64,000 nucleotides of DNA from Archangium violaceum (GTDB lineage: Bacteria; Myxococcota; Myxococcia; Myxococcales; Myxococcaceae): positions 1,364,001 through 1,428,000 of the forward strand of contig NZ_CP069338.1 of assembly GCF_016859125.1 (NCBI RefSeq), given 5' to 3'. This document shows, piece after piece, positions 1 through 64,000 of the stretch. The translations under genes and the position numbers were made by a program. The stretch's first letter is position 1; each line of letters begins with the position of its first letter. The notes below the pieces were generated by a model. The model worked only from the letters and a program-made list of their open reading frames with translations, had not been told where the DNA came from and ran no database searches.

Positions 1-974
1 CCCAGCCCGTGCCCCTGCCCCCCGGTGCCGTCCGCGCGGTGGAAGCGGTCGAAGATGTTGGGCAGCTCCGAGGCGGGAATGCCCACGCCCCAGTCACGCA
101 CCTGGACGATGGCCAACCCTGGCGTGAGGGAGAGTGTCACCTCGACGCGCCGCTGCTCTCCTCCGTACTTCACCGCATTGGAGAGCAGGTTGTTGAGGAT
201 GTACCGCACACGCTCGGCATCGAAGGAGAGCTCCACCGGCTGCGCCCCGCCCTTCAGGGAGAAGTCCACCTGGGACTGGAGCTCACGCCACTCGCGGACC
301 ACTTCCTGGAGGAAGGCCGCGAGCTCGCCGGGCTCGCGTTGCAGCGCCACCTTGCCCTCGGCCAGACGCGCCGCGTCGAGGATGGAGGTGACGAGTGAGT
401 TCATCCGGTCGAGCTGGCGGAGGATGGCCTCGGTGCACTTCCTCTCCTCGGCCGAATCTCGCTCCCCCTGCTTGCGCAACAGCAACTGGGCGTTGAGCCG
501 CGCGGAGCTCAGGGGCGTCTTGATTTCATGAGCCACCCAGTTGAGCATCTCCTCGCGCGCGGCGCCGCCGGGGCGGGCCGCGCGGTCCCCCGCGGTCATG
601 GCCTCCTCGCGTGGCTCCACGGTGGGACGCGAGCGCAACACCCGCATCACCGCGGCCTCGAAGGTGTCGAGATCCACGGGCTTGGAGAGGAAGACATCGG
701 CCTCCTCCAGCCCGCTGGGGTGCGCGGCGCTCAGGAGCAGGAAGGGGACCGTGCCCAGACGCGGGTCGGCCCGCAACGTCCGGAGCAACTCCACCCCGGT
801 GCGCCGGGGCATCATGTGATCGCTCACCACCAGGTCCGGCCGCTCCGTCCGGGCCAGCAGCAGGGCCTCTTCTCCATTGTGGGCCCGCAGGGCGCGATGA
901 CCCAGGTCCTCCACCACCTGGGCGAAGATCTCGAGCATCGCCTCCTCATCCTCCGCGATGAGGATGAGGCTCAT
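1..974 (-). CDS. Receiver-histidine kinase hybrid (C-terminus cut by window edge)
   Basis: Translating the minus strand from the ATG at 974 gives an N-terminal receiver domain (acidic pocket AEDEE near residues 7-11, phospho-acceptor in VVSDHMMP, conserved lysine in FLSKPVD). A HisKA domain follows with H-box WVAHEIKTPLSS, then a HATPase_c domain whose G1 (DWGVGIP), F box (FDRFHR) and start of G2 (GHGLG) are visible before the sequence runs out. The order receiver first, then transmitter, and the lack of membrane segments indicate a soluble sensor kinase whose input is phosphorylation or a protein partner. The start codon overlaps the stop of the upstream KaiC-like gene as ATGA, so the two are very probably co-translated and may form one signalling unit. 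The last few dozen residues lie outside the window. Confidence 0.9.
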   Translation of the reverse strand, partial: MSLILIAEDEEAMLEIFAQVVEDLGHRALRAHNGEEALLLARTERPDLVVSDHMMPRRTGVELLRTLRADPRLGTVPFLLLSAAHPSGLEEADVFLSKPVDLDTFEAAVMRVLRSRPTVEPREEAMTAGDRAARPGGAAREEMLNWVAHEIKTPLSSARLNAQLLLRKQGERDSAEERKCTEAILRQLDRMNSLVTSILDAARLAEGKVALQREPGELAAFLQEVVREWRELQSQVDFSLKGGAQPVELSFDAERVRYILNNLLSNAVKYGGEQRRVEVTLSLTPGLAIVQVRDWGVGIPASELPNIFDRFHRADGTGGQGHGL

Positions 975-2470
975 TCCTCACTCCCTCCGATGCGCGAACC
1001 AATGGGCTGGGCCTGGCCCGTCAGCAGGCCCGCGGCCGAGCGCATCGGGTTGAGCACGCGGATCCCCGTGTCGTTGATCTCGAACTCGCGCAGGTCCCCG
1101 TCGTACTTGCTGTCACGCATCTTGAGGATGGACATGACGCGGTGGATGCGCCCGCGCAGCTCCACGTAGCGCAGCAGCAGCAGGTTCTCGCCGAGGATGG
1201 CGATGGGCGTGTCACTGAAGTCCAGCTCGGTGCCGGCGATCTTCGACACCTCCTTGGTGAACAGGGACGTCACCCCCGCCCTCCGCAGGTGCACGCTGAA
1301 GGCCGCCAGGAAGGTGCGACGCCGCTCCGGGTCCACGATGGAGAGCTCGAGCTCCGTCAGCCCGTCGATCACCAGCCGCCGGACTCCCTGCCGGACCACC
1401 TCCCGGAGGATCTGGTCGACGAGGACATCCGCCTCCAGCTCGGAGGGAGGCTGGTGCATCAACGTCATCGCCCCGCTCGCCAGCGCGTCCCGCACGTCCA
1501 GACCGATGCGCTGAGCCCGGGCCAACAGCGAGGCGGAAGGCTCGAAGAAGGAGACGAGGAGCGTCTTCTCCCCCTGGCGGGCCCCTTCCGCAGCGAAGTG
1601 CGCGGCGAGCAGCGTCTTGCCGATGCCCATGCTGCCCGCCAGCAGGGTGGTGCTCTGCACGGGCAACCCGCCATCCATCAGCGCGTCGAACTCGGGCAGG
1701 CCGAAGCCGGCCCGGGTCCGGGGCGGGACGAGCTCCTTGCCGGAGGGGACGAGGGCCTCGAGCCTTGGAATGATCTCCACCCCCTCGGTACCGATCCGCA
1801 GGAGATGCTCTCCCGGCAGATGAGGCCGGCCGCGCAGCTTGATGACCTCCATCCGGCGATGGCGGCGCCCTCCCTGGGGACTCACCCACAGCGAGATGAT
1901 GCCATCCACCGTCGTCGCTTCCGGCAGCGCCATCAACTTCTCGAGGGGGTACTCGGTGGTGAAGAGCCCGATGCAGTCCGTGGCGGACAGCCCGATGCCC
2001 AGCTCATACAGGAACTCGCGCAGCCGGGCCTCGTCCTGCCACAAGTCACGGATGGAGCGCAGCCCGTCGATGAAGAGCAGCTTCGCGCCGCGCTCACGCA
2101 CGGTGTGCAGCAGGGTGTCCCGCGCCTCCTTGGCGCCCTTCTTCAGCGACGCGTAGGCACTCACGAGGAAGAGCTTCTCGCCCAACAGCTCGCGGCGGAA
2201 GAAGGGGAAGCCGGAGAGCGCATCCACCAGCTTGTCGTGCGGCTCGGAGGTGACGGTGGCGAGCACCACGGGCAACCCGCGAGCGGCGGCGAGAAAGGCC
2301 ACCTGGCTGCAGAGGATGGTCTTACCGCAGCCGGGGTTTCCGGCCACGATGAGGGTCTGGCGCCGGGGGATGCCACCGCCCAGCAACACGTCGAAGCTCT
2401 GGATACCGGTCTCGAACAACGATTGGGTGCTACGGCTGTCCATCATGAGCTCGGAGTGAGGGGGGACCAT
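971..2470 (-). CDS. Tandem KaiC-like RecA-fold ATPase
   Basis: This 499-residue protein has two KaiC-type RecA domains, as in cyanobacterial KaiC (about 519 residues). The first begins at FDVLLGGGIPRR with Walker A GNPGCGKT. The second begins at FDALMDGGLPV with Walker A GSMGIGKT. Walker B-like strands are LLFIDGL in domain 1 and RLVIDGL in domain 2. No kaiA or kaiB is visible nearby, so an oscillator role is not implied. KaiC-like proteins outside cyanobacteria usually act as ATPase regulators of signalling. The gene is followed, with a 4-base ATGA overlap, by a receiver-histidine kinase, which suggests that it controls or is controlled by that kinase. The ATG at 2470 gives a short N-terminal leader; methionines about nine codons downstream are alternatives. 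Confidence 0.88.
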   Translation of the reverse strand: MVPPHSELMMDSRSTQSLFETGIQSFDVLLGGGIPRRQTLIVAGNPGCGKTILCSQVAFLAAARGLPVVLATVTSEPHDKLVDALSGFPFFRRELLGEKLFLVSAYASLKKGAKEARDTLLHTVRERGAKLLFIDGLRSIRDLWQDEARLREFLYELGIGLSATDCIGLFTTEYPLEKLMALPEATTVDGIISLWVSPQGGRRHRRMEVIKLRGRPHLPGEHLLRIGTEGVEIIPRLEALVPSGKELVPPRTRAGFGLPEFDALMDGGLPVQSTTLLAGSMGIGKTLLAAHFAAEGARQGEKTLLVSFFEPSASLLARAQRIGLDVRDALASGAMTLMHQPPSELEADVLVDQILREVVRQGVRRLVIDGLTELELSIVDPERRRTFLAAFSVHLRRAGVTSLFTKEVSKIAGTELDFSDTPIAILGENLLLLRYVELRGRIHRVMSILKMRDSKYDGDLREFEINDTGIRVLNPMRSAAGLLTGQAQPIGSRIGGSEE

Positions 2471-2770
2471 GTGCGAGCCCTGACGAAGGCGCGCCTTCGC
2501 TTGGAGGAACAGGCTCCGGAAACAGGTGCCGGTCCTCGCCTCCTAACATGGAACCAGCCGGTCAGGACGGCGGCCAGCCGAGCATCCCCCTCCGGGCTCC
2601 TCCCCGCCGCGCTTTCCGATGACCAGCCAACTGTTCTTCGCTCGATCGCCCGCTCTCCTGGCAACCACTAGAGTAGAGGGCTCATGCGCGCGAGCCCCGT
2701 AGGTCCTGACCCGGGCACCTCCGCACTCGCAGGAGTGCTCATTCCCAAGGCACTCCGCTCTCATTCCATC

Positions 2771-2889
2771 AGAACAAATTTCTCAAATTGCGTGTTTTAC
2801 TTTTTATCCGATTAAAATATATATTTCCGGTATAAACGGTTCACCCGTGCTCGTGCCGCACCGGGCCCAGACCCCAGCAAGGAGAAGAA
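2771..2889 (+). promoter_or_regulatory. AT-rich promoter region and strong RBS for the GH5 gene
   Basis: The 419-base gap between the KaiC-like gene and the glycosidase holds no gene I can support. About 2771-2840 is strikingly AT-rich for this genome, with TTGCGT at 2788, TAAAAT at 2813 and TATAAA at 2831 as possible promoter elements. An AAGGAG-type ribosome-binding site sits just before the ATG at 2890. The exact start of transcription cannot be fixed from sequence alone. Confidence 0.4.
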
Positions 2890-4329
2890 ATGCGACGCTT
2901 GTTTCCGCGTACTCGGAGTGAATCACGAGGGGCCTCGACGTGGGCCGGGCCGGCCGCTCGAACCGAGCCGCGTCGAAGTGGAGCTGCCGCGTTGATCGCG
3001 GCGGCCGTCGCCATGGTGGCGCTGGCTCTGCCGGCCCATGCGGCGACCTATTCGGTCAGCGGCAACCAGCTCCTGAAGGATGGGGTTCCCTACGAGCCGC
3101 GTGGGGTCAACAAGATGTCGGTCTGGGGCTTCAATGCCGCGGAAACCACCCCGTGGGGCGTGGAGATCCTGCGGGAACACATCGACATGAAGCTGACGTC
3201 CCTGACCCAGATGAGGGACATCGTCGTCGACGCCCGCGCCAATGGAAAGGTCGTGATCCTGTCGGCCACCTGGTACGACAACGACGCCCTTCCGGGTGGG
3301 AAGACTCCCTATCCCGCGAACCAGTTGCTGGGCGTGGTGCCTTCCGCGGATCCCCGCTGGGAACCGGTGAAGAACCGCTGGCGTGAAATCGCCAATTACT
3401 TCAAGGGCCAGTCGGATGTGTGGTTCGACGTCTGGAACGAGCCCTACAACTGGGATGTGACCAAGCCGGAGGGCTACACCGAGGAGCTCTGGTTGAGTGA
3501 GATGAGCACCCTGGTCGACAACATCCGGAGCACGGGCGCCAACAACATCATCCTCGTTCCAGGGGCGCTGATGGGACAGGGCGAGAAGGTCCTCCTCAAC
3601 AAGGGAGGCGCGCTCCTCTCCGGGCGCAGCAACATCCTCTTCGGGGTGCATTGCTATTCGGGGCAGTGGTGGCAGGACCAGGCGAACATCGAGACCCGCT
3701 TCCAGAACCTGCTGAACAAGGGCATTCCCTTCATCGTCTCCGAGTATGGCGCCGGGCACCCGTTCGCCAACATCCTGGGCGCCGCGCGCGCCAAGCGGAT
3801 CGGTTCGCTCGCGTGGCTGTGGAAGCACGACAACGACGACAAGGAAGCCCTGTTGAAGGAGGACGGCACGCCCAATGACACCAACAACTACACACTGGGC
3901 TCGAGCGTGAAGAACTTCGGACTCGGGGCGCGCAACGGCGGGGCCCAGCAGGTGCAGAACGGCGGCTTCGATCAGGGTGAGACCAGCTGGGGCGTGATGG
4001 GCAGCAACTCCTATTCGGTGGCCAGCAACGGCGTTCTGCAGCTGGGTAACGTCATCCTGGGCGGCGGCCGCGGGCAGAACGTCATCAGCCCGAAACCCAA
4101 TACGCTCTACACCCTGCGGGCGCGCGGGAAGGTCGGTACCGCCGGTGAGGTCATGCAGGTCCTGGTGAAGGGCAACAACTACAGCCATACGCTCGAGTTC
4201 AAGAGCGCCTCGTGGGAGGAGAAGGTCCTCACCTTCCTCTCCCCCGCGGACGTGACCTGGATGCAGATCAACCTGACCAAGGGCCCGGGCTCGCCCGGCT
4301 ACGTCGACTACGTCTCCCTGGTGAGGTAG
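2890..4329 (+). CDS. Secreted glycoside hydrolase family 5 enzyme with C-terminal beta-sandwich module
   Basis: The 479-residue product starts with an Arg-rich n-region and a hydrophobic stretch ending ALPAHA, a type I signal peptide cleaved near residue 51. The (beta/alpha)8 domain carries the family 5 acid/base Glu184 in FDVWNEPYN and the nucleophile Glu285 in IVSEYGAG. GH5 enzymes are retaining endo-glycosidases acting on beta-1,4 glucans or mannans; the substrate is not decided here. Residues about 360-479, beginning NGGFDQGETSW, look like a galactose-binding-type carbohydrate module. The gene stands alone between opposite-strand genes and has a very good ribosome-binding site at the chosen ATG. 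Likely role: extracellular polysaccharide degradation. Confidence 0.9.
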   Translation: MRRLFPRTRSESRGASTWAGPAARTEPRRSGAAALIAAAVAMVALALPAHAATYSVSGNQLLKDGVPYEPRGVNKMSVWGFNAAETTPWGVEILREHIDMKLTSLTQMRDIVVDARANGKVVILSATWYDNDALPGGKTPYPANQLLGVVPSADPRWEPVKNRWREIANYFKGQSDVWFDVWNEPYNWDVTKPEGYTEELWLSEMSTLVDNIRSTGANNIILVPGALMGQGEKVLLNKGGALLSGRSNILFGVHCYSGQWWQDQANIETRFQNLLNKGIPFIVSEYGAGHPFANILGAARAKRIGSLAWLWKHDNDDKEALLKEDGTPNDTNNYTLGSSVKNFGLGARNGGAQQVQNGGFDQGETSWGVMGSNSYSVASNGVLQLGNVILGGGRGQNVISPKPNTLYTLRARGKVGTAGEVMQVLVKGNNYSHTLEFKSASWEEKVLTFLSPADVTWMQINLTKGPGSPGYVDYVSLVR

Positions 4330-4335
4330 CGCCGT

Positions 4336-6933
4336 CTAGCGAGCCGCCGGGCGCAGGCAGCCCAGCTCCAGGTCGAGGAGGAAGGACAGGAAGGCGTTGT
4401 CCCCCACCGTCGCGCGGGCCTCCTCCACCCGGGCCCTCGCGGCCTCCCAGTCCCCCTCCCGCTTGAGCTGCGTGGACTCCAACACCCGGCGGTTGGCCTC
4501 CAGCTCGCGCGCGAGCCGCGCCGCATCCCACCGCTCCGTCCGCTCGAGCGGGGGGGGCTGCGCCACCGCGAGCAGCGCCTCCGGCTCGAAGGGCTTGTCC
4601 GAGTTGAAGAGGAAGTACTCCACCGCCGGGAGATCATCCGTCACCGGCGCGTAGCCCCGCGTCCAGCGCCGCAGGGCCTCGGTGCCCGCCACGTACGTGC
4701 CCGCGAGGCCATAGGGCGAGGTGAAGCCCACGTCCGCGAGCGAGCGCGCCACCGGCTCCTGCGCCCACCGCGCCTCCCAGCCCGCCGCGTCCACCGCCAG
4801 CGGCCGGTCCGCCGCCACCAGCACCGCCTCGTAGTCCGAGGGAATCCACAGCGTCACCTCGGAGAAGGCCTCCAGCATCGAGGCCACCATGCCCCGCGTC
4901 AGGTTGTCCGACTGCTGCTGAAGGGGAATCCACTGCGCCAGCACTCCGCCCGGCGCCAGCCGCCGCTTCGCCTCCCGGTAGAACTCGGTGGTGTAGAGGC
5001 TCACCACGCCCGCGGCGCGTGGCGGCGGCGGCTCGAAGGAGAGGACGTCATAGCGGCCCTGGGAGGACAGCAGGAAATGGCGCCCGTCGTCGAACACCAC
5101 GTGCGTCCGGGGATCCTCCGCCACGCCGTGGTTGTGCTCGGCGAAGTGCGGCGCCGCGGCCAGCACGTCCGGGTTGGTGTCCACGATGGTGAGGGAGCGC
5201 AGCCCCGGGTGGCTCGCGAAGGAGCCCGCGGTGCTGCCGGTGCCGAAGCACACCTGCAGCACCTCCTTCGGCTCCGGGTGCAGCAGCATGGGCAGGTGCG
5301 CCAGCGTGGCCATGTAGCGCTTCCGCGGCAGCACCGTGTTCGCGTACGACACCGAGCCGAACAGGAGCTGCTGGTGGCGGAAGCCCCGCTCCCGGCACCC
5401 CGGGCCGCACGCGTACAGCCCCGAGTCACACACCGACTCGCTGTCGTACTCGAGCACCGCCAGCGCCCCGTCCACGCCCTCGCGTACGAAGCGCACCCGC
5501 GAGTCCACGTGCTCGGCGAAGGCGCGCACCAGCAGGTCTCCCGGTACCATCGCCACCGCCGCCGCGAGCAGCACCGCGCCCGCCCACATGCTCCGGCGGG
5601 CGCGCGGCCGGGCCTCCGTGTCCAGCGCCTGCACGCCCAGCGCGAGCGCCATGTTGAGCGCACAGACGAGGACGAACGTCCACTGCGTCCCCACCGCCGG
5701 CACCAGCACGAAGCCCACCAGCAGCGAGCCCACGATGCCGCCCAGCGTGTTCACCGAGTACAGCAGGCCCACGTTGCTGGCCGCGCTCGCCACGTGCCGG
5801 GTGGTGAGCTGCACCACCAGCGGGAAGATGACGCCGATGAGCGAGGCGGGCACGAGGATGACGAGCGCCGAGTGCAGCAGCATGCCCACGTAGACGGCGT
5901 TGGGACCCCAGCCGCCCACCCAGCCGGAGAGCACCTGGCTCACCGGGTGCGCCAGGCCCAGCAGCGCCAGGGACACCAGGCCCGCGAAGGACAGCAGCGC
6001 CTCCACGGAGACGAAGAGCTCCAGCTCCCGCCCGCGCCCGGCCAGCCGCAGCGAGTAGACGAGCCCGCCGATGACGAGACCCAGGAGGAACGTCACCAGG
6101 AGGATGGTGAAGGCGTACGTGCTGGAGTCCAGCGAGGTGGAGAGGACGCGGAACCAGAGCACCTCGTAGGAGATGGACGCGAAGCCACACAGCGCGAAGG
6201 CAGCGACGAGCAGCGTGCGGCGCGCGCCCTGGAAGACGGAGGCCCCCTCGGCCGGCCCCGAGGCCGAGACCGGCGCGGGCGCGGTGTCGGAGAGGGGCTC
6301 GGGACGCAGCCACAGGTGCAGGAAGAACACGGTGAGCCCCACGAGCAGGTTGAGCCCCGCCGCGAGCGCCGCCGTGCGCCAGAGCCCCACCGCGCCGATG
6401 AGGTAGAAGCCCGCCAGCCCACAGCCGAGCGCCGCGCCCAGCGTGTTGAGCGAGTACAGCACGCCGAAGGAGCGCCCCAACCCCTCCAGCTCGCGCGCCA
6501 CGAAGCGCATGAGGACGGGCAGCGTGCCCCCCATGACGAAGGTGGGAGGCAACACCAGCAGGAAGGCCAGCACCCCGCGCAAGGGCAGCGGCCCGCCTCC
6601 CGGCAGACCCAGCGCGGAGAGCCACTCGGGCAGGGTCGCCAGCACGTGGGTGATGCCCAGCGCGAGCACGCCCGTGGCCGCCTCCAACAACCCATAGGCC
6701 AGCAACGGGTGCTTCAGCCGGTCCGCGAGCCGCCCCAACCCCAGGCTGCCCAGGACGAGCCCCGCCAGGAAGGCGGACACCACCAGGGTCGCCGCGAACG
6801 TGGTGTGGCCCACCACCAGCGTCAGGTAGCGGACCCAGATGACCTCGAAGACGAGCCCGCTCATGCCGGAGACGACGAAGAGCAGACCCACGGCGGCGAA
6901 CATTCTGGCGGAGAGGCGATTCACGGGGAGCAC
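4336..6933 (-). CDS. Membrane transporter-spermidine synthase fusion protein
   Basis: The 865-residue protein has an N-terminal half of about 12-14 hydrophobic helices (residues 10-460) resembling an MFS-like permease. A soluble SpeE-like domain follows (about 500-770) with the aminopropyltransferase-type SAM-binding pattern: VCFGTGSTAGSF, then TIVDTNPDV and VVFDDGRHFL. The C-terminal 90 residues are alpha-helical and unassigned. Fused spermidine synthases of this kind are common in Proteobacteria, but their substrate is rarely proven; the enzyme may aminopropylate or otherwise modify an exported amine. The start is a GTG at 6933, 15 bases after the upstream cytochrome gene, so the two are likely one operon; the ATG at 6903 is the alternative. 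Confidence 0.85.
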   Translation of the reverse strand: MLPVNRLSARMFAAVGLLFVVSGMSGLVFEVIWVRYLTLVVGHTTFAATLVVSAFLAGLVLGSLGLGRLADRLKHPLLAYGLLEAATGVLALGITHVLATLPEWLSALGLPGGGPLPLRGVLAFLLVLPPTFVMGGTLPVLMRFVARELEGLGRSFGVLYSLNTLGAALGCGLAGFYLIGAVGLWRTAALAAGLNLLVGLTVFFLHLWLRPEPLSDTAPAPVSASGPAEGASVFQGARRTLLVAAFALCGFASISYEVLWFRVLSTSLDSSTYAFTILLVTFLLGLVIGGLVYSLRLAGRGRELELFVSVEALLSFAGLVSLALLGLAHPVSQVLSGWVGGWGPNAVYVGMLLHSALVILVPASLIGVIFPLVVQLTTRHVASAASNVGLLYSVNTLGGIVGSLLVGFVLVPAVGTQWTFVLVCALNMALALGVQALDTEARPRARRSMWAGAVLLAAAVAMVPGDLLVRAFAEHVDSRVRFVREGVDGALAVLEYDSESVCDSGLYACGPGCRERGFRHQQLLFGSVSYANTVLPRKRYMATLAHLPMLLHPEPKEVLQVCFGTGSTAGSFASHPGLRSLTIVDTNPDVLAAAPHFAEHNHGVAEDPRTHVVFDDGRHFLLSSQGRYDVLSFEPPPPRAAGVVSLYTTEFYREAKRRLAPGGVLAQWIPLQQQSDNLTRGMVASMLEAFSEVTLWIPSDYEAVLVAADRPLAVDAAGWEARWAQEPVARSLADVGFTSPYGLAGTYVAGTEALRRWTRGYAPVTDDLPAVEYFLFNSDKPFEPEALLAVAQPPPLERTERWDAARLARELEANRRVLESTQLKREGDWEAARARVEEARATVGDNAFLSFLLDLELGCLRPAAR

Positions 6934-6948
6934 GAGTCTACCCCGAGG

Positions 6949-9003
6949 TCAGCCTCCCCGCTTGCGCAGGAGGTGCATCCGCTGCCGCGCGCCCCGGTGC
7001 CGCGGGTCGAACCGGAGCGCCTCCTCCAGCCGCTCCCGCGCCCGCGGCATGTCGCCCTGGCGGGCATAGGCATCGGCCAACACCACCAGCACCTCGACGT
7101 TGTACGGCTGCAGATCCAACGAGCGCTCCAGTTGCTGGATGCCTGTGGCCAGGTCGCCCCGACGCAGCGCCAGTTGTCCGAGCACCACGTGTGGCGCCGG
7201 CAGTCCCTCCGTCTCATGCTGTCGCGCCAGCTCCTCCAGCGCCGCCAGGCCCCGCGGATCTCCCACCCCCGCGAGCGGGATGGCGGCGGACTGGCGCACC
7301 CACAGCGATGAATCCTTCAGCAGCGGGGCGAGCACGTCCGCCACCTCGCGCGGGCCCGTCGAGGCCAGCGCATCGGCGAGGTCCATGCGCAGGCCGGGGT
7401 CGGTGGCCGTCGCGAGCGCCGCCTTCAGCGCGGGCACGGACTCCTCGCGGAAGCGCTGGGCCAGCAACCGGGCCGCCACGCCGCGAAGGGCCGGGTCCTC
7501 CTTCTTGTCCGCCACCACCTGCTCCAGCGGTTGGCGGCTGTCCGCGGCGGTCTTCACCGCGATGGCATCCGCCAGCCGGATGCGCCGCGCCTGCCGCTGC
7601 TTCGCCTTCGGCCACCACTTCTCCAGCGACTCCGCCATCGACTCGGGCGTGGCCTGCTCGTGCGTGTGGCACGCGTTGCACGCGTTGGGGATGCCGTGCT
7701 TCACAGTGTTCTGGGGCACCGGCACGTCCAGGGCGTGGTCCGCGAAGTGGTCCAGCACGCCGGAGATGGTGGGCGGCATGTGGCAGGCCAGGCAGTCCCG
7801 CGCCTCCGCCGAGGTGTGGTGCGTATGCTTCTGCCCCTCGGCGAACACCTTCGCATGACAGCCCTGGCAGCTCGCCGAGCCCACCGTCACGCCCTTCGCG
7901 AGGTGCTTCGGCCGTTTGACTTCATTGTCCGCGTGCTCGGCATGGGGCGCGGTGTGGCAGGTGAGGCACGTGGCGCCACCCCGCTGGTAGCAGCGGGACT
8001 GGGTGAGGGCCTGGTACTCGAAGCTGGACGTCTTGGGCCGCCCATCCTCGAAGTAGTCACCAGAGCGCTCGCCGCCGCCGATCAGCACCACCATGGGCTG
8101 GTAGTGGTCCTCGTAGCGCTCTCCCGGCTGGAAGCGGTGTCGCGCATCCAGCAGCGGGAAGAGTGGGCGGTGCGGCCCGTGGCACTGGGCGCACACGGCC
8201 AACCCCTTGCGCGGCGGGAGCTTCGACGGCTGGACGATGTCCTTCGCGAGCTGCGTCTCCACATGGCGCGCACCGGGGCCGTGACAGCTCTCGCAGGCCA
8301 CGCCCGCGTCCGCGAAGCCGGTGCTCCACTGGTGGCTCTTCCGGTCGTAATGCGTGTTGAGGCCGGTGACATGGCAGTCCAGGCACGCGTGCTGGGCGTT
8401 GCGCTGCCAGTTGGACCAGAAGAAGGGATGGTCCGGCGTCAGGGCTCCCTGCTTGGACTCGGAGTAGTCCACCCACTCGCTCTTGCCGGTGACGTGGAAG
8501 TAGATGGGCAGCACCTGCCAACGGCCATCCGGCATCACCGTGATGGGATCCTGCATCCGCTTGCCGCCCACCACCCAGTCCACCGGGTACGCGTTGACGA
8601 CGCCGGTGGGCCCCTTCGTTCGCATGGAGTAGTGCTCGTCCCGCCGCGTCATCCACGCCTCGCTGGAGTCCCCCTTGTAGTGGGTGTTGGCGAAGTCGCC
8701 GACCACGAAGGGCGAGTGGGCCTCCGACAACGCGCGGGAGTGCCAGTCCTTGCGCCACGCGGCGTGCTCGTCGTCGTGACAATCGGCGCACTTCTCCGAG
8801 CCGACATAGCCGGTGGACGGTGACAGCAGCTCGACCTCGCGCCTCGGCACCTCCTTCGAAGGTGGAGCCGTCGAAGGTGAAGCAACGGGGATGGAGGGCG
8901 CCGCGGGCGGAGCGTTCGGCGCGGAGGGACGCCAGATGGCGGCCCCGGCGGCCACGATGAGGAGGAAGGCGACCGCGAGGACGAGCGAACGGGAGCGGGG
9001 CAT
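6949..9003 (-). CDS. Octahaem c-type cytochrome with HEAT and TPR repeats
   Basis: Eight CxxCH haem-attachment motifs are visible (CADCH, CLDCH, CESCH, CAQCH, CLTCH, CQGCH, CLACH, CNACH) in the first two thirds. HEAT-like alpha repeats follow (for example LADALASTGPREVADVL), then a C-terminal TPR stretch beginning near GQLALRRGDLATG. The protein is anchored by one N-terminal hydrophobic segment (LVLAVAFLLIVAAGAAIW) and would act in the periplasm as a multihaem electron carrier or oxidoreductase. I chose the ATG at 9003, directly before the anchor. A GTG at 9093 would add 30 residues that look non-native. The HEAT and TPR parts suggest docking to partner proteins. It probably shares a transcript with the downstream transporter-SpeE fusion. 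Confidence 0.85.
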   Translation of the reverse strand: MPRSRSLVLAVAFLLIVAAGAAIWRPSAPNAPPAAPSIPVASPSTAPPSKEVPRREVELLSPSTGYVGSEKCADCHDDEHAAWRKDWHSRALSEAHSPFVVGDFANTHYKGDSSEAWMTRRDEHYSMRTKGPTGVVNAYPVDWVVGGKRMQDPITVMPDGRWQVLPIYFHVTGKSEWVDYSESKQGALTPDHPFFWSNWQRNAQHACLDCHVTGLNTHYDRKSHQWSTGFADAGVACESCHGPGARHVETQLAKDIVQPSKLPPRKGLAVCAQCHGPHRPLFPLLDARHRFQPGERYEDHYQPMVVLIGGGERSGDYFEDGRPKTSSFEYQALTQSRCYQRGGATCLTCHTAPHAEHADNEVKRPKHLAKGVTVGSASCQGCHAKVFAEGQKHTHHTSAEARDCLACHMPPTISGVLDHFADHALDVPVPQNTVKHGIPNACNACHTHEQATPESMAESLEKWWPKAKQRQARRIRLADAIAVKTAADSRQPLEQVVADKKEDPALRGVAARLLAQRFREESVPALKAALATATDPGLRMDLADALASTGPREVADVLAPLLKDSSLWVRQSAAIPLAGVGDPRGLAALEELARQHETEGLPAPHVVLGQLALRRGDLATGIQQLERSLDLQPYNVEVLVVLADAYARQGDMPRARERLEEALRFDPRHRGARQRMHLLRKRGG

Positions 9004-9178
9004 GTGAGCGGGGGCGGGATTCGAGGCCACGGAGACGCGACCTCTAGCCGGTGACGCTACCGCAACCGTGCATCGGCCGCGGCGGAGTGGCACCGGATGG
9101 GACCAATTGTTGCTGGCACAACCGGGTGGCGTGAGAACCAGAACATCCGCATCGCCCCGCCGAGCAATACCCTCTTCC

Positions 9179-9589
9179 TCATGGCAGGACCTCCTGCACG
9201 GTGGCCTTCAGCAGCTCGAGGTCCACTGGCTTGTCGAGAAAGGCACTCGCACCGAGCCGCATCGCCGCCTCACGTGTCCCGTCGTCCGCGAAGGCCGAGA
9301 GGAGGATGACGGGACAGGAGAGCCCGGCCGACTGTGCCTGGGCGAGCACATCCAGCCCCGTGTGCCCCGGCATCCGCACATCCGAGAGGATGAGGTCCGG
9401 CGGCAACAGCGGACCTCCACATACCTGCGTCAGCGACACATAGTTGGACAGCTCGAAGCCGTCCTCCAGCGCCACCACCGCATAGCCCTCTCGCGCCAGA
9501 GTCAGCGTGAGGAGCGAACGCATTTCGTCGTCGTCCTCGGCCAGGAGGATGCGCGGCGGGCGAGGTTCGGAAGGGAGGAGAGACATCAT
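9179..9589 (-). CDS. Single-domain response regulator (receiver)
   Basis: This is a 136-residue CheY-like receiver with no output domain. The acidic triad is in LLAEDDDEM, the phosphorylated Asp in LILSDVRMPG, the Thr/Ser position in VILLSAF and the conserved Lys in FLDKPVDLE. The start is the first of two ATG codons at 9589. Longer upstream extensions run into the intergenic palindromes and into the opposite kinase gene. It is transcribed divergently from the kinase/NtrC-type pair at 9797-12660 and may be a third member of that phosphorelay. Confidence 0.85.
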   Translation of the reverse strand: MMSLLPSEPRPPRILLAEDDDEMRSLLTLTLAREGYAVVALEDGFELSNYVSLTQVCGGPLLPPDLILSDVRMPGHTGLDVLAQAQSAGLSCPVILLSAFADDGTREAAMRLGASAFLDKPVDLELLKATVQEVLP

Positions 9590-9664
9590 GGTGCACGCCC
9601 CTCCACAGCATGGCCCGTGCCAGTGCGCGCCCGACTCGCGAGGGGGGGCTTCTGGAGCACGGCG

Positions 9665-9699
9665 CGGGGCATCGTGCCCCCCTCGGGGCATTCTGCCCC
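9665..9699. promoter_or_regulatory. Two tandem GGGGCA-N3-TGCCCC palindromes (candidate operators)
   Basis: Two identical 15-base palindromes, GGGGCA-TCG-TGCCCC at 9665-9679 and GGGGCA-TTC-TGCCCC at 9685-9699, start exactly 20 bases apart, about two helical turns. They lie in the 207-base gap between the divergent receiver (start 9589) and histidine kinase (start 9797). Paired dyads at helical spacing upstream of a two-component operon are typical of dimeric NtrC-type activators. The most likely binder is the regulator encoded at 11260-12660. This is inference; no sigma-54 -24/-12 element with correct spacing was found. Confidence 0.6.
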
Positions 9700-9726
9700 G
9701 TGCGCCTGACCGCTCTTGCACCCCTG

Positions 9727-9760
9727 CCCCGGTCCATGTCCTCTTGAGCATGGACCGGGG
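9727..9760. repeat. Perfect 12-bp inverted repeat
   Basis: CCCCGGTCCATG at 9727-9738 is mirrored by CATGGACCGGGG at 9749-9760 around a 10-base loop. It lies 36 bases before the kinase start codon, so it may form an RNA hairpin in the leader or act as a further operator. It has no T-run and is not a standard terminator. Confidence 0.6.
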
Positions 9761-9796
9761 CGGGCGAGCCCGCGGAACCTCCCGGACCCCCACGAC

Positions 9797-11259
9797 ATGA
9801 AGCTCGCACGGAAGCTCACCCTCGCGCTCGTCCTGCTCGCCTTCGCGGTCATCGTGGGGTTGGAGACCTTCGAGGTGCGGCGCGAGCTGGCCCGCTCGGC
9901 GCTCGACATGCAGCATGATCACCGCATGCTCGGCCACACGCTGGGGGGCTCGTTCATCCGGGCGTGGGAGCTGGAGGGAGAGAACGAGGCGCTGATGCTC
10001 CTGGCGGATGCCAACCGCTTCCAGGGGCAGGTGCGGCTGCGCTGGCGTTGGCTGGACCCGCCTGACGCGGAGCTACCTCGAGAACAGGTGGAGGCACTGC
10101 GAGCCGACCAGGACACGTTCTTCGTGGACGATCGCGTGGAGCCGGGCCTGCTTCGCTCCTTCACCCCGGTGCACATCGGCGACAGACCCGGTGCCATCGA
10201 AATCATCGAGCCCCTGACGGAGCTGCGGATGCAGGTGCGCCAGACGGTGGCGGGCACCGCGGTGGCCACGGCCGCCATCACCCTCGCCTTCCTCCTGGTG
10301 GCCATGGCCATGGGCCGCCGGCTGGTGGGGCGTCCGGTGGAGCAACTGGTGGAGTTCGCGCACCGCATCGGCCAGGGAGACCTGGAGACGCGGGTGCACC
10401 TGCCTCAGAAGGACGAGCTGGCCACCCTGGCCTCCGCGATGAACCAGATGGCCAGCGGGCTGTCGGCCGCGCGCGCGCAGGTGGCGGCGGAGACGGCGGC
10501 GCGGCTGGCCACGCTCGAGCACCTGCGACACTCGGACCGGCTCGCCACGGTGGGCAAGCTCGCCTCCGGAATGGCCCACGAGCTGGGCACTCCGCTCAAC
10601 GTGGTGCTCGGGCGGGCGAAGATGATTTCCTCCGGCGACGCCGAGGGCGACGAGTCGCGGGAGTGCGCCCGCATCATCGCCCAGCAGGTGCATCACATGA
10701 CGGACATCATCCGCCAGTTGCTGGACTTCGCCCGCCGGCGCGAGCCCCGGCGCGCACCGGAGGACCTGACGGAGTTGGTGGACCGGACGTTGACGCTGCT
10801 GAAGCCCCTGGCGGCCCGGCGCAATGTCGTCCTCACCCGTGAGGCCCCGGGCCCGATGAACCTGAAGGTGGACGCCGGGCAGATCCAACAAGCCCTCACC
10901 AACCTGGTGGTCAACGGCATCCAGGCGATGAAACGCCCGGGCACGCTGCGGGTGCGAATGGAACGCGCGCGCGCCCTGCCCCCGACGGAGCTGGGGGGCC
11001 CGGAGGCCGAGTGGGTGCGGGTGGACGTGACGGACGAGGGTGAAGGCATCGCCCCGGACGTGCTGCCCCGCGTCTTCGAGCCCTTCTTCACCACCAAGGA
11101 TGTAGGCGAAGGGACGGGCCTCGGGCTGTCCGTCTCCTATGGGCTCATCCGAGACCATGGGGGATGGATCTCCGTGAGCAGCGAGCCCGGACGTGGGAGT
11201 TGCTTCTCCATCTTCCTCCCACCAGGAACCCAGGAAGAGGAACCCGAGGGGACCCCGAC

Positions 11260-11263
<4 letters not shown>
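9797..11263 (+). CDS. Membrane sensor histidine kinase (HAMP, HisKA, HATPase)
   Basis: The 488-residue protein has an N-terminal transmembrane helix (residues 8-25), a periplasmic sensing region of about 120 residues, a second helix (about 155-175), a HAMP domain ([20 protein letters not shown]), HisKA with His261 in [13 protein letters not shown], and HATPase_c with N box [11 protein letters not shown]1 DEGEGIAP, F box FEPFFTTK and G2 GTGLGLSV. This is the NtrB/ZraS-like organisation of kinases that phosphorylate NtrC-type activators. Its stop overlaps the start of the adjacent activator gene as ATGA, fixing the partnership. The ATG at 9797 was chosen because upstream in-frame sequence crosses the intergenic palindromes. 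Confidence 0.92.
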
Positions 11264-12660
<1,397 letters not shown>

Positions 12661-12792
12661 CCGGGCGCATCATCCAGTTCAGCGCCGCCAGCCTCATCCC
12701 GCGCGGAACGCGCTTGTAGTCGCCACGCAAGGTGCCCAAGGTGCCAGGGCGAGGGCGGAGCCGTCCGCCTTCGCTTCATCTGGAGAGACACC

Positions 12793-14004
12793 GTGAGCAC
12801 GAATCCCCCCCGCTATGACCTGTGGGCGCCCGAGACGCGCGCCAACCCCCTGCCCGTCTATGCGCGCATGCGGCAGGAGGCTCCCCTGGTCCGGCTGTTC
12901 GACCCCAACCTCAACATCCCCGTGTGGGTGGCCACCCGCTACAAGGACGTGGTGGACCTGGTGCGTGACCCTCGCTTCACCAAGGACATGCGCAAGCTCC
13001 CCGACGGCTCGCCGTCGAAGCTGCGGCGCATCGACTCCATGGAGGTGATCAACCGGCACATGCTGTCGTCGGACCCGCCGGACCATACGCGCCTGCGCAC
13101 GATCGTCTCCAAGGCCTTCACCCCGCGCCGCGTGGAGGAGCTGCGCCCGCGCGTCACCGCCATCACCCACGAGCTGCTGGACGCCGCACGGGCCCGGGGA
13201 GAGGTGGACCTGCTCGACGCCTTCGCCTTCCCGCTCCCCATCACCGTCATCGCCGAGCTGCTGGGCGTGCCGGTGGAGGACCGGGATCAGTTCCGCGAAT
13301 GGACGACCACCATCATCACCCCGCCCCCCAACGGGGACTTCGAGCCCCTCCAGAAGGCGGGCATGCAGTTCATCCAGTACTTCCAGGGCCTGCTGGCGCG
13401 GCGCCGGGCCGATCCCCGGGACGACCTGCTCACCGCCCTCATGTCCGCGGAGGAGCAGGGAGACAGGCTCTCGCCCCAGGAGCTCATCAGCATGCTGTTC
13501 CTGCTGCTGGTAGCCGGCCACGAGACGACGGTGAACCTCATTGGCAATGGCGTCTGGGCGCTGCTGCGGAACCCGGAGCAGCTGGAGCGGCTGCGCGCGA
13601 ACCCGGCGCTCATCGAGTCGGCCGTGGAGGAGATGCTGCGCTACCGCAGCCCGGTGGAGACCACCACCCAGCGCTGGGCCACGCAGGACATCGAATTCCG
13701 CGGCCAGGTGATTCCCGCGGGCGAGAGCGTGATGGGCTCGCTGCTGGCGGCCAACCACGACCCCGAGCAGTTCCCCGAGCCGGAGAAGTTCGACATCACC
13801 CGCGAGCCCAACCGGCACGTCGCCTTCGGCTTCGGCATCCACTTCTGTCTGGGCGCCCCCCTGGCCCGGCTCGAGGGCGCCATCGCCATCAACCTGCTGC
13901 TGGAGCGCATGCCCCGGCTGAGGTTCGCGGTGGAGCCATCCGCGCTGCGCTGGCGTGACGGAATCCTCGTGCACGGCCTGCAGCGCCTGCCCGTGGCCTT
14001 CTGA
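12793..14004 (+). CDS. Cytochrome P450
   Basis: The 403-residue soluble P450 has the usual bacterial length. The I-helix oxygen-activating motif is AGHETT (residues 240-245), the ExxR pair is in EEMLRYRSPVE, and the haem-binding loop is FGFGIHFCLGAPLAR with Cys352. The closest general resemblance is to CYP107-type bacterial P450s that oxidise secondary metabolites or fatty acids. No ferredoxin or biosynthetic cluster is adjacent, so the substrate is open. The start is a GTG at 12793 behind a GGAGA ribosome-binding site. The 130-base gap from the NtrC-type gene shows no other feature. Confidence 0.92.
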   Translation: MSTNPPRYDLWAPETRANPLPVYARMRQEAPLVRLFDPNLNIPVWVATRYKDVVDLVRDPRFTKDMRKLPDGSPSKLRRIDSMEVINRHMLSSDPPDHTRLRTIVSKAFTPRRVEELRPRVTAITHELLDAARARGEVDLLDAFAFPLPITVIAELLGVPVEDRDQFREWTTTIITPPPNGDFEPLQKAGMQFIQYFQGLLARRRADPRDDLLTALMSAEEQGDRLSPQELISMLFLLLVAGHETTVNLIGNGVWALLRNPEQLERLRANPALIESAVEEMLRYRSPVETTTQRWATQDIEFRGQVIPAGESVMGSLLAANHDPEQFPEPEKFDITREPNRHVAFGFGIHFCLGAPLARLEGAIAINLLLERMPRLRFAVEPSALRWRDGILVHGLQRLPVAF

Positions 14005-14011
14005 GCACCGG

Positions 14012-14027
14012 GACACGCATTCGTGTC
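14012..14027. repeat. Small hairpin between P450 and zinc-ribbon gene
   Basis: GACACG, a CATT loop and CGTGTC form a perfect 6-bp stem eight bases after the P450 stop. There is no T-tract, so it may stabilise the P450 mRNA 3' end rather than terminate transcription. Confidence 0.35.
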
Positions 14028-14042
14028 AGGATGGACGGACGC

Positions 14043-14927
14043 ATGTCCATCCCTTGTCCCCGTTGTCAGTCCCCCTTCACCCCTGGAGCCACCTCCTGCC
14101 CGGGATGTGGCTCCTCACTGCTGCTCGAGGCCGTCCCGGGGAGCACGGAGCCCACGTGCGCCGTCCACCCCACCCTGCGCGGCCTGGCCACCTGCGAGCG
14201 CTGCGGCGCGTTCGCCTGTGCCGGGTGCCTGCGCTCCGGTGTCAGCGGAGAGGCCGTCTGCGAGGCCTGCGCGGCACGTGAGCCCAACCTCCCGATGCCC
14301 TGGGACGAGCGCGAGGAGCTGGGCACGCTCAAGGCCTTCTGGAAGACCTGCGTCACCGTGCTGCTGCGCCCGGAGACCTTCTCCCGGGCGCGTTCCGAGG
14401 GAAGCGCCAGCAGCTCGCTGCTCTTCGTCCTGCTGTGCTCGCTGCCCCCCTTCTTCGTGACGGGCCTCACCTACCTGGGCATGTTCATCCTCATGCCCGC
14501 GATGTTCCCGCTCCCCCAGAAGGAAGGCCAACCCGAGGTGCCCTTCGCGTTGATGGGGATGGGCATGTTCGTGGCCAGCATCCTCCTCGGTCCCGTGATG
14601 CTCGTGGCCATGACCGTCATCAACGCGGGCATCGACCACCTCGTGCTGCGGATGGGGAACGTCACCCGGGGATTCCAGGTGACGCTCCGGGCCCACGCGC
14701 TCTCCCAGGCGCCCTGGGTGCTCGGCGTGGTGCCCTTCATCGGCGCGCAGGTGGCCCCCTTCTGGGCACTGGTGGCCCGCGTCTTCGCCTACCGCGGACT
14801 GCACCGGACGACCTGGGGCGTGGCGGTGGCCGGAGCGCTGCTCGGCCCGGCCCTCTTCTGCTTCCTGTGCGGCGGCAGTTACATGGCCCTCATCCTGTTC
14901 GCCGCGAGCCAGCTGGGCGGGAACTGA
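14043..14927 (+). CDS. Zinc-ribbon/B-box membrane protein with Yip1-like domain
   Basis: The N-terminus carries two Cys pairs (CPRCQ and CPGCG) forming a zinc ribbon, then a B-box-like cluster (CAVH, CERCGAFACAGC, CEAC). After a linker come about five hydrophobic helices, the first at LLFVLLCSLPPFFVTGLTYLGMF (described from 14400 on), with the layout of the Yip1 family. The protein is likely an inner-membrane protein with a cytoplasmic metal-binding head; its function is unknown. The ATG at 14043 puts the ribbon at the very N-terminus, as in similar proteins; an ATG four codons upstream (14031) is equally possible. Confidence 0.75.
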   Translation: MSIPCPRCQSPFTPGATSCPGCGSSLLLEAVPGSTEPTCAVHPTLRGLATCERCGAFACAGCLRSGVSGEAVCEACAAREPNLPMPWDEREELGTLKAFWKTCVTVLLRPETFSRARSEGSASSSLLFVLLCSLPPFFVTGLTYLGMFILMPAMFPLPQKEGQPEVPFALMGMGMFVASILLGPVMLVAMTVINAGIDHLVLRMGNVTRGFQVTLRAHALSQAPWVLGVVPFIGAQVAPFWALVARVFAYRGLHRTTWGVAVAGALLGPALFCFLCGGSYMALILFAASQLGGN

Positions 14928-14929
14928 CC

Positions 14930-15979
14930 TCAGAGGGCATAGGTGGCGTAGCAGGTGCCCACCGGGCCGCTGCCCGTGGTCGCCGCGTCGGGCGCGGACC
15001 GCCACTGGCCCTCGGCGCCGCACTGGTGCCACTGAAGATCTCCGCTCGACTGCACGCACGTGCGCGCCGGCACCGACCTGCCCAGCGTGGAGGAGCCGCA
15101 CCACGGCCAGGAGGCCGTGCAGGTGGTCGGCTTCGTGGTGGTGCCCGCCGTGAAGGTGCCGTCGCTCAGGCACTGCCGCCAGATGGCATCCGAGGAGCTC
15201 TGCACGCACACGCCCACGGCCACGTTGGCGTCCACCGTGCCCGAGTAGCACGTGGTGCTGGTGCCGGTACCCCAGGCGTACTCGCCCTTGAACTGGTTGT
15301 ACTTCACCGCCACCAGCGACGAGCCGCCGATGTCATTGCGGCCGCACTGGATGGCGTACGCGCCCACCCACGGCGTGTACGTGTAGAGCGCCGCGGTGGC
15401 CTTGTTGGCGGGCTTCACCGAGCACGGGTCCGAGGTGCTCTTCGTCACGCCCGGCTTCCAGCCGGAGATGGTGGCCCGGCCCGCGTCCAGGTCGGTCAGG
15501 TAGCCGCGCAGCTTCTTCGCCGAGCACTCGATCTGGTTGCCGAAGCCCGCGTAGGAGACGGTGCACCCGCCGCTGTCCGGGCAGCCGCAGCCGGTGGCCT
15601 TGGCCAGGTTCGTCGAGGTGCCGCTGGTGATGAGGCTCGACTCCGTCTGGATGCGCGCCAGCATGTACAGCGGGCTGATGGTGTATGCCTTGGAGCGCTC
15701 CACGATGAGCGCCGCCGCCGTCTTGTTGCTCCACGCCGGATCCTTGTAGGTGGCCAGGTACGAGCCCTTCTGCTGCAGGAAGGCCTGCACCTGCGCCGTC
15801 GTGATCCACTGCCCACCGGTGATGTCCGAGTCCTCGAGCAACCGGTGCATGTCGTACTCGGTGGTGACCGGATCCAACACCTGGCCCGTGAGCTCGTCCA
15901 CCACGACTTCGTTCTCGGACGGACCGCAACCCACCAGGTACAGCGCCGGTAACAGCAACAGCGTGCAACGGAGATTCAT
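14930..15979 (-). CDS. Lipoprotein with lysozyme/glucosaminidase-like fold
   Basis: The start at 15979 yields a classic lipoprotein signal with lipobox LVGC. The central region (WITTAQVQAFLQQKGSYLA, then the TESS pair in LARIQTESSLI) resembles lysozyme-like or glucosaminidase domains, with the Glu as candidate catalytic residue. Several Cys pairs and two Cys/Trp-rich C-terminal repeats (CVQSSSDAIWRQC and CVQSSGDLQWHQC) look like duplicated carbohydrate-binding motifs. It would sit in the outer membrane or periplasm and could trim peptidoglycan or bind glycans. It converges tail-to-tail, two bases apart, with the zinc-ribbon gene. Family assignment is tentative. Confidence 0.7.
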   Translation of the reverse strand: MNLRCTLLLLPALYLVGCGPSENEVVVDELTGQVLDPVTTEYDMHRLLEDSDITGGQWITTAQVQAFLQQKGSYLATYKDPAWSNKTAAALIVERSKAYTISPLYMLARIQTESSLITSGTSTNLAKATGCGCPDSGGCTVSYAGFGNQIECSAKKLRGYLTDLDAGRATISGWKPGVTKSTSDPCSVKPANKATAALYTYTPWVGAYAIQCGRNDIGGSSLVAVKYNQFKGEYAWGTGTSTTCYSGTVDANVAVGVCVQSSSDAIWRQCLSDGTFTAGTTTKPTTCTASWPWCGSSTLGRSVPARTCVQSSGDLQWHQCGAEGQWRSAPDAATTGSGPVGTCYATYAL

Positions 15980-16124
15980 CGCGTGCCTCGGGTATGACCG
16001 CGGGGACGGGCGGGAAAGCCCGGCCCCACGGTGGGGGGGAAGGACACGTCTTAGCACTCGGAAACGTCAGATTTCTCGTTTTTCGTGAAAATTGGAAAAA
16101 TCGACAGTCGCTGGGAGGGGAGCC

Positions 16125-18845
16125 TCAGCGCCCCATCCGGCGGCGGGCCCGCTCGCGAGCGGCCTCGAGTGCCGAGTCCACGCCACGCTCCGCCGTGGGC
16201 TGCTCGGGTGGCGCCGCGTCCGCCGGAGCCTCGGGAAGCGGAGCCTGGACGTGCGAGGGCATCCCCGGCACGGCCACGGCCGCCGTCATGGAGGGAGCCA
16301 CCGCGCGCCGGGGTCTCGGTCCCGACAGGAAACGGCGCACCGCCACCTCCGCCAACAACGCCGCCACCGCCAGTCCCACCAGCCAGGGCGCCAGCGCCAC
16401 GCGGCCCTCGGACTCGGGCGCCTCGGAGAAGAGGCCCGCCATGGACAGCCGCTCCACGCCGCCGCCCACGGCCGCCACCCCGTGCAACACCTCCAGGCCC
16501 TCCTTCACGCTTCCGGGCTCGAACTCGGGCGCGTAGGGCAGCGTCACCGGAGGGGCGCGCAGCACCCGCGAGCCCAGCTTCACCACCGGGTGCCACGTGC
16601 CGCTGCCCGGCAGCGTGTACTCGGCCGCCACCCGCTCCTCGTCCTCCCAGCGCATGGGCAACTCCACGGGCGCGCCCCGGCCGTCTCCCGGCAGCAGCAC
16701 CAGCGAGGGCAGCGCACCCGGCAGCGCCTCGCCCGGCGCGAAGTCCAGCGTCACCCGCAGCAGGTTGCCCCGCCGCTCCGAGCGAGCCACCGCCTCGCCC
16801 GCCTCGCCCGCGCCACCCATCGTCCAGCGCACCAGGCCCTCCAGCGCCGCGCGCAGGCCGCTCCAGGCGCGCAGCTCGCCCGTGTATTCACCATCCACCT
16901 CCGCCATGAGGGCCACCACCCGCCCCGAGCCGCGCGGCCACAGCGCCAGCACCGGCGCGGCGTTGTCGTCCAGCGTGCGCAGGGCCACGCTCGCGCGCGG
17001 CCTCAGGTACGTGAGGTTGTAGCCGCCCACCTGCGGCAGCCCCATCGCCGGCAGCTTGCCGAGCAGCGGCAGGTCCGGCGCGGCCTCCAGCGTGGCGGGC
17101 TCGTCCACGAAGGTGGCCCGCGCCACGGCGAGCGTCTCCTGGCTGAAGATGCGCGGCAGGCTCGTCGCGTCCTCCGCGAAGTAGGCACGGCCGCCGCCCT
17201 TCGCGGCGATCTCCTTCAGCAGCGCCGCGTCCGGGTCCTTCTCCGTGCCCAGGCCGATGACGGACACGGTCACCTTCTCGTGCTGCAATTGTGTCAGCGT
17301 CCTCAGGTAGTCGTCCGGCTCCTCCGAGTCCGCCGCGTCCGAGAAGAGCAGCACGTGCCGCGTGGCCTTGTCGCTGCGCAGAATCTGGGATTTGCCCTCG
17401 CGCAGCGCCTCGCCCACGTAGATGCCACCGCCGCCGCTGAAGCCCCGCGCCACCGCGTCCAGCGGCAGCCCCTCCTCCACCGGGCTCATCGGAAAGATTT
17501 CGTGCACGGCGGTGTCCACCATGTGCACGGACACCTCGTCCTTCTCGTTGAGGAGCGTGAGCGCGCCCACCACGCCCTCGGCGGCCAGCTCCATCTTCGT
17601 GCGCCCATCCGGCACCTGGACGCCCATGGAGCAGCTGCAGTCCATCAGCACGCTCATGGCAAGGGACGTGCGGCGCTGCTCCTCGCGCATCTCCAACGAC
17701 ACCGGAAGCAGGGGCTCCACCGGTGAGCGGCGGTAACCGCCCTCGCCGAAGCTGGAGCGTCCCCCCGTCATCACCAGTCCGCCACCGGCCTGCTCCACGT
17801 ACGAGGCCAGCGCGAGCAACCCCGGCTCGCCGAGCCGGTTCGCGTCCACGTTCTCCAGCACCACCGAGCCCACGCCATCCAGCGCGTCCAGCGTCACGGG
17901 GAAGGGAGCGCGCACCTCCAGCGTCAGCCCCGCGCCGCGCAGGGCCTTGGCGAGCGTGCCCTCCGGCTGGTCCGTGAGCAGCAGCACCCGGGGCGGACCC
18001 TCCACGCGCAGCACCGCCTGCCCCACGTCGTTCTCCACCACCCCGTCCCCCGAGGCCTCCACCGTCAGCCGGTAGGCCACGAGGCCCGGCTCCTCCACCA
18101 GGTCACGGAGGGGCAACAGGTTGGGCCCGGCGTGGAATTCGAAGGGCCCTTTCACCAGCAGGCGGCCATTGCGCGCCAGACGCACCGTGCCGGTGACGGG
18201 CGCCGTGGCCTGCACCACCCCGGTCATCTGGAAGGGCTCCCGCACCTTCACCACGGCCGGCACGTCCAGCGAGAGCACGGCCAGGTCCAGCGGCGAGTCC
18301 TCGCGGGCCACGTGGCGGAAGTCCACGGGAATGCCCCGGGCCGCCAGCCTGCGCGCCGCGCCCCGGGCATCCGCGCCCGTGGCCCGTCCATCGGACACCA
18401 CCAACACGCGGCCGGTGCGGCCCGGAGGAATGAGCGCGCCCGCCGCGTCCAGCGCCGCCGACAGGTCCGACGCCTCCGTGTCCAGGGGCCGGGTGAAGCC
18501 GCCGAAGCGGCCCATCTCCGACAACGGCTGCTCCACCCGGGCCTCGCGCCCGAAGGAGATGACCCCCACCCTGTCACCGGTGTGCCGCTGCGACTCCAGC
18601 AGGCCCACCAGCTCCGAGGCCACACGTCCCGCGTCGGCCGGCATGGAGCGCGAGCGGTCCACCACCACCACCACGTCGCTGCCCGCGTGGCGCAGCAGCC
18701 ACTCGGGGCCGGCGAGCGCGCCCACCCCGAGCACCAACAGCACCCACCGCAGGACCATGGGCGGTCCCGGGCGTCGGCCGAGCTTCCACAGGAAGAGGCC
18801 CAGCGGGAGGAGGAGCACCAACGCCTGGGGGAGGGAGAAGCTCAT
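16125..18845 (-). CDS. Large membrane protein with two von Willebrand A domains and a glutamine amidotransferase-like domain
   Basis: The product is about 906 residues from the ATG at 18845. Two N-terminal helices are followed by a first VWA domain with MIDAS motif DRSRS, a beta-sandwich segment, a class I glutamine amidotransferase-like fold (around VLLLTDQPEGTLAKAL and GGLVMTGGRSSFG) and a second VWA domain with MIDAS-like DCSCS. A C-terminal helix (LVGLAVAALLAEVAV) comes before a proline-rich tail. This is the layout of BatA-like surface or periplasmic proteins. Its partner is unknown. The upstream in-frame extension to 19016 is rejected because it reads through low-complexity sequence and lacks a ribosome-binding site. 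Confidence 0.82.
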   Translation of the reverse strand: MSFSLPQALVLLLPLGLFLWKLGRRPGPPMVLRWVLLVLGVGALAGPEWLLRHAGSDVVVVVDRSRSMPADAGRVASELVGLLESQRHTGDRVGVISFGREARVEQPLSEMGRFGGFTRPLDTEASDLSAALDAAGALIPPGRTGRVLVVSDGRATGADARGAARRLAARGIPVDFRHVAREDSPLDLAVLSLDVPAVVKVREPFQMTGVVQATAPVTGTVRLARNGRLLVKGPFEFHAGPNLLPLRDLVEEPGLVAYRLTVEASGDGVVENDVGQAVLRVEGPPRVLLLTDQPEGTLAKALRGAGLTLEVRAPFPVTLDALDGVGSVVLENVDANRLGEPGLLALASYVEQAGGGLVMTGGRSSFGEGGYRRSPVEPLLPVSLEMREEQRRTSLAMSVLMDCSCSMGVQVPDGRTKMELAAEGVVGALTLLNEKDEVSVHMVDTAVHEIFPMSPVEEGLPLDAVARGFSGGGGIYVGEALREGKSQILRSDKATRHVLLFSDAADSEEPDDYLRTLTQLQHEKVTVSVIGLGTEKDPDAALLKEIAAKGGGRAYFAEDATSLPRIFSQETLAVARATFVDEPATLEAAPDLPLLGKLPAMGLPQVGGYNLTYLRPRASVALRTLDDNAAPVLALWPRGSGRVVALMAEVDGEYTGELRAWSGLRAALEGLVRWTMGGAGEAGEAVARSERRGNLLRVTLDFAPGEALPGALPSLVLLPGDGRGAPVELPMRWEDEERVAAEYTLPGSGTWHPVVKLGSRVLRAPPVTLPYAPEFEPGSVKEGLEVLHGVAAVGGGVERLSMAGLFSEAPESEGRVALAPWLVGLAVAALLAEVAVRRFLSGPRPRRAVAPSMTAAVAVPGMPSHVQAPLPEAPADAAPPEQPTAERGVDSALEAARERARRRMGR

Positions 18846-19098
18846 TCGCGAGGGACGGAGTCTCTTGACGATACTCCCTGGACCCCCCCGCACGAAACAG
18901 CGCGGCCTCCCCCGCTCGAGGACCCTCGTCCCAACCCAGCTGGTGGCCTGGCCGGTGGGCGGTGCCCACTCGCTGGCGGTGGACTCCGAGGGCACCCCGT
19001 TGTCCCGGGGCGGCAACGTCTACGGCCAGAGGTCCACCACCGCCGCGACGCATGAGGCCAGATGAGGGGGGTGAATGCAAAGGTTGCACCCCCTCCCT

Positions 19099-19129
19099 GC
19101 ATGCGAACGGCAATCGTTGCCGTGCATGC
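19099..19129. promoter_or_regulatory. Long imperfect inverted repeat upstream of haem region
   Basis: In the 400-base gap 18846-19245, arms GCATGC-GAA-CGGCAA and TTGCCG-T-GCATGC pair around a 3-base centre. It is 117 bases before the small secreted-protein gene, so it could be an operator or a leader hairpin. No other gene is seen in this gap. Confidence 0.4.
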
Positions 19130-19245
19130 CGCTGCCGCGCATGGCGAAGCGGCCCGAGCAGGCACGTTTGGGCCGACACGCTCCTTGAAGTTGCCCTCCG
19201 CATCCTCAGCAGGTGCACGGCAACCCAAACAAGGAGCTACAGACA

Positions 19246-19470
19246 ATGCTCGCAAGACTCTTCAAGACCCTCTCGCTGTCCGCGATGGTGGTCATTCCCC
19301 TCACGGGGCTGGGCCTCCAGTGTGAAGCGACCGCCGCACCGCCCCGCGGGTGCTTCTGGCCAGAAGGCGGGCTCGAGGCCTCACTCGAGCTCCGCCCTGA
19401 CACGAAGGCCCCTGCGACTCCGACGGACGGGACGGCTCTGCTGCCCACACAACGAATGACCGCACGGTGA
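19246..19470 (+). CDS. Small secreted protein of unknown function
   Basis: A 74-residue product follows a good AAGGAG ribosome-binding site. Residues 1-29 (ending LGLQCEATA) look like a signal peptide. The mature part is about 45 residues with one Cys-containing motif PPRGCFWPEGG. I do not recognise it. It ends ten bases before the Fur-like box that precedes the haem-uptake operon, so it could be a separately expressed companion or a short leader gene. Confidence 0.45.
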   Translation: MLARLFKTLSLSAMVVIPLTGLGLQCEATAAPPRGCFWPEGGLEASLELRPDTKAPATPTDGTALLPTQRMTAR

Positions 19471-19479
19471 AATTGACTT

Positions 19480-19494
19480 TGATAATCGATCTCA
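19480..19494 (+). promoter_or_regulatory. Fur-box-like operator before haem-uptake operon
   Basis: TGATAATCGATCTCA matches the 7-1-7 Fur consensus TGATAAT-N-ATTATCA at 11 of 14 informative positions. It lies in an AT-rich island 40 bases before the first gene of an operon with a TonB receptor and HmuY-type lipoproteins, which fits iron repression. Confidence 0.6.
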
Positions 19495-19533
19495 ATTAGG
19501 AGGAGACCGTCACTTCGTCCCAGGAGACCGCGC

Positions 19534-20562
19534 ATGCCGCCGTCCGCATCCCCTTCGTGGCCGCTCCAGGAAAGCCCCTGGCGAGTCCTCGCCCTGTCCA
19601 CGCTGGCACTGACCCTGGCCTGTGCCTCACGACCCGGAGTCTCCGCCGGAAGAGGGGAGCGCCCCGTGTCCTCCGCGTGCGACCCGGAGCGGGACCGGGC
19701 CGCCATCCTCCAGATGGCGGGCAACTACCGGGTCGGGTTCGCCTTCGACGAGACGGTGGGCTTCAGCGAGGGCTACACGCTCCACGCGCCCTACCGCGCG
19801 AACGCGACGGAGTGGGTGGAGGTGTTGGAGGACACGCCCCGGAAGGTGTCGCTCCAGCATGTCCTGATGATGGAGCGGGACGGCAAGCGCTCGACCCTGA
19901 AGCACTGGCGGCAGGACTGGACCTTCGAGGACACCACGCTGCTGGAGTTCCGCGGGCACCGGACGTGGGAGCGCCGCGTCCTGGCGCCTCACGAGGTGGC
20001 GTGCACGTGGAGTCAGGCCGTGTACGAAGTGGACGATGGACCCCGGTACGAGGCCCACGGACGGTGGACCCACGCCCACGGCGTGTCCGCCTGGCTGTCC
20101 GAGGAGACGTGGCGGCCCCTGCCCCGCCGCGAGTACACGAAGCGCAGTGACTACGACGTGCTCGTCACCACCAACCGGCATGCCCTGACGCCCACGGGAT
20201 GGGTGCATGAGCAGGACAGCCTCAAGGTGGCGCTCGGCCCGACCCCGCATGCCCTGGCACGGGAGCACGGACTCAATGTCTACACACGCCAGCCGGCCGA
20301 CGCGGCCTCCACCGGGACGAGCTCCGCCTGGAAGCAGACACAGGGCTTCTGGAGCGAGGTTCGTGACGAGTGGGAGGCCCTCTTCCAGACCCACCCGCGC
20401 TTCACCCTGCGGGACAGCGTCGACGGCAAGCCTCGCTACGAGCACCTCTTCGCGCTCGAGAAGAACACGGCGGCCTCCGAACGGCGTGAGCGGATCCGCG
20501 CGACGCTCGAGCGCTTCCTCGAAACCACGGTGAGTGCCAGGACAGCTCCCGCTGGCGAGTAG
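19534..20562 (+). CDS. DUF6607-family lipoprotein of haem/iron-uptake locus
   Basis: The 342-residue protein begins with a lipoprotein-type signal (ALTLACAS). Its body matches my memory of the DUF6607 family: MAGNYRVGFAFDET near the start, and W-rich segments such as LKHWRQDW and WTHAHG. This family is often encoded beside TonB-dependent haem receptors; its biochemical role is unknown. It is the first gene after the Fur-like box and lies 21 bases before the receptor gene, so it is probably iron-regulated and works in the cell envelope. Confidence 0.75.
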   Translation: MPPSASPSWPLQESPWRVLALSTLALTLACASRPGVSAGRGERPVSSACDPERDRAAILQMAGNYRVGFAFDETVGFSEGYTLHAPYRANATEWVEVLEDTPRKVSLQHVLMMERDGKRSTLKHWRQDWTFEDTTLLEFRGHRTWERRVLAPHEVACTWSQAVYEVDDGPRYEAHGRWTHAHGVSAWLSEETWRPLPRREYTKRSDYDVLVTTNRHALTPTGWVHEQDSLKVALGPTPHALAREHGLNVYTRQPADAASTGTSSAWKQTQGFWSEVRDEWEALFQTHPRFTLRDSVDGKPRYEHLFALEKNTAASERRERIRATLERFLETTVSARTAPAGE

Positions 20563-20583
20563 CCGGCCGTGAAAGGGGACGCG

Positions 20584-22506
20584 ATGCGCTGGCATGTATG
20601 GGTTCTCGTCTGGCTCGTGGGTGCGCCCGCGCTGGCACAGGGGAACGAGCCGCCCGTGGCCGTGGAGGGAGGGACCGCGGAAGAACCCGCGGCACAACAG
20701 ACCGTGGTGACGGCGTCCCGCTCCGTGGAGCGGCTCCAGGACACGCCGGTGGCCGTCGAGGTCATCACCCGCAAGGACATCGAGGCGACGGGGGCGCGTG
20801 ACCTGGCCGAGGCGCTGGGCGCACGTCCCGGCCTGGAGCTCCGGCGCAGCTTCGCGGGAACGGAGCTGCGGGTGCAGGGGATGTCACCCGAGTACACCCT
20901 CGTCCTGGTGGACGGCGAGCGCGTGACGGGGCGGCTGGGCGACGCCCTGGATTTCTCCCGGTTCTCCACGGAGGACATCGAGCAGGTGGAGCTCGTCCGG
21001 GGCCCGTCCTCGGTCCTCTATGGCAGCGACGCCGTGGCGGGGGTGATCAACATCATCACCCGCAAGGCGCGGCGTCCCCTGGGTGCCACGGCGCAGCTCT
21101 CTCTCGGCAGCCTGTGGCAGTTGGAGGTGGACGGCACCGCGGAGACACGGGGCGAGCGGGCGGGAATGCGGCTCAGTGGCGGATTCCAACGCCGCAATGG
21201 CTACGACCTGACTCCCGGCACTCCCGCGACCACGGGCAGCTCGCTCGAGGGCTACCAGGTCTCCTGGCGCGGAGATATGAGGGCCACGGAGTCGTTCCGG
21301 CTCGAGGCGAGTGCCGGTGCGTCCCGGCGGGTGCAGCGAGGCGTCGACGAGGGCGCGGCCAGCGCGCTGTTCGACCGCGCGAGTCAGAACGAGAGCTACG
21401 AGGCAACGCTGTCCCCCTCGCTGGTCCTCTCCCCCACCGGCACGCTCCATTTCTCGGGCCGCTACTCGCGCTTCCGCCATCGCTATGTGTTGGATCAACG
21501 CAACGCCTCCGTCCTGGATCAGGTGGAGGAGACGCACGAGCAGATGGCCCGGGTGGGCGTGCAGCTCGACCAGGGCCTGGCCCAGGTGCATCAGCTCGTG
21601 GTGGGCGTCGAGGCGATTGGCGAGACACTCGACTCCGACCGGCTGGCGGGCGCGGGCCGGCGCGGCCGTGTCTCGCTCTACGGACAGGACTCCTGGAAGA
21701 CGCCCCTGCCGGTGGCGCTCCACGTCGTGCCCGGCTTGCGGCTGGATGTGGACTCGGAGTTCGGAACGGTGCTGACGCCCCGGCTCGCCGTGCGGCTGGA
21801 GCCGGTGGAAGCGCTCACGGTGCGCGCCAGCTATGGCCATGCGTTCCGGGCACCGAGCTTCCAGGAACAGCTCATCGACTTCGAGAACCCGAGCGTGGGG
21901 TACGTGGTCGCGGGCAATCCCACGCTGCGACCCGAGCACTCCCGGGGCGTGACCCTGTCCGCGGAGTGGCGGATCACCAGCCGCGGCCTGCTTTGGACGA
22001 ACCTGTTCCGCAACGATCTCTCCGACATGATCTCCGTGGTGCAGGACGAGCGCTCCCCCACCCTGCGCTTCACCTACGCCAACATCTCGCGCGCGACCGT
22101 GCAGGGCGCGGAGGTGGGGTGGAAGCAACGGCTGCCACTCGGGGCCTGGCTGGACGTGGGCTACACGCTCATCAGCGCGCGGGACATCGAAGAGGACAGA
22201 CCGCTCGAAGGGCAGAGCACGCACCGGCTTACCACTCAGCTCGGGATGCGCTACCGGCCCTGGAAGCTGGAGGCCTCCCTGCAGGGGTCGCTGGTCGGCC
22301 CCCGCCCCTACTACCAGGCTCCCGATGGGACGGCTCGAACGGTCATGGCTCCCGCCTACGCGACCCTGGACGCACGGCTCGCCTACGGCGTGATGGAGAC
22401 GGTCCGGGCGTTCGTCGCCGGCCGCAACCTGCTGAACGCGGGGGATTCGCAATACCTGCCCATTCAGCCTCGCGCCTTCCACGCGGGGCTCATCCTCGAA
22501 TTGTGA
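20584..22506 (+). CDS. TonB-dependent outer-membrane receptor (haem/siderophore type)
   Basis: The 640-residue protein has a signal peptide ending PALAQ, a TonB-box-like segment (QTVVTASR), a plug domain (VITRKDIEATGARDLAEAL, then LVDGERVTG and LVRGPSSVLYGSDAVAGVINIITRK, with R-G-P-S-S-x-L-Y-G typical) and a 22-strand barrel ending in LILEL. The ATG at 20584 has an AAGGGG ribosome-binding site; the GTG at 20569 does not. The adjacent HmuY-like lipoproteins make haem the most likely ligand, as in the HmuR-HmuY pair of Porphyromonas, but vitamin B12 or siderophore cannot be excluded from sequence alone. Confidence 0.9.
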   Translation: MRWHVWVLVWLVGAPALAQGNEPPVAVEGGTAEEPAAQQTVVTASRSVERLQDTPVAVEVITRKDIEATGARDLAEALGARPGLELRRSFAGTELRVQGMSPEYTLVLVDGERVTGRLGDALDFSRFSTEDIEQVELVRGPSSVLYGSDAVAGVINIITRKARRPLGATAQLSLGSLWQLEVDGTAETRGERAGMRLSGGFQRRNGYDLTPGTPATTGSSLEGYQVSWRGDMRATESFRLEASAGASRRVQRGVDEGAASALFDRASQNESYEATLSPSLVLSPTGTLHFSGRYSRFRHRYVLDQRNASVLDQVEETHEQMARVGVQLDQGLAQVHQLVVGVEAIGETLDSDRLAGAGRRGRVSLYGQDSWKTPLPVALHVVPGLRLDVDSEFGTVLTPRLAVRLEPVEALTVRASYGHAFRAPSFQEQLIDFENPSVGYVVAGNPTLRPEHSRGVTLSAEWRITSRGLLWTNLFRNDLSDMISVVQDERSPTLRFTYANISRATVQGAEVGWKQRLPLGAWLDVGYTLISARDIEEDRPLEGQSTHRLTTQLGMRYRPWKLEASLQGSLVGPRPYYQAPDGTARTVMAPAYATLDARLAYGVMETVRAFVAGRNLLNAGDSQYLPIQPRAFHAGLILEL

Positions 22507-22516
22507 GGGAGGAAAC

Positions 22517-23131
22517 ATGATGAAACGCATTGCCCTGGTGCTCTGCCTCACCGCATGCGGTGGAGACATCCAACCGGAGCCGGGCCCCGACACGCAGACG
22601 CCCATCGACGGCACGCCGACCGACTGGTTCCGCCACACCTCTCAAGAGGACGGAACGGTAATCACAGTCGTCGATGCAACCGATGGGGCAGCGTGGAGGG
22701 CCCTCGACCTCGACACGCGCCAGACCGTGGAGGCCTCCTCGCAGGCCAACTGGGATCTGTCCTTCCAACGCTTCCACATCCGGACGCGAGGGGGGGTCAA
22801 CGGCACGGGAGGTGTCGTGGTGGCGGTGGTCACGGACCCCTTCGAGTCGATCTCCACAGCGCCCGCCTCGGGCTACCGGGAGGATGTCGCGGACGGTGCG
22901 GACACCGACAGCGAACCGGACAACGTCTTCGAAACGGAGGGCGGTTGGTACAGCTATGACGTGACCACCCATACGCTCTCACCGCGCGCCCTGACCTATG
23001 TCATCCGGAGCGATGCGGGCCGGTACTTCAAGCTTCAACTGCAGAGCTACTACGACCAGGCCGGCTCCCCCGCCATGCTCTCCTTCCGGTGGAAGCAGGT
23101 GGAGCCGCCGGTTCAATCCCCGACTCCCTGA
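22517..23131 (+). CDS. HmuY-family haem-binding lipoprotein (first copy)
   Basis: The 204-residue lipoprotein has a signal ending LCLTAC. It carries hallmarks of the HmuY family: the NWDLSFQRFHIRTRGG segment, the WYSYD motif, THTLSPRALTYVIRS, and a YYD near the C-terminus. HmuY proteins capture haem from host or prey haemoproteins and pass it to the TonB receptor. It starts 11 bases after the receptor gene behind a strong GGGAGG site. The second HmuY-like gene follows within 14 bases. Confidence 0.82.
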   Translation: MMKRIALVLCLTACGGDIQPEPGPDTQTPIDGTPTDWFRHTSQEDGTVITVVDATDGAAWRALDLDTRQTVEASSQANWDLSFQRFHIRTRGGVNGTGGVVVAVVTDPFESISTAPASGYREDVADGADTDSEPDNVFETEGGWYSYDVTTHTLSPRALTYVIRSDAGRYFKLQLQSYYDQAGSPAMLSFRWKQVEPPVQSPTP

Positions 23132-23144
23132 AAAGACACCGCTC

Positions 23145-23909
23145 ATGAAGAACAACATCTGGAAGATCACCCTCCTGACGCTCTCCCTGACGCTGGGGGC
23201 TTGCGACCCTTCGGAGCCCGAGCCCCAGCCCCAGCAGCCCCCGGCCGAGGCCCCGCGGTGCGAGGCGAGTCCGGTGCGCTGCGCCGAGCAGGGCATCGAC
23301 GCGTTGAACCTGCTGACCACGGTGTCCACGGGAGAGATCCGTGAGGAAGGAACGACTCCGGGCGAGTTCCACACCTATGTGGATGCACGGGCGGGCGGGA
23401 CCTCTCCCAAGCAATCCTATACCTACGCCCGCTTCACCTCCGAGGGACTGAGCCGGGTGGAGGTGGATGATCAGGCGGCCCTGGCCTCGACGGATTGGGA
23501 CATCGCCTTCCGCCGCTACAACATCCGGGTGAACAGCGGCGTGTCCGGACCCTCGTGCATCGCGGTGGCCCGGACCCCAGAGGGCACGACCTTCGACTCG
23601 GTGAAGGCGGTGGATTCCACCTGGGAGTTCCGCACCGAGAACTACTTCACCGAGAGCTGCGAGGTCATCTCCGGAGAGGCTTCCCTCGGCTCACCCGAGA
23701 CGCTGCTGGGCGGCTTCTGGACATACCAGGCCTGTCTGGCCATGACCGGCGACGTCTTCGTGGTGCGTCTGGCGGATGGGCGACATGTGAAGCTGGAGGT
23801 GACGCACTACTACGACCCGTCACCGCAGCAGACGTGCAATCAGACGGGCGAAGTGCCCCAGCCCAGCGGAGCGGCCCAGATTCGTGTCAGGTGGGCCTTC
23901 CTGCCGTGA
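23145..23909 (+). CDS. HmuY-family haem-binding lipoprotein (second copy)
   Basis: The 254-residue lipoprotein has a signal ending LTLGAC, then a linker rich in Glu, Pro and Gln. The core repeats the HmuY pattern: STDWDIAFRRYNIRVNSG, FWTYQ, FVVRLADGRHVKLEVTHYYD. It is related to, but clearly diverged from, the first copy and has extra Cys residues (CEASPVRCAEQ, TESCEVIS). The two may bind different haem sources or work in relay. Its stop overlaps the GTG start of the metalloprotease gene. Confidence 0.82.
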   Translation: MKNNIWKITLLTLSLTLGACDPSEPEPQPQQPPAEAPRCEASPVRCAEQGIDALNLLTTVSTGEIREEGTTPGEFHTYVDARAGGTSPKQSYTYARFTSEGLSRVEVDDQAALASTDWDIAFRRYNIRVNSGVSGPSCIAVARTPEGTTFDSVKAVDSTWEFRTENYFTESCEVISGEASLGSPETLLGGFWTYQACLAMTGDVFVVRLADGRHVKLEVTHYYDPSPQQTCNQTGEVPQPSGAAQIRVRWAFLP

Positions 23910-25330
23910 GGCTCGCCCCGTTGCTGCTCCTCCTGAGCGCCGGGGGCGCGAGCCCGGCCAATCCCTCACATGAGGCGCTCGGGAGGGAGCTGGGAGCATT
24001 GCTCCAGGGAGGCCGGCCCACCGAGGCCACGGCGGATCAGCCGCGCTTCGAGCCCGGCGAGCAGGTGGAATCGGTGGTGTCTCCCGGGGGTCTCTTCCGG
24101 CTCCACTTCTCGCGGAGTGGGCCCAACGCGGTCACGGCGGCGGACGCGGATGGGAACGGCGTTCCGGACTCCGTCGACACCGTGGCACGTACCTATGACG
24201 CCGTGGCTGTCTTCTACTCGGGGCTGGGCTACCGCCTGCCGCCCGAGGACTCCGGAGGGTCTGGCGAGCACGGCGGAGACGGACGCTTCGATGTCTACCT
24301 GGTGGACTTCGCCGGACGGGCGGATGGAGCCTTCCGGGTGGAAGGCTGTCTCACGACGGACATGGGTTGTAGCGGGTACATGCTCCAGGAGAACGACTTC
24401 GCTGGCTATGGCTATGCATCCTACGAGCAAGCCGTGGCCACGCTGGCGAGCCATGAGCTCTTCCACGCCGTGCAGGCCGCCTACCGCACCGGCCTGGGAC
24501 GCGTGGCGGAGGAAGGCACGGCGGTCTGGGCCTCCGAGCGCTTCGCTCCCGAGCTGGATGACCTTGAGCGCGCCGCCCCGGCGTACCTGTCGCTCGCGGA
24601 TCGCAGCCTGGTGGTGGACCCAGACGGACCAGCGCAGTCCTTCAGCTATGGCGCCTCGCTCTTCTTCCAATTCCTGAGTGAGCGCCTCGGAGAAGGAGTG
24701 GTGTTGTCGATGTGGGAGGAGAGCGTGCACGCGCCCTCCGCCCGCTGGCCGGCACTGCTGGAGACAGTCCTGCGCCGCGATTGGGGAATGGACTTCGACA
24801 CCGCGTTCAGCGAGTTCGCGCAATGGAACCTGGCCACGGGCGCGCGAGCGCGAGAAGGGAGTGGGTACGCACGAGGCGCGGACTACTCCGGTCTCGCTCT
24901 CACGGCCAAGGACCTCCCGGTGGATGAGGCTTCGGTGCGGGTGGCGGCCGCATCGACCCGCTACTTCGAAGTGGCGGGCGGGGCGGAGAGCGTCTCGGCG
25001 TCCTTCGAACCCAGGGAGGGAACGGACAGCGCGGCGGTCCACCTGCTGGTCGCGGCGGTGAACGAGCACGAGGTGCTGCGGGTCGCCCGTGCGGACGGGC
25101 CAGGAAGCCTGTCCGCCCAGGTGTCTGCCCGGGATGCCACACACGTGGTGGTGGCTGTGGTGAACGGACGCCCGGAGGGAGACGGCCGGTATGGACGGCT
25201 GCGCATCTCCGCCGCGTCCCCGGACGAGGAACCCGCTCGTGGCTGTCAGGCCGCTCCAGGGCCACTCCCCTGGGCACTGCTCCTGACCGCAACCGTGTGG
25301 CGACGTTCCCGGAGGCGGCGCACAACCTGA
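23906..25330 (+). CDS. Secreted zinc metalloprotease with MYXO-CTERM-like tail
   Basis: Translation from the GTG at 23906, which overlaps the previous stop as GTGA, gives a signal peptide (APLLLLLSAGGASPA) and a catalytic region with HEXXH as HELFHAV, followed by a downstream EEGTAVW consistent with a Glu-containing zinc site. The last 25 residues contain a Gly-Cys, a hydrophobic stretch and an Arg-rich end (RRSRRRR), like the MYXO-CTERM surface-sorting signal. The protein resembles the putative metalloproteases often annotated as the MXAN_6640 family. In this operon it may release haem by degrading haemoproteins, which is inference. Confidence 0.85.
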   Translation: MRLAPLLLLLSAGGASPANPSHEALGRELGALLQGGRPTEATADQPRFEPGEQVESVVSPGGLFRLHFSRSGPNAVTAADADGNGVPDSVDTVARTYDAVAVFYSGLGYRLPPEDSGGSGEHGGDGRFDVYLVDFAGRADGAFRVEGCLTTDMGCSGYMLQENDFAGYGYASYEQAVATLASHELFHAVQAAYRTGLGRVAEEGTAVWASERFAPELDDLERAAPAYLSLADRSLVVDPDGPAQSFSYGASLFFQFLSERLGEGVVLSMWEESVHAPSARWPALLETVLRRDWGMDFDTAFSEFAQWNLATGARAREGSGYARGADYSGLALTAKDLPVDEASVRVAAASTRYFEVAGGAESVSASFEPREGTDSAAVHLLVAAVNEHEVLRVARADGPGSLSAQVSARDATHVVVAVVNGRPEGDGRYGRLRISAASPDEEPARGCQAAPGPLPWALLLTATVWRRSRRRRTT

Positions 25331-25615
25331 TCCACGCCCACGGCCGTGCCGGGCGACGTCTCGCGCGTCACCGTCTCCGTCTCCGTCTCCGACATGGCCT
25401 CGCTCTCCACCGAGCTGGTGATCACCGATGGGGCGTGGGGCGGCATCCTCGGGGACATCCCCGCGGACCCGCGCCGCACCTTCCTCGCCCAGGCCTTCAC
25501 CGCCTCCAACACCCTGCGCTACGAGGGGCGCGCCGAGGACGTCAGCGTCACCGCCGGCTCCATGGGACTGGTGACCCTGACGCTTCAGGACGTCTCCGTC
25601 CCGCCGCCCTTCGGG
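25331..25615 (+). pseudogene. Fragment of an Ig-like secreted protein
   Basis: Right after the metalloprotease stop, in the same frame, runs a peptide (PGDVSRVTVSVSVSD, then TELVITDGAWGG, then FLAQAFTASNTLRYEG) that resembles the Ig-like domains of large myxobacterial surface proteins. It has no start signal and merges into unrelated sequence near 25615. It is most likely a stranded piece of a gene lost elsewhere. Confidence 0.45.
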
Positions 25616-25648
25616 CGGGAGCGTCTCCATCCCAGGGCCCTGTCTCTT

Positions 25649-25816
25649 TCAGAGACGGGCCATCCGCGCGAACTCGGCTTTGAGCCGTGGCACGGCGAAG
25701 TCGACGAACGCGCGGACCCTGGCAATCGACAGCCGGCCCTCGGGCGTAATCAAATGGACGGGCAACGGCGGCGGCTCGGCCTCCTCCAGCCACCACGGGT
25801 GGCGCTCAGCTCTCCT
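25649..25816 (-). pseudogene. C-terminal stub of a LysR-type regulator
   Basis: The minus strand encodes about 55 residues ending PVHLITPEGRLSIA, RVRAFVDFAV, PRLKAEFARM then stop. That is the characteristic C-terminus of LysR regulators. An in-frame stop lies just upstream and the DNA-binding domain is gone. It is one of several gene ends gathered at the border of the accessory region. Confidence 0.6.
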
Positions 25817-25960
25817 TCACCTGGGCGCTGCTGACCCCTGGTGGGAGTACTCCGAACGCGGGACTACGAGTGGCAAACGCCCCCTACACGAAGACGTGCC
25901 GGGCGGCGCTCGGGCTGCAAGAGCAGACGCCTGACTCCGGGGCCACGGTGCACCGAGGCC

Positions 25961-25987
25961 GCGGGTTCGATTCCCGTCGGGGACACA
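25961..25987 (+). pseudogene. 3' fragment of a tRNA gene
   Basis: A T-arm (GCGGG-TTCGATT-CCCGT) is followed by a 7-base acceptor strand CGGGGAC, discriminator A and CA. No matching 5' acceptor strand (GTCCCCG) or D/anticodon arms lie upstream, so only the 3' end is present. It is followed by a strong terminator. Such tRNA 3' ends are common attachment sites of integrative elements. The isotype is not assigned. Confidence 0.5.
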
Positions 25988-25993
25988 CGGAGA

Positions 25994-26031
25994 AGCCCAG
26001 CAATCTCAACGGGTTGCTGGGCTTTTCTTTT
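25994..26031 (+). terminator. Rho-independent terminator after tRNA fragment
   Basis: AGCCCAGCAA (25994-26003) pairs perfectly with TTGCTGGGCT (26014-26023) around a 10-base loop and is followed by TTTCTTTT. It has the form of a tRNA-operon terminator. Confidence 0.8.
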
Positions 26032-26127
26032 GCCCCCGGTCCGCCATGTGCCCCCAGTGTGCCCCGCTGGCGTCTCCAGCCCAGCACGGCGCGCGGTCAT
26101 GGGGATGGCCCGATCAAGCTCCTGCAC

Positions 26128-26266
26128 CGCGCTCCCAGCAGGTGCGCGGCAGGGGCCTGGCTCTCCTGGCTGGGGCGGCTCGAGCCTCAACACCACGCGG
26201 CTCGAGGGGGCTCGCTCGCCGGGGCCTGCCTCTCACCTGCCGGGGGCTGGCCCAGGTGCTTCACCC
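26128..26266 (-). mobile_element. IS91-type transposase remnant, short copy
   Basis: About 140 bases match the outer (3') part of the repeat seen at 34961, 50284 and 55059, with the shared block GGCAGGGGCCTGGCT through GCTGGCCCAGGTGCT. On the minus strand it encodes only the last residues of the transposase-like frame (HLGQPPAGERQAP). The remaining 220 bases up to the deaminase gene show no clear feature. Confidence 0.5.
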
Positions 26267-26492
26267 ACGCGGCAGGTACGCCCGGCACCATCCAGCCCCC
26301 ACTTTGACATTCCAAGGACTTTCCTGGCTTTTCTTCTTGAAGCGAGTGTTGCCAGGAAATGGCGCCGCGGCGCGGACCACGAGCCTCCGTCGGCTCCGTG
26401 GGACATTTCAAAGCCCTCTCCGCTCCGTTCGGGCTCCTCGCCGCGCCGGCCGCGCTATCCTGCGCATGCACTCGAATAACCACGAGGGACAC

Positions 26493-26960
26493 ATGCGACC
26501 GGAGGACACGCAGCACCTGATGCATGCCATCGACCTGGCACGACGGGCACGAGCTCGGGGGGACGACCCCTTCGGCGCGGTGCTGGTGGACGCGAGAGGA
26601 CGCGTCCTGTTGGAAGGGCAGAACACAGTGGGGACGACGGGGGACTGCACCGGCCACGCGGAGTCCAACCTCATGAGGGAGGCCACCCGGCGATACCGTC
26701 TCGAGGAGCTCGCTGGCTCCACCCTCTACGCCAGCACCGAGCCGTGCGCCATGTGCGCGGGCGCCATCTTCTGGGGCGGCGTGCGGAGGGTCGTCTTCGC
26801 GCTCTCCTCCGAGGAACTGGGCCAGTTCACCGACCCCTCCGAGCCCGCCCTTCGCATGTCCTGCCGCGACGTCTTCGCCCGCGGCTCCGAGCCCACCGAG
26901 GTGGTGGGCCCGGTGGCGCTGCCGGAGGCCCGTGAGGTGCACGAGGGCTACTGGAAGTAA
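26493..26960 (+). CDS. Nucleoside/guanine deaminase-like enzyme
   Basis: The 155-residue protein has both zinc motifs of the cytidine/deoxycytidylate deaminase superfamily: GHAESN (His ligand and catalytic Glu) and TEPCAMCAGAIFW (two Cys ligands). The overall form is closest to guanine deaminase and tRNA adenosine deaminase-type proteins. It would hydrolytically deaminate a purine or pyrimidine base in the cytosol. The ATG at 26493 follows a GAGGGA site; a start nine codons earlier is possible. Confidence 0.85.
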   Translation: MRPEDTQHLMHAIDLARRARARGDDPFGAVLVDARGRVLLEGQNTVGTTGDCTGHAESNLMREATRRYRLEELAGSTLYASTEPCAMCAGAIFWGGVRRVVFALSSEELGQFTDPSEPALRMSCRDVFARGSEPTEVVGPVALPEAREVHEGYWK

Positions 26961-26995
26961 GAACTTCCATGGGCGAGGCGTTGCGCTTCGTGCCC

Positions 26996-27925
26996 TCAGT
27001 CTGGCTTCAGGATGATCTTTCCGCGCGCTCGGCCCGAGGCCTGATGACGAAGCGCGAGCTCCACTTCCGCGAGCGGGTGTTTCCGGTCCACGAGGACCTG
27101 GAGCGAGCCGGCGTCGCAGAGTCCGGAGATCAGGCCGAGGCGCGTAGCATCGGTCTTGTGGCTCATGCGGGTGGCCGACACCGCGTGCGCCTTCGCCAGC
27201 GCCTCATCCGGCGGTGTGGTGATGCTGACGAGAACGCCGCCCGCGCGGAGGACCGGGAAGGACCGCTGTTGCGTCTCCCCGCCGACCGTGTCGAGCACGA
27301 CGTCGACGCCGGACAGCTTCGCGGAGAAGTCCTCCGTCCGGTAGTCGATCACCTCGTCCGCGCCGAGCCGCCGCACGAGCTCCACATTGGAGCCCGACGC
27401 CGTGGCGAGGGTCCGGGCGCCCGCGAGCTTCGCGAGCTGCACCGCGAAGCTGCCGACGCCGCCCGCGCCCGCGTGGATCAGCACGGTCTGACCGCGCTTG
27501 AGGTGGGCGGTCTCGAACAGGGCCTGCCAGGCGGTACCGGCCGCGGTGGGCAGACCGGCCGCTTCCTCCCATGACAGGTGGGCCGGAGCGGCGGCCACAT
27601 GCGTCGCCGGAACGACGGCATATCGGGCGAAGGTGCCCCCGCGCACAGGATCCGGACGCGCGATGACCCGGTCTCCCTTGCGCCAGCGCGCCGCGAGCGG
27701 GCCAGCGCCCTCGACTGTACCGGCTAGATCGATACCGAGCGTGTAGGGGAAGGACAGGGGAAAGACCTCGCGCCGCTTGCCCCCCAGGAGCAGGAGATCG
27801 AGCGGGTTGAGGCTGGCCGCCTCGACGCGGATCAGCACTTCATCGGGTCCGGGCTGCGGCGTGGGGATGTCCTCGATGACCACGTTCCCGAAGTCGCCAT
27901 GGCCATGGATACGGGCTGCCTTCAT
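26996..27925 (-). CDS. Zinc-independent quinone oxidoreductase (MDR family)
   Basis: The 309-residue medium-chain dehydrogenase/reductase has an N-terminal GroES-like fold (MKAARIHGHGDFGNV, then PYTLGIDLAGTVE) and a Rossmann domain with the NADP(H)-binding loop HAGAGGVGSFAVQLAK. It lacks the structural-zinc Cys cluster, so it fits quinone or enone reductases. Its start overlaps the stop of the cyclase-like gene as ATGA, so they are co-expressed. The divergent LysR gene at 28510 probably controls the pair. Confidence 0.88.
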   Translation of the reverse strand: MKAARIHGHGDFGNVVIEDIPTPQPGPDEVLIRVEAASLNPLDLLLLGGKRREVFPLSFPYTLGIDLAGTVEGAGPLAARWRKGDRVIARPDPVRGGTFARYAVVPATHVAAAPAHLSWEEAAGLPTAAGTAWQALFETAHLKRGQTVLIHAGAGGVGSFAVQLAKLAGARTLATASGSNVELVRRLGADEVIDYRTEDFSAKLSGVDVVLDTVGGETQQRSFPVLRAGGVLVSITTPPDEALAKAHAVSATRMSHKTDATRLGLISGLCDAGSLQVLVDRKHPLAEVELALRHQASGRARGKIILKPD

Positions 27926-28401
27926 GACACGGCCTCCGAGGGGGTGGTGGCGTGGGCGGGCCAGGCTCCGACCTGGTTGAGCATCCCGAACCAATCCTCG
28001 AGATGCCAGGTGTGGGAGATCCGGCCGTTCTCGAGGTGGTGGAACTCGTGGATGGGAATGTGGATGGCCTTTCCGGTGGGCGCGATGCCGAACCATTCCC
28101 CCTGGTGCGTGCCGGTGATGAGGGCGCGCACGCCGGCCCGGCCGGGCGCTCCAATGATCTCCTGGATGGAGATCTGGACATCGGGAAACGCCGCGATGAA
28201 GCTCTTGATGATGGGTTTGAGCCCCTCGGGTCCCGGGCCCTGAGCGGGTGCCAGCGGAATGTCCTTCCAATCCGTGGACAGGGCTTCATCGAGAAGCTCG
28301 GGATTCTGCTCGTTGAACGCGCGGTAGAGTGTCTCGATGGAGCGCTGCTCGGTGGCTGTCAGCCCTGTCACCTGGGCCGGCGCCGTGTCTTTCTCTTTCA
28401 T
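27922..28401 (-). CDS. SnoaL-like ester cyclase-type protein
   Basis: The 159-residue SnoaL/NTF2-like fold has the SnoaL-type polyketide-cyclase pattern (LYRAFNEQNPELLDEALS, then GTHQGEWFGIAPTGK, then HEFHHLENGRISHTWHLEDW). Family members include polyketide cyclases and detoxifying hydrolases. It probably acts together with the co-translated oxidoreductase on a small organic compound; the substrate is unknown. A GAGGCGAG site precedes the ATG. Confidence 0.8.
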   Translation of the reverse strand: MKEKDTAPAQVTGLTATEQRSIETLYRAFNEQNPELLDEALSTDWKDIPLAPAQGPGPEGLKPIIKSFIAAFPDVQISIQEIIGAPGRAGVRALITGTHQGEWFGIAPTGKAIHIPIHEFHHLENGRISHTWHLEDWFGMLNQVGAWPAHATTPSEAVS

Positions 28402-28470
28402 GTTTGTACTCGCCTCGTGGTTGGGTTTGGGACGTGCCCGACGAGGACAAGATAGGGGGGCTGGAGCCAC

Positions 28471-28503
28471 AATTGAAATCGATTGATGGTATGTGTGATC
28501 ATC
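28471..28503. promoter_or_regulatory. Divergent promoter region with candidate LysR sites
   Basis: The 108-base gap between the cyclase-like and LysR genes holds an AT-rich stretch with the palindromes AATCGATT (28477-28484) and TGATCA (28497-28502), suitable for a LysR-type operator. The exact site is not defined. Confidence 0.35.
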
Positions 28504-28509
28504 CACGGC

Positions 28510-29508
28510 ATGGATTTGCACGGCATCGATCTCAATCTGCTCGTCGCCTTCGACGCGCTCATGGCTGAGCGCAGCGTCACCCGGGCCGGGACGCGGATCG
28601 GAAGGACCCAGCCGGCGATGAGCGCCGCCCTGGCACGGTTGCGCGCGCTCCTGCGCGACGAGCTCTTCGTGCGGGGTCCGAGTGGGCTCCAGCCGACGCC
28701 CCGGGCGCTCGAGCTGGCCGAGCCGCTCTCGCGAGCCCTGGCGCAGATCCAGCGCACGCTGGAGTTCACCCAGGCGTTCGATCCGGCCTCCTCGACGGGG
28801 ACGTTCACGATCGGCTTGCAGGAGCATCCTGCCTTCGTCCTGCTCCCACGCCTGGTCCTGGCCTTGCGCGAGGTGGCGCCCTACATCACGCTGCACGTGC
28901 GCGGCTTCACGGCACGGGACGATGCGATTGGCATGTTGGATGCGGGTGAGGTGGACGTGGCCGTCGGGGTGCCTCCGGCCTCGACCGACCGGATCCTCAC
29001 GCGGTCCCTGTTCGAGGAGCGCTTCGTCTGCGTGCTGCGCAAGGATCATCCAGCGGGCCGCGGACCGCTCGATCTCGACGGCTTCCTCGCGCTGTCACAC
29101 CTGCTGGTGTCGCCCGAGAACGATCGCTTCGGCCACGTGGACGCGGAGCTCGCGAAGCGTGGCCTGAAGCGCCGGCTCGGGCTGACACTCCCCCAGATGT
29201 ACGCGGCGCCGAAGCTCGTGGCCGCTTCGGACATGATCGCGACACTGATGGAAGGGGTGATCGAGGCCTCGGGGATGGCGAACGCGCTTCGTATCGTGCC
29301 GCCGCCGGTGGAGTTGGCGCCCGCGGTCTTCGTCCTGTCCTGGCACCGGCGCAACGATGCTCATCCCGCGCAGCGCTGGTTCCGCGACTGCATCGCGGCC
29401 CAGGCCCCGGAGAGGGTGTCGAAGAACCCGGAGAAGGTGTCGAAGAGCTCAAGCGACGCGACCCGGCACGGCACGCCGCGGGAAGGAGAGAAGCGGAAGA
29501 GGCGCTGA
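28510..29508 (+). CDS. LysR-family transcriptional regulator
   Basis: The 332-residue protein has an N-terminal winged helix (IDLNLLVAFDALMAERSVTRAG, described by position 5-26, then RTQPAMSAALARLRALL) and a periplasmic-binding-like effector domain. The last 35 residues are a Lys/Arg/Ser-rich tail (from about APERVSK) absent from typical family members, possibly added by a junction. It is divergent from the oxidoreductase/cyclase pair, the normal arrangement for a LysR controlling its neighbours. Confidence 0.85.
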   Translation: MDLHGIDLNLLVAFDALMAERSVTRAGTRIGRTQPAMSAALARLRALLRDELFVRGPSGLQPTPRALELAEPLSRALAQIQRTLEFTQAFDPASSTGTFTIGLQEHPAFVLLPRLVLALREVAPYITLHVRGFTARDDAIGMLDAGEVDVAVGVPPASTDRILTRSLFEERFVCVLRKDHPAGRGPLDLDGFLALSHLLVSPENDRFGHVDAELAKRGLKRRLGLTLPQMYAAPKLVAASDMIATLMEGVIEASGMANALRIVPPPVELAPAVFVLSWHRRNDAHPAQRWFRDCIAAQAPERVSKNPEKVSKSSSDATRHGTPREGEKRKRR

Positions 29509-29544
29509 GAAGTCCTCACGCTGGCGACTGGGCTCGAGGTGGTC

Positions 29545-29700
29545 GAGCCGGGTAGGTGGGTGCTGCCGGCGCGCTCGGCCGCGGCGAGGAGGCGCTCGTA
29601 CTGGAGGCCAGGAGGCAGCGGATCGCCGCGCAGCAGCTGCCGTAGTAAGGCGGCGTTGAACACCGGGTGCAGGAGCCCCTTGCCGTCGCGTCGCCCGGCT
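29545..29700 (-). pseudogene. Fragment of an unrecognised protein
   Basis: The minus strand contains a clean amphipathic stretch (FNAALLRQLLRGDPLPP, then YERLLAAAERAG) in about 50 codons without credible ends. It lies between the LysR gene and the orphan riboswitch. I do not recognise it; it resembles a displaced piece of a helical protein. Confidence 0.25.
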
Positions 29701-29721
29701 GCTAGCCATGAGTCATTCCGT

Positions 29722-29799
29722 TGGGGTGCCCCTTTCCGGGGGCTGAGAGGCCAGGTGCCAACCCATCAAACCTGATCCGGCCAGGACCGGCGTAGGGGT
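29722..29799 (+). promoter_or_regulatory. TPP (thiamine pyrophosphate) riboswitch aptamer, orphan
   Basis: The conserved core of the THI element is clear: GGGGTGCC (29723-29730), a P3 hairpin GCCCC/GGGGC, CTGAGA (29743-29748), ACCC closing P2 (29761-29764), CCTGATC (29771-29777), the CCGG/CCGG P5 pair and GCGTAGGGG (29790-29798). The outer P1 helix does not close because sequence 3' of AGGGG is unrelated. On the plus strand no thiamine gene follows; instead the tail of a minus-strand transporter remnant begins. The aptamer therefore looks cut off from its gene by a rearrangement near 29798. Confidence 0.75.
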
Positions 29800-30665
29800 T
29801 CGCTCCTCCGGGCGCACCACGGCCATGACGTAGGACTGGCGCGTGGGGACATCCATTTCCACCAGCCCCTCGCGCAGCAGGAAGAGCGTCGCCGCCACCG
29901 GGAAGCTGGGAGCGTAGGCCACCGTCACCAGCAGCAGGCTCGAGGGCAGGTGGGTGAACACCATGGTGTTGACGAGGCCGATCCGCTTCGCCAGCCACGC
30001 GGCTCCCAGGTGGGAGAGCGCGTTGGCCACCCGGGCCCCGAAGAAGAGCAGGCCCATCACGCCCACCCCCACGCCAAAGCGCTCGTGGAAGAAGAAGGAC
30101 AGAAGGGCCGTGGTGAAGAAGCCACCACCCACGCTGTCGAGCGCGAACAGCGCACACACCTTCCAGAGAACCCCTCGGGTCTGAGGTGAGAGGTTCCGCC
30201 GTCCCTCGCGGAGGGGCACCTCCACCGCTCCGGAGAGACGGAGGTAGGCCAGGAGCGTGAAGGCCAGGAGAACAGCGTAGAGGCCCAGGCCGACGCGCAG
30301 CGAGGCCGTCTCGGCCACCCCACCCCACCGCTGGAGCAGGAAGGGAGCCCCCGCCAGCAAGCCGCCCAGGGCGTGCCCGATGTCCTGGAGCAGGTGGTAC
30401 ACCGCGAATGCGCCCGTCCGCTGCTCCGGCGTGGCCGTCGCCGGGAGTACCGCCTGCTCGACGACCAGGGCGGCGCCCCTGTCCCGTCCCATGCCGTTGA
30501 GCATTCCCACGAAGGACGCGGTTGCCACGACCCAGAGCGACGACCCCAGTGCGGCGACGATGCTCCCGGCTACGCCCAACCGCCCAGCACCACCCCCACC
30601 ATGCCCGTGGAGGCAGCGCGGAGGAATGTCGAGGCGAACAGCAGGTGACGATCCCCGAGCCCCAC
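29800..30665 (-). pseudogene. MFS transporter, frameshifted and truncated
   Basis: A GTG at 30665, 14 bases after the chrA stop, opens a frame with a typical first helix (LLFASTFLRAASTGMVGVV) that hits a stop near 30575. The protein continues in another frame (VAGSIVAALGSSLWVVATA onward) with MFS helices until RPEER at about 29800. There the sequence becomes the antisense of the riboswitch. Both a frameshift or deletion after helix 1 and loss of the C-terminus make it non-functional. It was probably the last gene of the chromate operon. Confidence 0.7.
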
Positions 30666-30678
30666 GCGCCCCTGCCTT

Positions 30679-31932
30679 TCATGCCACCTGGAGCAAGAGA
30701 CCCACCACCGCCGCCCCGACGATGACCAGAGGCACGAGGAACTTCGAGTGCCACCGGAAGAGCACCCCGAGGGCCACGGCGAAAACAGCCACCGTGGCGA
30801 GACTGGTGAGGCCGGCGCGCAGCAGCCCCAGCGTGGTCGCGGCGATGAGCCCCACCACGCCCGCTGTCACCCCGTCGAGGAAGGACCGGAAGCGGGGGTG
30901 ATGCAGCACCCGCTCGAAGAAGTCATGACCGAGGAGCGTGAAGGCGAAGGCTGGCGAGAAGATGCCCGCCGTCATCACCAGCGCCCCGAGAGCTCCGCCG
31001 CCGAGGTAGCCCACGAAGGTGGAGAAGATGATGAGCGGCGCCGGGATGAGTCCGGAGAGCGCGAGCCCATCGAGGAACTGCGCGTTGGTCATCCACGCCC
31101 CCGTCACCACCGCGTCCCGCTGGAGGAAGGGGATGACGGTGTACGCCCCGCCGAAGGTGAGCATGCCGCCGCGCAGGCCCGACCACAGCAGTTCCAGTTG
31201 CGAGGGCTGTCCCCGGACAACGCCCTGCCCCACGTCCGCTCCGCCCGCCCCCATGGGCGCGAAACCGTGGAGCACGAGGAACACGGCCACCGCCACTGCG
31301 CAGGCCCCAGCGAGTGCCAGGACCGGCAGCCACAGCCCCCGCCTCGCCAGCATGACGATGAGCCCCGCGGCCACGAGCGAGAAGGCGAAGTGCACCCCCG
31401 CCCCCTGCGCGAGCGCGGCGAGCCCGGCCACGCCCCACAGCCAGCGGTCCGTGAGTGCATGTTGCCCGATGCGCGCCACCGCCCGGACGATGAGCGCCGC
31501 CACCGCCGCCTGTACGGCGCCGAACACGGTCCCCACCCATGCCGATTCCAGCCCGTAGCGGAGGTAGAGCCACGTGAGGCCGAGCATCAGGACGAAGCCC
31601 GGCAGCATGAAGCCGAGCCCCGCGAGCAGCCCGCCCACCCGGCCGCGCGAGCGCATCCCGAAGTAGACGCACAACTCGTGCGCCTCGGGACCCGGTAGCA
31701 CCTGGTACACCGCCAGCACGCGGTTGAAGTGCTCGCGCGTCACCCACTTCTCCTTCTCGACCAGGTCCTGGCGGATCATCGCGATCTGCGCCACCGGCCC
31801 GCCCCAGGCGAGCAGCCCGAAGTGCAGGAAGCGTAGGAAGAGCCGCCCCAGCGGTTCTCCCGGCACAGCCACCGCGTCACCGCCCACCGCGCTCTCCGCC
31901 CCCCCTGCCACGCTACCCTCTCCGTTCGCCAT
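30679..31932 (-). CDS. chrA: Chromate efflux transporter ChrA
   Basis: The 417-residue inner-membrane protein has two homologous halves of about six helices each, the normal long-chain CHR architecture. Signature segments include FGLLAWGGPVAQIAMIRQD and YQVLPGPEAHELCVYFG in the N-half and GLRGGMLTFGGAYTVIPFLQRD in the C-half. It exports chromate using the proton-motive force. The start lies nine bases after the superoxide dismutase gene; together with chrB and the DUF1259 gene it forms a four-gene operon. Chromate or oxidative stress likely induces it through ChrB. Confidence 0.92.
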   Translation of the reverse strand: MANGEGSVAGGAESAVGGDAVAVPGEPLGRLFLRFLHFGLLAWGGPVAQIAMIRQDLVEKEKWVTREHFNRVLAVYQVLPGPEAHELCVYFGMRSRGRVGGLLAGLGFMLPGFVLMLGLTWLYLRYGLESAWVGTVFGAVQAAVAALIVRAVARIGQHALTDRWLWGVAGLAALAQGAGVHFAFSLVAAGLIVMLARRGLWLPVLALAGACAVAVAVFLVLHGFAPMGAGGADVGQGVVRGQPSQLELLWSGLRGGMLTFGGAYTVIPFLQRDAVVTGAWMTNAQFLDGLALSGLIPAPLIIFSTFVGYLGGGALGALVMTAGIFSPAFAFTLLGHDFFERVLHHPRFRSFLDGVTAGVVGLIAATTLGLLRAGLTSLATVAVFAVALGVLFRWHSKFLVPLVIVGAAVVGLLLQVA

Positions 31933-31941
31933 GATGCCCTC

Positions 31942-32679
31942 TCATCCCTTCAGCGCTGCATAGGCTTTCTGCGCGCGCTCGAAGCGGCGGTTGACCTCAT
32001 CCCACTGGAGATTCTGGAAGAAGGCGTCGATGTACTTCGCCGCCGCGGCCCCGTAGTCGATGGCATAGGCGTGCTCGTACATGTCCATCACGAGGAGCGG
32101 CATCCCGAATGCGACGGCCTGGGTGTGGTTGCCGGACCAGTAGGTCCGCAGCTCGCCGGTGTGGAGGTTGAAGTCGAGGATGGCCCAGCCACTGCCTCCA
32201 GAGAGGCTCGAGCCCGTCGCCCGGAAGTGCTCCTCCCAACGGCCGAAGCTCCCATGCGCCCGCGCGAGGGCCTTCTCGATGGCGCCGCCCGCCTTCCCGT
32301 CACCGCCCAGGTTCCCGAAGTAGTGCTCGTGGAGGAGCATCGAGTTGGTGAAGGTGAGTTCCCGCTCCTTCAGGCCGCCCACGAGAAAGCCCGGCGTGTC
32401 CTTGCCCACCCGGGCGAGCTCCTCCTCCACCTTGTTGAGGTTCTTCACCGCGCCGCCGTAGTTGTTCTCGTGGTGCGAGCGCAGCAGCCGCTCCGACAGG
32501 CCCTTGAGCTTCGCGGGGTCGAAGGGAAGCGGTGCAATGGCATGGCCTCCAGGCTTCGCCGGCTCGGCTGTTGTGGCGAGGCCCGGCTTCTCGTCTTCCT
32601 TCATCGGTTTTCCTCCGGCAAGGGCAGTGACTGCGGGCGTCAGGACAGCGAGGGTGGTGAGTGCTTCGCGGCGATTCAT
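31942..32679 (-). CDS. chrC: Fe/Mn superoxide dismutase of chromate operon (ChrC-like)
   Basis: The 245-residue protein begins with a twin-arginine-like leader (MNRREALTTLAVL) that would send it to the periplasm, unusual for SodB-type enzymes. The dismutase fold follows: SHHENNYGGAV (first His ligand), HEHYFGNLGGD (second), GSGWAILDF, and DMYEHAYAIDYG (Asp and third His). In known chr operons chrC encodes such an enzyme, protecting against superoxide from chromate reduction. Position between DUF1259 and chrA supports the same role. Confidence 0.88.
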   Translation of the reverse strand: MNRREALTTLAVLTPAVTALAGGKPMKEDEKPGLATTAEPAKPGGHAIAPLPFDPAKLKGLSERLLRSHHENNYGGAVKNLNKVEEELARVGKDTPGFLVGGLKERELTFTNSMLLHEHYFGNLGGDGKAGGAIEKALARAHGSFGRWEEHFRATGSSLSGGSGWAILDFNLHTGELRTYWSGNHTQAVAFGMPLLVMDMYEHAYAIDYGAAAAKYIDAFFQNLQWDEVNRRFERAQKAYAALKG

Positions 32680-32725
32680 GAGGGTCCTCTCGATGGTTGG
32701 GTGTAGAGCGCTGCCCGGCCCCGCT

Positions 32726-33670
32726 TCAGCGCGAGATGGCGGTCTGGTCCAGAGCGCTGCGGACACCCCGCGCCAGCTCCGCCGCGGGCCCCACGCCCCA
32801 GTAGTGAAGGAACAGGACGCGAGGCTCCTCGCCCGTCATGTGGTTGTGGATGGCGACGATGTGGATGTTTGCCGCGCGCAGGGCCTTGAGGACGGGCTGG
32901 AGCTCGGATTCCAGCACCGCGAAGTCGCCATCCACGACCGCCCGCTCGTTCGAGCCAGCGAACGCAGCCCAGGTGTTCACTCCCATTGCGTTGCCCACAT
33001 CGTGGCCATGCATGCGCGTCACCCTGCCGAAGGCAGCCTTGTAGACGCCATCCTTGAGATCGCCCTGGGTACCGAGCACCGTGTCGAGCCGGACCTTGTC
33101 CAGCGTGGACTTCGCCGGGTCGATGGAGACTCGAGGGACGCTCCCCCTACCGCCGCTCGTCTCCTTGATTCGGGTGAAGACCTTCCCCACCGCCGCGGCG
33201 AGCTGGTGCTGTTCCCCCATCCCGCCGATGTGCATGAACATCACCTTGGGCGAGTCCCAGAAGAAGTGGTTGTGCAGCGCGGTGACCTCCAGCCCGTTGG
33301 CCAAGGCCACGTCCATGACGGGATTGACCTGCTCCTCGAGCAGCACCAGGTCCCCCATCACCATCGTCTGGTCGCCAGCCCGGCTGAAAGCCGCCCAGGA
33401 GGTCAGCCCCAGCCGGGGGCTCATCTTCACGCCAGCCACCGAAACCTGGAGTTCCGTCCGAGGCACGCTCACCTTGAAGACGCCCTCCTTCGCGCTGAGC
33501 TCGCCCTTGGCGCCCGTGAGGCGTTCAATCTCTTGCGTATCCAACGCCCCGCCCTGAGCGCTGGCAGCGGTCGGTGGGGCCGCTGGGGCCTCCCCCGCGC
33601 TCGCGGAAAGAGCGCCGCCAGCCACCGCCAGCGCCACGACGACTGCCCATCGAATCCGTCCCTTCTTCAT
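32726..33670 (-). CDS. DUF1259 periplasmic protein of chromate operon
   Basis: The 314-residue protein has a signal peptide (AVVVALAVAGGALSASAG). The mature region is an internal duplication. Repeat 1 has TSWAAFSRAGDQTMVMGDL and ALHNHFFWDSPKVMFMHIGG; repeat 2 has NTWAAFAGSNERAVVDGD and AIHNHMTGEEPRVLFLHYWG. The HNH histidines suggest metal or oxyanion binding. The function of this domain family is not established. Sitting between chrB and the dismutase gene, 19 bases after chrB, it is most likely part of chromate defence. Confidence 0.85.
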   Translation of the reverse strand: MKKGRIRWAVVVALAVAGGALSASAGEAPAAPPTAASAQGGALDTQEIERLTGAKGELSAKEGVFKVSVPRTELQVSVAGVKMSPRLGLTSWAAFSRAGDQTMVMGDLVLLEEQVNPVMDVALANGLEVTALHNHFFWDSPKVMFMHIGGMGEQHQLAAAVGKVFTRIKETSGGRGSVPRVSIDPAKSTLDKVRLDTVLGTQGDLKDGVYKAAFGRVTRMHGHDVGNAMGVNTWAAFAGSNERAVVDGDFAVLESELQPVLKALRAANIHIVAIHNHMTGEEPRVLFLHYWGVGPAAELARGVRSALDQTAISR

Positions 33671-33689
33671 GGCCTCCTCCTTCGGGGAT

Positions 33690-34733
33690 TCATGGTTTGC
33701 GTCCTTTCGCGCGGCGAGAGGGGCGAGGAGCAGCGCGCGCCGCCGGAAGCACCCGGCCCCCCAGTCGCTCGAAAGCCGCATGGAGATCGTCGAAGAGCTG
33801 CGAGGCACGCTCGAGCCGGACCTCGTCAGCGGAATGGGCCAGGGCGATGCCGGCCACAAGCCGTTCAATCCCCGGCGTCTCGGCGAGCCCGAACTTGCCG
33901 TCCTTCAGGTCGATATCGTGGATGATCTGCGCGAGCGAACGGAGGGCGGGGGCCTCGAGCCGGAAGCGCTGCACGAGGACCTCGAAGGTGCACAGGTCTC
34001 CCTCGTGCGTGTACTCGGCCTCGAACATGTCGAAGCGCAGCTCGCCCTTGCGCGGCCGGTAGTCGCGCCCGTCCACGAACCGGAAGCGCGCCTGCGGGTC
34101 GATGAAGCGGCGGATGAGCCAGGCGCTCGCCATGCGATCCACATGGATGCCCCGGCGCGTCACCCAGGTGCCGGCGAGCGGCGGCTTGTCCAACGCCTCG
34201 GCCAGCCGTCCCTCCACCGCGCCCTGGGAAAGCTCTTCCAGCCGACGCTCCAGCGAGGTGATGAGCCCCTCGGCGGCCTCTCGGCCAGAGGCGCCGAAGA
34301 AGTCGATCTCCGCCACCTCGGTGAGCCGCTTGCGCAGGCGGGCCACGCTGGATTGCAACTCGTCCGTGCCGCCGGGCGGCTGCTTCCTCGCTTCCCGCAC
34401 GAGCGGCACGAGGGCACGCGCCTCCTCGGCGAGTTGGGCATAGTCAGCGTCGCGCGCCGCCTGGAATAGCGCCTGGACCGCCACATCGGTGAGCCCCTCG
34501 ACGAAGTGGGCTTCGCACACCGTGGCCTCTCCACCGTTTTCGACCACCTCGCGCGCCACCCACTGGAAATCCTCGCGCGCCTCCTCCGTGGCCGGCAGTG
34601 CGTAGACCGAGTGCTTGATGGCCACGGCCCCCAGTCGCTGCAGCCGCCGCCACACCTTCACGCGCAGGTAGGCCGGCTTCGGCGGAAGTTGGTGCAGCAG
34701 CAGGAGCCAGCGTGCAGGGGAATTCTCGCTCAT
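33690..34733 (-). CDS. chrB: Chromate resistance protein ChrB
   Basis: The 347-residue protein matches ChrB. The N-terminal domain (residues 1-150) starts with WLLLLHQLPPKPAYLRVKVWRRLQRLG, described from residue 9, with GAVAIKHSVYALP. The C-terminal domain has WVTRRGIHVDRMASAWLIRRFID and FDMFEAEYTHEGD. ChrB is a chromate-sensing regulator of chr operons in Ochrobactrum and relatives. It is the first gene of the operon and the palindrome at 34788-34801, 54 bases before its start, is a candidate operator. Confidence 0.9.
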   Translation of the reverse strand: MSENSPARWLLLLHQLPPKPAYLRVKVWRRLQRLGAVAIKHSVYALPATEEAREDFQWVAREVVENGGEATVCEAHFVEGLTDVAVQALFQAARDADYAQLAEEARALVPLVREARKQPPGGTDELQSSVARLRKRLTEVAEIDFFGASGREAAEGLITSLERRLEELSQGAVEGRLAEALDKPPLAGTWVTRRGIHVDRMASAWLIRRFIDPQARFRFVDGRDYRPRKGELRFDMFEAEYTHEGDLCTFEVLVQRFRLEAPALRSLAQIIHDIDLKDGKFGLAETPGIERLVAGIALAHSADEVRLERASQLFDDLHAAFERLGGRVLPAARAAPRPSRRAKGRKP

Positions 34734-34787
34734 TCATCTCGGTGGGGCGGCTTCCGCGCCCCCTGGCCTCCAGATAGGAAACTTCAA

Positions 34788-34801
34788 GATACACCTGTAT
34801 C
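34788..34801. promoter_or_regulatory. GATACA-CC-TGTATC palindrome upstream of chrB
   Basis: A perfect 6-2-6 dyad (extended to AAGATACA/TGTATCCTT with one gap) lies in the AT-rich leader of the chromate operon. It is well placed for autoregulation by ChrB or another repressor; this is inferred from position and symmetry. Confidence 0.5.
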
Positions 34802-34960
34802 CTTCCATCTAGCACCGTGAAATACCTGCATCAGGGGCCCGGGTTCACCCCAATGAGAGGCACTCCGCCCATCAGGAGACTGCCCCTCCCGAGGAGAAGG
34901 TGACCGATTCAGTTGGCGACGGCGGCAATCCTCGGGGCTGCGCATCGGCCCTCTTCGGGA

Positions 34961-35443
34961 GCATAGGAAGGATTGAAGGCATGTTGAGAGGTGGTGGACT
35001 GGAGCGGAGGGGCCGAGGAGGGCCGCTGACAGGGGCCGCCCGAGCAGTGCGCCAGGCGGTGGAGAAGCCGCGCAGCCCGTTGGGGTACACGCCGGCCCTG
35101 GCCGCGCTCCCAGGCGGTGCGCGGCAGGGGCCTGGCTCCCTTGGCTGGGGCGGCTTGAGCCTCAACACCACGCGGCTTGAGGGGGCTCGCGCGCCGGGGC
35201 CTGCCTCTCTCCTGCCGGGGGCTGGCCCAGGTGCTCCACAATCGCTCTCACCCCTCCCCCTTCCTTCACGTACGCCAACACACTCCGCCTGCCTCCACAC
35301 CTCACGCAGACGAACACGTCGAAGTCGAACGTCCTCTTGAGCAACTCTGCCCAGTCCACTCGCGGCGTCCTCTCCTTCTTCCGCTCCTTCCTGGCCGCTA
35401 CCTCAAGCCTCGCGCTCGCCTCCTCCGCACCTGCTTGAGGGAA
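34961..35443 (-). mobile_element. IS91-derived repeat unit, copy B (~483 bp)
   Basis: The minus strand encodes the C-terminal part of an IS91-type transposase: QAGAEEASARLEVAARKE, then WAELLKRTFDFDVFVCVRCGG, then VLAYVKEGG. About 250 bases of conserved non-coding flank follow, down to GCATAGGAAGG at 34961. The copy starts and stops at the same points as those at 50284 and 55059. On the high-coordinate side it is fused to a peptide (PDAVLVSAWEGFTSARF, 35444-35530) that looks like a stub of a periplasmic binding protein, so the junction is not native. Confidence 0.7.
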
Positions 35444-35569
35444 TAAAGATGACCTGAAGCGCGCTGATGTGAATCCTTCCCAGGCAGACACGAGCACGGC
35501 GTCAGGATTTGGCTTCATTCCCTGGAGGCTCTTCCTGGCCTGGCCAGGACATGCGGTAGGCTCACCGGA

Positions 35570-36586
35570 TTGAGCCCCATTTCCTCGAAGCAGCGACTCA
35601 CGAGCGAGAGGGTCTCGGTGGCGACGTACTTCCTACGTCCCCTCCGCCGGGCCCTTGATGCGCACGGGTGCGAGCCGTCGTCGGTCCTCGCCCCGTTCGG
35701 GCTCGCCGATCAGCCAGCGGCGCGCATCCCCTTTGAAACCGCGGCGGCCATCTGGGCTTCGGCGGCGGCGCTCGCCGAGCCGGGCATTGGCCTGCACGCG
35801 GCGCGCATGCTGGTCCCTGGCGACTATGGCGCTCTGGAGTTCGCGGCGCGCTCGAGCCCCACGCTGCGCGCCGCGATCGAGCGAAATGCGCGCTACCACC
35901 GCCTCCTGAACGACCGGAGCGAGGTGCTCGTCCAGGGACGCTGCGTGCGCTATGTGCGCCCGGGCATGGAGGCGTCGATGCCCGCTCCCTATGTGGAGTT
36001 CGTCCTCGCCTCCTGGGCGAGAATAGCCCGCGATCTGGCGGAACGCTCCTCGCTGATCGAGCGCGTCTTTCTGCCCCACGGCCCTCCTCCGGACGACACG
36101 CTCCATCGCGAAGTCTTCGGGTGCGAGGAGGTCCGGTTCGGGAGGGGCGAAGCGGAGCTGCACTTCGCCGAGGGTGCGCTCGACGCGCCACTCCCTCGCG
36201 CCGACGGGGCGCTCGCCTCGGTGCTCGACCGGCACGCCGAAGCCCTTCTCGAGGAGATCGCTCGCGGCGCGCGCTGGACGTCCCGTGTGCTCACCCACAT
36301 CGAGCGCCGCCTCGCCGATGGGACGCCCCGGCTCGAGGATGTCGCGCAGGACCTCGGGATCTCGCCGCGCATGCTGCGCCGGCGTCTCGAGGAAGAGAAC
36401 ACGACGTTTGCCCGGGTTGTCGACGATATCCGCCGACGGCTCGCGCTGAAGATGACCGCTGACGCCACCCTCTCGCTCGGAGAGATTGCGTTCTTCCTCG
36501 GGTTCTCCGAGCCGAGCGCCTTTCACCGCGCATTCCGCAGATGGACGGGCCGCACGCCCCGAAGCGAGGATCCCTCGCCGCCATAG
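35570..36586 (+). CDS. AraC-family transcriptional regulator
   Basis: The 338-residue protein has an N-terminal Arabinose_bd-type domain (DAHGCEPSSVLAPFGL, then FETAAAIWASAAAL) and a C-terminal AraC double helix-turn-helix (LEDVAQDLGISPRMLRRRLEEE, described from about residue 255, then FLGFSEPSAFHRAFRRWTGRTP). It is of the OruR/ArgR-like group. The start shown is a TTG; a GTG at 35618 is an alternative. It lies 90 bases upstream of the metallo-beta-lactamase-fold gene and probably regulates it. Confidence 0.82.
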   Translation: MSPISSKQRLTSERVSVATYFLRPLRRALDAHGCEPSSVLAPFGLADQPAARIPFETAAAIWASAAALAEPGIGLHAARMLVPGDYGALEFAARSSPTLRAAIERNARYHRLLNDRSEVLVQGRCVRYVRPGMEASMPAPYVEFVLASWARIARDLAERSSLIERVFLPHGPPPDDTLHREVFGCEEVRFGRGEAELHFAEGALDAPLPRADGALASVLDRHAEALLEEIARGARWTSRVLTHIERRLADGTPRLEDVAQDLGISPRMLRRRLEEENTTFARVVDDIRRRLALKMTADATLSLGEIAFFLGFSEPSAFHRAFRRWTGRTPRSEDPSPP

Positions 36587-36675
36587 CGGTGGTCACCCGG
36601 GTCAGCCGGGGGGTCAGCCGAGTCACTGCCTGAAACGAGGCCTGGCTGCAGAGTGGGAAGCGAAAGGAGCTTCCC

Positions 36676-37782
36676 ATGAACCCTCCCCTCTCGCCTCTCG
36701 CCGCGCCGCCGGGCCTGGGCCTTACGGCGCGCCTCGGTCCTCACGTGCGGCTCGCGCTCGCCGGATTGGCGCTCGCGCTCGGAGGAGCGGCGTGGGTCCT
36801 TGTCCCGTACCGTCCGATCGCCATGGCCGGTGCGACACCGGCTCCGCCACCGTATGGACGGCCCGTGGCGGTGCCCGGCCTGCGTCTCCACGTCTTCAAC
36901 ACCGGGGCGAACCGGATGTCCTCGCTGCTCGTGGGCGATGTGCGGCCCTGGCGCCCCGCCCCCGCGTTCGTCATCGAGCATCCGCGGCACGGGCTCATCG
37001 TCTTCGATACAGGGCTCTCGCCAGCGGTGGCACGCGACGGTGAGCGCGCGTTGCCCCTGCCGGTGCGCTGGCTCTTCGAGAGCCGCGGGCGGCCCGAGCG
37101 CACGCTGCCCGCCCAGATGCGCGAGGCCGGTCTCGAGCCGGCGCGTGTCCGCCAGGTGGTGATCTCGCATCTGCATGACGATCACGTGGGAGGACTCGCC
37201 GCCTTCGAGAACGCGCCCATCATCGCTGGCCCGGGAAGCGCGTCCCAGGCCAGCGCGTACGGCCTCGAGGGGCGGTGGCATGAGGTCCACTTCGCGGGTG
37301 GCACCGCGCCTCCATTCGACGCTGCGGCCGACCTGCTCGGAGACGGGAGCGTGGTGCTGCTCGGGGGCGGCGGACACTCGAGAGAGGATCTCCTGGTGCT
37401 GCTCGCGCTTCCGGGAGGCCCGGTGCTCCTCGCGGGCGACGCCGTGGTCCATTTTGACTGGCTCGAATCCGACGACGTGCAGCGGATCGCCGTCGATGCC
37501 GAGCGCGCGGCGGCGGTCCGCAATCAGGTCCGTGCGTTCCGGGCAGCGACTCCGGACCTTGTCCTCATCCCTGGGCATGACCTCGACGGGCTGCCCACGA
37601 ATCGCACGGACCTCGTGCTGCACCACCCGGAGTGGTTCGCGGTGGAGGCCTGGCCGATCCTCACCGCCTGCAGCTCCGAGCCTGACATCACCGGGCACTG
37701 GGTGAGCGAGAGCGTCGAGACCCGCTCCGGCGCCAACAACTCGAAGCTCTACCGTTTCGCGCCTGGAGCGAAGACGCCGTGA
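36676..37782 (+). CDS. Metallo-beta-lactamase-fold hydrolase with foreign C-terminal tail
   Basis: The 368-residue protein has an N-terminal membrane anchor (LALAGLALALGGAAWVLV) and an MBL domain with metal site HLHDDHVGG, Asp in LLAGDAVVHFD and His in LIPGHD, resembling lactonases and related hydrolases. The domain naturally ends near FAVEAWP. The last 43 residues (LTACSSEPDITGHWVSES onward) look like the mature N-terminus of an unrelated lipoprotein, then antisense IS91 sequence. So the 3' end is a chimera, though the catalytic domain seems complete. An AAAGGAG site precedes the ATG. Confidence 0.8.
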   Translation: MNPPLSPLAAPPGLGLTARLGPHVRLALAGLALALGGAAWVLVPYRPIAMAGATPAPPPYGRPVAVPGLRLHVFNTGANRMSSLLVGDVRPWRPAPAFVIEHPRHGLIVFDTGLSPAVARDGERALPLPVRWLFESRGRPERTLPAQMREAGLEPARVRQVVISHLHDDHVGGLAAFENAPIIAGPGSASQASAYGLEGRWHEVHFAGGTAPPFDAAADLLGDGSVVLLGGGGHSREDLLVLLALPGGPVLLAGDAVVHFDWLESDDVQRIAVDAERAAAVRNQVRAFRAATPDLVLIPGHDLDGLPTNRTDLVLHHPEWFAVEAWPILTACSSEPDITGHWVSESVETRSGANNSKLYRFAPGAKTP

Positions 37783-38141
37783 AATCTCGTGAGGTTTGTC
37801 CGAGGCGGAGGCACCAGGGACGCCACATGTCGTAACAGTTCCAGCCCAGTGAAGAGCAGTTGCTTGCAGGAAGGGCACGGAGCGCCTCGACGCTCCGTGC
37901 GCACCACGAGGACGGTTTGCGTGGAGCCGCTCCGCACCACCCGCTCCACCCGACAACCAGGAATCGAATACGACTCTTTCATCCCCAGTCGTACTCGCCC
38001 CACCTGCCTGCCGCCGTCCTTGCCTGCTTCCTCGCTCGCGAGTCACACAAAGTGCGGGAGAGCCCCTCTCCTTCTTCGGCTCCTTCCTGGCCGCCGCCTC
38101 AAGCGCCACGCTCGTCTCCCCCGCTCCTGCTGCTTGGGGGA
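37783..38141 (-). mobile_element. Scrambled IS91/ISL3 transposase remnants
   Basis: Three transposase pieces lie in non-native order on the minus strand. At about 38141-38000 is the IS91 segment QAAGAGETSVALEAAARKE. At 38003-37870 is an ISL3-type N-terminus (YSIPGCRVERVVRSGS, then GAPCPSCKQL). At 37866-37780 is an earlier IS91 segment (LRHVASLVPPPRTNLTRFHG, then VFAPGAK). The upper end coincides with the recurrent internal breakpoint seen in other copies. Confidence 0.6.
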
Positions 38142-38199
38142 GCGCTAGCTCTGTATTTGTTGCCTTCTCAGCCACAGCCAACATCTGAAGTGTGACCAT

Positions 38200-38300
38200 C
38201 CTGGCAACACCCCCCACCGGTGCTCGAGCGCCGCCATCAGCAGCGTGTAGAGGCAGGCCACGAAGAGGACGCCGTGGGCCACGCCCACCGCGCCATCATG
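38200..38300 (-). pseudogene. Fragment of a DUF3817-like membrane protein
   Basis: The minus strand reads GAVGVAHGVLFVACLYTLL then LEHRWGVLP, resembling the helices of small DUF3817 integral membrane proteins. Both ends are missing. It is wedged between transposon remnants and the truncated protease. Confidence 0.35.
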
Positions 38301-38412
38301 AGAGCGCTATTACCAGCGCATCGGGAGCATCGCCGCTCTTGCGTTACCCCCGCATTGACCGTCGAGCGGCGGTTGTGATCTGGCCCATTCCCGACGTGAG
38401 AGGCAGAGCACA

Positions 38413-39378
38413 GTGCTCGCCCACAGCCTCGGCGCGAAGGACGGCACCATCCGCTTGGTGGCCTCGACCGAGGCGCCGAGCCCCGCGTACAACGTGCGCG
38501 GGGGTGATCCCTACTACTTCGCCGGGTACCGCTGCTCGGTGGGCTTCTCGGTCAACGGCGGCTTCGTCTCCGCGGGCCACTGTGGCGAGCCGGGCACCAC
38601 CACCACGAACCAGCAGGGTGTTTCCCAGGGCGTCATCCAGGCGAGGAGCTTCCCCACCAACGACTACGGGTGGGTGGCCACCAATTTCATGTGGACGCCG
38701 CAGCCGTGGGTAGCGGACTACAACAACTCGAACATCGTCGTCGCCGGCTCTCAAGAGGCGAGCGTGGGTGCATCACTCTGCCGCTCCGGGTACACGACCG
38801 GCTGGCGCTGCGGCACCCTCAAGGCCAAGAACGTCACCGTCGTCTACGCCGACGGCCCCGTCTACGGCCTCCACCAGACCGACGCCTGCGCCGACCGCGG
38901 TGACTCGGGTGGCTCGGTGCTCTCTGGCAACCAAGCCCAGGGAGTCACGTCCGGCATCTCCGGCAGTTGCACATCCTCTAGCAGCCCCAAGACGTACTAC
39001 CAGCCCATCAACCCCATCCTGAGCACCTACGGCCTCACGCTGCAGACGGGCGGCAGCAGCCGGGCGTTCGTCTCGCGCTTCAACGGCAAGTGCATCGACG
39101 TACCCGGCGCGAACTTCTCCGAGGGCGCCCAGGTCCAGATGTGGCAGTGCAATCTCACCAACGCTCAGCAGTGGACCTTCGTGGGCAACACCGTGCGGAT
39201 TGGTGGCAAGTGCTTGGACGTGTCCGGGGCGGCGACGGCTAACGGCACGCCCATCCAGCTGTGGACCTGCAACGGCACCGCCGCCCAGAACTTCACGCTG
39301 AACAGCGCGGGTGAGCTGGTCAGCCAGCTGGTGTCCTCGAACCGGGGTCCCCGATTGCCTCAATCCGTCGCCCCTTGA
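38413..39378 (+). pseudogene. S1 (alpha-lytic type) protease with ricin-B lectin domain, truncated both ends
   Basis: The frame shows the complete triad of streptogrisin/alpha-lytic proteases: His in VSAGHCG, Asp in PTNDYGWV, Ser in RGDSGGSV. A ricin-type lectin domain follows (KCIDVPGANFSEG, VQMWQCN, KCLDVSGAATANG). The secretion signal and long propeptide that these enzymes need for folding are absent upstream, and the lectin domain stops abruptly into unrelated residues after NSAGELV. It could be translated from a GTG at 38413 but would not be secreted, so it is probably a remnant. Confidence 0.75.
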
Positions 39379-39423
39379 GCCGACGACGGTCCACTGGGGG
39401 GGACATCGGGTCATGTCTTGAAA

Positions 39424-39465
39424 AGCGGAAGGGGAAGGACCCGGGTGGATCCTGCCCCTTCCGCT
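39424..39465. terminator. Large hairpin between protease remnant and Kelch gene
   Basis: AGCGGAAGGGG (39424-39434) pairs with CCCCTTCCGCT (39455-39465), with partial extension inward. It lies between converging genes and may serve as a bidirectional terminator. The rest of the 285-base gap shows nothing. Confidence 0.5.
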
Positions 39466-39663
39466 GACGGACGCGCTCCCTCGGGGAGGGCGTCGGGGCG
39501 GGGGCATCTTGCCTGGCCACCCCTCTCGATTCATGGATTGCTATCCCCGCGAGCCAGGCTGCTGCTTCTGGCGGCAGGTGTTCCCTAGGCTACTCGACCC
39601 ACCCGCGGGCCGCTGTGAAGCGGCCCACAGGCGTCCTGTGAAGCATTTCACTCCGGACCGCGC

Positions 39664-42600
39664 CTAATAGGCCTTGAAGACCAGGTCATCGCGGTCATCG
39701 GGGGCGAGCCAATCAGTCGAGCACACCGTCCCGCTGCCCCAGGCCCGCAGCACGGTCCGGATGGCGATGTTGCTCGCCCACGGCAGGGTGATCGTCCCGG
39801 TCTTCACCTGCGAGCCAGTGGTGCTGATGGAGAAGGACAACCCGGTGTAGGTCCAGCTCGGGATCGGGGACTCGGGATTCGAGGAGATGTAGAACTCCAG
39901 CCGGTCCGCCGAGGAAGAGGCCCGGATGGTGGCCTCGATCTGCACCGTCTTCCCATAGGTGATGGGCCCGCCGTCCAGGCTGGAGACCTTCACACGCTCC
40001 ACCGACAGCCCGGTGTCGTAATAGTTCTCCACGCAGGCGTCGCCGAGCGTATTGGGCGCATTCGGCTCGACGCCGCTCCCCTTGCCGGTAAGGAGCGAGC
40101 CAGAGTCGCAGCTCGACCCCGAGATGCTACACCGGGGCGCACGCAGCGTGCTGTCGTACTGCGCCATGACCGGCCCGTTCGAGGGAATGGTGACCGTCAC
40201 ACCCGCGCTCGTGCCCACGTTGCCCGCGGAGTCATACGCCTTGGTGCTCAGCGTGTGCGAGCCCACGGTCGAGGTGGCGGTGTTCCAGCTCAGGCTGTAG
40301 GGCGAGGTCGTGTCGGTGCCGAGCAACGTGGTGCCATCATAGAACTCGACCCGGGTGACGATCTGGTTGTCCGAGGCGCTCGCCGTCAGGGTCACCGTCC
40401 CGGTCACCGTCGCCCCCGAGGCCGGAGAGGTGAGTGCCGTGGTGGGCGCGGTGTAGTCGTGGCGCACCGTCACGTTGAAGCCCCACCCGGAGGACTGCCC
40501 CGCCGTGTCGTAGGCCGTGGCCGACAGGAGGTGCGTGCCATCCAGCACCGTGGCGCTGTTCCAGCTCACGGTGTAGGGCGGCGCCGCCAGGGTGGCGATG
40601 ACCGTGCTATCGACCTGGAACACGACCCGGGACACGCCCACGTCGTCCGAGGCCGTGGCCGCGAGGGTGATCACGCCACTCACCGTGCTGTTCGCCGCGG
40701 GCGAGGTCATCTGGACGGTGGGGTTCTTGTCGTTGGCGACCGTCACCGCCACGCCCGCCGAGACGGTGCTGCGACCCGCCACATCATGGGCCCTGGCGGT
40801 CAGCGTATGCGTGCCGTTGTCCACGATGCGGGTATTCCAGGCCAGCGTGTACGGCGGAGTGCTCACCGTACCGATGAGGGTGGTGCCGTCATAGAACTCG
40901 ACCCGGGCCACGCCCACGTCGTCCGAGGCCGAGGCGGTGAGCGTCACGGACATCCCGCTGACGGTCGCACCGGCCGTCGGGGAGGTCAGCGCCACGGTGG
41001 GCGGAGCGGAGTCCACCGGACCGGAGACGGGGAAGACCAGGTCGTCGCGGTCGTTGTACGAGCCCGTGTCACACGTCGAGGCCGCGCCGCTGTAGCGGAA
41101 CACCCCTCGGACGGCCTGCAGGGAGGAGACCGCGGGCAGCGTGTAGGTAGCCGAGAGCGTCTGCGCTCCGGAGGCGGACGGCGTCAGCGTCGCGAGGAAG
41201 GTCCAGGTCGGGCTGTTTGCGTTACCGGTGTAGTAGAGGTCCACCTTGTTATAGGCGGGCGAGTACACCCAGGCGGTGGCGTCGATCCGCACCGTCTTGC
41301 CCGTGGCCATGGGCGTCCCATCCACCGTGGACACCCGGAGCCGATCGAGCGACTCGTCCGTGTGGTAGGCCCCCGACGTCCCATCGGCGCATGAGCCACC
41401 CAGGGTGTTCGGGTGGTTGGGCTCGGGCCCCAGGGGACCCCGGCCGTTGAGCAGTGCGCCGGAATCACAGACCGCTCCGGCCTCGGTGCACCGAGGGGCA
41501 CGCAGGGTGGTGTCGAAGACAGCCGCCCCCGGAGTGATGCACACGTTGCTCGCGGAGCACGTCTGATCACCCGGGCAGGTGCCGCACGAGAGGGAGCCGC
41601 CGCAGCCGTCGGAGACCGTGCCGCAGGTCTTCCCCTGCGCCGCGCAGGTGGTGGGGACGCAGGAGGACGTGTCGGTGTACAGCTCCGCGGTGGCGAGGGG
41701 ATTGGAGCCATCGTGCCCGCCAGTGACGAGGACCTGGCCCCCGTCGAGCGGCACCGCCACGAAGCCGCTCCGCGCGACCGTCAGGGGGCTCGCCGGGCTC
41801 CACGTCGCCGTGGTCGGGTTGAAGCGCTCCGCGCTCGGGGTCGGACCTCCACCGCTGTCGATGCCCCCCAGCACGACGACCTCTCCCGATGGAGTCACGT
41901 ACGCCCGATGCTGGGTCCGAGCCAGGGACAGGGAGCCGGCGAGGCTCCAGGTGTTCGTGGAGGGCTCGTAGAACTCGGTGGCCGAGGTCGTGGTTCCGCC
42001 ACCCAGGCCGCCAGCGATGAGCACCCGACCGTCCGCGAGCCGCGTGGCCGTGTGGTTGCCATGCGCGGCGTACATGTTGCCGGCGGAGCTCCAGGTGCCC
42101 GTGGAAGGATCGAACAGCTCCGCGGAGAAGAGCTGCGTCCCCGAGCTGTCCGTACCACCCGCCACCAGGACCTTGCCATCGGACAGCAGCGTCGCGGAGT
42201 GGCCGTAGCGCGCGGCCGTCATGGGGGGCACGGTGCTGCCATTGCCGCCCACCGGATCGATGATCCGGGCGCTGGCCAGGGAATAGCCGTTCTCATCCGC
42301 GCCGCCGCTCACCAGCACGCGACCGTCGGTGAGCGCGACCGCCGCCGCGAAGTAGCGGGACACGTCCGAGCCCACGGTGGTCCACGTCCCGGTGGCCGGG
42401 TCGTAGAGCTCGTTGGACACGGTCGGCAGATCGTTCTTGCCCGCCACCACCAGGACCTTGCCGTCGGACAGCAGTGTCGCGGTGTGGCCATAGCGCCCGT
42501 CCGCGAGCTGCCCGGTAGCGCTCCAGGTGCCCGTGGCCGGATTGTAGAGCTCGGCCTCGGCCCGGGGCGGCTGGAGCAGGTTGTTGTTACCGCCAACCAC

Positions 42601-42792
42601 CAGCACGCGGCCATCTCCCAGGCGGGTGCCCGTGGAGGAGACGCGTGCGTCCGCCATCGAGCCCGTGGCCGTGGAGAGCTTGGAGCGCTTCACCTCGACG
42701 TCGGACGACGGCTCGACCTCGTGGCAGCCCGTGATGCAGGCCAGACCACTCCACACGACGAAAGACAATATGAATCGGGTTCTTCCAGACAT
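39664..42792 (-). CDS. Kelch-repeat and Ig-like adhesive lipoprotein
   Basis: The 1,042-residue lipoprotein has a signal with lipobox LACITGC. Residues about 45-380 form Kelch-like propeller repeats (ATLLSDGKVLVVAGK, then VLVSGGADENG). A Cys-rich knot (CAAQGKTCGTVSDGCGG) follows, then two copies of a TLRAPRC-headed domain that flank three Ig-like repeats (SASDDVGVARVEFYDGTTL and related). Such proteins are outer-surface and probably adhesive or glycan-binding. The duplicated RAPRC domains at each end of the Ig block show internal duplication. It ends in DDRDDLVFKAY. Confidence 0.82.
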   Translation of the reverse strand: MSGRTRFILSFVVWSGLACITGCHEVEPSSDVEVKRSKLSTATGSMADARVSSTGTRLGDGRVLVVGGNNNLLQPPRAEAELYNPATGTWSATGQLADGRYGHTATLLSDGKVLVVAGKNDLPTVSNELYDPATGTWTTVGSDVSRYFAAAVALTDGRVLVSGGADENGYSLASARIIDPVGGNGSTVPPMTAARYGHSATLLSDGKVLVAGGTDSSGTQLFSAELFDPSTGTWSSAGNMYAAHGNHTATRLADGRVLIAGGLGGGTTTSATEFYEPSTNTWSLAGSLSLARTQHRAYVTPSGEVVVLGGIDSGGGPTPSAERFNPTTATWSPASPLTVARSGFVAVPLDGGQVLVTGGHDGSNPLATAELYTDTSSCVPTTCAAQGKTCGTVSDGCGGSLSCGTCPGDQTCSASNVCITPGAAVFDTTLRAPRCTEAGAVCDSGALLNGRGPLGPEPNHPNTLGGSCADGTSGAYHTDESLDRLRVSTVDGTPMATGKTVRIDATAWVYSPAYNKVDLYYTGNANSPTWTFLATLTPSASGAQTLSATYTLPAVSSLQAVRGVFRYSGAASTCDTGSYNDRDDLVFPVSGPVDSAPPTVALTSPTAGATVSGMSVTLTASASDDVGVARVEFYDGTTLIGTVSTPPYTLAWNTRIVDNGTHTLTARAHDVAGRSTVSAGVAVTVANDKNPTVQMTSPAANSTVSGVITLAATASDDVGVSRVVFQVDSTVIATLAAPPYTVSWNSATVLDGTHLLSATAYDTAGQSSGWGFNVTVRHDYTAPTTALTSPASGATVTGTVTLTASASDNQIVTRVEFYDGTTLLGTDTTSPYSLSWNTATSTVGSHTLSTKAYDSAGNVGTSAGVTVTIPSNGPVMAQYDSTLRAPRCSISGSSCDSGSLLTGKGSGVEPNAPNTLGDACVENYYDTGLSVERVKVSSLDGGPITYGKTVQIEATIRASSSADRLEFYISSNPESPIPSWTYTGLSFSISTTGSQVKTGTITLPWASNIAIRTVLRAWGSGTVCSTDWLAPDDRDDLVFKAY

Positions 42793-43135
42793 GGTGACCC
42801 CCCTCGAAAAGGAAAAGCGTGGGGCACGCTACCTGCCGGGTCTGACAGGAGTTGGACAGGACGAAGAGAGAGGACGGGCCTGACACGACCGGGGGAGCAC
42901 CTGCGTTGCCCATGGAGACGAGCCACGAGGAGTCTTGCCAGGCACCGGCCCGGAAGGCAGGAGGCCCTGCGGGCACGCGGAAAAGGCACGGGGCCGAGCG
43001 TGTTCGCTAGGAGCCTGTCGGCGAATCGGCCAGAGGTACGGGAGCGCATAGCTCGCGCCATATGGCACCACAGACGCATACTTGGGACCTGGCCGGACAC
43101 TGTCTCCGGTCGCCCGCCTCGCGGCGACCTCGCCG

Positions 43136-43697
43136 CTATGCGGCCTGCGCGGCCAGGCTGGGAAGCTCCCAGCCCTGCTTCCACAGCTTCTTGAGGTTGT
43201 GGACGGCGCACGCCAGCGAGAATTCCCCTCGCACCCTGGTGAGGCCCCTCAGGGAGAAGCGCGGTAGGACTCCGTTCTTCACCTGACCGATGACTGGCTC
43301 GGCCGTCACCTTGCGCCGCGCATACGCCTTGCGTCCCCGCTTCGTCCGCAGTTTGCGCTTCATCCGCTCCTTGAAGCTCAGGCCCTTGGGCGGACGCCCT
43401 CGCGGAGCCGGCGGCGCCTCCTCCCCATGCTTGTCGCGCCCGGTGGCGATGAAGCACTCCACGCCCTTGTCCTCTACCTTCTCAATGTCCTCCTGGCACA
43501 GGTAGCCCGAGTCCGCGCTCAGCTCCCTGGGCACCAGCCCCGTGTTGGCCTCTACCTGCTCCACCATGGGGGCAAGCTGACGAGCGTCGCTGCTGCTCTG
43601 CCCAACCTCCTGCGCCACTATCAGTTGCGTGTCCGCGTCCACCGCCACCTATGCGTTGTAGGACTGCTGGAAGGCGCCTCCCTTCCTCGGGCAGCTC
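43136..43697 (-). mobile_element. IS1182-family transposase remnant
   Basis: The last ~190 residues of an IS1182-type DDE transposase are present (SYNA-stop-VAVDADTQLIVAQEV, then ELSADSGYLCQEDIEK, then KVTAEPVIGQVKNGVLPRFSLRG, described in pieces). A TAG at 43649-43651 replaces the expected Gln after SYNA. The N-terminal two thirds are gone; the left part runs into an IS91 piece at 43700. The 340 bases between this remnant and the Kelch gene contain no other recognisable gene. Confidence 0.75.
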
Positions 43698-43699
43698 AT

Positions 43700-43863
43700 C
43701 CCCGCGCCTCTTGCGTCTTGAACACGTCCAAAACGAACGTCCTGCGCAGCAGCCCGGCCCAATCCAGTCGCGGCATGCGCTCCTTCTTCGCTTCCGCCTT
43801 CGCCGCTGCCTCGGGCGGTGCGCTCGCCTCTTTTTCTTTCGGCTCTGCCTCCGTCAGGGGGAA
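43700..43863 (-). mobile_element. IS91-type transposase remnant, internal piece
   Basis: The minus strand encodes PPEAAAKAEAKKERMPRLDW then AGLLRRTFVLDVF, a paralogue of the C-terminal segment in the ~485-bp repeats. It ends at the same internal point (CAGGGGGAA) where a fragment of a different gene starts. The zinc-ribbon part is missing on the other side, where the IS1182 remnant begins. Confidence 0.6.
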
Positions 43864-43970
43864 TGACGCCCGAGAACCCGATGATCTGGGCGCTCGTGAT
43901 GGGTGTTCTGGTTGCCTTCGTGGCGTACGGTCGCTACGTACTCAAGCCGGTGGTGTCAGTCGCCGCGTGA
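43863..43970 (+). pseudogene. C-terminal stub of a small membrane protein
   Basis: A 35-codon frame, MTPENPMIWALVMGVLVAF then VAYGRYVLKPVV and stop, starts precisely at the IS91 junction. It looks like the last transmembrane helix of a small integral membrane protein whose 5' part was lost. Confidence 0.4.
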
Positions 43971-43984
43971 CGGAGTGAAGGACG

Positions 43985-44189
43985 ATGCCTGCGAAGTCGC
44001 CCTCGAAGCCCGGGCGTGCGGAAGGCGGTGAAGTGGAACACGCCGTTCTTCGGCGTCGGCGAGGTGGGCTACTTCACCGCGTTTCACTACTTCGACAAGT
44101 ACGTCAAGGTGACCTTCTTCCGGGGCACGTCGCTCGAGCCGATTCCCCCCGGCGCGTCCAAGCGGTACGGCACGGTGCAGGTCTTCACG
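43985..44189 (+). pseudogene. DUF1801 protein, internally deleted
   Basis: An ATG behind GAAGGA at 43985 gives MPAKSPSKP. After a frameshift or deletion, the frame continues as PGVRKAVKWNTPFFGVGE, then YVKVTFFRGTSLEPIPPGAS, the core of the DUF1801 (YdhG-like) family. The C-terminus is replaced near 44189 by a dispersed repeat. Confidence 0.5.
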
Positions 44190-44226
44190 GATCGAAAGCC
44201 CGCGTTTCTGGAGGATCGTTTCCACC
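44190..44226 (-). repeat. 37-bp dispersed repeat, copy 1
   Basis: This segment (GATCGAAAGCCCGCGTTT... to GTTTCCACC) matches 50181-50217 at 35 of 37 positions in the same orientation. The two copies flank the giant kinase gene. On the minus strand it encodes VETILQKRGLSI. Its origin is unknown. Confidence 0.6.
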
Positions 44227-44230
44227 GAAC

Positions 44231-47200
44231 TCAGCTGAGGGGCAACTCCAATGTGGCTACGGCGCCCTTGCCTGGGCCTTCGCTCTCCAGGGTGAGGCGC
44301 CCGTCCAGCAACTGCGCGGCCAGAGCGCTGGAGTGCAGGCCGAAGCCATGGCCCTCCTTGCGAGTGGTGAAGCCGTGGGAGAAGAGTTTATGGCGGATCT
44401 CTGGGGCAATGCCCGCCCCATCGTCCACCACCTGGATGCGCGCCAGCTTGCCGTCGGCCACCAGCGTCACGCGCAGGTGGCGCTGGCCTTCAGGCATTGC
44501 ATCCAACGCTTGCTTGGCATTGTTGATGAGGTTGATGAGGATCTGCAGCACCTTGTGCTTGTCCACCTTCACTCGGGGCAGCGGCGATAGCTCGCGCTGG
44601 ACTTCCACGCCGTGGCGCTGGAGCGCCGGCTGCTGGATGCGCAGGCCATCCTCGATGAGCTGACCCAGGTCGCACTCCTCGGTCATCAGGGAAGTTCTGG
44701 CATAGGTCTGCTGGACCTGGACGATGGCGCGGATGTGCTCGACATGTCGGCTCATGGCATCCAGGTCCTCCAGCAGCTGTGTCTGCTCGCGCATCAGCTC
44801 GTCAGAGAGAGCGGCGAGGTAGTCGGGCAGGTGGCCACCGCGAGAGCCTGGGGCCAGGAAGTCGGCCAGGCTGGAGCGGTGTTCCAGCAGCAGGGAGGTG
44901 GCCTGCTTGAGCCTGCCGACGCGGGAAGCGCCCACGGCGCGGTACATGGTCTCCATGTTGATGACGGCGCTGGTGAGCACGTTGCCGGCGTTGTGAAGGA
45001 CGTTGGAGGCGATCTCCGCCATGCCCACCTGGCGAGCGGTGTCCACCAGCCGGGCCTGGGCCTGCTTCAACTCGCGCGTGCGCTCCTCCACGCGCTGCTC
45101 CAGCTCGTCATTGGCCCTGCGCAGCTGCGCCTTGGCTTGTTGGACGTCGGCGTAGAGGCGAGCGTTCTCGATGGAGATGGCGGCCTGGGAGGCGATGTGA
45201 CCCAGCAGGGCCATGCGAGAGGGGCTGAAGGCGTTGGTGGCCAGGTTGTTCTCCAGATAGAGGACTCCGGAGAACTGCTCCTGGCGCATGAGGGGAAGGC
45301 ACAGGACGGAGCGCGCCTTGCTGCCAGCCAGGTAGGGGTCGGAAGAGAAGGGGTGGGGCTTGGAGGCATCGCCGATGAGCACCGGCTCCCGGGTGCGCCG
45401 CACGTACGACAGGATCGTCCACGGCAGTGCGTGCTTGGAGTCCTCGCTGGGGGAGACAGAGAGGCTGTCCGGAGAAGCATCGGAGGTGGCCGCCACCGTG
45501 AGCGTGTCGCCCGTGGGCAGCAGCAGGGCGCCTCGCTGCGCCCCGGCGTTCTCGATGGCGGCGCGCATCAGCGTGGCCACCAGGCGCTCCAGGACGATCT
45601 CACCGGAGATGGCCTGTTGGGCTTTGACGACCGTGAGCGCGTCGATCCGGGTCGAGTTCGTGCTGCTGGTATCCGTACCTTCGGTGACCGACGACGCTTG
45701 GAGCTGAGGCCACTGCGCATCCAGGTGCTCGACCTTGCCCAGGGCGCCCCAGTGCAGGTACGCGGCGCGCGCCTCCCGCGCGAAGGCATGGGCGACGATG
45801 GGGGCCTGCCGCGTGCGCCAGAAGCTCGCCGCCAGCTCGCTGGCCAAACCCACGAGCTGTGTGGCCCCGCTCTCTCTCGCTGAACGGATGGCCTCCTCGT
45901 ACGCGCGGGTTGCCTCGTCCGGCTTGCTTTCGAGGCGGGCCCGCTCGCCAGCTACCATCCGCTCGGCCGCGCGGAAGTTCTCGGAGCACTGCTCCGCCCA
46001 CTCCGCCAGTTGCTGCCGGTGGCGCTCAATGTCCTCAAGGAACTTCGGCTGCTCCTCGGGCGTGGCTCCCTCGAAGCAGGCTGCCAGGGCCAGCGCGCGG
46101 TAGAGGTGGTACTCCCTGCCGGTGATGCTGCCCACGACGCCCCAGAGGAGCTCGGCCGCCTTGTTCGCTGCTTCGAGCGCCTCCCGGTAGGCGCCGCACA
46201 TGAAGCGAGACTGGAGCTTGATGAGCCAGTACTCGCACCGCGTGGTGCCCATGCGCTGGGGGGTCAGCGTGGCCTCGAAGGCCTGCTCGTCGAAGCCGTT
46301 CCCGCTCAGCGTGTCGAACGAGAGCGAGCCCCCGCGCAGTTGCTGAACGTAGGCCTGGAAACAGGCGATGATGTCCTGCGGATCCTTGAGACCGGCCTTC
46401 CGCACGAACTCGCCGCGGCTGAGCACATCCTTGGAGATGTCCTCCAGGTTCTGCCCCATGGCCAGGCGGACTTCCAGGAACGAGATGGAGCCGTAGCTGG
46501 CTTTGACGAAGTCGCCCGACTGGAGCCCGTGTTGGAAGCAGCTCAGGAGGAGTTCCTGGGAGACGGAGAGGGGCTGGGTCCAGTTGGTGATGAGATGCAG
46601 GCTCAAGAACGCGGTCGTCCGGAGGGCGGTCAAGTCGTACCGCTCGACGAAGCCTCGGGCGAGCAGGCCCAGGGTCAGTCCTTCCTGGTACTGCTTGAAG
46701 CCAGAGCCCGCTATTCCTCCGAGCCAGCCGAAGCCAGGCACCGCATCGGCTGTAAAGCCATGACGGAGGGTGAGCGAGACCATCCGGCTCAGGACGATGA
46801 TGAGCAGGTTGGCGTTCGCGACATAGGCCGCTTCCCAGAGTGTGGAGAGGGCACGCATCACCCGCTTCATGTCCGGGTCGGTCATGAGCGGCAGCTCGAG
46901 GAGACTCTCGACGGAGCGGCCTCCAAGCAGCGTATGGACTTCCTCGTAGGCGGCGGCCGCCTCTTCGCCCGTGGGGTGTGAAGACAGGGAGATGCCCAGC
47001 TTCGCCAGGCACTCCCGCATGCAGGTGATGGAGCCCTGCGGGTCGCCCTCGGCCAGAAGGGAAGCGCTCTTCAGAGAGGAGGCAGCCGTGGCGTCCTCGT
47101 GGTCGCGGGCCCGAGAGAGGAGCTCCTCCGCCAGGCGGCGCGCCTCGGCGGTATTGCCGACCTGGAGCTCGCACCGGGCACGCGCCAGCCGCACCTGGAA

Positions 47201-49522
47201 GGCCAGCGCGTAGTCCGTTTCCCAGGGGTCCCCGGGAATGAGGGCGAAGGCCGTGGTGAAGTAGGTGATGGCGGGGCGAGGTGCCACCGCGGCCTCAGCC
47301 TTCTTTCCGGCCTGGGCGTTGAGCCGTGCCACCTGGTGACGTCCCGAGGGCTCGTGGAGCAGCTCCACCCCGGCGTTGAGCTGGCTCACCACGTCGAAGA
47401 TCTTGTCGTTCACCTCCTCCTGGGACAGGCGCCGCAGCAACAGCCGGCCGATACGCAGATGAATGGCCTTGCGCTCTTCTTCGGAGCTGAGCGTGTGGGC
47501 CGCCTGTTGGATGCGGTCGTGAAGGAAGCGGTATTGCTCCGGCCCCACACGCGTCAGAATGCCTTCCTGGAGCGCGGGCTCCAGCCGCTGCTCCACGTCC
47601 CCCAACTCCTCCAGGTCGGCGAGGGTGCCCAGCATCTGGACGGAGAAGGTGTTGCCGACACAGGCGGCCAGCTGGAGCAGGTGCTGAGTGCCGGCGGGGA
47701 ACTGGCGCAGCTTGTCGAGCATGAAGTCGACGACGTTGTCGGAGTAGTCCTTGGAGCGGACGCCTTCGGCATTCCAGCGCCAGCCGCCGCCGGGCTCGCG
47801 AACCAGCAGGCCGTCCTGGTTGAGCGTCACCATGAGCTGCAGGAGGAAGAAGGGGTTGCCGCCGGTCTTCTCGTGCACCAGCGCCGAGAGGGCGGCCGCC
47901 ATGTTCTCTTCCACCCCTGGGAGGGTATCCCGCACCAGCTGCGTCACCTGATCAGCGTTCAGGGGTTCCAGCCGGATGTCCGTCACGCGTGCGTCGGCCT
48001 TGCGCACCTCCTCCAGCACTGGGACCAGGGGGTGGGAAGGGCTCACCTCGTTGTCGCGGTAGGCGCCAATCCACTGCACCGGGGGTGTTTCCGATTCGGA
48101 CAGCAGAAGCTGGATGAGCTTGAGGCTGGCCAGGTCCGCCCACTGCAGGTCGTCCAGGAACATCACCAGCGGGTGCTCAGGGGTGGCGAACACCTGCAGG
48201 AACTGGCGGATGACCCGATACAACCGGTGTCGGGCCTCGGTGGGAGGCAGCTCCTGGAGCGGGGGCTGCTTGCCCACCACCACCTCCAGCTGGGGGACCA
48301 GATCCACCAGCGCCTGGCCGTGACTCCCCCATGTCTGATTCACCTGATGGCGCCACCGGGCAATGTCCTCATCGGTGCCGGCCAGCAGCTGCTGAACCAG
48401 GCCGCGGATGGCCTGAGCGAGGGTGGAGTAGGGGATGTCGCGCTGGAACTGATCGAACTTGCCGCTGAGGAAGAAGCCGCGCCGCTGAACCACGGGCTTG
48501 TGCAGCTCGTGCACCACGGCGGACTTGCCGATGCCCGAGTAGCCGCTCACCAGGAACAGCTCGGGCTTCCCATGCAAGAGGACACGCTCGAAGCCTTCGA
48601 GCAAGGTGGAGACCTGAGCCTCGCGGCCGTAGAGGCGCTGGGGCAGCTGGAAGCGGCTGGGGGTGTCGTTGGCGCCGGGCGAGAAATCCACCAGCGCGTT
48701 CCGGCTCAGCCCGTCGCGGCAGCGCTCCAGGTCGGCCTTGAGGCCCTCTGCGCTCTGGTAACGCTCCTCGGCCACCTTGGCCAGCAGCTTGAGCACGACG
48801 GCGGACAGGGCCGGAGGCACCTCGGGGTTGAGCTCGCTCAGAGGCTTGGGGCTCTGGGCCATGTGAGCGTGGAACCACTCGAGCGCATCACGGCCGTGGA
48901 AAGGACGCTGGCCGGAGAGCAGCTCGTAGAGGGTGACGCCCAGGGAGTAGAAGTCGGTGCGGTAGTCCACCGCGCGGTTCATGCGCCCGGTTTGCTCCGG
49001 GGACATGTAGGCCAGAGTGCCTTCAATGAGGTGAGAGGCAGCCGCATCCAGGTGCTCGACCTTCTGGAGGGTGGCCACGCCGAAGTCGATGAGGCGCGCC
49101 TCGCCGGAAGGCTCGACGATGATGTTGGAGGGCTTGATGTCCTTGTGGATGACGTTGCGCGCGTGGATCTGGGCCAGGGTGGAGGCCAGGGAGATGGCGA
49201 TGTGGAGGCAGCGAGGAATGTCCAGGGCCTTGCCCAGGGACTCGGAGAGCGTCTCACCTTGGATTTTCTCGAGCAGGAGGATGGGGCGCTCGCGGATGCG
49301 CTCGCAGGCGTAGGGCCGTGCGACGCCGCGCACATCCTTGAGGCGCTGGAGGATGCCGAACTCGCGGCGGTAGCGCTCGCGCTCGCTGGGCCCCGGAGTG
49401 GGAGCCATGGGGGTTTTGATGATGACGGGCATGCCGTCGGCCTCACGCATGGCCTGGAAGAGCACGTTCGAGCCGGTGGCTCGAATGGTGCCCAGCACTC
49501 GGTAACCCGGAATGTCCAACAT
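44231..49522 (-). CDS. Ser/Thr kinase-ATPase-GAF-histidine kinase fusion
   Basis: The 1,763-residue protein belongs to the trifunctional kinase family common in myxobacteria and cyanobacteria. Residues 1-270 are a Hanks-type kinase with VIHKDIKPSNI and LIDFGVA, though the glycine-rich loop is degenerate. A large ATPase/scaffold follows with Walker A SGYSGIGKS (about 330) and TPR-like helices to about 1,280. A GAF domain (about 1,330-1,470) and coiled coil come next. The transmitter has an atypical H-box ASNVLHNAGN and a full HATPase (LINNAKQALD, DDGAGIAP, GHGFGLHSS). It probably integrates small-molecule or stress signals. A partner response regulator is not adjacent. Confidence 0.9.
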   Translation of the reverse strand: MLDIPGYRVLGTIRATGSNVLFQAMREADGMPVIIKTPMAPTPGPSERERYRREFGILQRLKDVRGVARPYACERIRERPILLLEKIQGETLSESLGKALDIPRCLHIAISLASTLAQIHARNVIHKDIKPSNIIVEPSGEARLIDFGVATLQKVEHLDAAASHLIEGTLAYMSPEQTGRMNRAVDYRTDFYSLGVTLYELLSGQRPFHGRDALEWFHAHMAQSPKPLSELNPEVPPALSAVVLKLLAKVAEERYQSAEGLKADLERCRDGLSRNALVDFSPGANDTPSRFQLPQRLYGREAQVSTLLEGFERVLLHGKPELFLVSGYSGIGKSAVVHELHKPVVQRRGFFLSGKFDQFQRDIPYSTLAQAIRGLVQQLLAGTDEDIARWRHQVNQTWGSHGQALVDLVPQLEVVVGKQPPLQELPPTEARHRLYRVIRQFLQVFATPEHPLVMFLDDLQWADLASLKLIQLLLSESETPPVQWIGAYRDNEVSPSHPLVPVLEEVRKADARVTDIRLEPLNADQVTQLVRDTLPGVEENMAAALSALVHEKTGGNPFFLLQLMVTLNQDGLLVREPGGGWRWNAEGVRSKDYSDNVVDFMLDKLRQFPAGTQHLLQLAACVGNTFSVQMLGTLADLEELGDVEQRLEPALQEGILTRVGPEQYRFLHDRIQQAAHTLSSEEERKAIHLRIGRLLLRRLSQEEVNDKIFDVVSQLNAGVELLHEPSGRHQVARLNAQAGKKAEAAVAPRPAITYFTTAFALIPGDPWETDYALAFQVRLARARCELQVGNTAEARRLAEELLSRARDHEDATAASSLKSASLLAEGDPQGSITCMRECLAKLGISLSSHPTGEEAAAAYEEVHTLLGGRSVESLLELPLMTDPDMKRVMRALSTLWEAAYVANANLLIIVLSRMVSLTLRHGFTADAVPGFGWLGGIAGSGFKQYQEGLTLGLLARGFVERYDLTALRTTAFLSLHLITNWTQPLSVSQELLLSCFQHGLQSGDFVKASYGSISFLEVRLAMGQNLEDISKDVLSRGEFVRKAGLKDPQDIIACFQAYVQQLRGGSLSFDTLSGNGFDEQAFEATLTPQRMGTTRCEYWLIKLQSRFMCGAYREALEAANKAAELLWGVVGSITGREYHLYRALALAACFEGATPEEQPKFLEDIERHRQQLAEWAEQCSENFRAAERMVAGERARLESKPDEATRAYEEAIRSARESGATQLVGLASELAASFWRTRQAPIVAHAFAREARAAYLHWGALGKVEHLDAQWPQLQASSVTEGTDTSSTNSTRIDALTVVKAQQAISGEIVLERLVATLMRAAIENAGAQRGALLLPTGDTLTVAATSDASPDSLSVSPSEDSKHALPWTILSYVRRTREPVLIGDASKPHPFSSDPYLAGSKARSVLCLPLMRQEQFSGVLYLENNLATNAFSPSRMALLGHIASQAAISIENARLYADVQQAKAQLRRANDELEQRVEERTRELKQAQARLVDTARQVGMAEIASNVLHNAGNVLTSAVINMETMYRAVGASRVGRLKQATSLLLEHRSSLADFLAPGSRGGHLPDYLAALSDELMREQTQLLEDLDAMSRHVEHIRAIVQVQQTYARTSLMTEECDLGQLIEDGLRIQQPALQRHGVEVQRELSPLPRVKVDKHKVLQILINLINNAKQALDAMPEGQRHLRVTLVADGKLARIQVVDDGAGIAPEIRHKLFSHGFTTRKEGHGFGLHSSALAAQLLDGRLTLESEGPGKGAVATLELPLS

Positions 49523-49964
49523 GGTTGAGGCCCCTTATGTGGCTGCGAGCTCTCGCTGCCTCAGGCTGACAGAGCCTGCAATGTTAATGAACGAACAATA
49601 CCTGGGACTGGGAGCGTTTCGAGGCTGCACCGATGGAGGACTGCCGAGTGAGCAGGTTCTCGCGCTGGCGCAAGGTGGCTCCCCGAGGAAGCCGTGTGTC
49701 GAAGCGGCTCCAGGTATGGGCTCCAGTCCGCACAAATCACGCGCCGGGTACGGGGTTAACAGGACAGGGAATCTCGATCGTCCATGGCCCTCTCCACTCC
49801 CTGCCCGCTCAAGCGCCCCTCGGAGCCATGGCCGAGGTAATGGATGACCAGTGGCGGGCGACAGTGCCGACGAAGGCTCGCGCGACCGCCTGCATTCGCG
49901 CGCCGTAGCCGAGTGCGCATTCTTCTTCCAGCGCCTAGCCGCCGAGGGCGACGGCTTCAGCTAC

Positions 49965-49999
49965 CCGTGGAGACGATCTCCGAGAAGCGCGGGATTTCG
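49965..49999 (+). repeat. Dispersed repeat, diverged inverted copy
   Basis: GTGGAGACGATCTCCGAGAA... matches the reverse complement of the repeat at 50181-50217 at about 27 of 35 bases. Both translate to similar peptides (VETISEKRGISI and VETILHKRGLSI), which suggests a shared coding origin. Confidence 0.4.
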
Positions 50000-50180
50000 A
50001 TTGCGGCCAGCGCGACCGTTATCTCCCTTCGCGCCGCAGCGTGGTCCAATCATTTCGAGCACTTCGCGCGGCGCGATGGCGGCTGGAGCGCCCCGAGTCC
50101 AAGCCTCTGGGCGCCCATCCGCGCGAATTTCCTGATCCAGGCACCTGCGACTAGATCGCGCGCTTTCCTACGGTCGCGAA

Positions 50181-50217
50181 GATCGAAAGCCCGCGTTTGT
50201 GCAGGATCGTTTCCACC
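50181..50217 (-). repeat. 37-bp dispersed repeat, copy 2
   Basis: Near-identical to 44190-44226, 6 kb away in the same orientation, and inverted relative to 49965-49999. The minus strand reads VETILHKRGLSI. It ends 66 bases before an IS91-derived repeat. Confidence 0.6.
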
Positions 50218-50283
50218 CCTACACGTGCCAGCCAGAGTCTTTGGTGCCGTGATCGGGATGGGCAACCGTAGGGCATTGGCTGG

Positions 50284-50763
50284 CGTATAAGAAGGATGGG
50301 AGGTCTGTTGAGGGAGTGGGCTGGAGCAGAGAGGTGGAGGAGGGCCGCTGAAGGGGGCCGGCCGAGTGGTGCGCCAGGCCGGTGGAGAGGCCGCGCAGTC
50401 CCCTTGGGGTACACGCCGGCCCAGGCCGTCATCCCAGGAGGGGTGCGGCAGGGGACGTGGGCCTCTTGGCTCTCTTGAGCCTCAACACCACTCGGCCTTA
50501 TGTGGCCCTCGCTCTGGGGCCAGACGCGCACCTGCCATGGGCAATCCCTGGTGCTCCACAATCGCTCCCACCCCGCTCGCTTGCTTCACATACGCCAGCA
50601 CCCGCCGCCTGCCTCCACACCTCACGCAGACGAACACGTCGAAGTCGAACGTCCTCTTGAGCAACTCTGCCCAATCCACTCGCGGCGTCCTCTCCTTCAT
50701 CCGCTCCTTCCTGGCCGCTACCTCAAGCATCGCGCTCGCCTCCTCCGCACCTGCTTGAGGGAA
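50284..50763 (-). mobile_element. IS91-derived repeat unit, copy C (~480 bp)
   Basis: The same unit as at 34961: from GTATAAGAAGG at the low end to CTGCTTGAGGGAA at 50763. The minus-strand frame covers VDWAELLKRTFDFDVFVCVR then RRVLAYVKQASGVGAIVEHQ. At 50764 it is joined in a single step to the truncated rhamnogalacturonan lyase. Sequence identity with copy B is high in the coding part and lower in the flank. Confidence 0.72.
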
Positions 50764-52307
50764 CCGAGCAGTCCGGTAGCAGCGCCACGGTGCTGGCCAA
50801 CCCCTACCTCAAGATCGCGCTCTCCAAGCCCGCCGGTGGCACCACACCGGACGGTGTGGCCTACACCTACGAAGCCAATGACGGCTCGGTGGCCGATCTC
50901 GACGGCGACGGCGAATACGAGCTCGTGCTCAAGTGGCAGCCAACCAATGCCAAGGACAACTCCCAGTCAGGCTACACCGGCAACACCCTCATCGACGCCT
51001 ACAAGCTCAACGGCACACGCCTGTGGCGTATCGATCTGGGAAAGAACATCCGCGCCAGTGCGCACTACACCTCGATGGTCGTGTATGACCTCGACGGGGA
51101 CGGCAGGGCCGAAGTAATGCTCAAGACCGCTGACGGCACCGTGGACGGCAAGGGCACGGTGATCGGCTCCAGCTCGGCCGACCATCGCAACAGCTCCGGC
51201 TACATCCTCTCCGGCCCGGAATACCTGACCGTCTTCAACGGTGCCACCGGTGCCGCCATGGCCACCACCAACTACCTGCCCGCGCGCGGCACCGTGTCCA
51301 GCTGGGGCGACAACTACGGCAACCGCGTGGATCGCATCCTCGTCGGCGTGGCCTATCTCGACGGCACCCGGCCCTCCGCCGTGTTCTCTCGCGGCTACTA
51401 CACCCGCGCGGTGATCGTGGCCTGGGACTGGCGTGACGGCAAGCTGACCCAGCGCTGGATCCACGACAGCTCGACCCCTGGTTCGGGCGCCTACGGCGAA
51501 GGCGCGCACTGGTTCAGCGTTGCCGATGTGAACGACGACGGCAAGGACGACATCATCTACGGCGCCGCCACGCTCAACAGCGACGGGCGCCTGCTCTACC
51601 GCACCGGCCTCGGCCACGGCGATGCGTTGCATGTCGGCGTACTCAACCCGAACCGCGGCGGCAAGCAAGTCTTCATGGTGCACGAGTCTCCGGGCACGTA
51701 CGGCAGCAACCGCGGAATGGAAATGCATGATGCCGCCACCGGTACCGACCTGTGGGGCTACGGGTCGGGCGCGGACGTCGGCCGCGGCATGTGCGCGGAC
51801 ATCAACCCGGCCGATCCGGGAGAAGAGTGCTGGAGTACCGCCGGTACGGTGCTGATGAGCGCCGCGGGCGTGCAGATCTCCTCGACCGCGCGCCCGGGCA
51901 GCGTGAACATGGCCGTGTGGTGGGATGGGGACCTCTCACGCGAACTGCTCGATGGCGTGAAGATCGACAAATGGGTGCCCAGCACCCTGAGCCTGACCCG
52001 CCTGCTCACCGCTTCGAACCATGATGCCGCGTCCAACAACGGCACCAAGTCCAACCCGGTGATCTCCGCGGACATCCTCGGTGACTGGCGCGAAGAGGTC
52101 GTGCTGCGCAACAACGCCAGTACCGCCTTGCTGCTCTTCACCACCCCGCTCGAAACCAGCTACCGCATTCCGACGCTGATGCACGATCCGCAGTATCGTG
52201 TGCAGGTCGCCGGTCAGAACATGGGCTACAACCAGCCTGCCCACCCGAGCTTCTTTCTCGGCAACGGTATGAGCAGCGTAACCCTGCCAGCGCTCCGCAC
52301 GCCCTGA
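50764..52307 (+). pseudogene. Rhamnogalacturonan lyase (PL11), 5'-truncated
   Basis: About 505 residues of a polysaccharide lyase family 11 enzyme are intact in one frame. Calcium-binding beta-propeller motifs are visible (VADLDGDGEYELVLKW, YDLDGDGRAEVMLKT, VADVNDDGKDDIIYG), as are conserved GEGAHWFSVADV and GDWREEVVLRNN. The signal peptide and N-terminal beta-sandwich are missing because the frame begins inside the IS91-unit junction at 50764. PL11 enzymes cleave pectin rhamnogalacturonan-I outside the cell. Without its leader this copy would stay inside and is probably inactive in vivo. Confidence 0.8.
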
Positions 52308-52322
52308 GCGAGCCGCAATAGA

Positions 52323-52652
52323 ATGATCATGGGCTATGAGGTCATCCATGCGCACGATGGCCTCGAGGCCCTGGAGCTGACTGGCCGGCAGCGGCCGAAC
52401 CTGATCGTAACGGATTGGATGATGCCTCGCCTGGATGGGGTCGAGCTCTGCTGGCACATCCTTCAGGAGCCCCGGCTCCACGGCATTCCCATCACCCTGC
52501 ACAGCACCCGGCGAGTTCCCCGGACTCCAGGCGTCTGGGCGGTCCGCTCGAAGGTCTGCCCGTTGAAGGAGTTCGAGGATGCTGTGACCCAGGCGCTCGA
52601 CAGTTCTTCCGAAGCCGCGCTGCGCCCTGCTCCGGCGACCGTCCACGCTTGA
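52323..52652 (+). pseudogene. N-terminally truncated receiver domain
   Basis: The frame reads MGYEVIHAHDGLEALEL, then LIVTDWMMPRLDGVELCWHI, a CheY-like receiver. It lacks the first beta-strand with the acidic pair and has a degraded C-terminal half (the KP motif reads VCPLKEF). It follows the lyase remnant by 15 bases and has no output domain. It is unlikely to be phosphorylated normally. Confidence 0.6.
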
Positions 52653-52661
52653 GCAGGCACG

Positions 52662-53165
52662 TCAATCCTCCGGCTCGCCCTCGACCGCCAGACCGACCAG
52701 CCATCGTCGAATCACCCGCTCCTCGTCGGCGGACAGCCCCTCCAGGAGTTGCTGCTCGAGCCCCCTGACGCGCTCGCGACAACGAGCCAGGAGCGCCGCG
52801 CCCTTGTCCGTCACATCGATGTGTTGGATGCGTCCGTGGACGGCGTGGGGCCGACGGCTGATGGCGCCGCTCCGCTCCAGGTTGGCCACGATGACGCTCA
52901 CCGTCTGCGGTGTCAGCAGGGACAAGCGGGCGAGGTCGGCGTTGGATAGGCCCGGGTACGCGACCAGCATGGTCAGCACGGAGAACTGCGGCGGCGTCAC
53001 GTCCAGATCCGACAACGCGCGTTCCACCTTGAGGCGATACACCGCGCTGGCCTGACGGAGCAGATAACCGAGATATCCCTCCTCGCCACGTTTGCCTTCG
53101 CCGGCGCGCGGCACCGGGCGAGAGGGTGTCGGGGAAGGAGGACGAGGGGAGCGGGACCTGGGCAT
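52662..53165 (-). CDS. MarR-family transcriptional regulator
   Basis: The 167-residue protein has a winged-helix MarR core (LDVTPPQFSVLTMLVAYPGL, then NADLARLSLLTPQTVSVIVANL, described in parts, then HGRIQHIDVTDKG). The N-terminal 28 residues are Pro/Arg-rich, so an internal start is possible. It is divergent from the carboxymuconolactone decarboxylase-like/acetyltransferase/azoreductase operon and likely represses it until an electrophile or phenolic compound binds. Confidence 0.85.
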   Translation of the reverse strand: MPRSRSPRPPSPTPSRPVPRAGEGKRGEEGYLGYLLRQASAVYRLKVERALSDLDVTPPQFSVLTMLVAYPGLSNADLARLSLLTPQTVSVIVANLERSGAISRRPHAVHGRIQHIDVTDKGAALLARCRERVRGLEQQLLEGLSADEERVIRRWLVGLAVEGEPED

Positions 53166-53197
53166 GTTGTCAGAACTCGAACATCATGTTAGAACCC

Positions 53198-53208
53198 TGA
53201 TATTATCA
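53198..53208. promoter_or_regulatory. TGATATTATCA palindrome between marR-type gene and operon
   Basis: A perfect TGATA-T-TATCA dyad lies 22 bases before the operon start codon, overlapping a plausible -10 element (TATTAT). Position and symmetry fit a MarR operator. Confidence 0.5.
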
Positions 53209-53229
53209 CGACTCGTGAGAGGAGCTGTC

Positions 53230-53718
53230 ATGCCGAATCCGCACGCCCGCCAGGAATGGGCGGACTTCAAGCGCATCGCCCCCGCCGCCAATGCCGCCAT
53301 CCTCGCGCTTGGGCAGGCCGTCGGGCAGTCGGGACTTGAGAAGGACCTGCTGGAGCTGGTCAAGCTGCGCGCCTCGCAGATCAACGGGTGCGCCTTCTGC
53401 GTGCAGTACCATCTGAACATCGCGCGCACCCTCGAGGTACCCCAACCGAAGCTGGATCTGCTCGCCGTGTGGCGCGACGCGGGCGTCTTCTCGGAGCGTG
53501 AACGCGCCGCGCTGGAGTGGACGGAGCTGCTCACCGACATCGCGGGCCAGGAGGTGTCCGACGAAGCCTATGCCGCGGTCTCGGCACGCTTCTCGGACAC
53601 CGAGCTGGCCTTCCTGACGACGGCGATCGGCACCATCAACGTCTGGAACCGCATCGGCATCGCCTTCCGCTTCTCGCCACCCCTCCCCCAGCAGACAACG
53701 ACAGGGGGTGCGGCATGA
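53230..53718 (+). CDS. Carboxymuconolactone decarboxylase/AhpD-like protein
   Basis: The 162-residue alpha-helical protein has the AhpD-type redox motif CAFCVQYH and the typical ELVKLRASQINGCAFC start of the CMD domain. AhpD-like members reduce peroxide-detoxifying partners, so antioxidant function is likely, though true decarboxylase activity is possible. A GAGAGGAG site precedes the ATG. The stop overlaps the acetyltransferase start as ATGA. Confidence 0.87.
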   Translation: MPNPHARQEWADFKRIAPAANAAILALGQAVGQSGLEKDLLELVKLRASQINGCAFCVQYHLNIARTLEVPQPKLDLLAVWRDAGVFSERERAALEWTELLTDIAGQEVSDEAYAAVSARFSDTELAFLTTAIGTINVWNRIGIAFRFSPPLPQQTTTGGAA

Positions 53719-54161
53719 GCGCGGCACCGCTTCCGCCCGACATGCGCTACGCGGATGACGCCGCCGATGTGGCCGCGTGCTACCCGCTCATGCGCCAACT
53801 CCGGCCGCATCTGGCCTCAGAGGCGGAGTTCCTCGAGAGGTGGCGCCGCCAGACCCGGGCTGGCTATCGCCTCCTGGTCCTGTGGAAGGAGGGTCAGCCG
53901 CTGGCGCTCGCGGGGTTCCGTGTACAGGACAACCTCATGCACGGTCCCCATCTCTACGTCGATGATCTCGTGACGTCGGAGGCCGAGCGCGGCAACGGAC
54001 ACGGGCAACGCCTGATAACGCGTCTGGAGGAAGAGGGCCGGGCGCTCGGCTGCGGGAAGCTCCTCCTCGATACGGCGTTGTCGAATGTGCTCGGCCACCG
54101 CTTCTACTACCGCGCAGGCCTGCTCGCAACGGCACTGCGCTTTTCCATGCCGCTGGGTTGA
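53715..54161 (+). CDS. GNAT-family N-acetyltransferase
   Basis: The 148-residue acetyltransferase has an acetyl-CoA loop of the R/Q-x-x-G-x-G/A form (RGNGHGQRL) and a preceding LYVDDLVTSEAE strand. It transfers an acetyl group to an unknown amine, possibly a toxin or peptide. It is translationally coupled to the AhpD-like gene and eight bases before the azoreductase gene. Confidence 0.85.
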   Translation: MSAAPLPPDMRYADDAADVAACYPLMRQLRPHLASEAEFLERWRRQTRAGYRLLVLWKEGQPLALAGFRVQDNLMHGPHLYVDDLVTSEAERGNGHGQRLITRLEEEGRALGCGKLLLDTALSNVLGHRFYYRAGLLATALRFSMPLG

Positions 54162-54169
54162 AGAGCGAG

Positions 54170-54799
54170 ATGAGCACGCTTCTCCACATGACCGTGAGCC
54201 CGCGAGGGGACGCCTCGTACAGCCGGAGGATCGGCCGCGAGCTCGTCGCGCGCATTGGCACCGCCCGGCCAGACATGCGAGTCATTGAACGCGATCTCGC
54301 CCGCCAGCCGCCACCATATCCGGACAGCCGGTTCGTCGAGGCGAGCCTGATGCCCGAGGACGCACGTGGACCGGCGCACGTCGAGGCGCTCGCGTTTTCG
54401 GAGCACCTCATTGGTGAGCTGGAGGCCGCCGACCTCGTCGTCATCGACACACCGATGCACAACTTCACCGTGCCCGCACCGCTGAAGGCGTGGATCGATC
54501 TGGTGGTGCGTCCGCGCCGCACGTTTCGCAGCACGCCGGCGGGAAAGGTGGGACTGCTTCCAGACCGTCCCGTACTGGTGGTGGTGGCGTGCGGCGGTCC
54601 ATTTGGCGATGGGCCAGCGGACCAGGTGGACTTCCTCACACCGTACCTGCGCTACGTGCTCGGCACCGTCGGCATCTCCACCCTCCATGTGCTGCGCCTC
54701 GACAACCTCCTTCGGGGCGACACGCACGTGGCGCACGCGCTCGAGCGGGCACGCACGTGGATCGACATGCAGGCAGGGCAGCTGGGGACCCGGGCCTGA
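54170..54799 (+). CDS. azoR: FMN-dependent NADH:quinone reductase/azoreductase (AzoR-like)
   Basis: The 209-residue flavodoxin-like protein has MTVSPRGDASYSR at the phosphate-binding loop and the conserved PMHNFTVPAPLKAWIDLV and ACGGPFG segments of AzoR. Such enzymes reduce quinones and azo compounds by two electrons, limiting redox cycling. As the last gene of a MarR-flanked operon it fits quinone/electrophile defence. Confidence 0.88.
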   Translation: MSTLLHMTVSPRGDASYSRRIGRELVARIGTARPDMRVIERDLARQPPPYPDSRFVEASLMPEDARGPAHVEALAFSEHLIGELEAADLVVIDTPMHNFTVPAPLKAWIDLVVRPRRTFRSTPAGKVGLLPDRPVLVVVACGGPFGDGPADQVDFLTPYLRYVLGTVGISTLHVLRLDNLLRGDTHVAHALERARTWIDMQAGQLGTRA

Positions 54800-54839
54800 G
54801 TGAGCAGGCGGGTCCCCATGCGCGCACATCACCGCCGCT

Positions 54840-54969
54840 CGCCCACGAGGTCGAGCTCTGGGTGCCGACGCAAAATCCCGAACCGGGGCGCAAGCTGGTG
54901 GCTCAGGTGGTGAGCGGGCCTTTGTCTACCAGTCGTTCCTGGACGAACTGGCGCACGCCGCCGGCTAGG
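54840..54969 (+). pseudogene. Fragments of a molybdopterin oxidoreductase large subunit
   Basis: HEVELWVPTQNPEPGRKLVA, then after a frameshift AFVYQSFLDELAHAAG and stop, resembles isoquinoline/xanthine dehydrogenase-family subunits (usual motifs WAPTQNP and FVDELAHAAG). The fragments are close together with most of the protein missing. Confidence 0.45.
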
Positions 54970-55058
54970 ACCACTGCAGCACATTGGTGTTGTCCGCCGT
55001 CCCATGCCCCGCGACATCGAGCGCTTTGTCGGGGCTATCGCGCGGTGTGATGCGGTAC
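54965..55058 (-). pseudogene. Ricin-B lectin domain fragment
   Basis: The minus strand reads YRITPRDSPDKALDVAGHG then ADNTNVLQWS and stop, one beta-trefoil repeat of a ricin-type lectin. Its upstream part is replaced by an IS91-derived unit at 55059. Confidence 0.45.
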
Positions 55059-55543
55059 GCATAGGGCGAATAGAAGGCCTGTTGAGGGTGAGGGCTGGAG
55101 CGCAGGGGCCGAGGAGGGCCGCTGACGGGGGCCGCCCGAGCAGTGCACCAGTCGGTGGAGAAGCCGCGCAGCCCGTTGGGGTACACGCCGGCCCTGGCCG
55201 CGCTCCCAGCAGGTGCGAGGCAGGGGCCTGGCTCTCTTGGCTGGGGCGGCTCGAGCCTCAACACCACGCGGCTTGAGGGGGCTCGCTCGCCGGGGCCTGC
55301 CTCTCTCCTGCCGGGGCTGGCCCAGGTGCTCCACAATCGCTCTCACCCCTCCCCCTTCACGTACGCCAGCACCCGCCGCCTGCCTCCACACTTCACACAC
55401 GCGAACACGTCCCGTGCTTTCCGTCCTGCGCAGCAGCCCGGCCTGGTCCCATCGGGGTGTGCGCTCCTTCTTCGGCTCCTCCTCCTTCTCGGCAAAAGAC
55501 GGGCTCTCCTCCTCTGGCTCCGGCTTCTCCCCTGCTTGGGGGA
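55059..55543 (-). mobile_element. IS91-derived repeat unit, copy D (~485 bp)
   Basis: This is the same unit with both ends conserved (GCATAGGGCGAA at 55059; CTGCTTGGGGGAG at 55543). The coding part is more diverged (EKEEEEPKKERTPRWDQAGL, frameshift, then ACVKCGGRRRVLAYV). It joins a ricin fragment on one side and a toxin tail on the other. Confidence 0.68.
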
Positions 55544-55800
55544 GCCGAGAACGGTGGTACTGTGTGGACCAAGGAGATGCTAAGGGTCAAACTGCGGTTG
55601 TCCGCTTGGACCCGCCCACGGAGCGCGTGCCTCCGAGGGGGTACGCCGACGAGGTTCCGCACGCACACAAGGAGATCGTGCCAACCTCCGCGACAAACAA
55701 ACGCGGAAACTTCAAGCCCGGTCGTGCAACGACCCTTGATGATAACGCGAAGAAGTCGAATGATCCCGCCCGCACCCATATTCCGATTCAAGATGAGTAA
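55544..55800 (+). pseudogene. C-terminal tail of a polymorphic toxin
   Basis: About 80 codons remain (DQGDAKGQTAVVRLDPPTER, then GYADEVPHAHKEIVPTSA, then ATTLDD, and HIPIQDE at the end). The His-rich and Asp-rich pattern and the THIPI ending resemble secreted nuclease-like toxin C-termini of contact-dependent systems. The trafficking part is lost at the IS91 junction. The last 8 bases overlap the start of the next gene, as in toxin-immunity pairs. Confidence 0.5.
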
Positions 55801-56257
55801 GCACTCAGAAAACCTAGACCGTATTCGACTTGTGGCTTCCGCGTTGCTTGGGAATCCACATGATGATGGTGTGTTGTCTGAAGCGATGCAGATAATCAAC
55901 GAAGGGTGCGGTTCTGCTCTCTTCGATGCTCTGCGCGATCAGGTCGGACTTCATGCGGAAAACCATGAACGCGTGCGACGTATCATGTCGCTCCTCGAGG
56001 TCATCATGGACGTGAAGCCAGGTCTTTCAGGATATCTCATGGGGAGGCTCTATCCCTTTGCGGATCGCAAATATGCGCATGAAGTGTATAGCTCTATCGG
56101 GCTATGGATGTGCCATAGCGATGAAGCTGCCGTTGCAGATGCTCTAGGTGTGCTCAGTTCGGAGCATGTACGGCCTGCACTCCGGAGGCGCTACCAAGAA
56201 TGGGCTGATGCGATAAGAAAGCGCGCGATTCAAAAAGGAATCCCGAAAGAAAAGTGA
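55793..56257 (+). CDS. Putative immunity protein of toxin remnant
   Basis: The 154-residue, mostly alpha-helical, cytosolic protein has no recognised domain. Base composition is much less GC-rich than its neighbours, pointing to transfer. It begins inside the last codons of the toxin tail (ATGAGTAA overlap), the usual arrangement for a cognate immunity gene. With the toxin broken it may now be an orphan antidote protecting against related strains. Function is inferred from context only. Confidence 0.6.
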   Translation: MSKHSENLDRIRLVASALLGNPHDDGVLSEAMQIINEGCGSALFDALRDQVGLHAENHERVRRIMSLLEVIMDVKPGLSGYLMGRLYPFADRKYAHEVYSSIGLWMCHSDEAAVADALGVLSSEHVRPALRRRYQEWADAIRKRAIQKGIPKEK

Positions 56258-56284
56258 TAGAGTTCATGCGCGCTCGCTCGGGAT

Positions 56285-57594
56285 GAAGCGCTCCAGCGCG
56301 ATTACGAGCGGCGGATGAGTGACGACCAGGACAAGCTCGAGCAAAGCCTCTCGCGGTTCGAGTCGCACAGCTCCTCCGAGGAGGAGCATCGCGCGCTCGA
56401 GGAGTTCAGGAGCCGCTGGAAGAGCTACGTGGTCGACCACGACAAGATCATCCGGCTCTCGAAGGCGAAGCAGAAGTTTCTCCGCCGCGAACACCCAGCT
56501 GCAGGCGCTGAGGAACATCAACTACAAGGCCAGCCAGAAGGCGGTGGGCAACTCGAACGCCACCCACGAGGACGCACGCAAGTGGCTCCTCGGAGTCCTG
56601 GGGGCAGCCTCGCCGTGTGCCTGCTGTTCTGCTTCTTCGTCGCCCGGGTGATCTCCAGACCACTGGGAGAGGCGGTGAGGGTGGCGGACCGCATCGCCGA
56701 GGGGGACCTCACGGTGCGCATCTCCACGGAGGCGCGAGACGAGACGGGCCGGCTGCTGATGGCCCTGGAGCGCATGGTACGCAAGCTCGCCCAGGTCATT
56801 GGCGAGGTGCGCGAGGGCGCCAACGCGTTGGCCTCGGCATCGGCCCAGGTGTCGCTCTCCTCGCAGAACCTGTCGCAGGGAACCGGCGAGCAGGCCAGCA
56901 GCGTGGAGCAGGCCACCTCCAGCCTGGAGCAGATGACGGCCAGCATCACCCAGAACCGCGACCACGGCCACCGGATGGAGCGGATGGCCGTGCAGGGCGC
57001 CGCGACGCGGAGGAGAGCGGCACGGCGGTGAAGGAGACGGTGGAGGCGATGGGCTCCATCGCGGAGAAGCTCTTCATCATCGAGGAGATCGCCTACCAGA
57101 CGAACCTGCTGGCGCTCAACGCGGCCATCGAGGCGGCGAGGGCGGGAGCGCACGGCAAGGGCTTCGCTGTGGTGGCCACGGAGGTGCGCAAGCTGGCGGA
57201 GCGCAGCCGGACGGCGGCGCGGGAGATCTCCGGGCTGGCCTCCGGAAGCGTGGAGGTGGCGACGCGCTCGGGGCGGTTGCTGGAAGAGCTGGTGCCGTCC
57301 ATCCAGAAGACGGCGGATCTGGTGCAGGAGGTGGTGGCGGCGTCGGTGGAGCAGGCCGGCGGGGTGACCCAACCGAACAAGGTCATGGGGCACGTGGACC
57401 AGGTGACGCAGCGCAATGCCTTGGCCTCCGAGGAGATGGCAGCCACGGTGGAGGAGCTGTCGGCGCAGGCCGAGGCGCTGCTGCGGTTGGTGTCCTTCTT
57501 CCACGTGGGGGATGGCTCCGAGCGCGGCGGTGCTCATCCCATCTACCGCTCGTCCGCGGGCGCCCCGGGGCACCGTCAGAAGATGGCGGCATGA
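56285..57594 (+). pseudogene. Methyl-accepting chemotaxis protein, multiply frameshifted
   Basis: Pieces of a classical receptor lie in order but in changing frames: part of the ligand domain (SDDQDKLEQSLSRFESHSSS), then [20 protein letters not shown], then a second membrane helix and HAMP ([20 protein letters not shown]), then the signalling hairpin ([20 protein letters not shown], then [20 protein letters not shown]). At least three frame changes occur near 56490, 56605 and 57000, and the first membrane helix is absent. Confidence 0.8.
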
Positions 57595-57641
57595 GCGAGG
57601 GCCTCCGGGAGGAGAGGGGCTCCTCCCGTCCCCCCCCAGCG

Positions 57642-60600
57642 TCAGGACGGACTGGGAAGGATGTGGAGGAGGAAGGGACCGCACTCCGTGTCGTAACCGT
57701 CGACGGTGATGAGCACGGTCTGCCCGGCCGACAAGCTCACCCCCACGGACGACTGAAGCGTCTCATTCGTGTCGTCGTTGCACCCGAGCGACGTGCCGGA
57801 AGCCGGGTCCGACACCTCGAGGCTCGTGTCGTAGCCGGACCCCTCCGTGGTGAAGGTGAAGCGCCCCGCCGAAGGAGCCGTCCAGGCGAACGTGGAGTCC
57901 GGAGCCAGGGAGTTGTTGGTGCAACTGGGAGTGACCTGACTCTGCCCGGTGCACGTGGAGCCCTGGAACACGGCGGTGCCGGTGGCCGACCCCAAGTCCC
58001 TGGGGATGCCGAGGAAGCGTGGCTCGCGGCCATGGGCCTTGTCTCCAGCCATGAAGAAGAGCCGATCCCCCACGCGGGCGAACGAACGGGGTTCGGAGGA
58101 GTCGGGGCCGGGCACGAGGTCCAGCATCCGGAACGTGCCCGCCACCGTCCCATCGGTCCGCCACAGCTCCGCGCCACCGGCCGCGTCCACGCCGGTGAAG
58201 AGCGCCAATCCCTGCTCTTCCAATCCGAGGATGTCGACCAGGGAGTCCGAATTCCAGGGGCGCATGCCTCCCGGCGGACCCGGAAGCAGATCCACGAGAA
58301 GGCGAGTCCCGGCCTGCGTGCCGTCGGTCCTCCAAAGCTCCCAGCCATGGGTGTCTTCGTAGGCCACGAACACCAGTCCCGAGCCCACGGCCGTGAGCGA
58401 ATGCGGCGCGGAGCCCCTGAGACCGGGATGGATGTCCGCGAGCATGTATGTCCCGGCCTCCGTGCCATCACTGCGCCACAGCTCGTAGCCGTGAACATCA
58501 TCGTCCGCGGTGAAGTACAACTCGCCCCGCGACGGCACCGGATGGAACATCTGCAGGGAGTAGAACCCATCCTTGACGAGGACCGTGCCGGTCTCCGTGC
58601 CGTCACTCTTCCAGAGCTGACTCGCGCCATATCCGTTGTGAGCGCCGAAGAACAAGGTGCCGTTCACCCCCGTGAACAGGCGGAGCGAGGCGTACCTACC
58701 GGCGAAGGGAACCTTGATCAGGCTCGTCCCCTCCGGGGTGCCATCACTCTTCCACAATCCCGAATCGTGGAGGCTGTCATCCGCCTCGAAGTAGAGGAGG
58801 CCGTCCATCACCGTGAGCCCGTCGACGGCACCCGAGGAAGCCTCCAGGCCCATGGACTTGACGGGAACGGTGCCAGCCTCGCTTCCGTCGCTGCGCCAAA
58901 GGGACCAGCCGTTGACGTCGTCATGCGCACTGAAGAACAGCGTGCCGTTCAGCGCGGTGAGGTTCCCGAGGGAAGAGGAGTCAGGACCCGCGCGGAGGTC
59001 CTTGACCAGGACCGTCCCGACGGCGGTGCCATCGCTCTTCCACAGCTCGAGGCCATGCACCCCGTCGTCCGCCGCGAAGAAGAGCGTCCGGCCCACATGC
59101 GCCGCCGCGGGCTTGAGCAACCACGAATTCGTCTCCAGTGCCACTCGCGCCAGGGTCCTGAGATGGACCGTGCCGGCCGGCGTCCCATCGCTCATCCAGA
59201 GCGCCTCGCCGGGGCTGCCATCCGAAGCACCGAAGAACACCATCCCCCCCACGACGCCGAAGGGGTGGTAGTGGGACTGGGAGTTCCGGGTGCCTGCCCA
59301 GACGCCCGCCAGCTCTCGGGTCCCCTTCGCGGTCCCGTTCGTCCTCCACGTGAGCGCCGGGATGAGTGGGGATCCCGGCGCGTCCGCTGCGGCCTCCGGC
59401 ACGGAGAACAACAGCGCGCTGCCCACCGGGGTGAGGTCATGGGACTCCTCGTACCAGGTGCTCGCCTCCTCGGCCCACGTCTTGAGGGCAAGGGTCCCGG
59501 CGGTGGTGCCGTCGCTGCGCCACAGCCCACGCGTGCCCACGGTGGTCGAGGCCGTGAAGTAGAGGCCACCGTTCCAGGCGAGAAGTTCCTGGGGGGCCGA
59601 GCCATCAACGCCCGGGACCAGATCCGTCACCCGGCGCGTGCCCGCCGCCGTGCCATCGCTCGTCCACAACTCACGCCCGCCCAGGGCGTCGGCGCCAATG
59701 AAATAGAGCGCGTTGCCGAACGCGGTGAGCGAGCCTGGCGCCTCATCGAAGCTGCGGAGCAGGACCGGCGTCGTGCCATCACTCTTCCAGAGCGACGTGG
59801 AGTTCGTGAGGAAGAGGGTGCCGTTGATGGCTTCCAGGTCGGAGATCCTGGATGACAGTGTGGACACGGGGACGGTCCCCGCTGGCGTCCCGTCGCTCTT
59901 CCACAGGGTCTTGTCCACGGTGAAGAAGAGTGAGCTGCCCACCTGGGTGAGGAAGTGACTCGGCAGATAGGAGTTGGCAGCCACGGAGATCGTCCTGAGG
60001 CGAACGGCTCCCGTGGCCCCCTCCCACTTCCACAGCTCCAGGTTGTTCGCGGCGTCCCCCCCGGTGAAGAACAAGGTGGTGCCCGTGGAGAGCAACTCGA
60101 AAGTCCAGCCGCGGTAATCCTGGGAAGACAGTTGCTGGAGGAGCACGGTGCCCGCCTCGGTGCCATCGCTCTTCCAGAGCTGCTGTGGAGAGCCCGAGTA
60201 GACGAAGAACACCGTTCCACCTACCTGTGCCATGGCACTGATCCCCGCCGTGTCCCTGGTCTTGAACAGGCGCTTCACCATGACGGTTCCCGCTGGGGTG
60301 CCGTCCGTCTTCCAGAGCTCCACCGCCCCGATCCCGTCCACCACGCCCCCACTCTGGGCCGTGAAGAAGACCTTTCCCTGCGCGAGGGTCAGCAACCCGG
60401 GCTCCGAACTCGCCAGTCCAGGCGCGAGATCCTTCACGAGCGAGGTGCCTGCCTCGGTCCCGTCCCCGCGCCACAGCTCCGTGCCATGCAACTCGTCGCT
60501 CGCCACGAAGAGCGCCACGCCTCCCCCCAGCGCCACGGACCCGGAGGGGCGCTGGGGAAACCGGACCGGGCGGGTGTTGATGTCCCGAACCTGCGCGGTC

Positions 60601-60734
60601 CCCAGGGGCAAGGCCTGGGTCACGGTGCTCGGAGCCAGCACGCGGGTGTCATCCACCCCCTGCGTCCGCATGCAGCCACCGAGTACGGCGAGCATTCCGG
60701 CGAGGAGCAGCCGAACCACCTCTGTCACTCTCAT
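57642..60734 (-). CDS. ELWxxDGT-repeat lipoprotein
   Basis: The 1,030-residue lipoprotein has a signal with lipobox VLGGC. It contains about 16-17 tandem repeats centred on ELWxxDGT-x-AGT (for example ELWRGDGTEAGT, QLWKSDGTEAGT, GLWRSDGTTAGT), a beta-propeller type repeat common in myxobacterial and marine-bacterial surface proteins. The last 120 residues form a PPC-like beta-sandwich (TFAWTAPSAGRFTFTTEG, then YDTSLEV). Its role is unknown; such proteins may bind ligands or other cells. Confidence 0.88.
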   Translation of the reverse strand: MRVTEVVRLLLAGMLAVLGGCMRTQGVDDTRVLAPSTVTQALPLGTAQVRDINTRPVRFPQRPSGSVALGGGVALFVASDELHGTELWRGDGTEAGTSLVKDLAPGLASSEPGLLTLAQGKVFFTAQSGGVVDGIGAVELWKTDGTPAGTVMVKRLFKTRDTAGISAMAQVGGTVFFVYSGSPQQLWKSDGTEAGTVLLQQLSSQDYRGWTFELLSTGTTLFFTGGDAANNLELWKWEGATGAVRLRTISVAANSYLPSHFLTQVGSSLFFTVDKTLWKSDGTPAGTVPVSTLSSRISDLEAINGTLFLTNSTSLWKSDGTTPVLLRSFDEAPGSLTAFGNALYFIGADALGGRELWTSDGTAAGTRRVTDLVPGVDGSAPQELLAWNGGLYFTASTTVGTRGLWRSDGTTAGTLALKTWAEEASTWYEESHDLTPVGSALLFSVPEAAADAPGSPLIPALTWRTNGTAKGTRELAGVWAGTRNSQSHYHPFGVVGGMVFFGASDGSPGEALWMSDGTPAGTVHLRTLARVALETNSWLLKPAAAHVGRTLFFAADDGVHGLELWKSDGTAVGTVLVKDLRAGPDSSSLGNLTALNGTLFFSAHDDVNGWSLWRSDGSEAGTVPVKSMGLEASSGAVDGLTVMDGLLYFEADDSLHDSGLWKSDGTPEGTSLIKVPFAGRYASLRLFTGVNGTLFFGAHNGYGASQLWKSDGTETGTVLVKDGFYSLQMFHPVPSRGELYFTADDDVHGYELWRSDGTEAGTYMLADIHPGLRGSAPHSLTAVGSGLVFVAYEDTHGWELWRTDGTQAGTRLLVDLLPGPPGGMRPWNSDSLVDILGLEEQGLALFTGVDAAGGAELWRTDGTVAGTFRMLDLVPGPDSSEPRSFARVGDRLFFMAGDKAHGREPRFLGIPRDLGSATGTAVFQGSTCTGQSQVTPSCTNNSLAPDSTFAWTAPSAGRFTFTTEGSGYDTSLEVSDPASGTSLGCNDDTNETLQSSVGVSLSAGQTVLITVDGYDTECGPFLLHILPSPS

Positions 60735-60989
60735 TCGAGTTCCCTACCGGGGGAACGAGGACAGAGGCGGCTCGAGCATCCCCCATGCGCGCGCCACATG
60801 GCCCGACTCCTCCGGTTCGCGACACTCCCGGTGGGAGGGGAGGAGCATGGCCCTTCCTCATCTAGCACGAAGGAACCGGAGCAGACGCCGGAGAACGACA
60901 TGCGTGGTTCGCTCCTCAAGCATCAGGGAACGGGACTCGCCCGCCAGACGGTGAGCCCCCCCGGTGGCAGGGTGTCAGACAATTCGTAG

Positions 60990-61220
60990 GGGACGAGATG
61001 CAACAAGTCCTTTGACACCTTCCCGGGCCTTCCCGGAGGGAAGGGCGTGCAGACTGTCCTGCGGGGCTTTGGATACACGGGCCCCATCGACGGGGTACCG
61101 GGAACCCACACCTATAAGGTGCTCCAGTCCCTGGCGAGCCGCGGCGGCTACTACGCGGGCCCGATTGACGGCAGCCCCGGAGCCAATACGTACGCGGGAC
61201 TGGCGAACCTCCTGGACTGA
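60990..61220 (+). pseudogene. Fragment of a peptidoglycan-binding repeat protein
   Basis: A frame open from 60990 reads VQTVLRGFGYTGPIDGVPGT, then VLQSLASRGGYYAGPIDG, then NTYAGLANLLD and stop. These are two short peptidoglycan-binding-type repeats. There is no start or leader. It resembles the C-terminus of a cell-wall hydrolase. Confidence 0.55.
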
Positions 61221-61239
61221 AACAAAGCAGGAGCAAGCC

Positions 61240-61560
61240 CGGTCATGGGCCTCGCGAACACGACCGGGAAGGTGGACGCTCAGCAGGCCGCGTCACGCGT
61301 CCAGTCGTCGCGGCCGTGACGCTGTGTGACGAGCTCCTCGGCCCGGGTGCGCACGTGAGCAGGCAGCGGAGACGAGGCCCAGGTCGCACCGAGTCGCTCG
61401 GTGAAGCCCCGCAAGTGGTGGAAAGGCTGTGGGTAGCGGGGCCGATGTTGCAGGCGTGGAGGCGAGGGCAGAGCCACTGCTGCCCGTAGTGGTGCACCCG
61501 CAAATGCCGCACGCGCCCTCGCCAGTGGCGAATACCTTCGCGGTAGTGTTGCCCCAGTGC
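61240..61560 (-). other. Unidentified broken reading frame
   Basis: The minus strand shows coherent peptide stretches in two frames (HLRVHHYGQQWLCPRLHACN, then PQPFHHLRGFTERLGATWAS, then EELVTQRHGRDDWTRDAAC and stop) that look like a frameshifted protein C-terminus, perhaps of transposon origin. I cannot name it. Confidence 0.25.
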
Positions 61561-61599
61561 TGGCGCGTGGAGGACTGGGTCTGGGGGAGGCTTACGCTA

Positions 61600-61680
61600 T
61601 GGAAGCAGTGCTGGGAGCTTCCCAGTCTTGCTGCGCAGGCCGCCTCGCGGTGAGCTCATCGCGAGGCGGGCGACCGGGAG
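61600..61680 (+). mobile_element. 3' end of an IS1182-family element
   Basis: WKQCWELPSLAAQAASR and stop matches the C-terminus of the copy at 43136. The following CGCGAGGCGGGCGACCGG is shared by both copies, showing the element's 3' flank. Here the stop lies in a hairpin, CCGCCTCGCG/CGCGAGGCGG (61640-61669). Confidence 0.65.
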
Positions 61681-61730
61681 CCGCATCCCCAAGGAACTGG
61701 GGTACCTTCAAACCGTTCCGTGCTCTAGGG

Positions 61731-63278
61731 TCAGTAGGGGGCGCCGGCTCGCTTCCACTGCTGGTTGGCGGTGCCTCTGCAGGTGAACTGGATGGCCTTC
61801 GGGCCCTCGGTGGCCGGATCGTAGGCGATGGTCAGACACTTGCCGCTGTGGCGGGCGGTGATCTGGAAGTTGCCTCCGGGGAGGGAGGTGATCTTCCACT
61901 GCTGGTTCGCGCCGTTGCCGCAGGGTGCCTGTGACACCCGTGCGTTGTCGGCGGTGGACGACGACGGCACGGTGAGGCATTTGTGGCTGTGCCGGGCGAC
62001 GATCCGGTGGTAGCCGGCTCCCAGGTGGAGCACTTGCCAGTGCTGGTTCGAGGCCGCAGCGGTGCCGCAGGGTCGCTGGGTCACCCCTACCCCGTCGCCC
62101 CTCGAGCTCTCATCCTTGAGTAGGGGGCCATCGGTAAAGCGCCGCACAGCCAGGCACTCGTCCTTGTGCTGGGCTCGCAACTGCTCGTACGCGTGTCCGG
62201 AGCCGACGCCCCTCACCACGCCGGTTGTGGTGTCGATGGACACCTGCGGGTGCCAGCGCATCGACAGCGACCTGTCGGTCGGGAATTGGAGCGGCAGCCA
62301 GACGTGCTCGCTGTCGCTGAGGTTGCCATGCCAGGCGTTCCCATGCCGGTCGCCCATGTAGAGGTAGGAGGTCGTGTTGCTGCCCTGGATCGGCAGGATG
62401 TACGTGGGCTGCGAGCCGTAGGTGGTGCTGTCGCCGAGGTTCGCCATGCCGCTCCAAGGGCCTTTGATGCTGGTCGCGGTAGCGTATTTGGCTTGATTGG
62501 GATGCCAGCCGGTGAGGCCAGAGGTTACCAGGAAGTAGACACCGTTGCGCTTGAACATCGTCTGCGCTTCCCGTTTGACGTTGGAGAAGACGTGCTCCCT
62601 GGCGGCGACATCGAGGTAGTCGGGGGTCAGGCGGTAGATGGTGAGGTGCAGCTGCTTCTCACCGGTCGTCGAGATCAGGTACGCAGTGCGGTCGCGATCA
62701 TCATCCTGGAACACGCTCACGTCGGAGGATAATTCCCCGAGGGGATGGAAGTCGCCCCGGTATGTGTAGTCGCCGTCCACCGTGGGCGACGTGGCGACCC
62801 CGACCCGGTTCTCCACCAAGGGAAATGGGTGGTTCTCCTTGCGCATGAAGAGTACGTATTGCCCGGTGCGGGAGTTGTAGATGACCTTGGGGCGGTGGAG
62901 GTTCTTCACTCCGCGGGCCGAGGTCTCGGTCAGCACGTGTTTGCGAAACTCCCAGGCATGCAGATCAGTCGAGCGGTACACCGAGATGTACTGGAAGCTG
63001 TTGTCGGGGTGGGGGTTCGCGCCGAACCAGTAGTAGTACTTGCCCACCTTGATCATGCCGCCGTCGTGCCCGCGCACCACGTTGCCGGCGGTGTCGGTGA
63101 ACTGCACTCCGTTGGTGACCGTGACCGGGGCGGCGACGGCCTCGCCGCCAGCAGCCAGCAAAATCAATAAAAGGCCGACGCGAGCTGCGACGGCAATCGG
63201 ACGATGATGCGCGGTGCTTTGCGTACAGGTGCGCCCCTTACTTCTACGACAAGCGCGTGACACAGGGTTCCTTTCCAC
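61731..63278 (-). CDS. Secreted glycoside hydrolase (GH43-like) with ricin-B lectin domains
   Basis: From a GTG at 63278, six bases after an AAAGGAG site, the 515-residue protein has a signal peptide (VGLLLILLAAGGEAVAA) and a five-bladed GH43-type propeller (NGVQFTDTAGNVVRGHDGGM, then YYYWFGANPHPDNSFQYISV, described from residue 60). A C-terminal ricin-type trefoil follows with repeated QxW motifs (ASNQHWQVLHLG, ANQQWKITSLPG, ANQQWKRAG). Such enzymes commonly act on galactans or arabinans. The in-frame extension to 63401 lacks a ribosome-binding site. Confidence 0.82.
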   Translation of the reverse strand: MERNPVSRACRRSKGRTCTQSTAHHRPIAVAARVGLLLILLAAGGEAVAAPVTVTNGVQFTDTAGNVVRGHDGGMIKVGKYYYWFGANPHPDNSFQYISVYRSTDLHAWEFRKHVLTETSARGVKNLHRPKVIYNSRTGQYVLFMRKENHPFPLVENRVGVATSPTVDGDYTYRGDFHPLGELSSDVSVFQDDDRDRTAYLISTTGEKQLHLTIYRLTPDYLDVAAREHVFSNVKREAQTMFKRNGVYFLVTSGLTGWHPNQAKYATATSIKGPWSGMANLGDSTTYGSQPTYILPIQGSNTTSYLYMGDRHGNAWHGNLSDSEHVWLPLQFPTDRSLSMRWHPQVSIDTTTGVVRGVGSGHAYEQLRAQHKDECLAVRRFTDGPLLKDESSRGDGVGVTQRPCGTAAASNQHWQVLHLGAGYHRIVARHSHKCLTVPSSSTADNARVSQAPCGNGANQQWKITSLPGGNFQITARHSGKCLTIAYDPATEGPKAIQFTCRGTANQQWKRAGAPY

Positions 63279-63608
63279 AGGCTCTCCTTTCTTCTTGCAT
63301 GAACTGACAACCCGAACAGATGACGCCCCCCAGGGGGCTAGACACCATAGAACGAGAATGACACCTTTCTCAAGGAAAGCCAGAGACTTGAGCGGGCCCA
63401 ATCAGTAGCACGGTTTGGGCATCGAGGGCTATTAGCCCCGATTGCCCTGTGACTGGCTGAGGGCACCGCATCCGCCGTGGTGTTGTGAAACGCCATCGTC
63501 CCGGGTCCCCCACGTCATCACGGCGCTGCTCTCAATGAGAAGGATGCAACGGGCGGTTGCTCTGTTGGCAAGAGACAATACCGGAGAAAGCAGCAACGAC
63601 ATACAGTC
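63279..63608. other. Intergenic region without recognised gene
   Basis: Only short frames without support are present. One minus-strand stretch (LSLANRATARCILLIESS) looks like another decayed coding piece but cannot be assigned. Confidence 0.3.
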
Positions 63609-64000
63609 GTGAGGCGGGAGGCCAGACAAGCTCCCGGACGAGGGGAACATGGGAAGAAGCGAGGGGGGCCCAAGCACGGCGTCAAGGTGACGTTGTTGTC
63701 AGAGGAGCGAGAGGCACGGCGCAACGTGGATCACTACTTCACGTTCAGCCTCGAGCGCTTCGTCATCGGCCTGCCCTACACCAAGCAGGCAGAGCCACGG
63801 TATGAGCGAAAGGACGGAGGTGCTTCTCTCCCCCCCTCCGCTCCCACGAGCGGCCGGTGCCCTTCGGCCTGGACAGGCTCTCCACGCTCTGGCTTGCGGC
63901 CGCCTTCGACGCGAGCGGCCGGCCTGCGGATGGCACCATTCACGTCGCAAGTGAGGAGCACATCGTCGAGGCCTTTGGGCTGTCGAAGGACGAGGAGGAG
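63609..64000 (+). CDS. Unidentified partial gene with apparent frameshift
   Basis: A frame open from about 63609 encodes VKVTLLSEEREARRNVDHYF then TFSLERFVIGLPYTKQAEPR, with natural-looking composition. Past a run of seven C at about 63827-63833 the natural sequence continues in another frame (ERPVPFGLDRLSTLWLAAAF, then IHVASEEHIVEAFGLSKDEE) to the window edge. This is either a sequencing or true frameshift in the C-run. No family is recognised and the start is not defined. Confidence 0.4.
   Translation, partial: MRREARQAPGRGEHGKKRGGPKHGVKVTLLSEEREARRNVDHYFTFSLERFVIGLPYTKQAEPRYERKDGGASLPPSAPTSGRCPSAWTGSPRSGLRPPSTRAAGLRMAPFTSQVRSTSSRPLGCRRTRR

Follow-up and report, generated by a model that had tools for sequence, protein, structure and literature searches.

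A gene for a double-domain KaiC-like ATPase in this genome is followed directly by a gene for a receiver-first histidine kinase (REC-HK), and the two are found together throughout the sampled relatives that carry the ATPase. In the KaiC-like genes collected, the general unit is KaiC together with a receiver (REC), and the kinase is one appendage of that receiver, a point that the earlier note on this DNA had missed. A KaiC with at least 58% identity was present in 19 of 58 sampled genomes of the family, its own included, and one further relative (G024) had one at 45%; beyond those 20, the best KaiC matches in the 58 genomes were paralogues with no more than 41% identity. REC-HK lay directly downstream of KaiC in all 20 of the KaiC-bearing genomes, so that the pair is conserved in relatives, a point on which the earlier note had staked its proposal beforehand. 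A search of the same 58 genomes with the kinase recovered those same 20 KaiC-paired loci, and the four-base overlap of the two genes was present in 25 of 26 distinct KaiC>REC-HK pairs.

The window, by which we mean the whole stretch of 64,000 nucleotides analyzed (G000:C1:1364001-1428000), comes from a genome of 12.68 Mb in a single contig, whose relatives matched in the named collection are Myxococcaceae, including Corallococcus. All of the features described here are on the reverse strand. The kaiC-like gene (positions 971..2470; 499 residues) was identified from its open reading frame, its GC3, its PF06745 matches, and its similarity to KaiC structures. Its stop codon and the start codon of the kinase gene share the four bases ATGA (971..974). 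The window holds the N-terminal 324 of the 360 residues of the kinase (1..974); the last 109 bases lie beyond it, with the gene ending at G000:C1:1363892, and the full 360-residue frame is present in the genome (L009:11892-12974). GC3 is 0.91 in both genes, which matches expectation for real coding frames here. We considered and rejected a three-gene operon that would include a 1812-residue Ser/Thr-kinase/AAA/GAF/HATPase gene 51 bases farther downstream: no counterpart in position and strand was present in 23 orthologous loci, for which the comparison covered about 1.8–1.9 kb past the kinase, and elsewhere there were only scattered kinase-domain matches. Because this third gene is not conserved in those loci, we take the module to consist of two genes.

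The KaiC-like protein has the hallmarks of the double-domain KaiC ATPase superfamily, as the earlier note had proposed. PF06745 matches it in two stretches (E 1.4e-69), namely CI (1760..2413; G000:C1:1365760-1366413) and CII (1049..1702; G000:C1:1365049-1365702), and its sequence matches to KaiC structures reach E values down to 1.1e-51. Sequence and alignment place a Walker A motif in each domain (GNPGCGKT, residues 44-51, at 2318..2341 in CI; GSMGIGKT, residues 279-286, at 1613..1636 in CII), and the finger residues are present. Column counts showed K211 and R213, the finger residues of CI, in all 203 KaiCs compared, and K450 and R452, those of CII, in 200 and 198 of them. In the window protein, Phe309 stands in place of the first Glu of the catalytic pair in CII (HMMER alignment and column counts), and the ATPase activity of CII is for that reason not certain.

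The cyanobacterial phosphorylation sites S431 and T432 align with Ala424 and Ile425 (1196..1201; HMMER alignment to solved KaiC and column counts), neither of which is a phosphate acceptor. Autophosphorylation on the clock sites, for which the earlier note had suggested a test, is therefore not expected and finds no support in the sequence. Of the 26 KaiC>REC-HK pairs, 23 have Ala and 3 have Ser at position 424; among the 155 pairs in which KaiC is followed by a receiver that carries no kinase, Ser occurs there 85 times, Glu 31 times, and Ala 30 times. The protein also failed the circadian KaiC models TIGR02655 (144 bits against a cut-off of 546) and NF006799 (214 against 408).

The kinase consists, by Pfam, of a Response_reg domain (residues 4-109, 648..965; PF00072, E 6.4e-16), a HisKA domain (residues 139-207, 354..560; PF00512, E 9.6e-16), and a HATPase_c domain (residues 252-358, of which the window part is 1..221; PF02518, E 1.2e-27), which together with the overlap bears out the earlier note's description. 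The Pfam search of the full kinase found domains of no further kind, and from this layout the protein is inferred to be soluble. Its residues are those of an active receiver-first histidine kinase: the acidic pocket, the Asp, and the Lys of the receiver are intact, as are the H, N, and G boxes. The phospho-acceptor position of the receiver is Asp52 (819..821), and the phospho-histidine is His149 (528..530), within HEIKTP. Asp9, Asp52, and Lys98 are invariant across 181 of 181 receivers encoded downstream of KaiC, which look phosphorylatable; of 22 receivers of the upstream type, 15 have Asp52 and 9 have Asp9.

The kinase resembles SasA in being a KaiC kinase partner whose catalytic half aligns with that of SasA: NF006800, which we take to be the SasA model, matched residues 139-357 at 103 bits against a cut-off of 342. 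It differs in its N terminus, where the KaiB-like (thioredoxin-like) domain of SasA is replaced by the receiver. A search for PF07689 at E 0.001 or better found no KaiB-like domain in the kinase; PF00072 occupies residues 4-109 instead. The layout is thus different from that of SasA, as the earlier note had held.

A receiver is a nearly constant neighbor of KaiC-like genes. We collected 231 distinct KaiC-like sequences by similarity to the window proteins, L012, L199, L167, and alignment A2; this sample is not unbiased, and the census describes only the part of the KaiC family near these few queries. KaiC is followed by a receiver without a kinase in 155 cases and by REC-HK in 26; in 18 the receiver comes before KaiC, 4 lie after an HK-REC hybrid, and 1 is a KaiC-REC fusion. 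The remainder comprise 7 that have a kinase nearby and no receiver, 17 with neither, and 3 cut by contig or locus ends. With these last three excluded, 228 genes could be scored, and 204 of them adjoin a receiver: 162 of 175 in the phylum of the window and 42 of 53 elsewhere. By the rule of our script 24 of the 228 have none; one of these (L243) proved on inspection to have an overlapping receiver in another frame and was not added. A receiver placed next to KaiC by chance would be expected in about 1.5–3% of cases in this genome, a figure that rests on 150 receiver matches scored of 281 candidates and on an estimate of about 10,000 genes. In 41 of the 155 KaiC>REC genes, a kinase also lies directly upstream, giving the order HK-KaiC-REC. 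The receiver is upstream instead of downstream in actinobacterial and some other KaiCs, and KaiC was followed by a receiver in all nine loci examined among 28 matches to alpha- and betaproteobacterial plasmid copies. Natural fusions occur in both orders: KaiC-REC in an open frame of 685 codons (L250) and REC-KaiC in L173, a locus from a Bacillota MAG that is below the census threshold and not among the 231.

The same association is seen within the genome that contains the window, which has six genes with two or more KaiC domains. A receiver is encoded directly downstream in four of them (that of the window, where it is directly adjacent, and those at 1.02, 2.32, and 3.46 Mb). The KaiC gene at 6.60 Mb is overlapped from upstream by a REC-KaiB fusion gene, and the one at 0.447 Mb, which has three KaiC domains, has a GAF-GAF kinase gene 38 bases downstream. 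A genome-wide search with PF07689 found one KaiB domain, that of the REC-KaiB fusion. The earlier note's statement that kaiB is missing is therefore right for the locus, and the pair differs from a KaiBC or KaiABC oscillator in that the only KaiB domain found in the genome sits with another KaiC, at about 6.60 Mb.

We then asked which receivers are most closely related to that of the kinase. After thinning of the rows by identity, the 19 REC-HK receivers formed one clade (support 99) in a first, quick receiver tree, on the side of the downstream KaiC partners. Across a branch with support of 93 lay 28 of 30 background receivers (the best-scoring 30 matches from the genome itself, not a random draw), 20 of 21 upstream-type KaiC receivers, 30 of 31 receivers belonging to other receiver-bearing kinases encoded near KaiC, 2 of 6 further receivers, and one downstream partner (L220). 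A contrary placement was that of the background receiver L320, which fell among the partner receivers; L323, UP_L214, OTHK_L164, and four further receivers, mostly on long branches, were also on the partner side. A second receiver tree, likewise quick and built from thinned rows, included the orphan paralogues described below and excluded BG_L323 and the orphan L349. It again placed the REC-HK clade (98) on the KaiC-partner side, at support of 90, with all 29 remaining background receivers on the opposite side and SD_L220 once more among them. These alignments are short and many forks in the trees are open; as they stand, the trees place the receiver of the kinase with the receivers that partner KaiC and not with the other receivers of its own genome. 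Kinship with the receivers of receiver-first kinases encoded upstream of another KaiC group was rejected, as 27 of these form a clade of their own (100) among the background receivers in the first tree.

A quick KaiC tree of thinned rows recovered the same REC-HK clade (support 99) and placed as its sister a locus from a Chloroflexi MAG, L159 (97), which was also the sister in the first receiver tree (80) and had no resolved position in the second. L159 has a stand-alone receiver and a separate upstream kinase. This layout and sister placement suggest that the ancestral form was a KaiC-REC pair and that its receiver later gained a kinase, which is the likely history of the genes in the window.

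The kinase search also revealed a second full-length REC-HK lineage, which has 41–48% identity and is represented by 28 loci across those 58 genomes. Of these orphan loci, 18 were examined with their flanks, and none showed a KaiC; in one of them (L344) a contig end lies close to the start. We pooled 99 distinct kinases from 115 loci, with identical rows merged and a receiver score of at least 80 bits, and found the phospho-histidine in 46 of 47 KaiC-adjacent kinases versus 1 of 51 orphans. At this position the orphans have Gln (23), Arg (20), Lys (3), Glu (3), Ala (1), or His (1); one further orphan at a contig edge, kept apart, has Asn, and in nine orphans the kinase half is mostly missing from the frame. 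All 99 pooled kinases, including 51 of 51 orphans, have Asp52 and Lys98 in the receiver. The only KaiC-adjacent kinase without the histidine has Gln (G024, L063). In this assembly the CII domain of the G024 KaiC lacks the region of the C-terminal finger motif, and the kinase tree joins the G024 kinase to the orphans (100); the receiver tree does not resolve its position. The contrast is essentially one between two sister clades, so that the large counts reflect few independent events. It appears from these residues that the kinase stayed catalytic only where KaiC stayed whole and that the receiver was kept intact throughout. Loss of the histidine in sisters without a KaiC neighbor suggests that the kinase has KaiC as its working partner, and retention of an intact receiver in the orphans implies that the receiver has some role besides KaiC.

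The interpretation that we favor, tentatively and with a probability a little short of even, is that the pair is a soluble histidine kinase gated by KaiC. The KaiC-like protein would assemble into a double-ring hexamer that hydrolyzes ATP and senses nucleotide state, with no autophosphorylation on the clock sites. The only recognized sensor domain of the kinase is its N-terminal receiver, a relative of the receivers that generally accompany KaiC, and this receiver would dock on the KaiC ring. The nucleotide or assembly state of the ring, which the phosphorylation status of Asp52 would tune, would then set the activity of the attached HisKA-HATPase module, and the kinase would pass phosphate to response regulators encoded elsewhere. 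Counting against this account are the small number of independent events behind the histidine contrast, the replaced Glu of CII, the intact receiver of the orphans, and the 24 KaiC-like genes scored as having no receiver. The nucleotide-state switch suggested in the earlier note survives in part: conservation of the ATPase and finger residues agrees with it, as does loss of the histidine in kinases that have no KaiC beside them; within it, binding of the two proteins and the direction of signaling are inferred.

The signal may instead run the other way, with KaiC as the output: the phosphorylated receiver, charged by its own kinase or by others, would dock on the KaiC ring and switch it, and the ring would carry out the downstream work; stand-alone receivers would act likewise on the other KaiCs. 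This explains the data nearly as well as a KaiC-gated kinase does, given that a kinase is attached in a minority of KaiC-REC pairs and that 41 of the 155 KaiC>REC genes have one directly upstream. That 155 of 231 KaiC-like genes are followed by a receiver without a kinase part fits such a reverse flow at least as well, and in the HK-KaiC-REC order KaiC is the natural target. The invariance of Asp9, Asp52, and Lys98 in the 181 downstream receivers points the same way, and decay of the kinase histidine in the absence of KaiC is what would be expected if the kinase served KaiC alone. However, a kinase that begins with a receiver usually uses it for input, the orphan receiver is conserved with neither a working kinase nor a KaiC neighbor, and KaiC has no known output domain or target. 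On balance we regard reverse flow as possible and the KaiC-gated kinase as the better account.

Gene adjacency by itself also fits shared regulation without contact, in which case KaiC and the kinase would be co-expressed signaling proteins that do not meet directly. Four-base gene overlaps are common in bacterial operons, and when we applied mean-field DCA to 181 KaiC-REC pairs (587 columns), the effective number of sequences was 72, no convincing contacts were recovered even within the proteins, and the ranking between proteins was discarded. Nonetheless, a receiver adjoins 204 of 228 KaiC-like genes, in several phyla, in both gene orders, and in fusions, far above the expectation of about 1.5–3%, and the REC-HK clade is recovered in the receiver tree and in the KaiC tree. 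We therefore consider mere operonic neighborhood improbable. That the pair is a timer or clock output like cyanobacterial KaiC-SasA is very hard to credit: KaiC homology, a kinase partner, and the rhythmic fruiting patterns reported in Myxococcus macrosporus (in the accessible text of PMC11832031) would favor it, but the clock phosphosites are absent (Ala424, Ile425), the locus has no KaiB, the circadian KaiC score is 144 against 546 bits, and the kinase lacks a KaiB domain.

Neighborhoods of kaiC with a histidine kinase and with a receiver were already published in the 2011 Ramlibacter genome paper (PMC3164672), of which we cite the accessible portions. In the dark-blue context of that paper (Rta_04330/Rta_04340), kaiC is followed directly by a histidine kinase, as it is here, and the two genes were shown to be cotranscribed. 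The N-terminal domain of that kinase is described by its authors as remotely receiver-like and as SasA/KaiB-like; in contrast, the kinase in the window has a canonical Pfam receiver in which the active-site residues are kept. The KaiCs of the dark-blue context also keep phosphorylatable residues (the SY, TY, and SF classes), whereas Ala-Ile is found here. The third (“black”) context has poor phosphosites and frequently a receiver after kaiC, but there the receiver and the histidine kinase are separate neighbors, and here the receiver is the N terminus of the kinase, the genes form a conserved orthologous group, and the kinase histidine is kept only beside KaiC (PMC3164672). Archaeal KaiC-like signaling hubs, including KaiC-REC fusions in Methanosarcinaceae, are cited in the accessible text of PMC5847659; these likewise join a KaiC-family ATPase to a receiver, but they are archaeal and fused, and no such kinase is described there. 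A 2024 survey of myxobacteria reported one to seven kaiC genes per genome, no kaiA, and few kaiB (PMC11832031). As far as its accessible text goes, it does not mention adjacent receivers or REC-HK and proposes a bacteriophytochrome link instead. Within the literature searched, which was mostly outside subscription papers and in part accessible only as excerpts, we found no description of the KaiC/REC-HK pair, of the constant receiver, or of the contrast in the kinase histidine.

A broader and speculative proposal, which we hold to be possible though less likely than not, is that KaiC-family ATPases of non-photosynthetic bacteria generally use the receiver, in place of KaiB, as their docking adaptor. 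The core would consist of the KaiC ring and the receiver, and lineage-specific outputs (nothing, a kinase, KaiB, or KaiC) would be carried on the receiver; the ring would serve as an ATP-fueled allosteric hub for two-component signaling, and the kinase would remain catalytically alive only while KaiC is intact. The role of KaiC homologues that lack phosphosites outside clocks is a question that the accessible text of PMC11832031 raises for myxobacteria, in which it counts fifty such KaiCs and asks how they act. The constant receiver partner offers a concrete answer that can be tested, namely that KaiC binds the receiver. The histidine contrast (46 of 47 versus 1 of 51) points to KaiC as the reason that the kinase stays active, and the coupling of KaiC to the kinase could be tested in one reconstituted pair.

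The gene that begins 51 bases downstream of the KaiC/REC-HK pair, just beyond the window (L009:6402-11840, minus strand), has a product of 1812 aa in which Ser/Thr kinase, AAA, GAF, and histidine-kinase ATPase domains are combined. Its position beside the pair showed no conservation in relatives when 23 orthologous loci were compared. Judged by eye from its sequence, the divergent gene (window 2890-4329, plus strand) may encode a protein resembling a secreted family-5-type glycoside hydrolase.

The sister REC-HK lineage that lacks a KaiC neighbor is widespread, and we found 51 distinct loci of this orphan receiver and pseudo-kinase, examples being G000:C1:8471709-8472713 (plus strand) in the source genome and L338:6001-7005. 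The phospho-histidine of the HisKA-HATPase part has been lost in 50 of the 51, this part is truncated in nine, and Asp52 and Lys98 of the receiver are intact.

In the source genome, the KaiC gene at about 0.447 Mb (L010:6615-8828, minus strand) specifies a 737-aa protein with three KaiC domains; a 142-aa gene without a Pfam match overlaps this gene on the upstream side, and a GAF-GAF histidine kinase gene starts 38 bases 3' of it. Another KaiC gene of this genome, located at about 6.60 Mb, is overlapped by a gene that encodes a REC-KaiB fusion (L011:8247-8975, minus strand); the KaiC product scores 402 bits, narrowly below the NCBI KaiC model cut-off of 408. The KaiB domain of this fusion is the only one detected by a genome-wide PF07689 search.

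In another KaiC>REC paralogue group (KaiC gene followed by receiver gene), a distinct receiver-first kinase lies immediately 5', giving the gene row REC-HK, KaiC, REC (L101, L105, L107, L113, L115, L122, L123, and others). In the REC tree, the receiver of this upstream kinase clusters with background RECs, apart from the KaiC-partner RECs.

Upstream of a Coriobacteriia KaiC gene, the start of a receiver gene (L165:2314-2995, plus strand) appears by eye to resemble a MerR-type DNA-binding domain. Natural KaiC/receiver fusions occur in opposite domain orders at L250:1221-3276 and L173:2625-3798 (both plus strand), and they provide convenient material for structural work.
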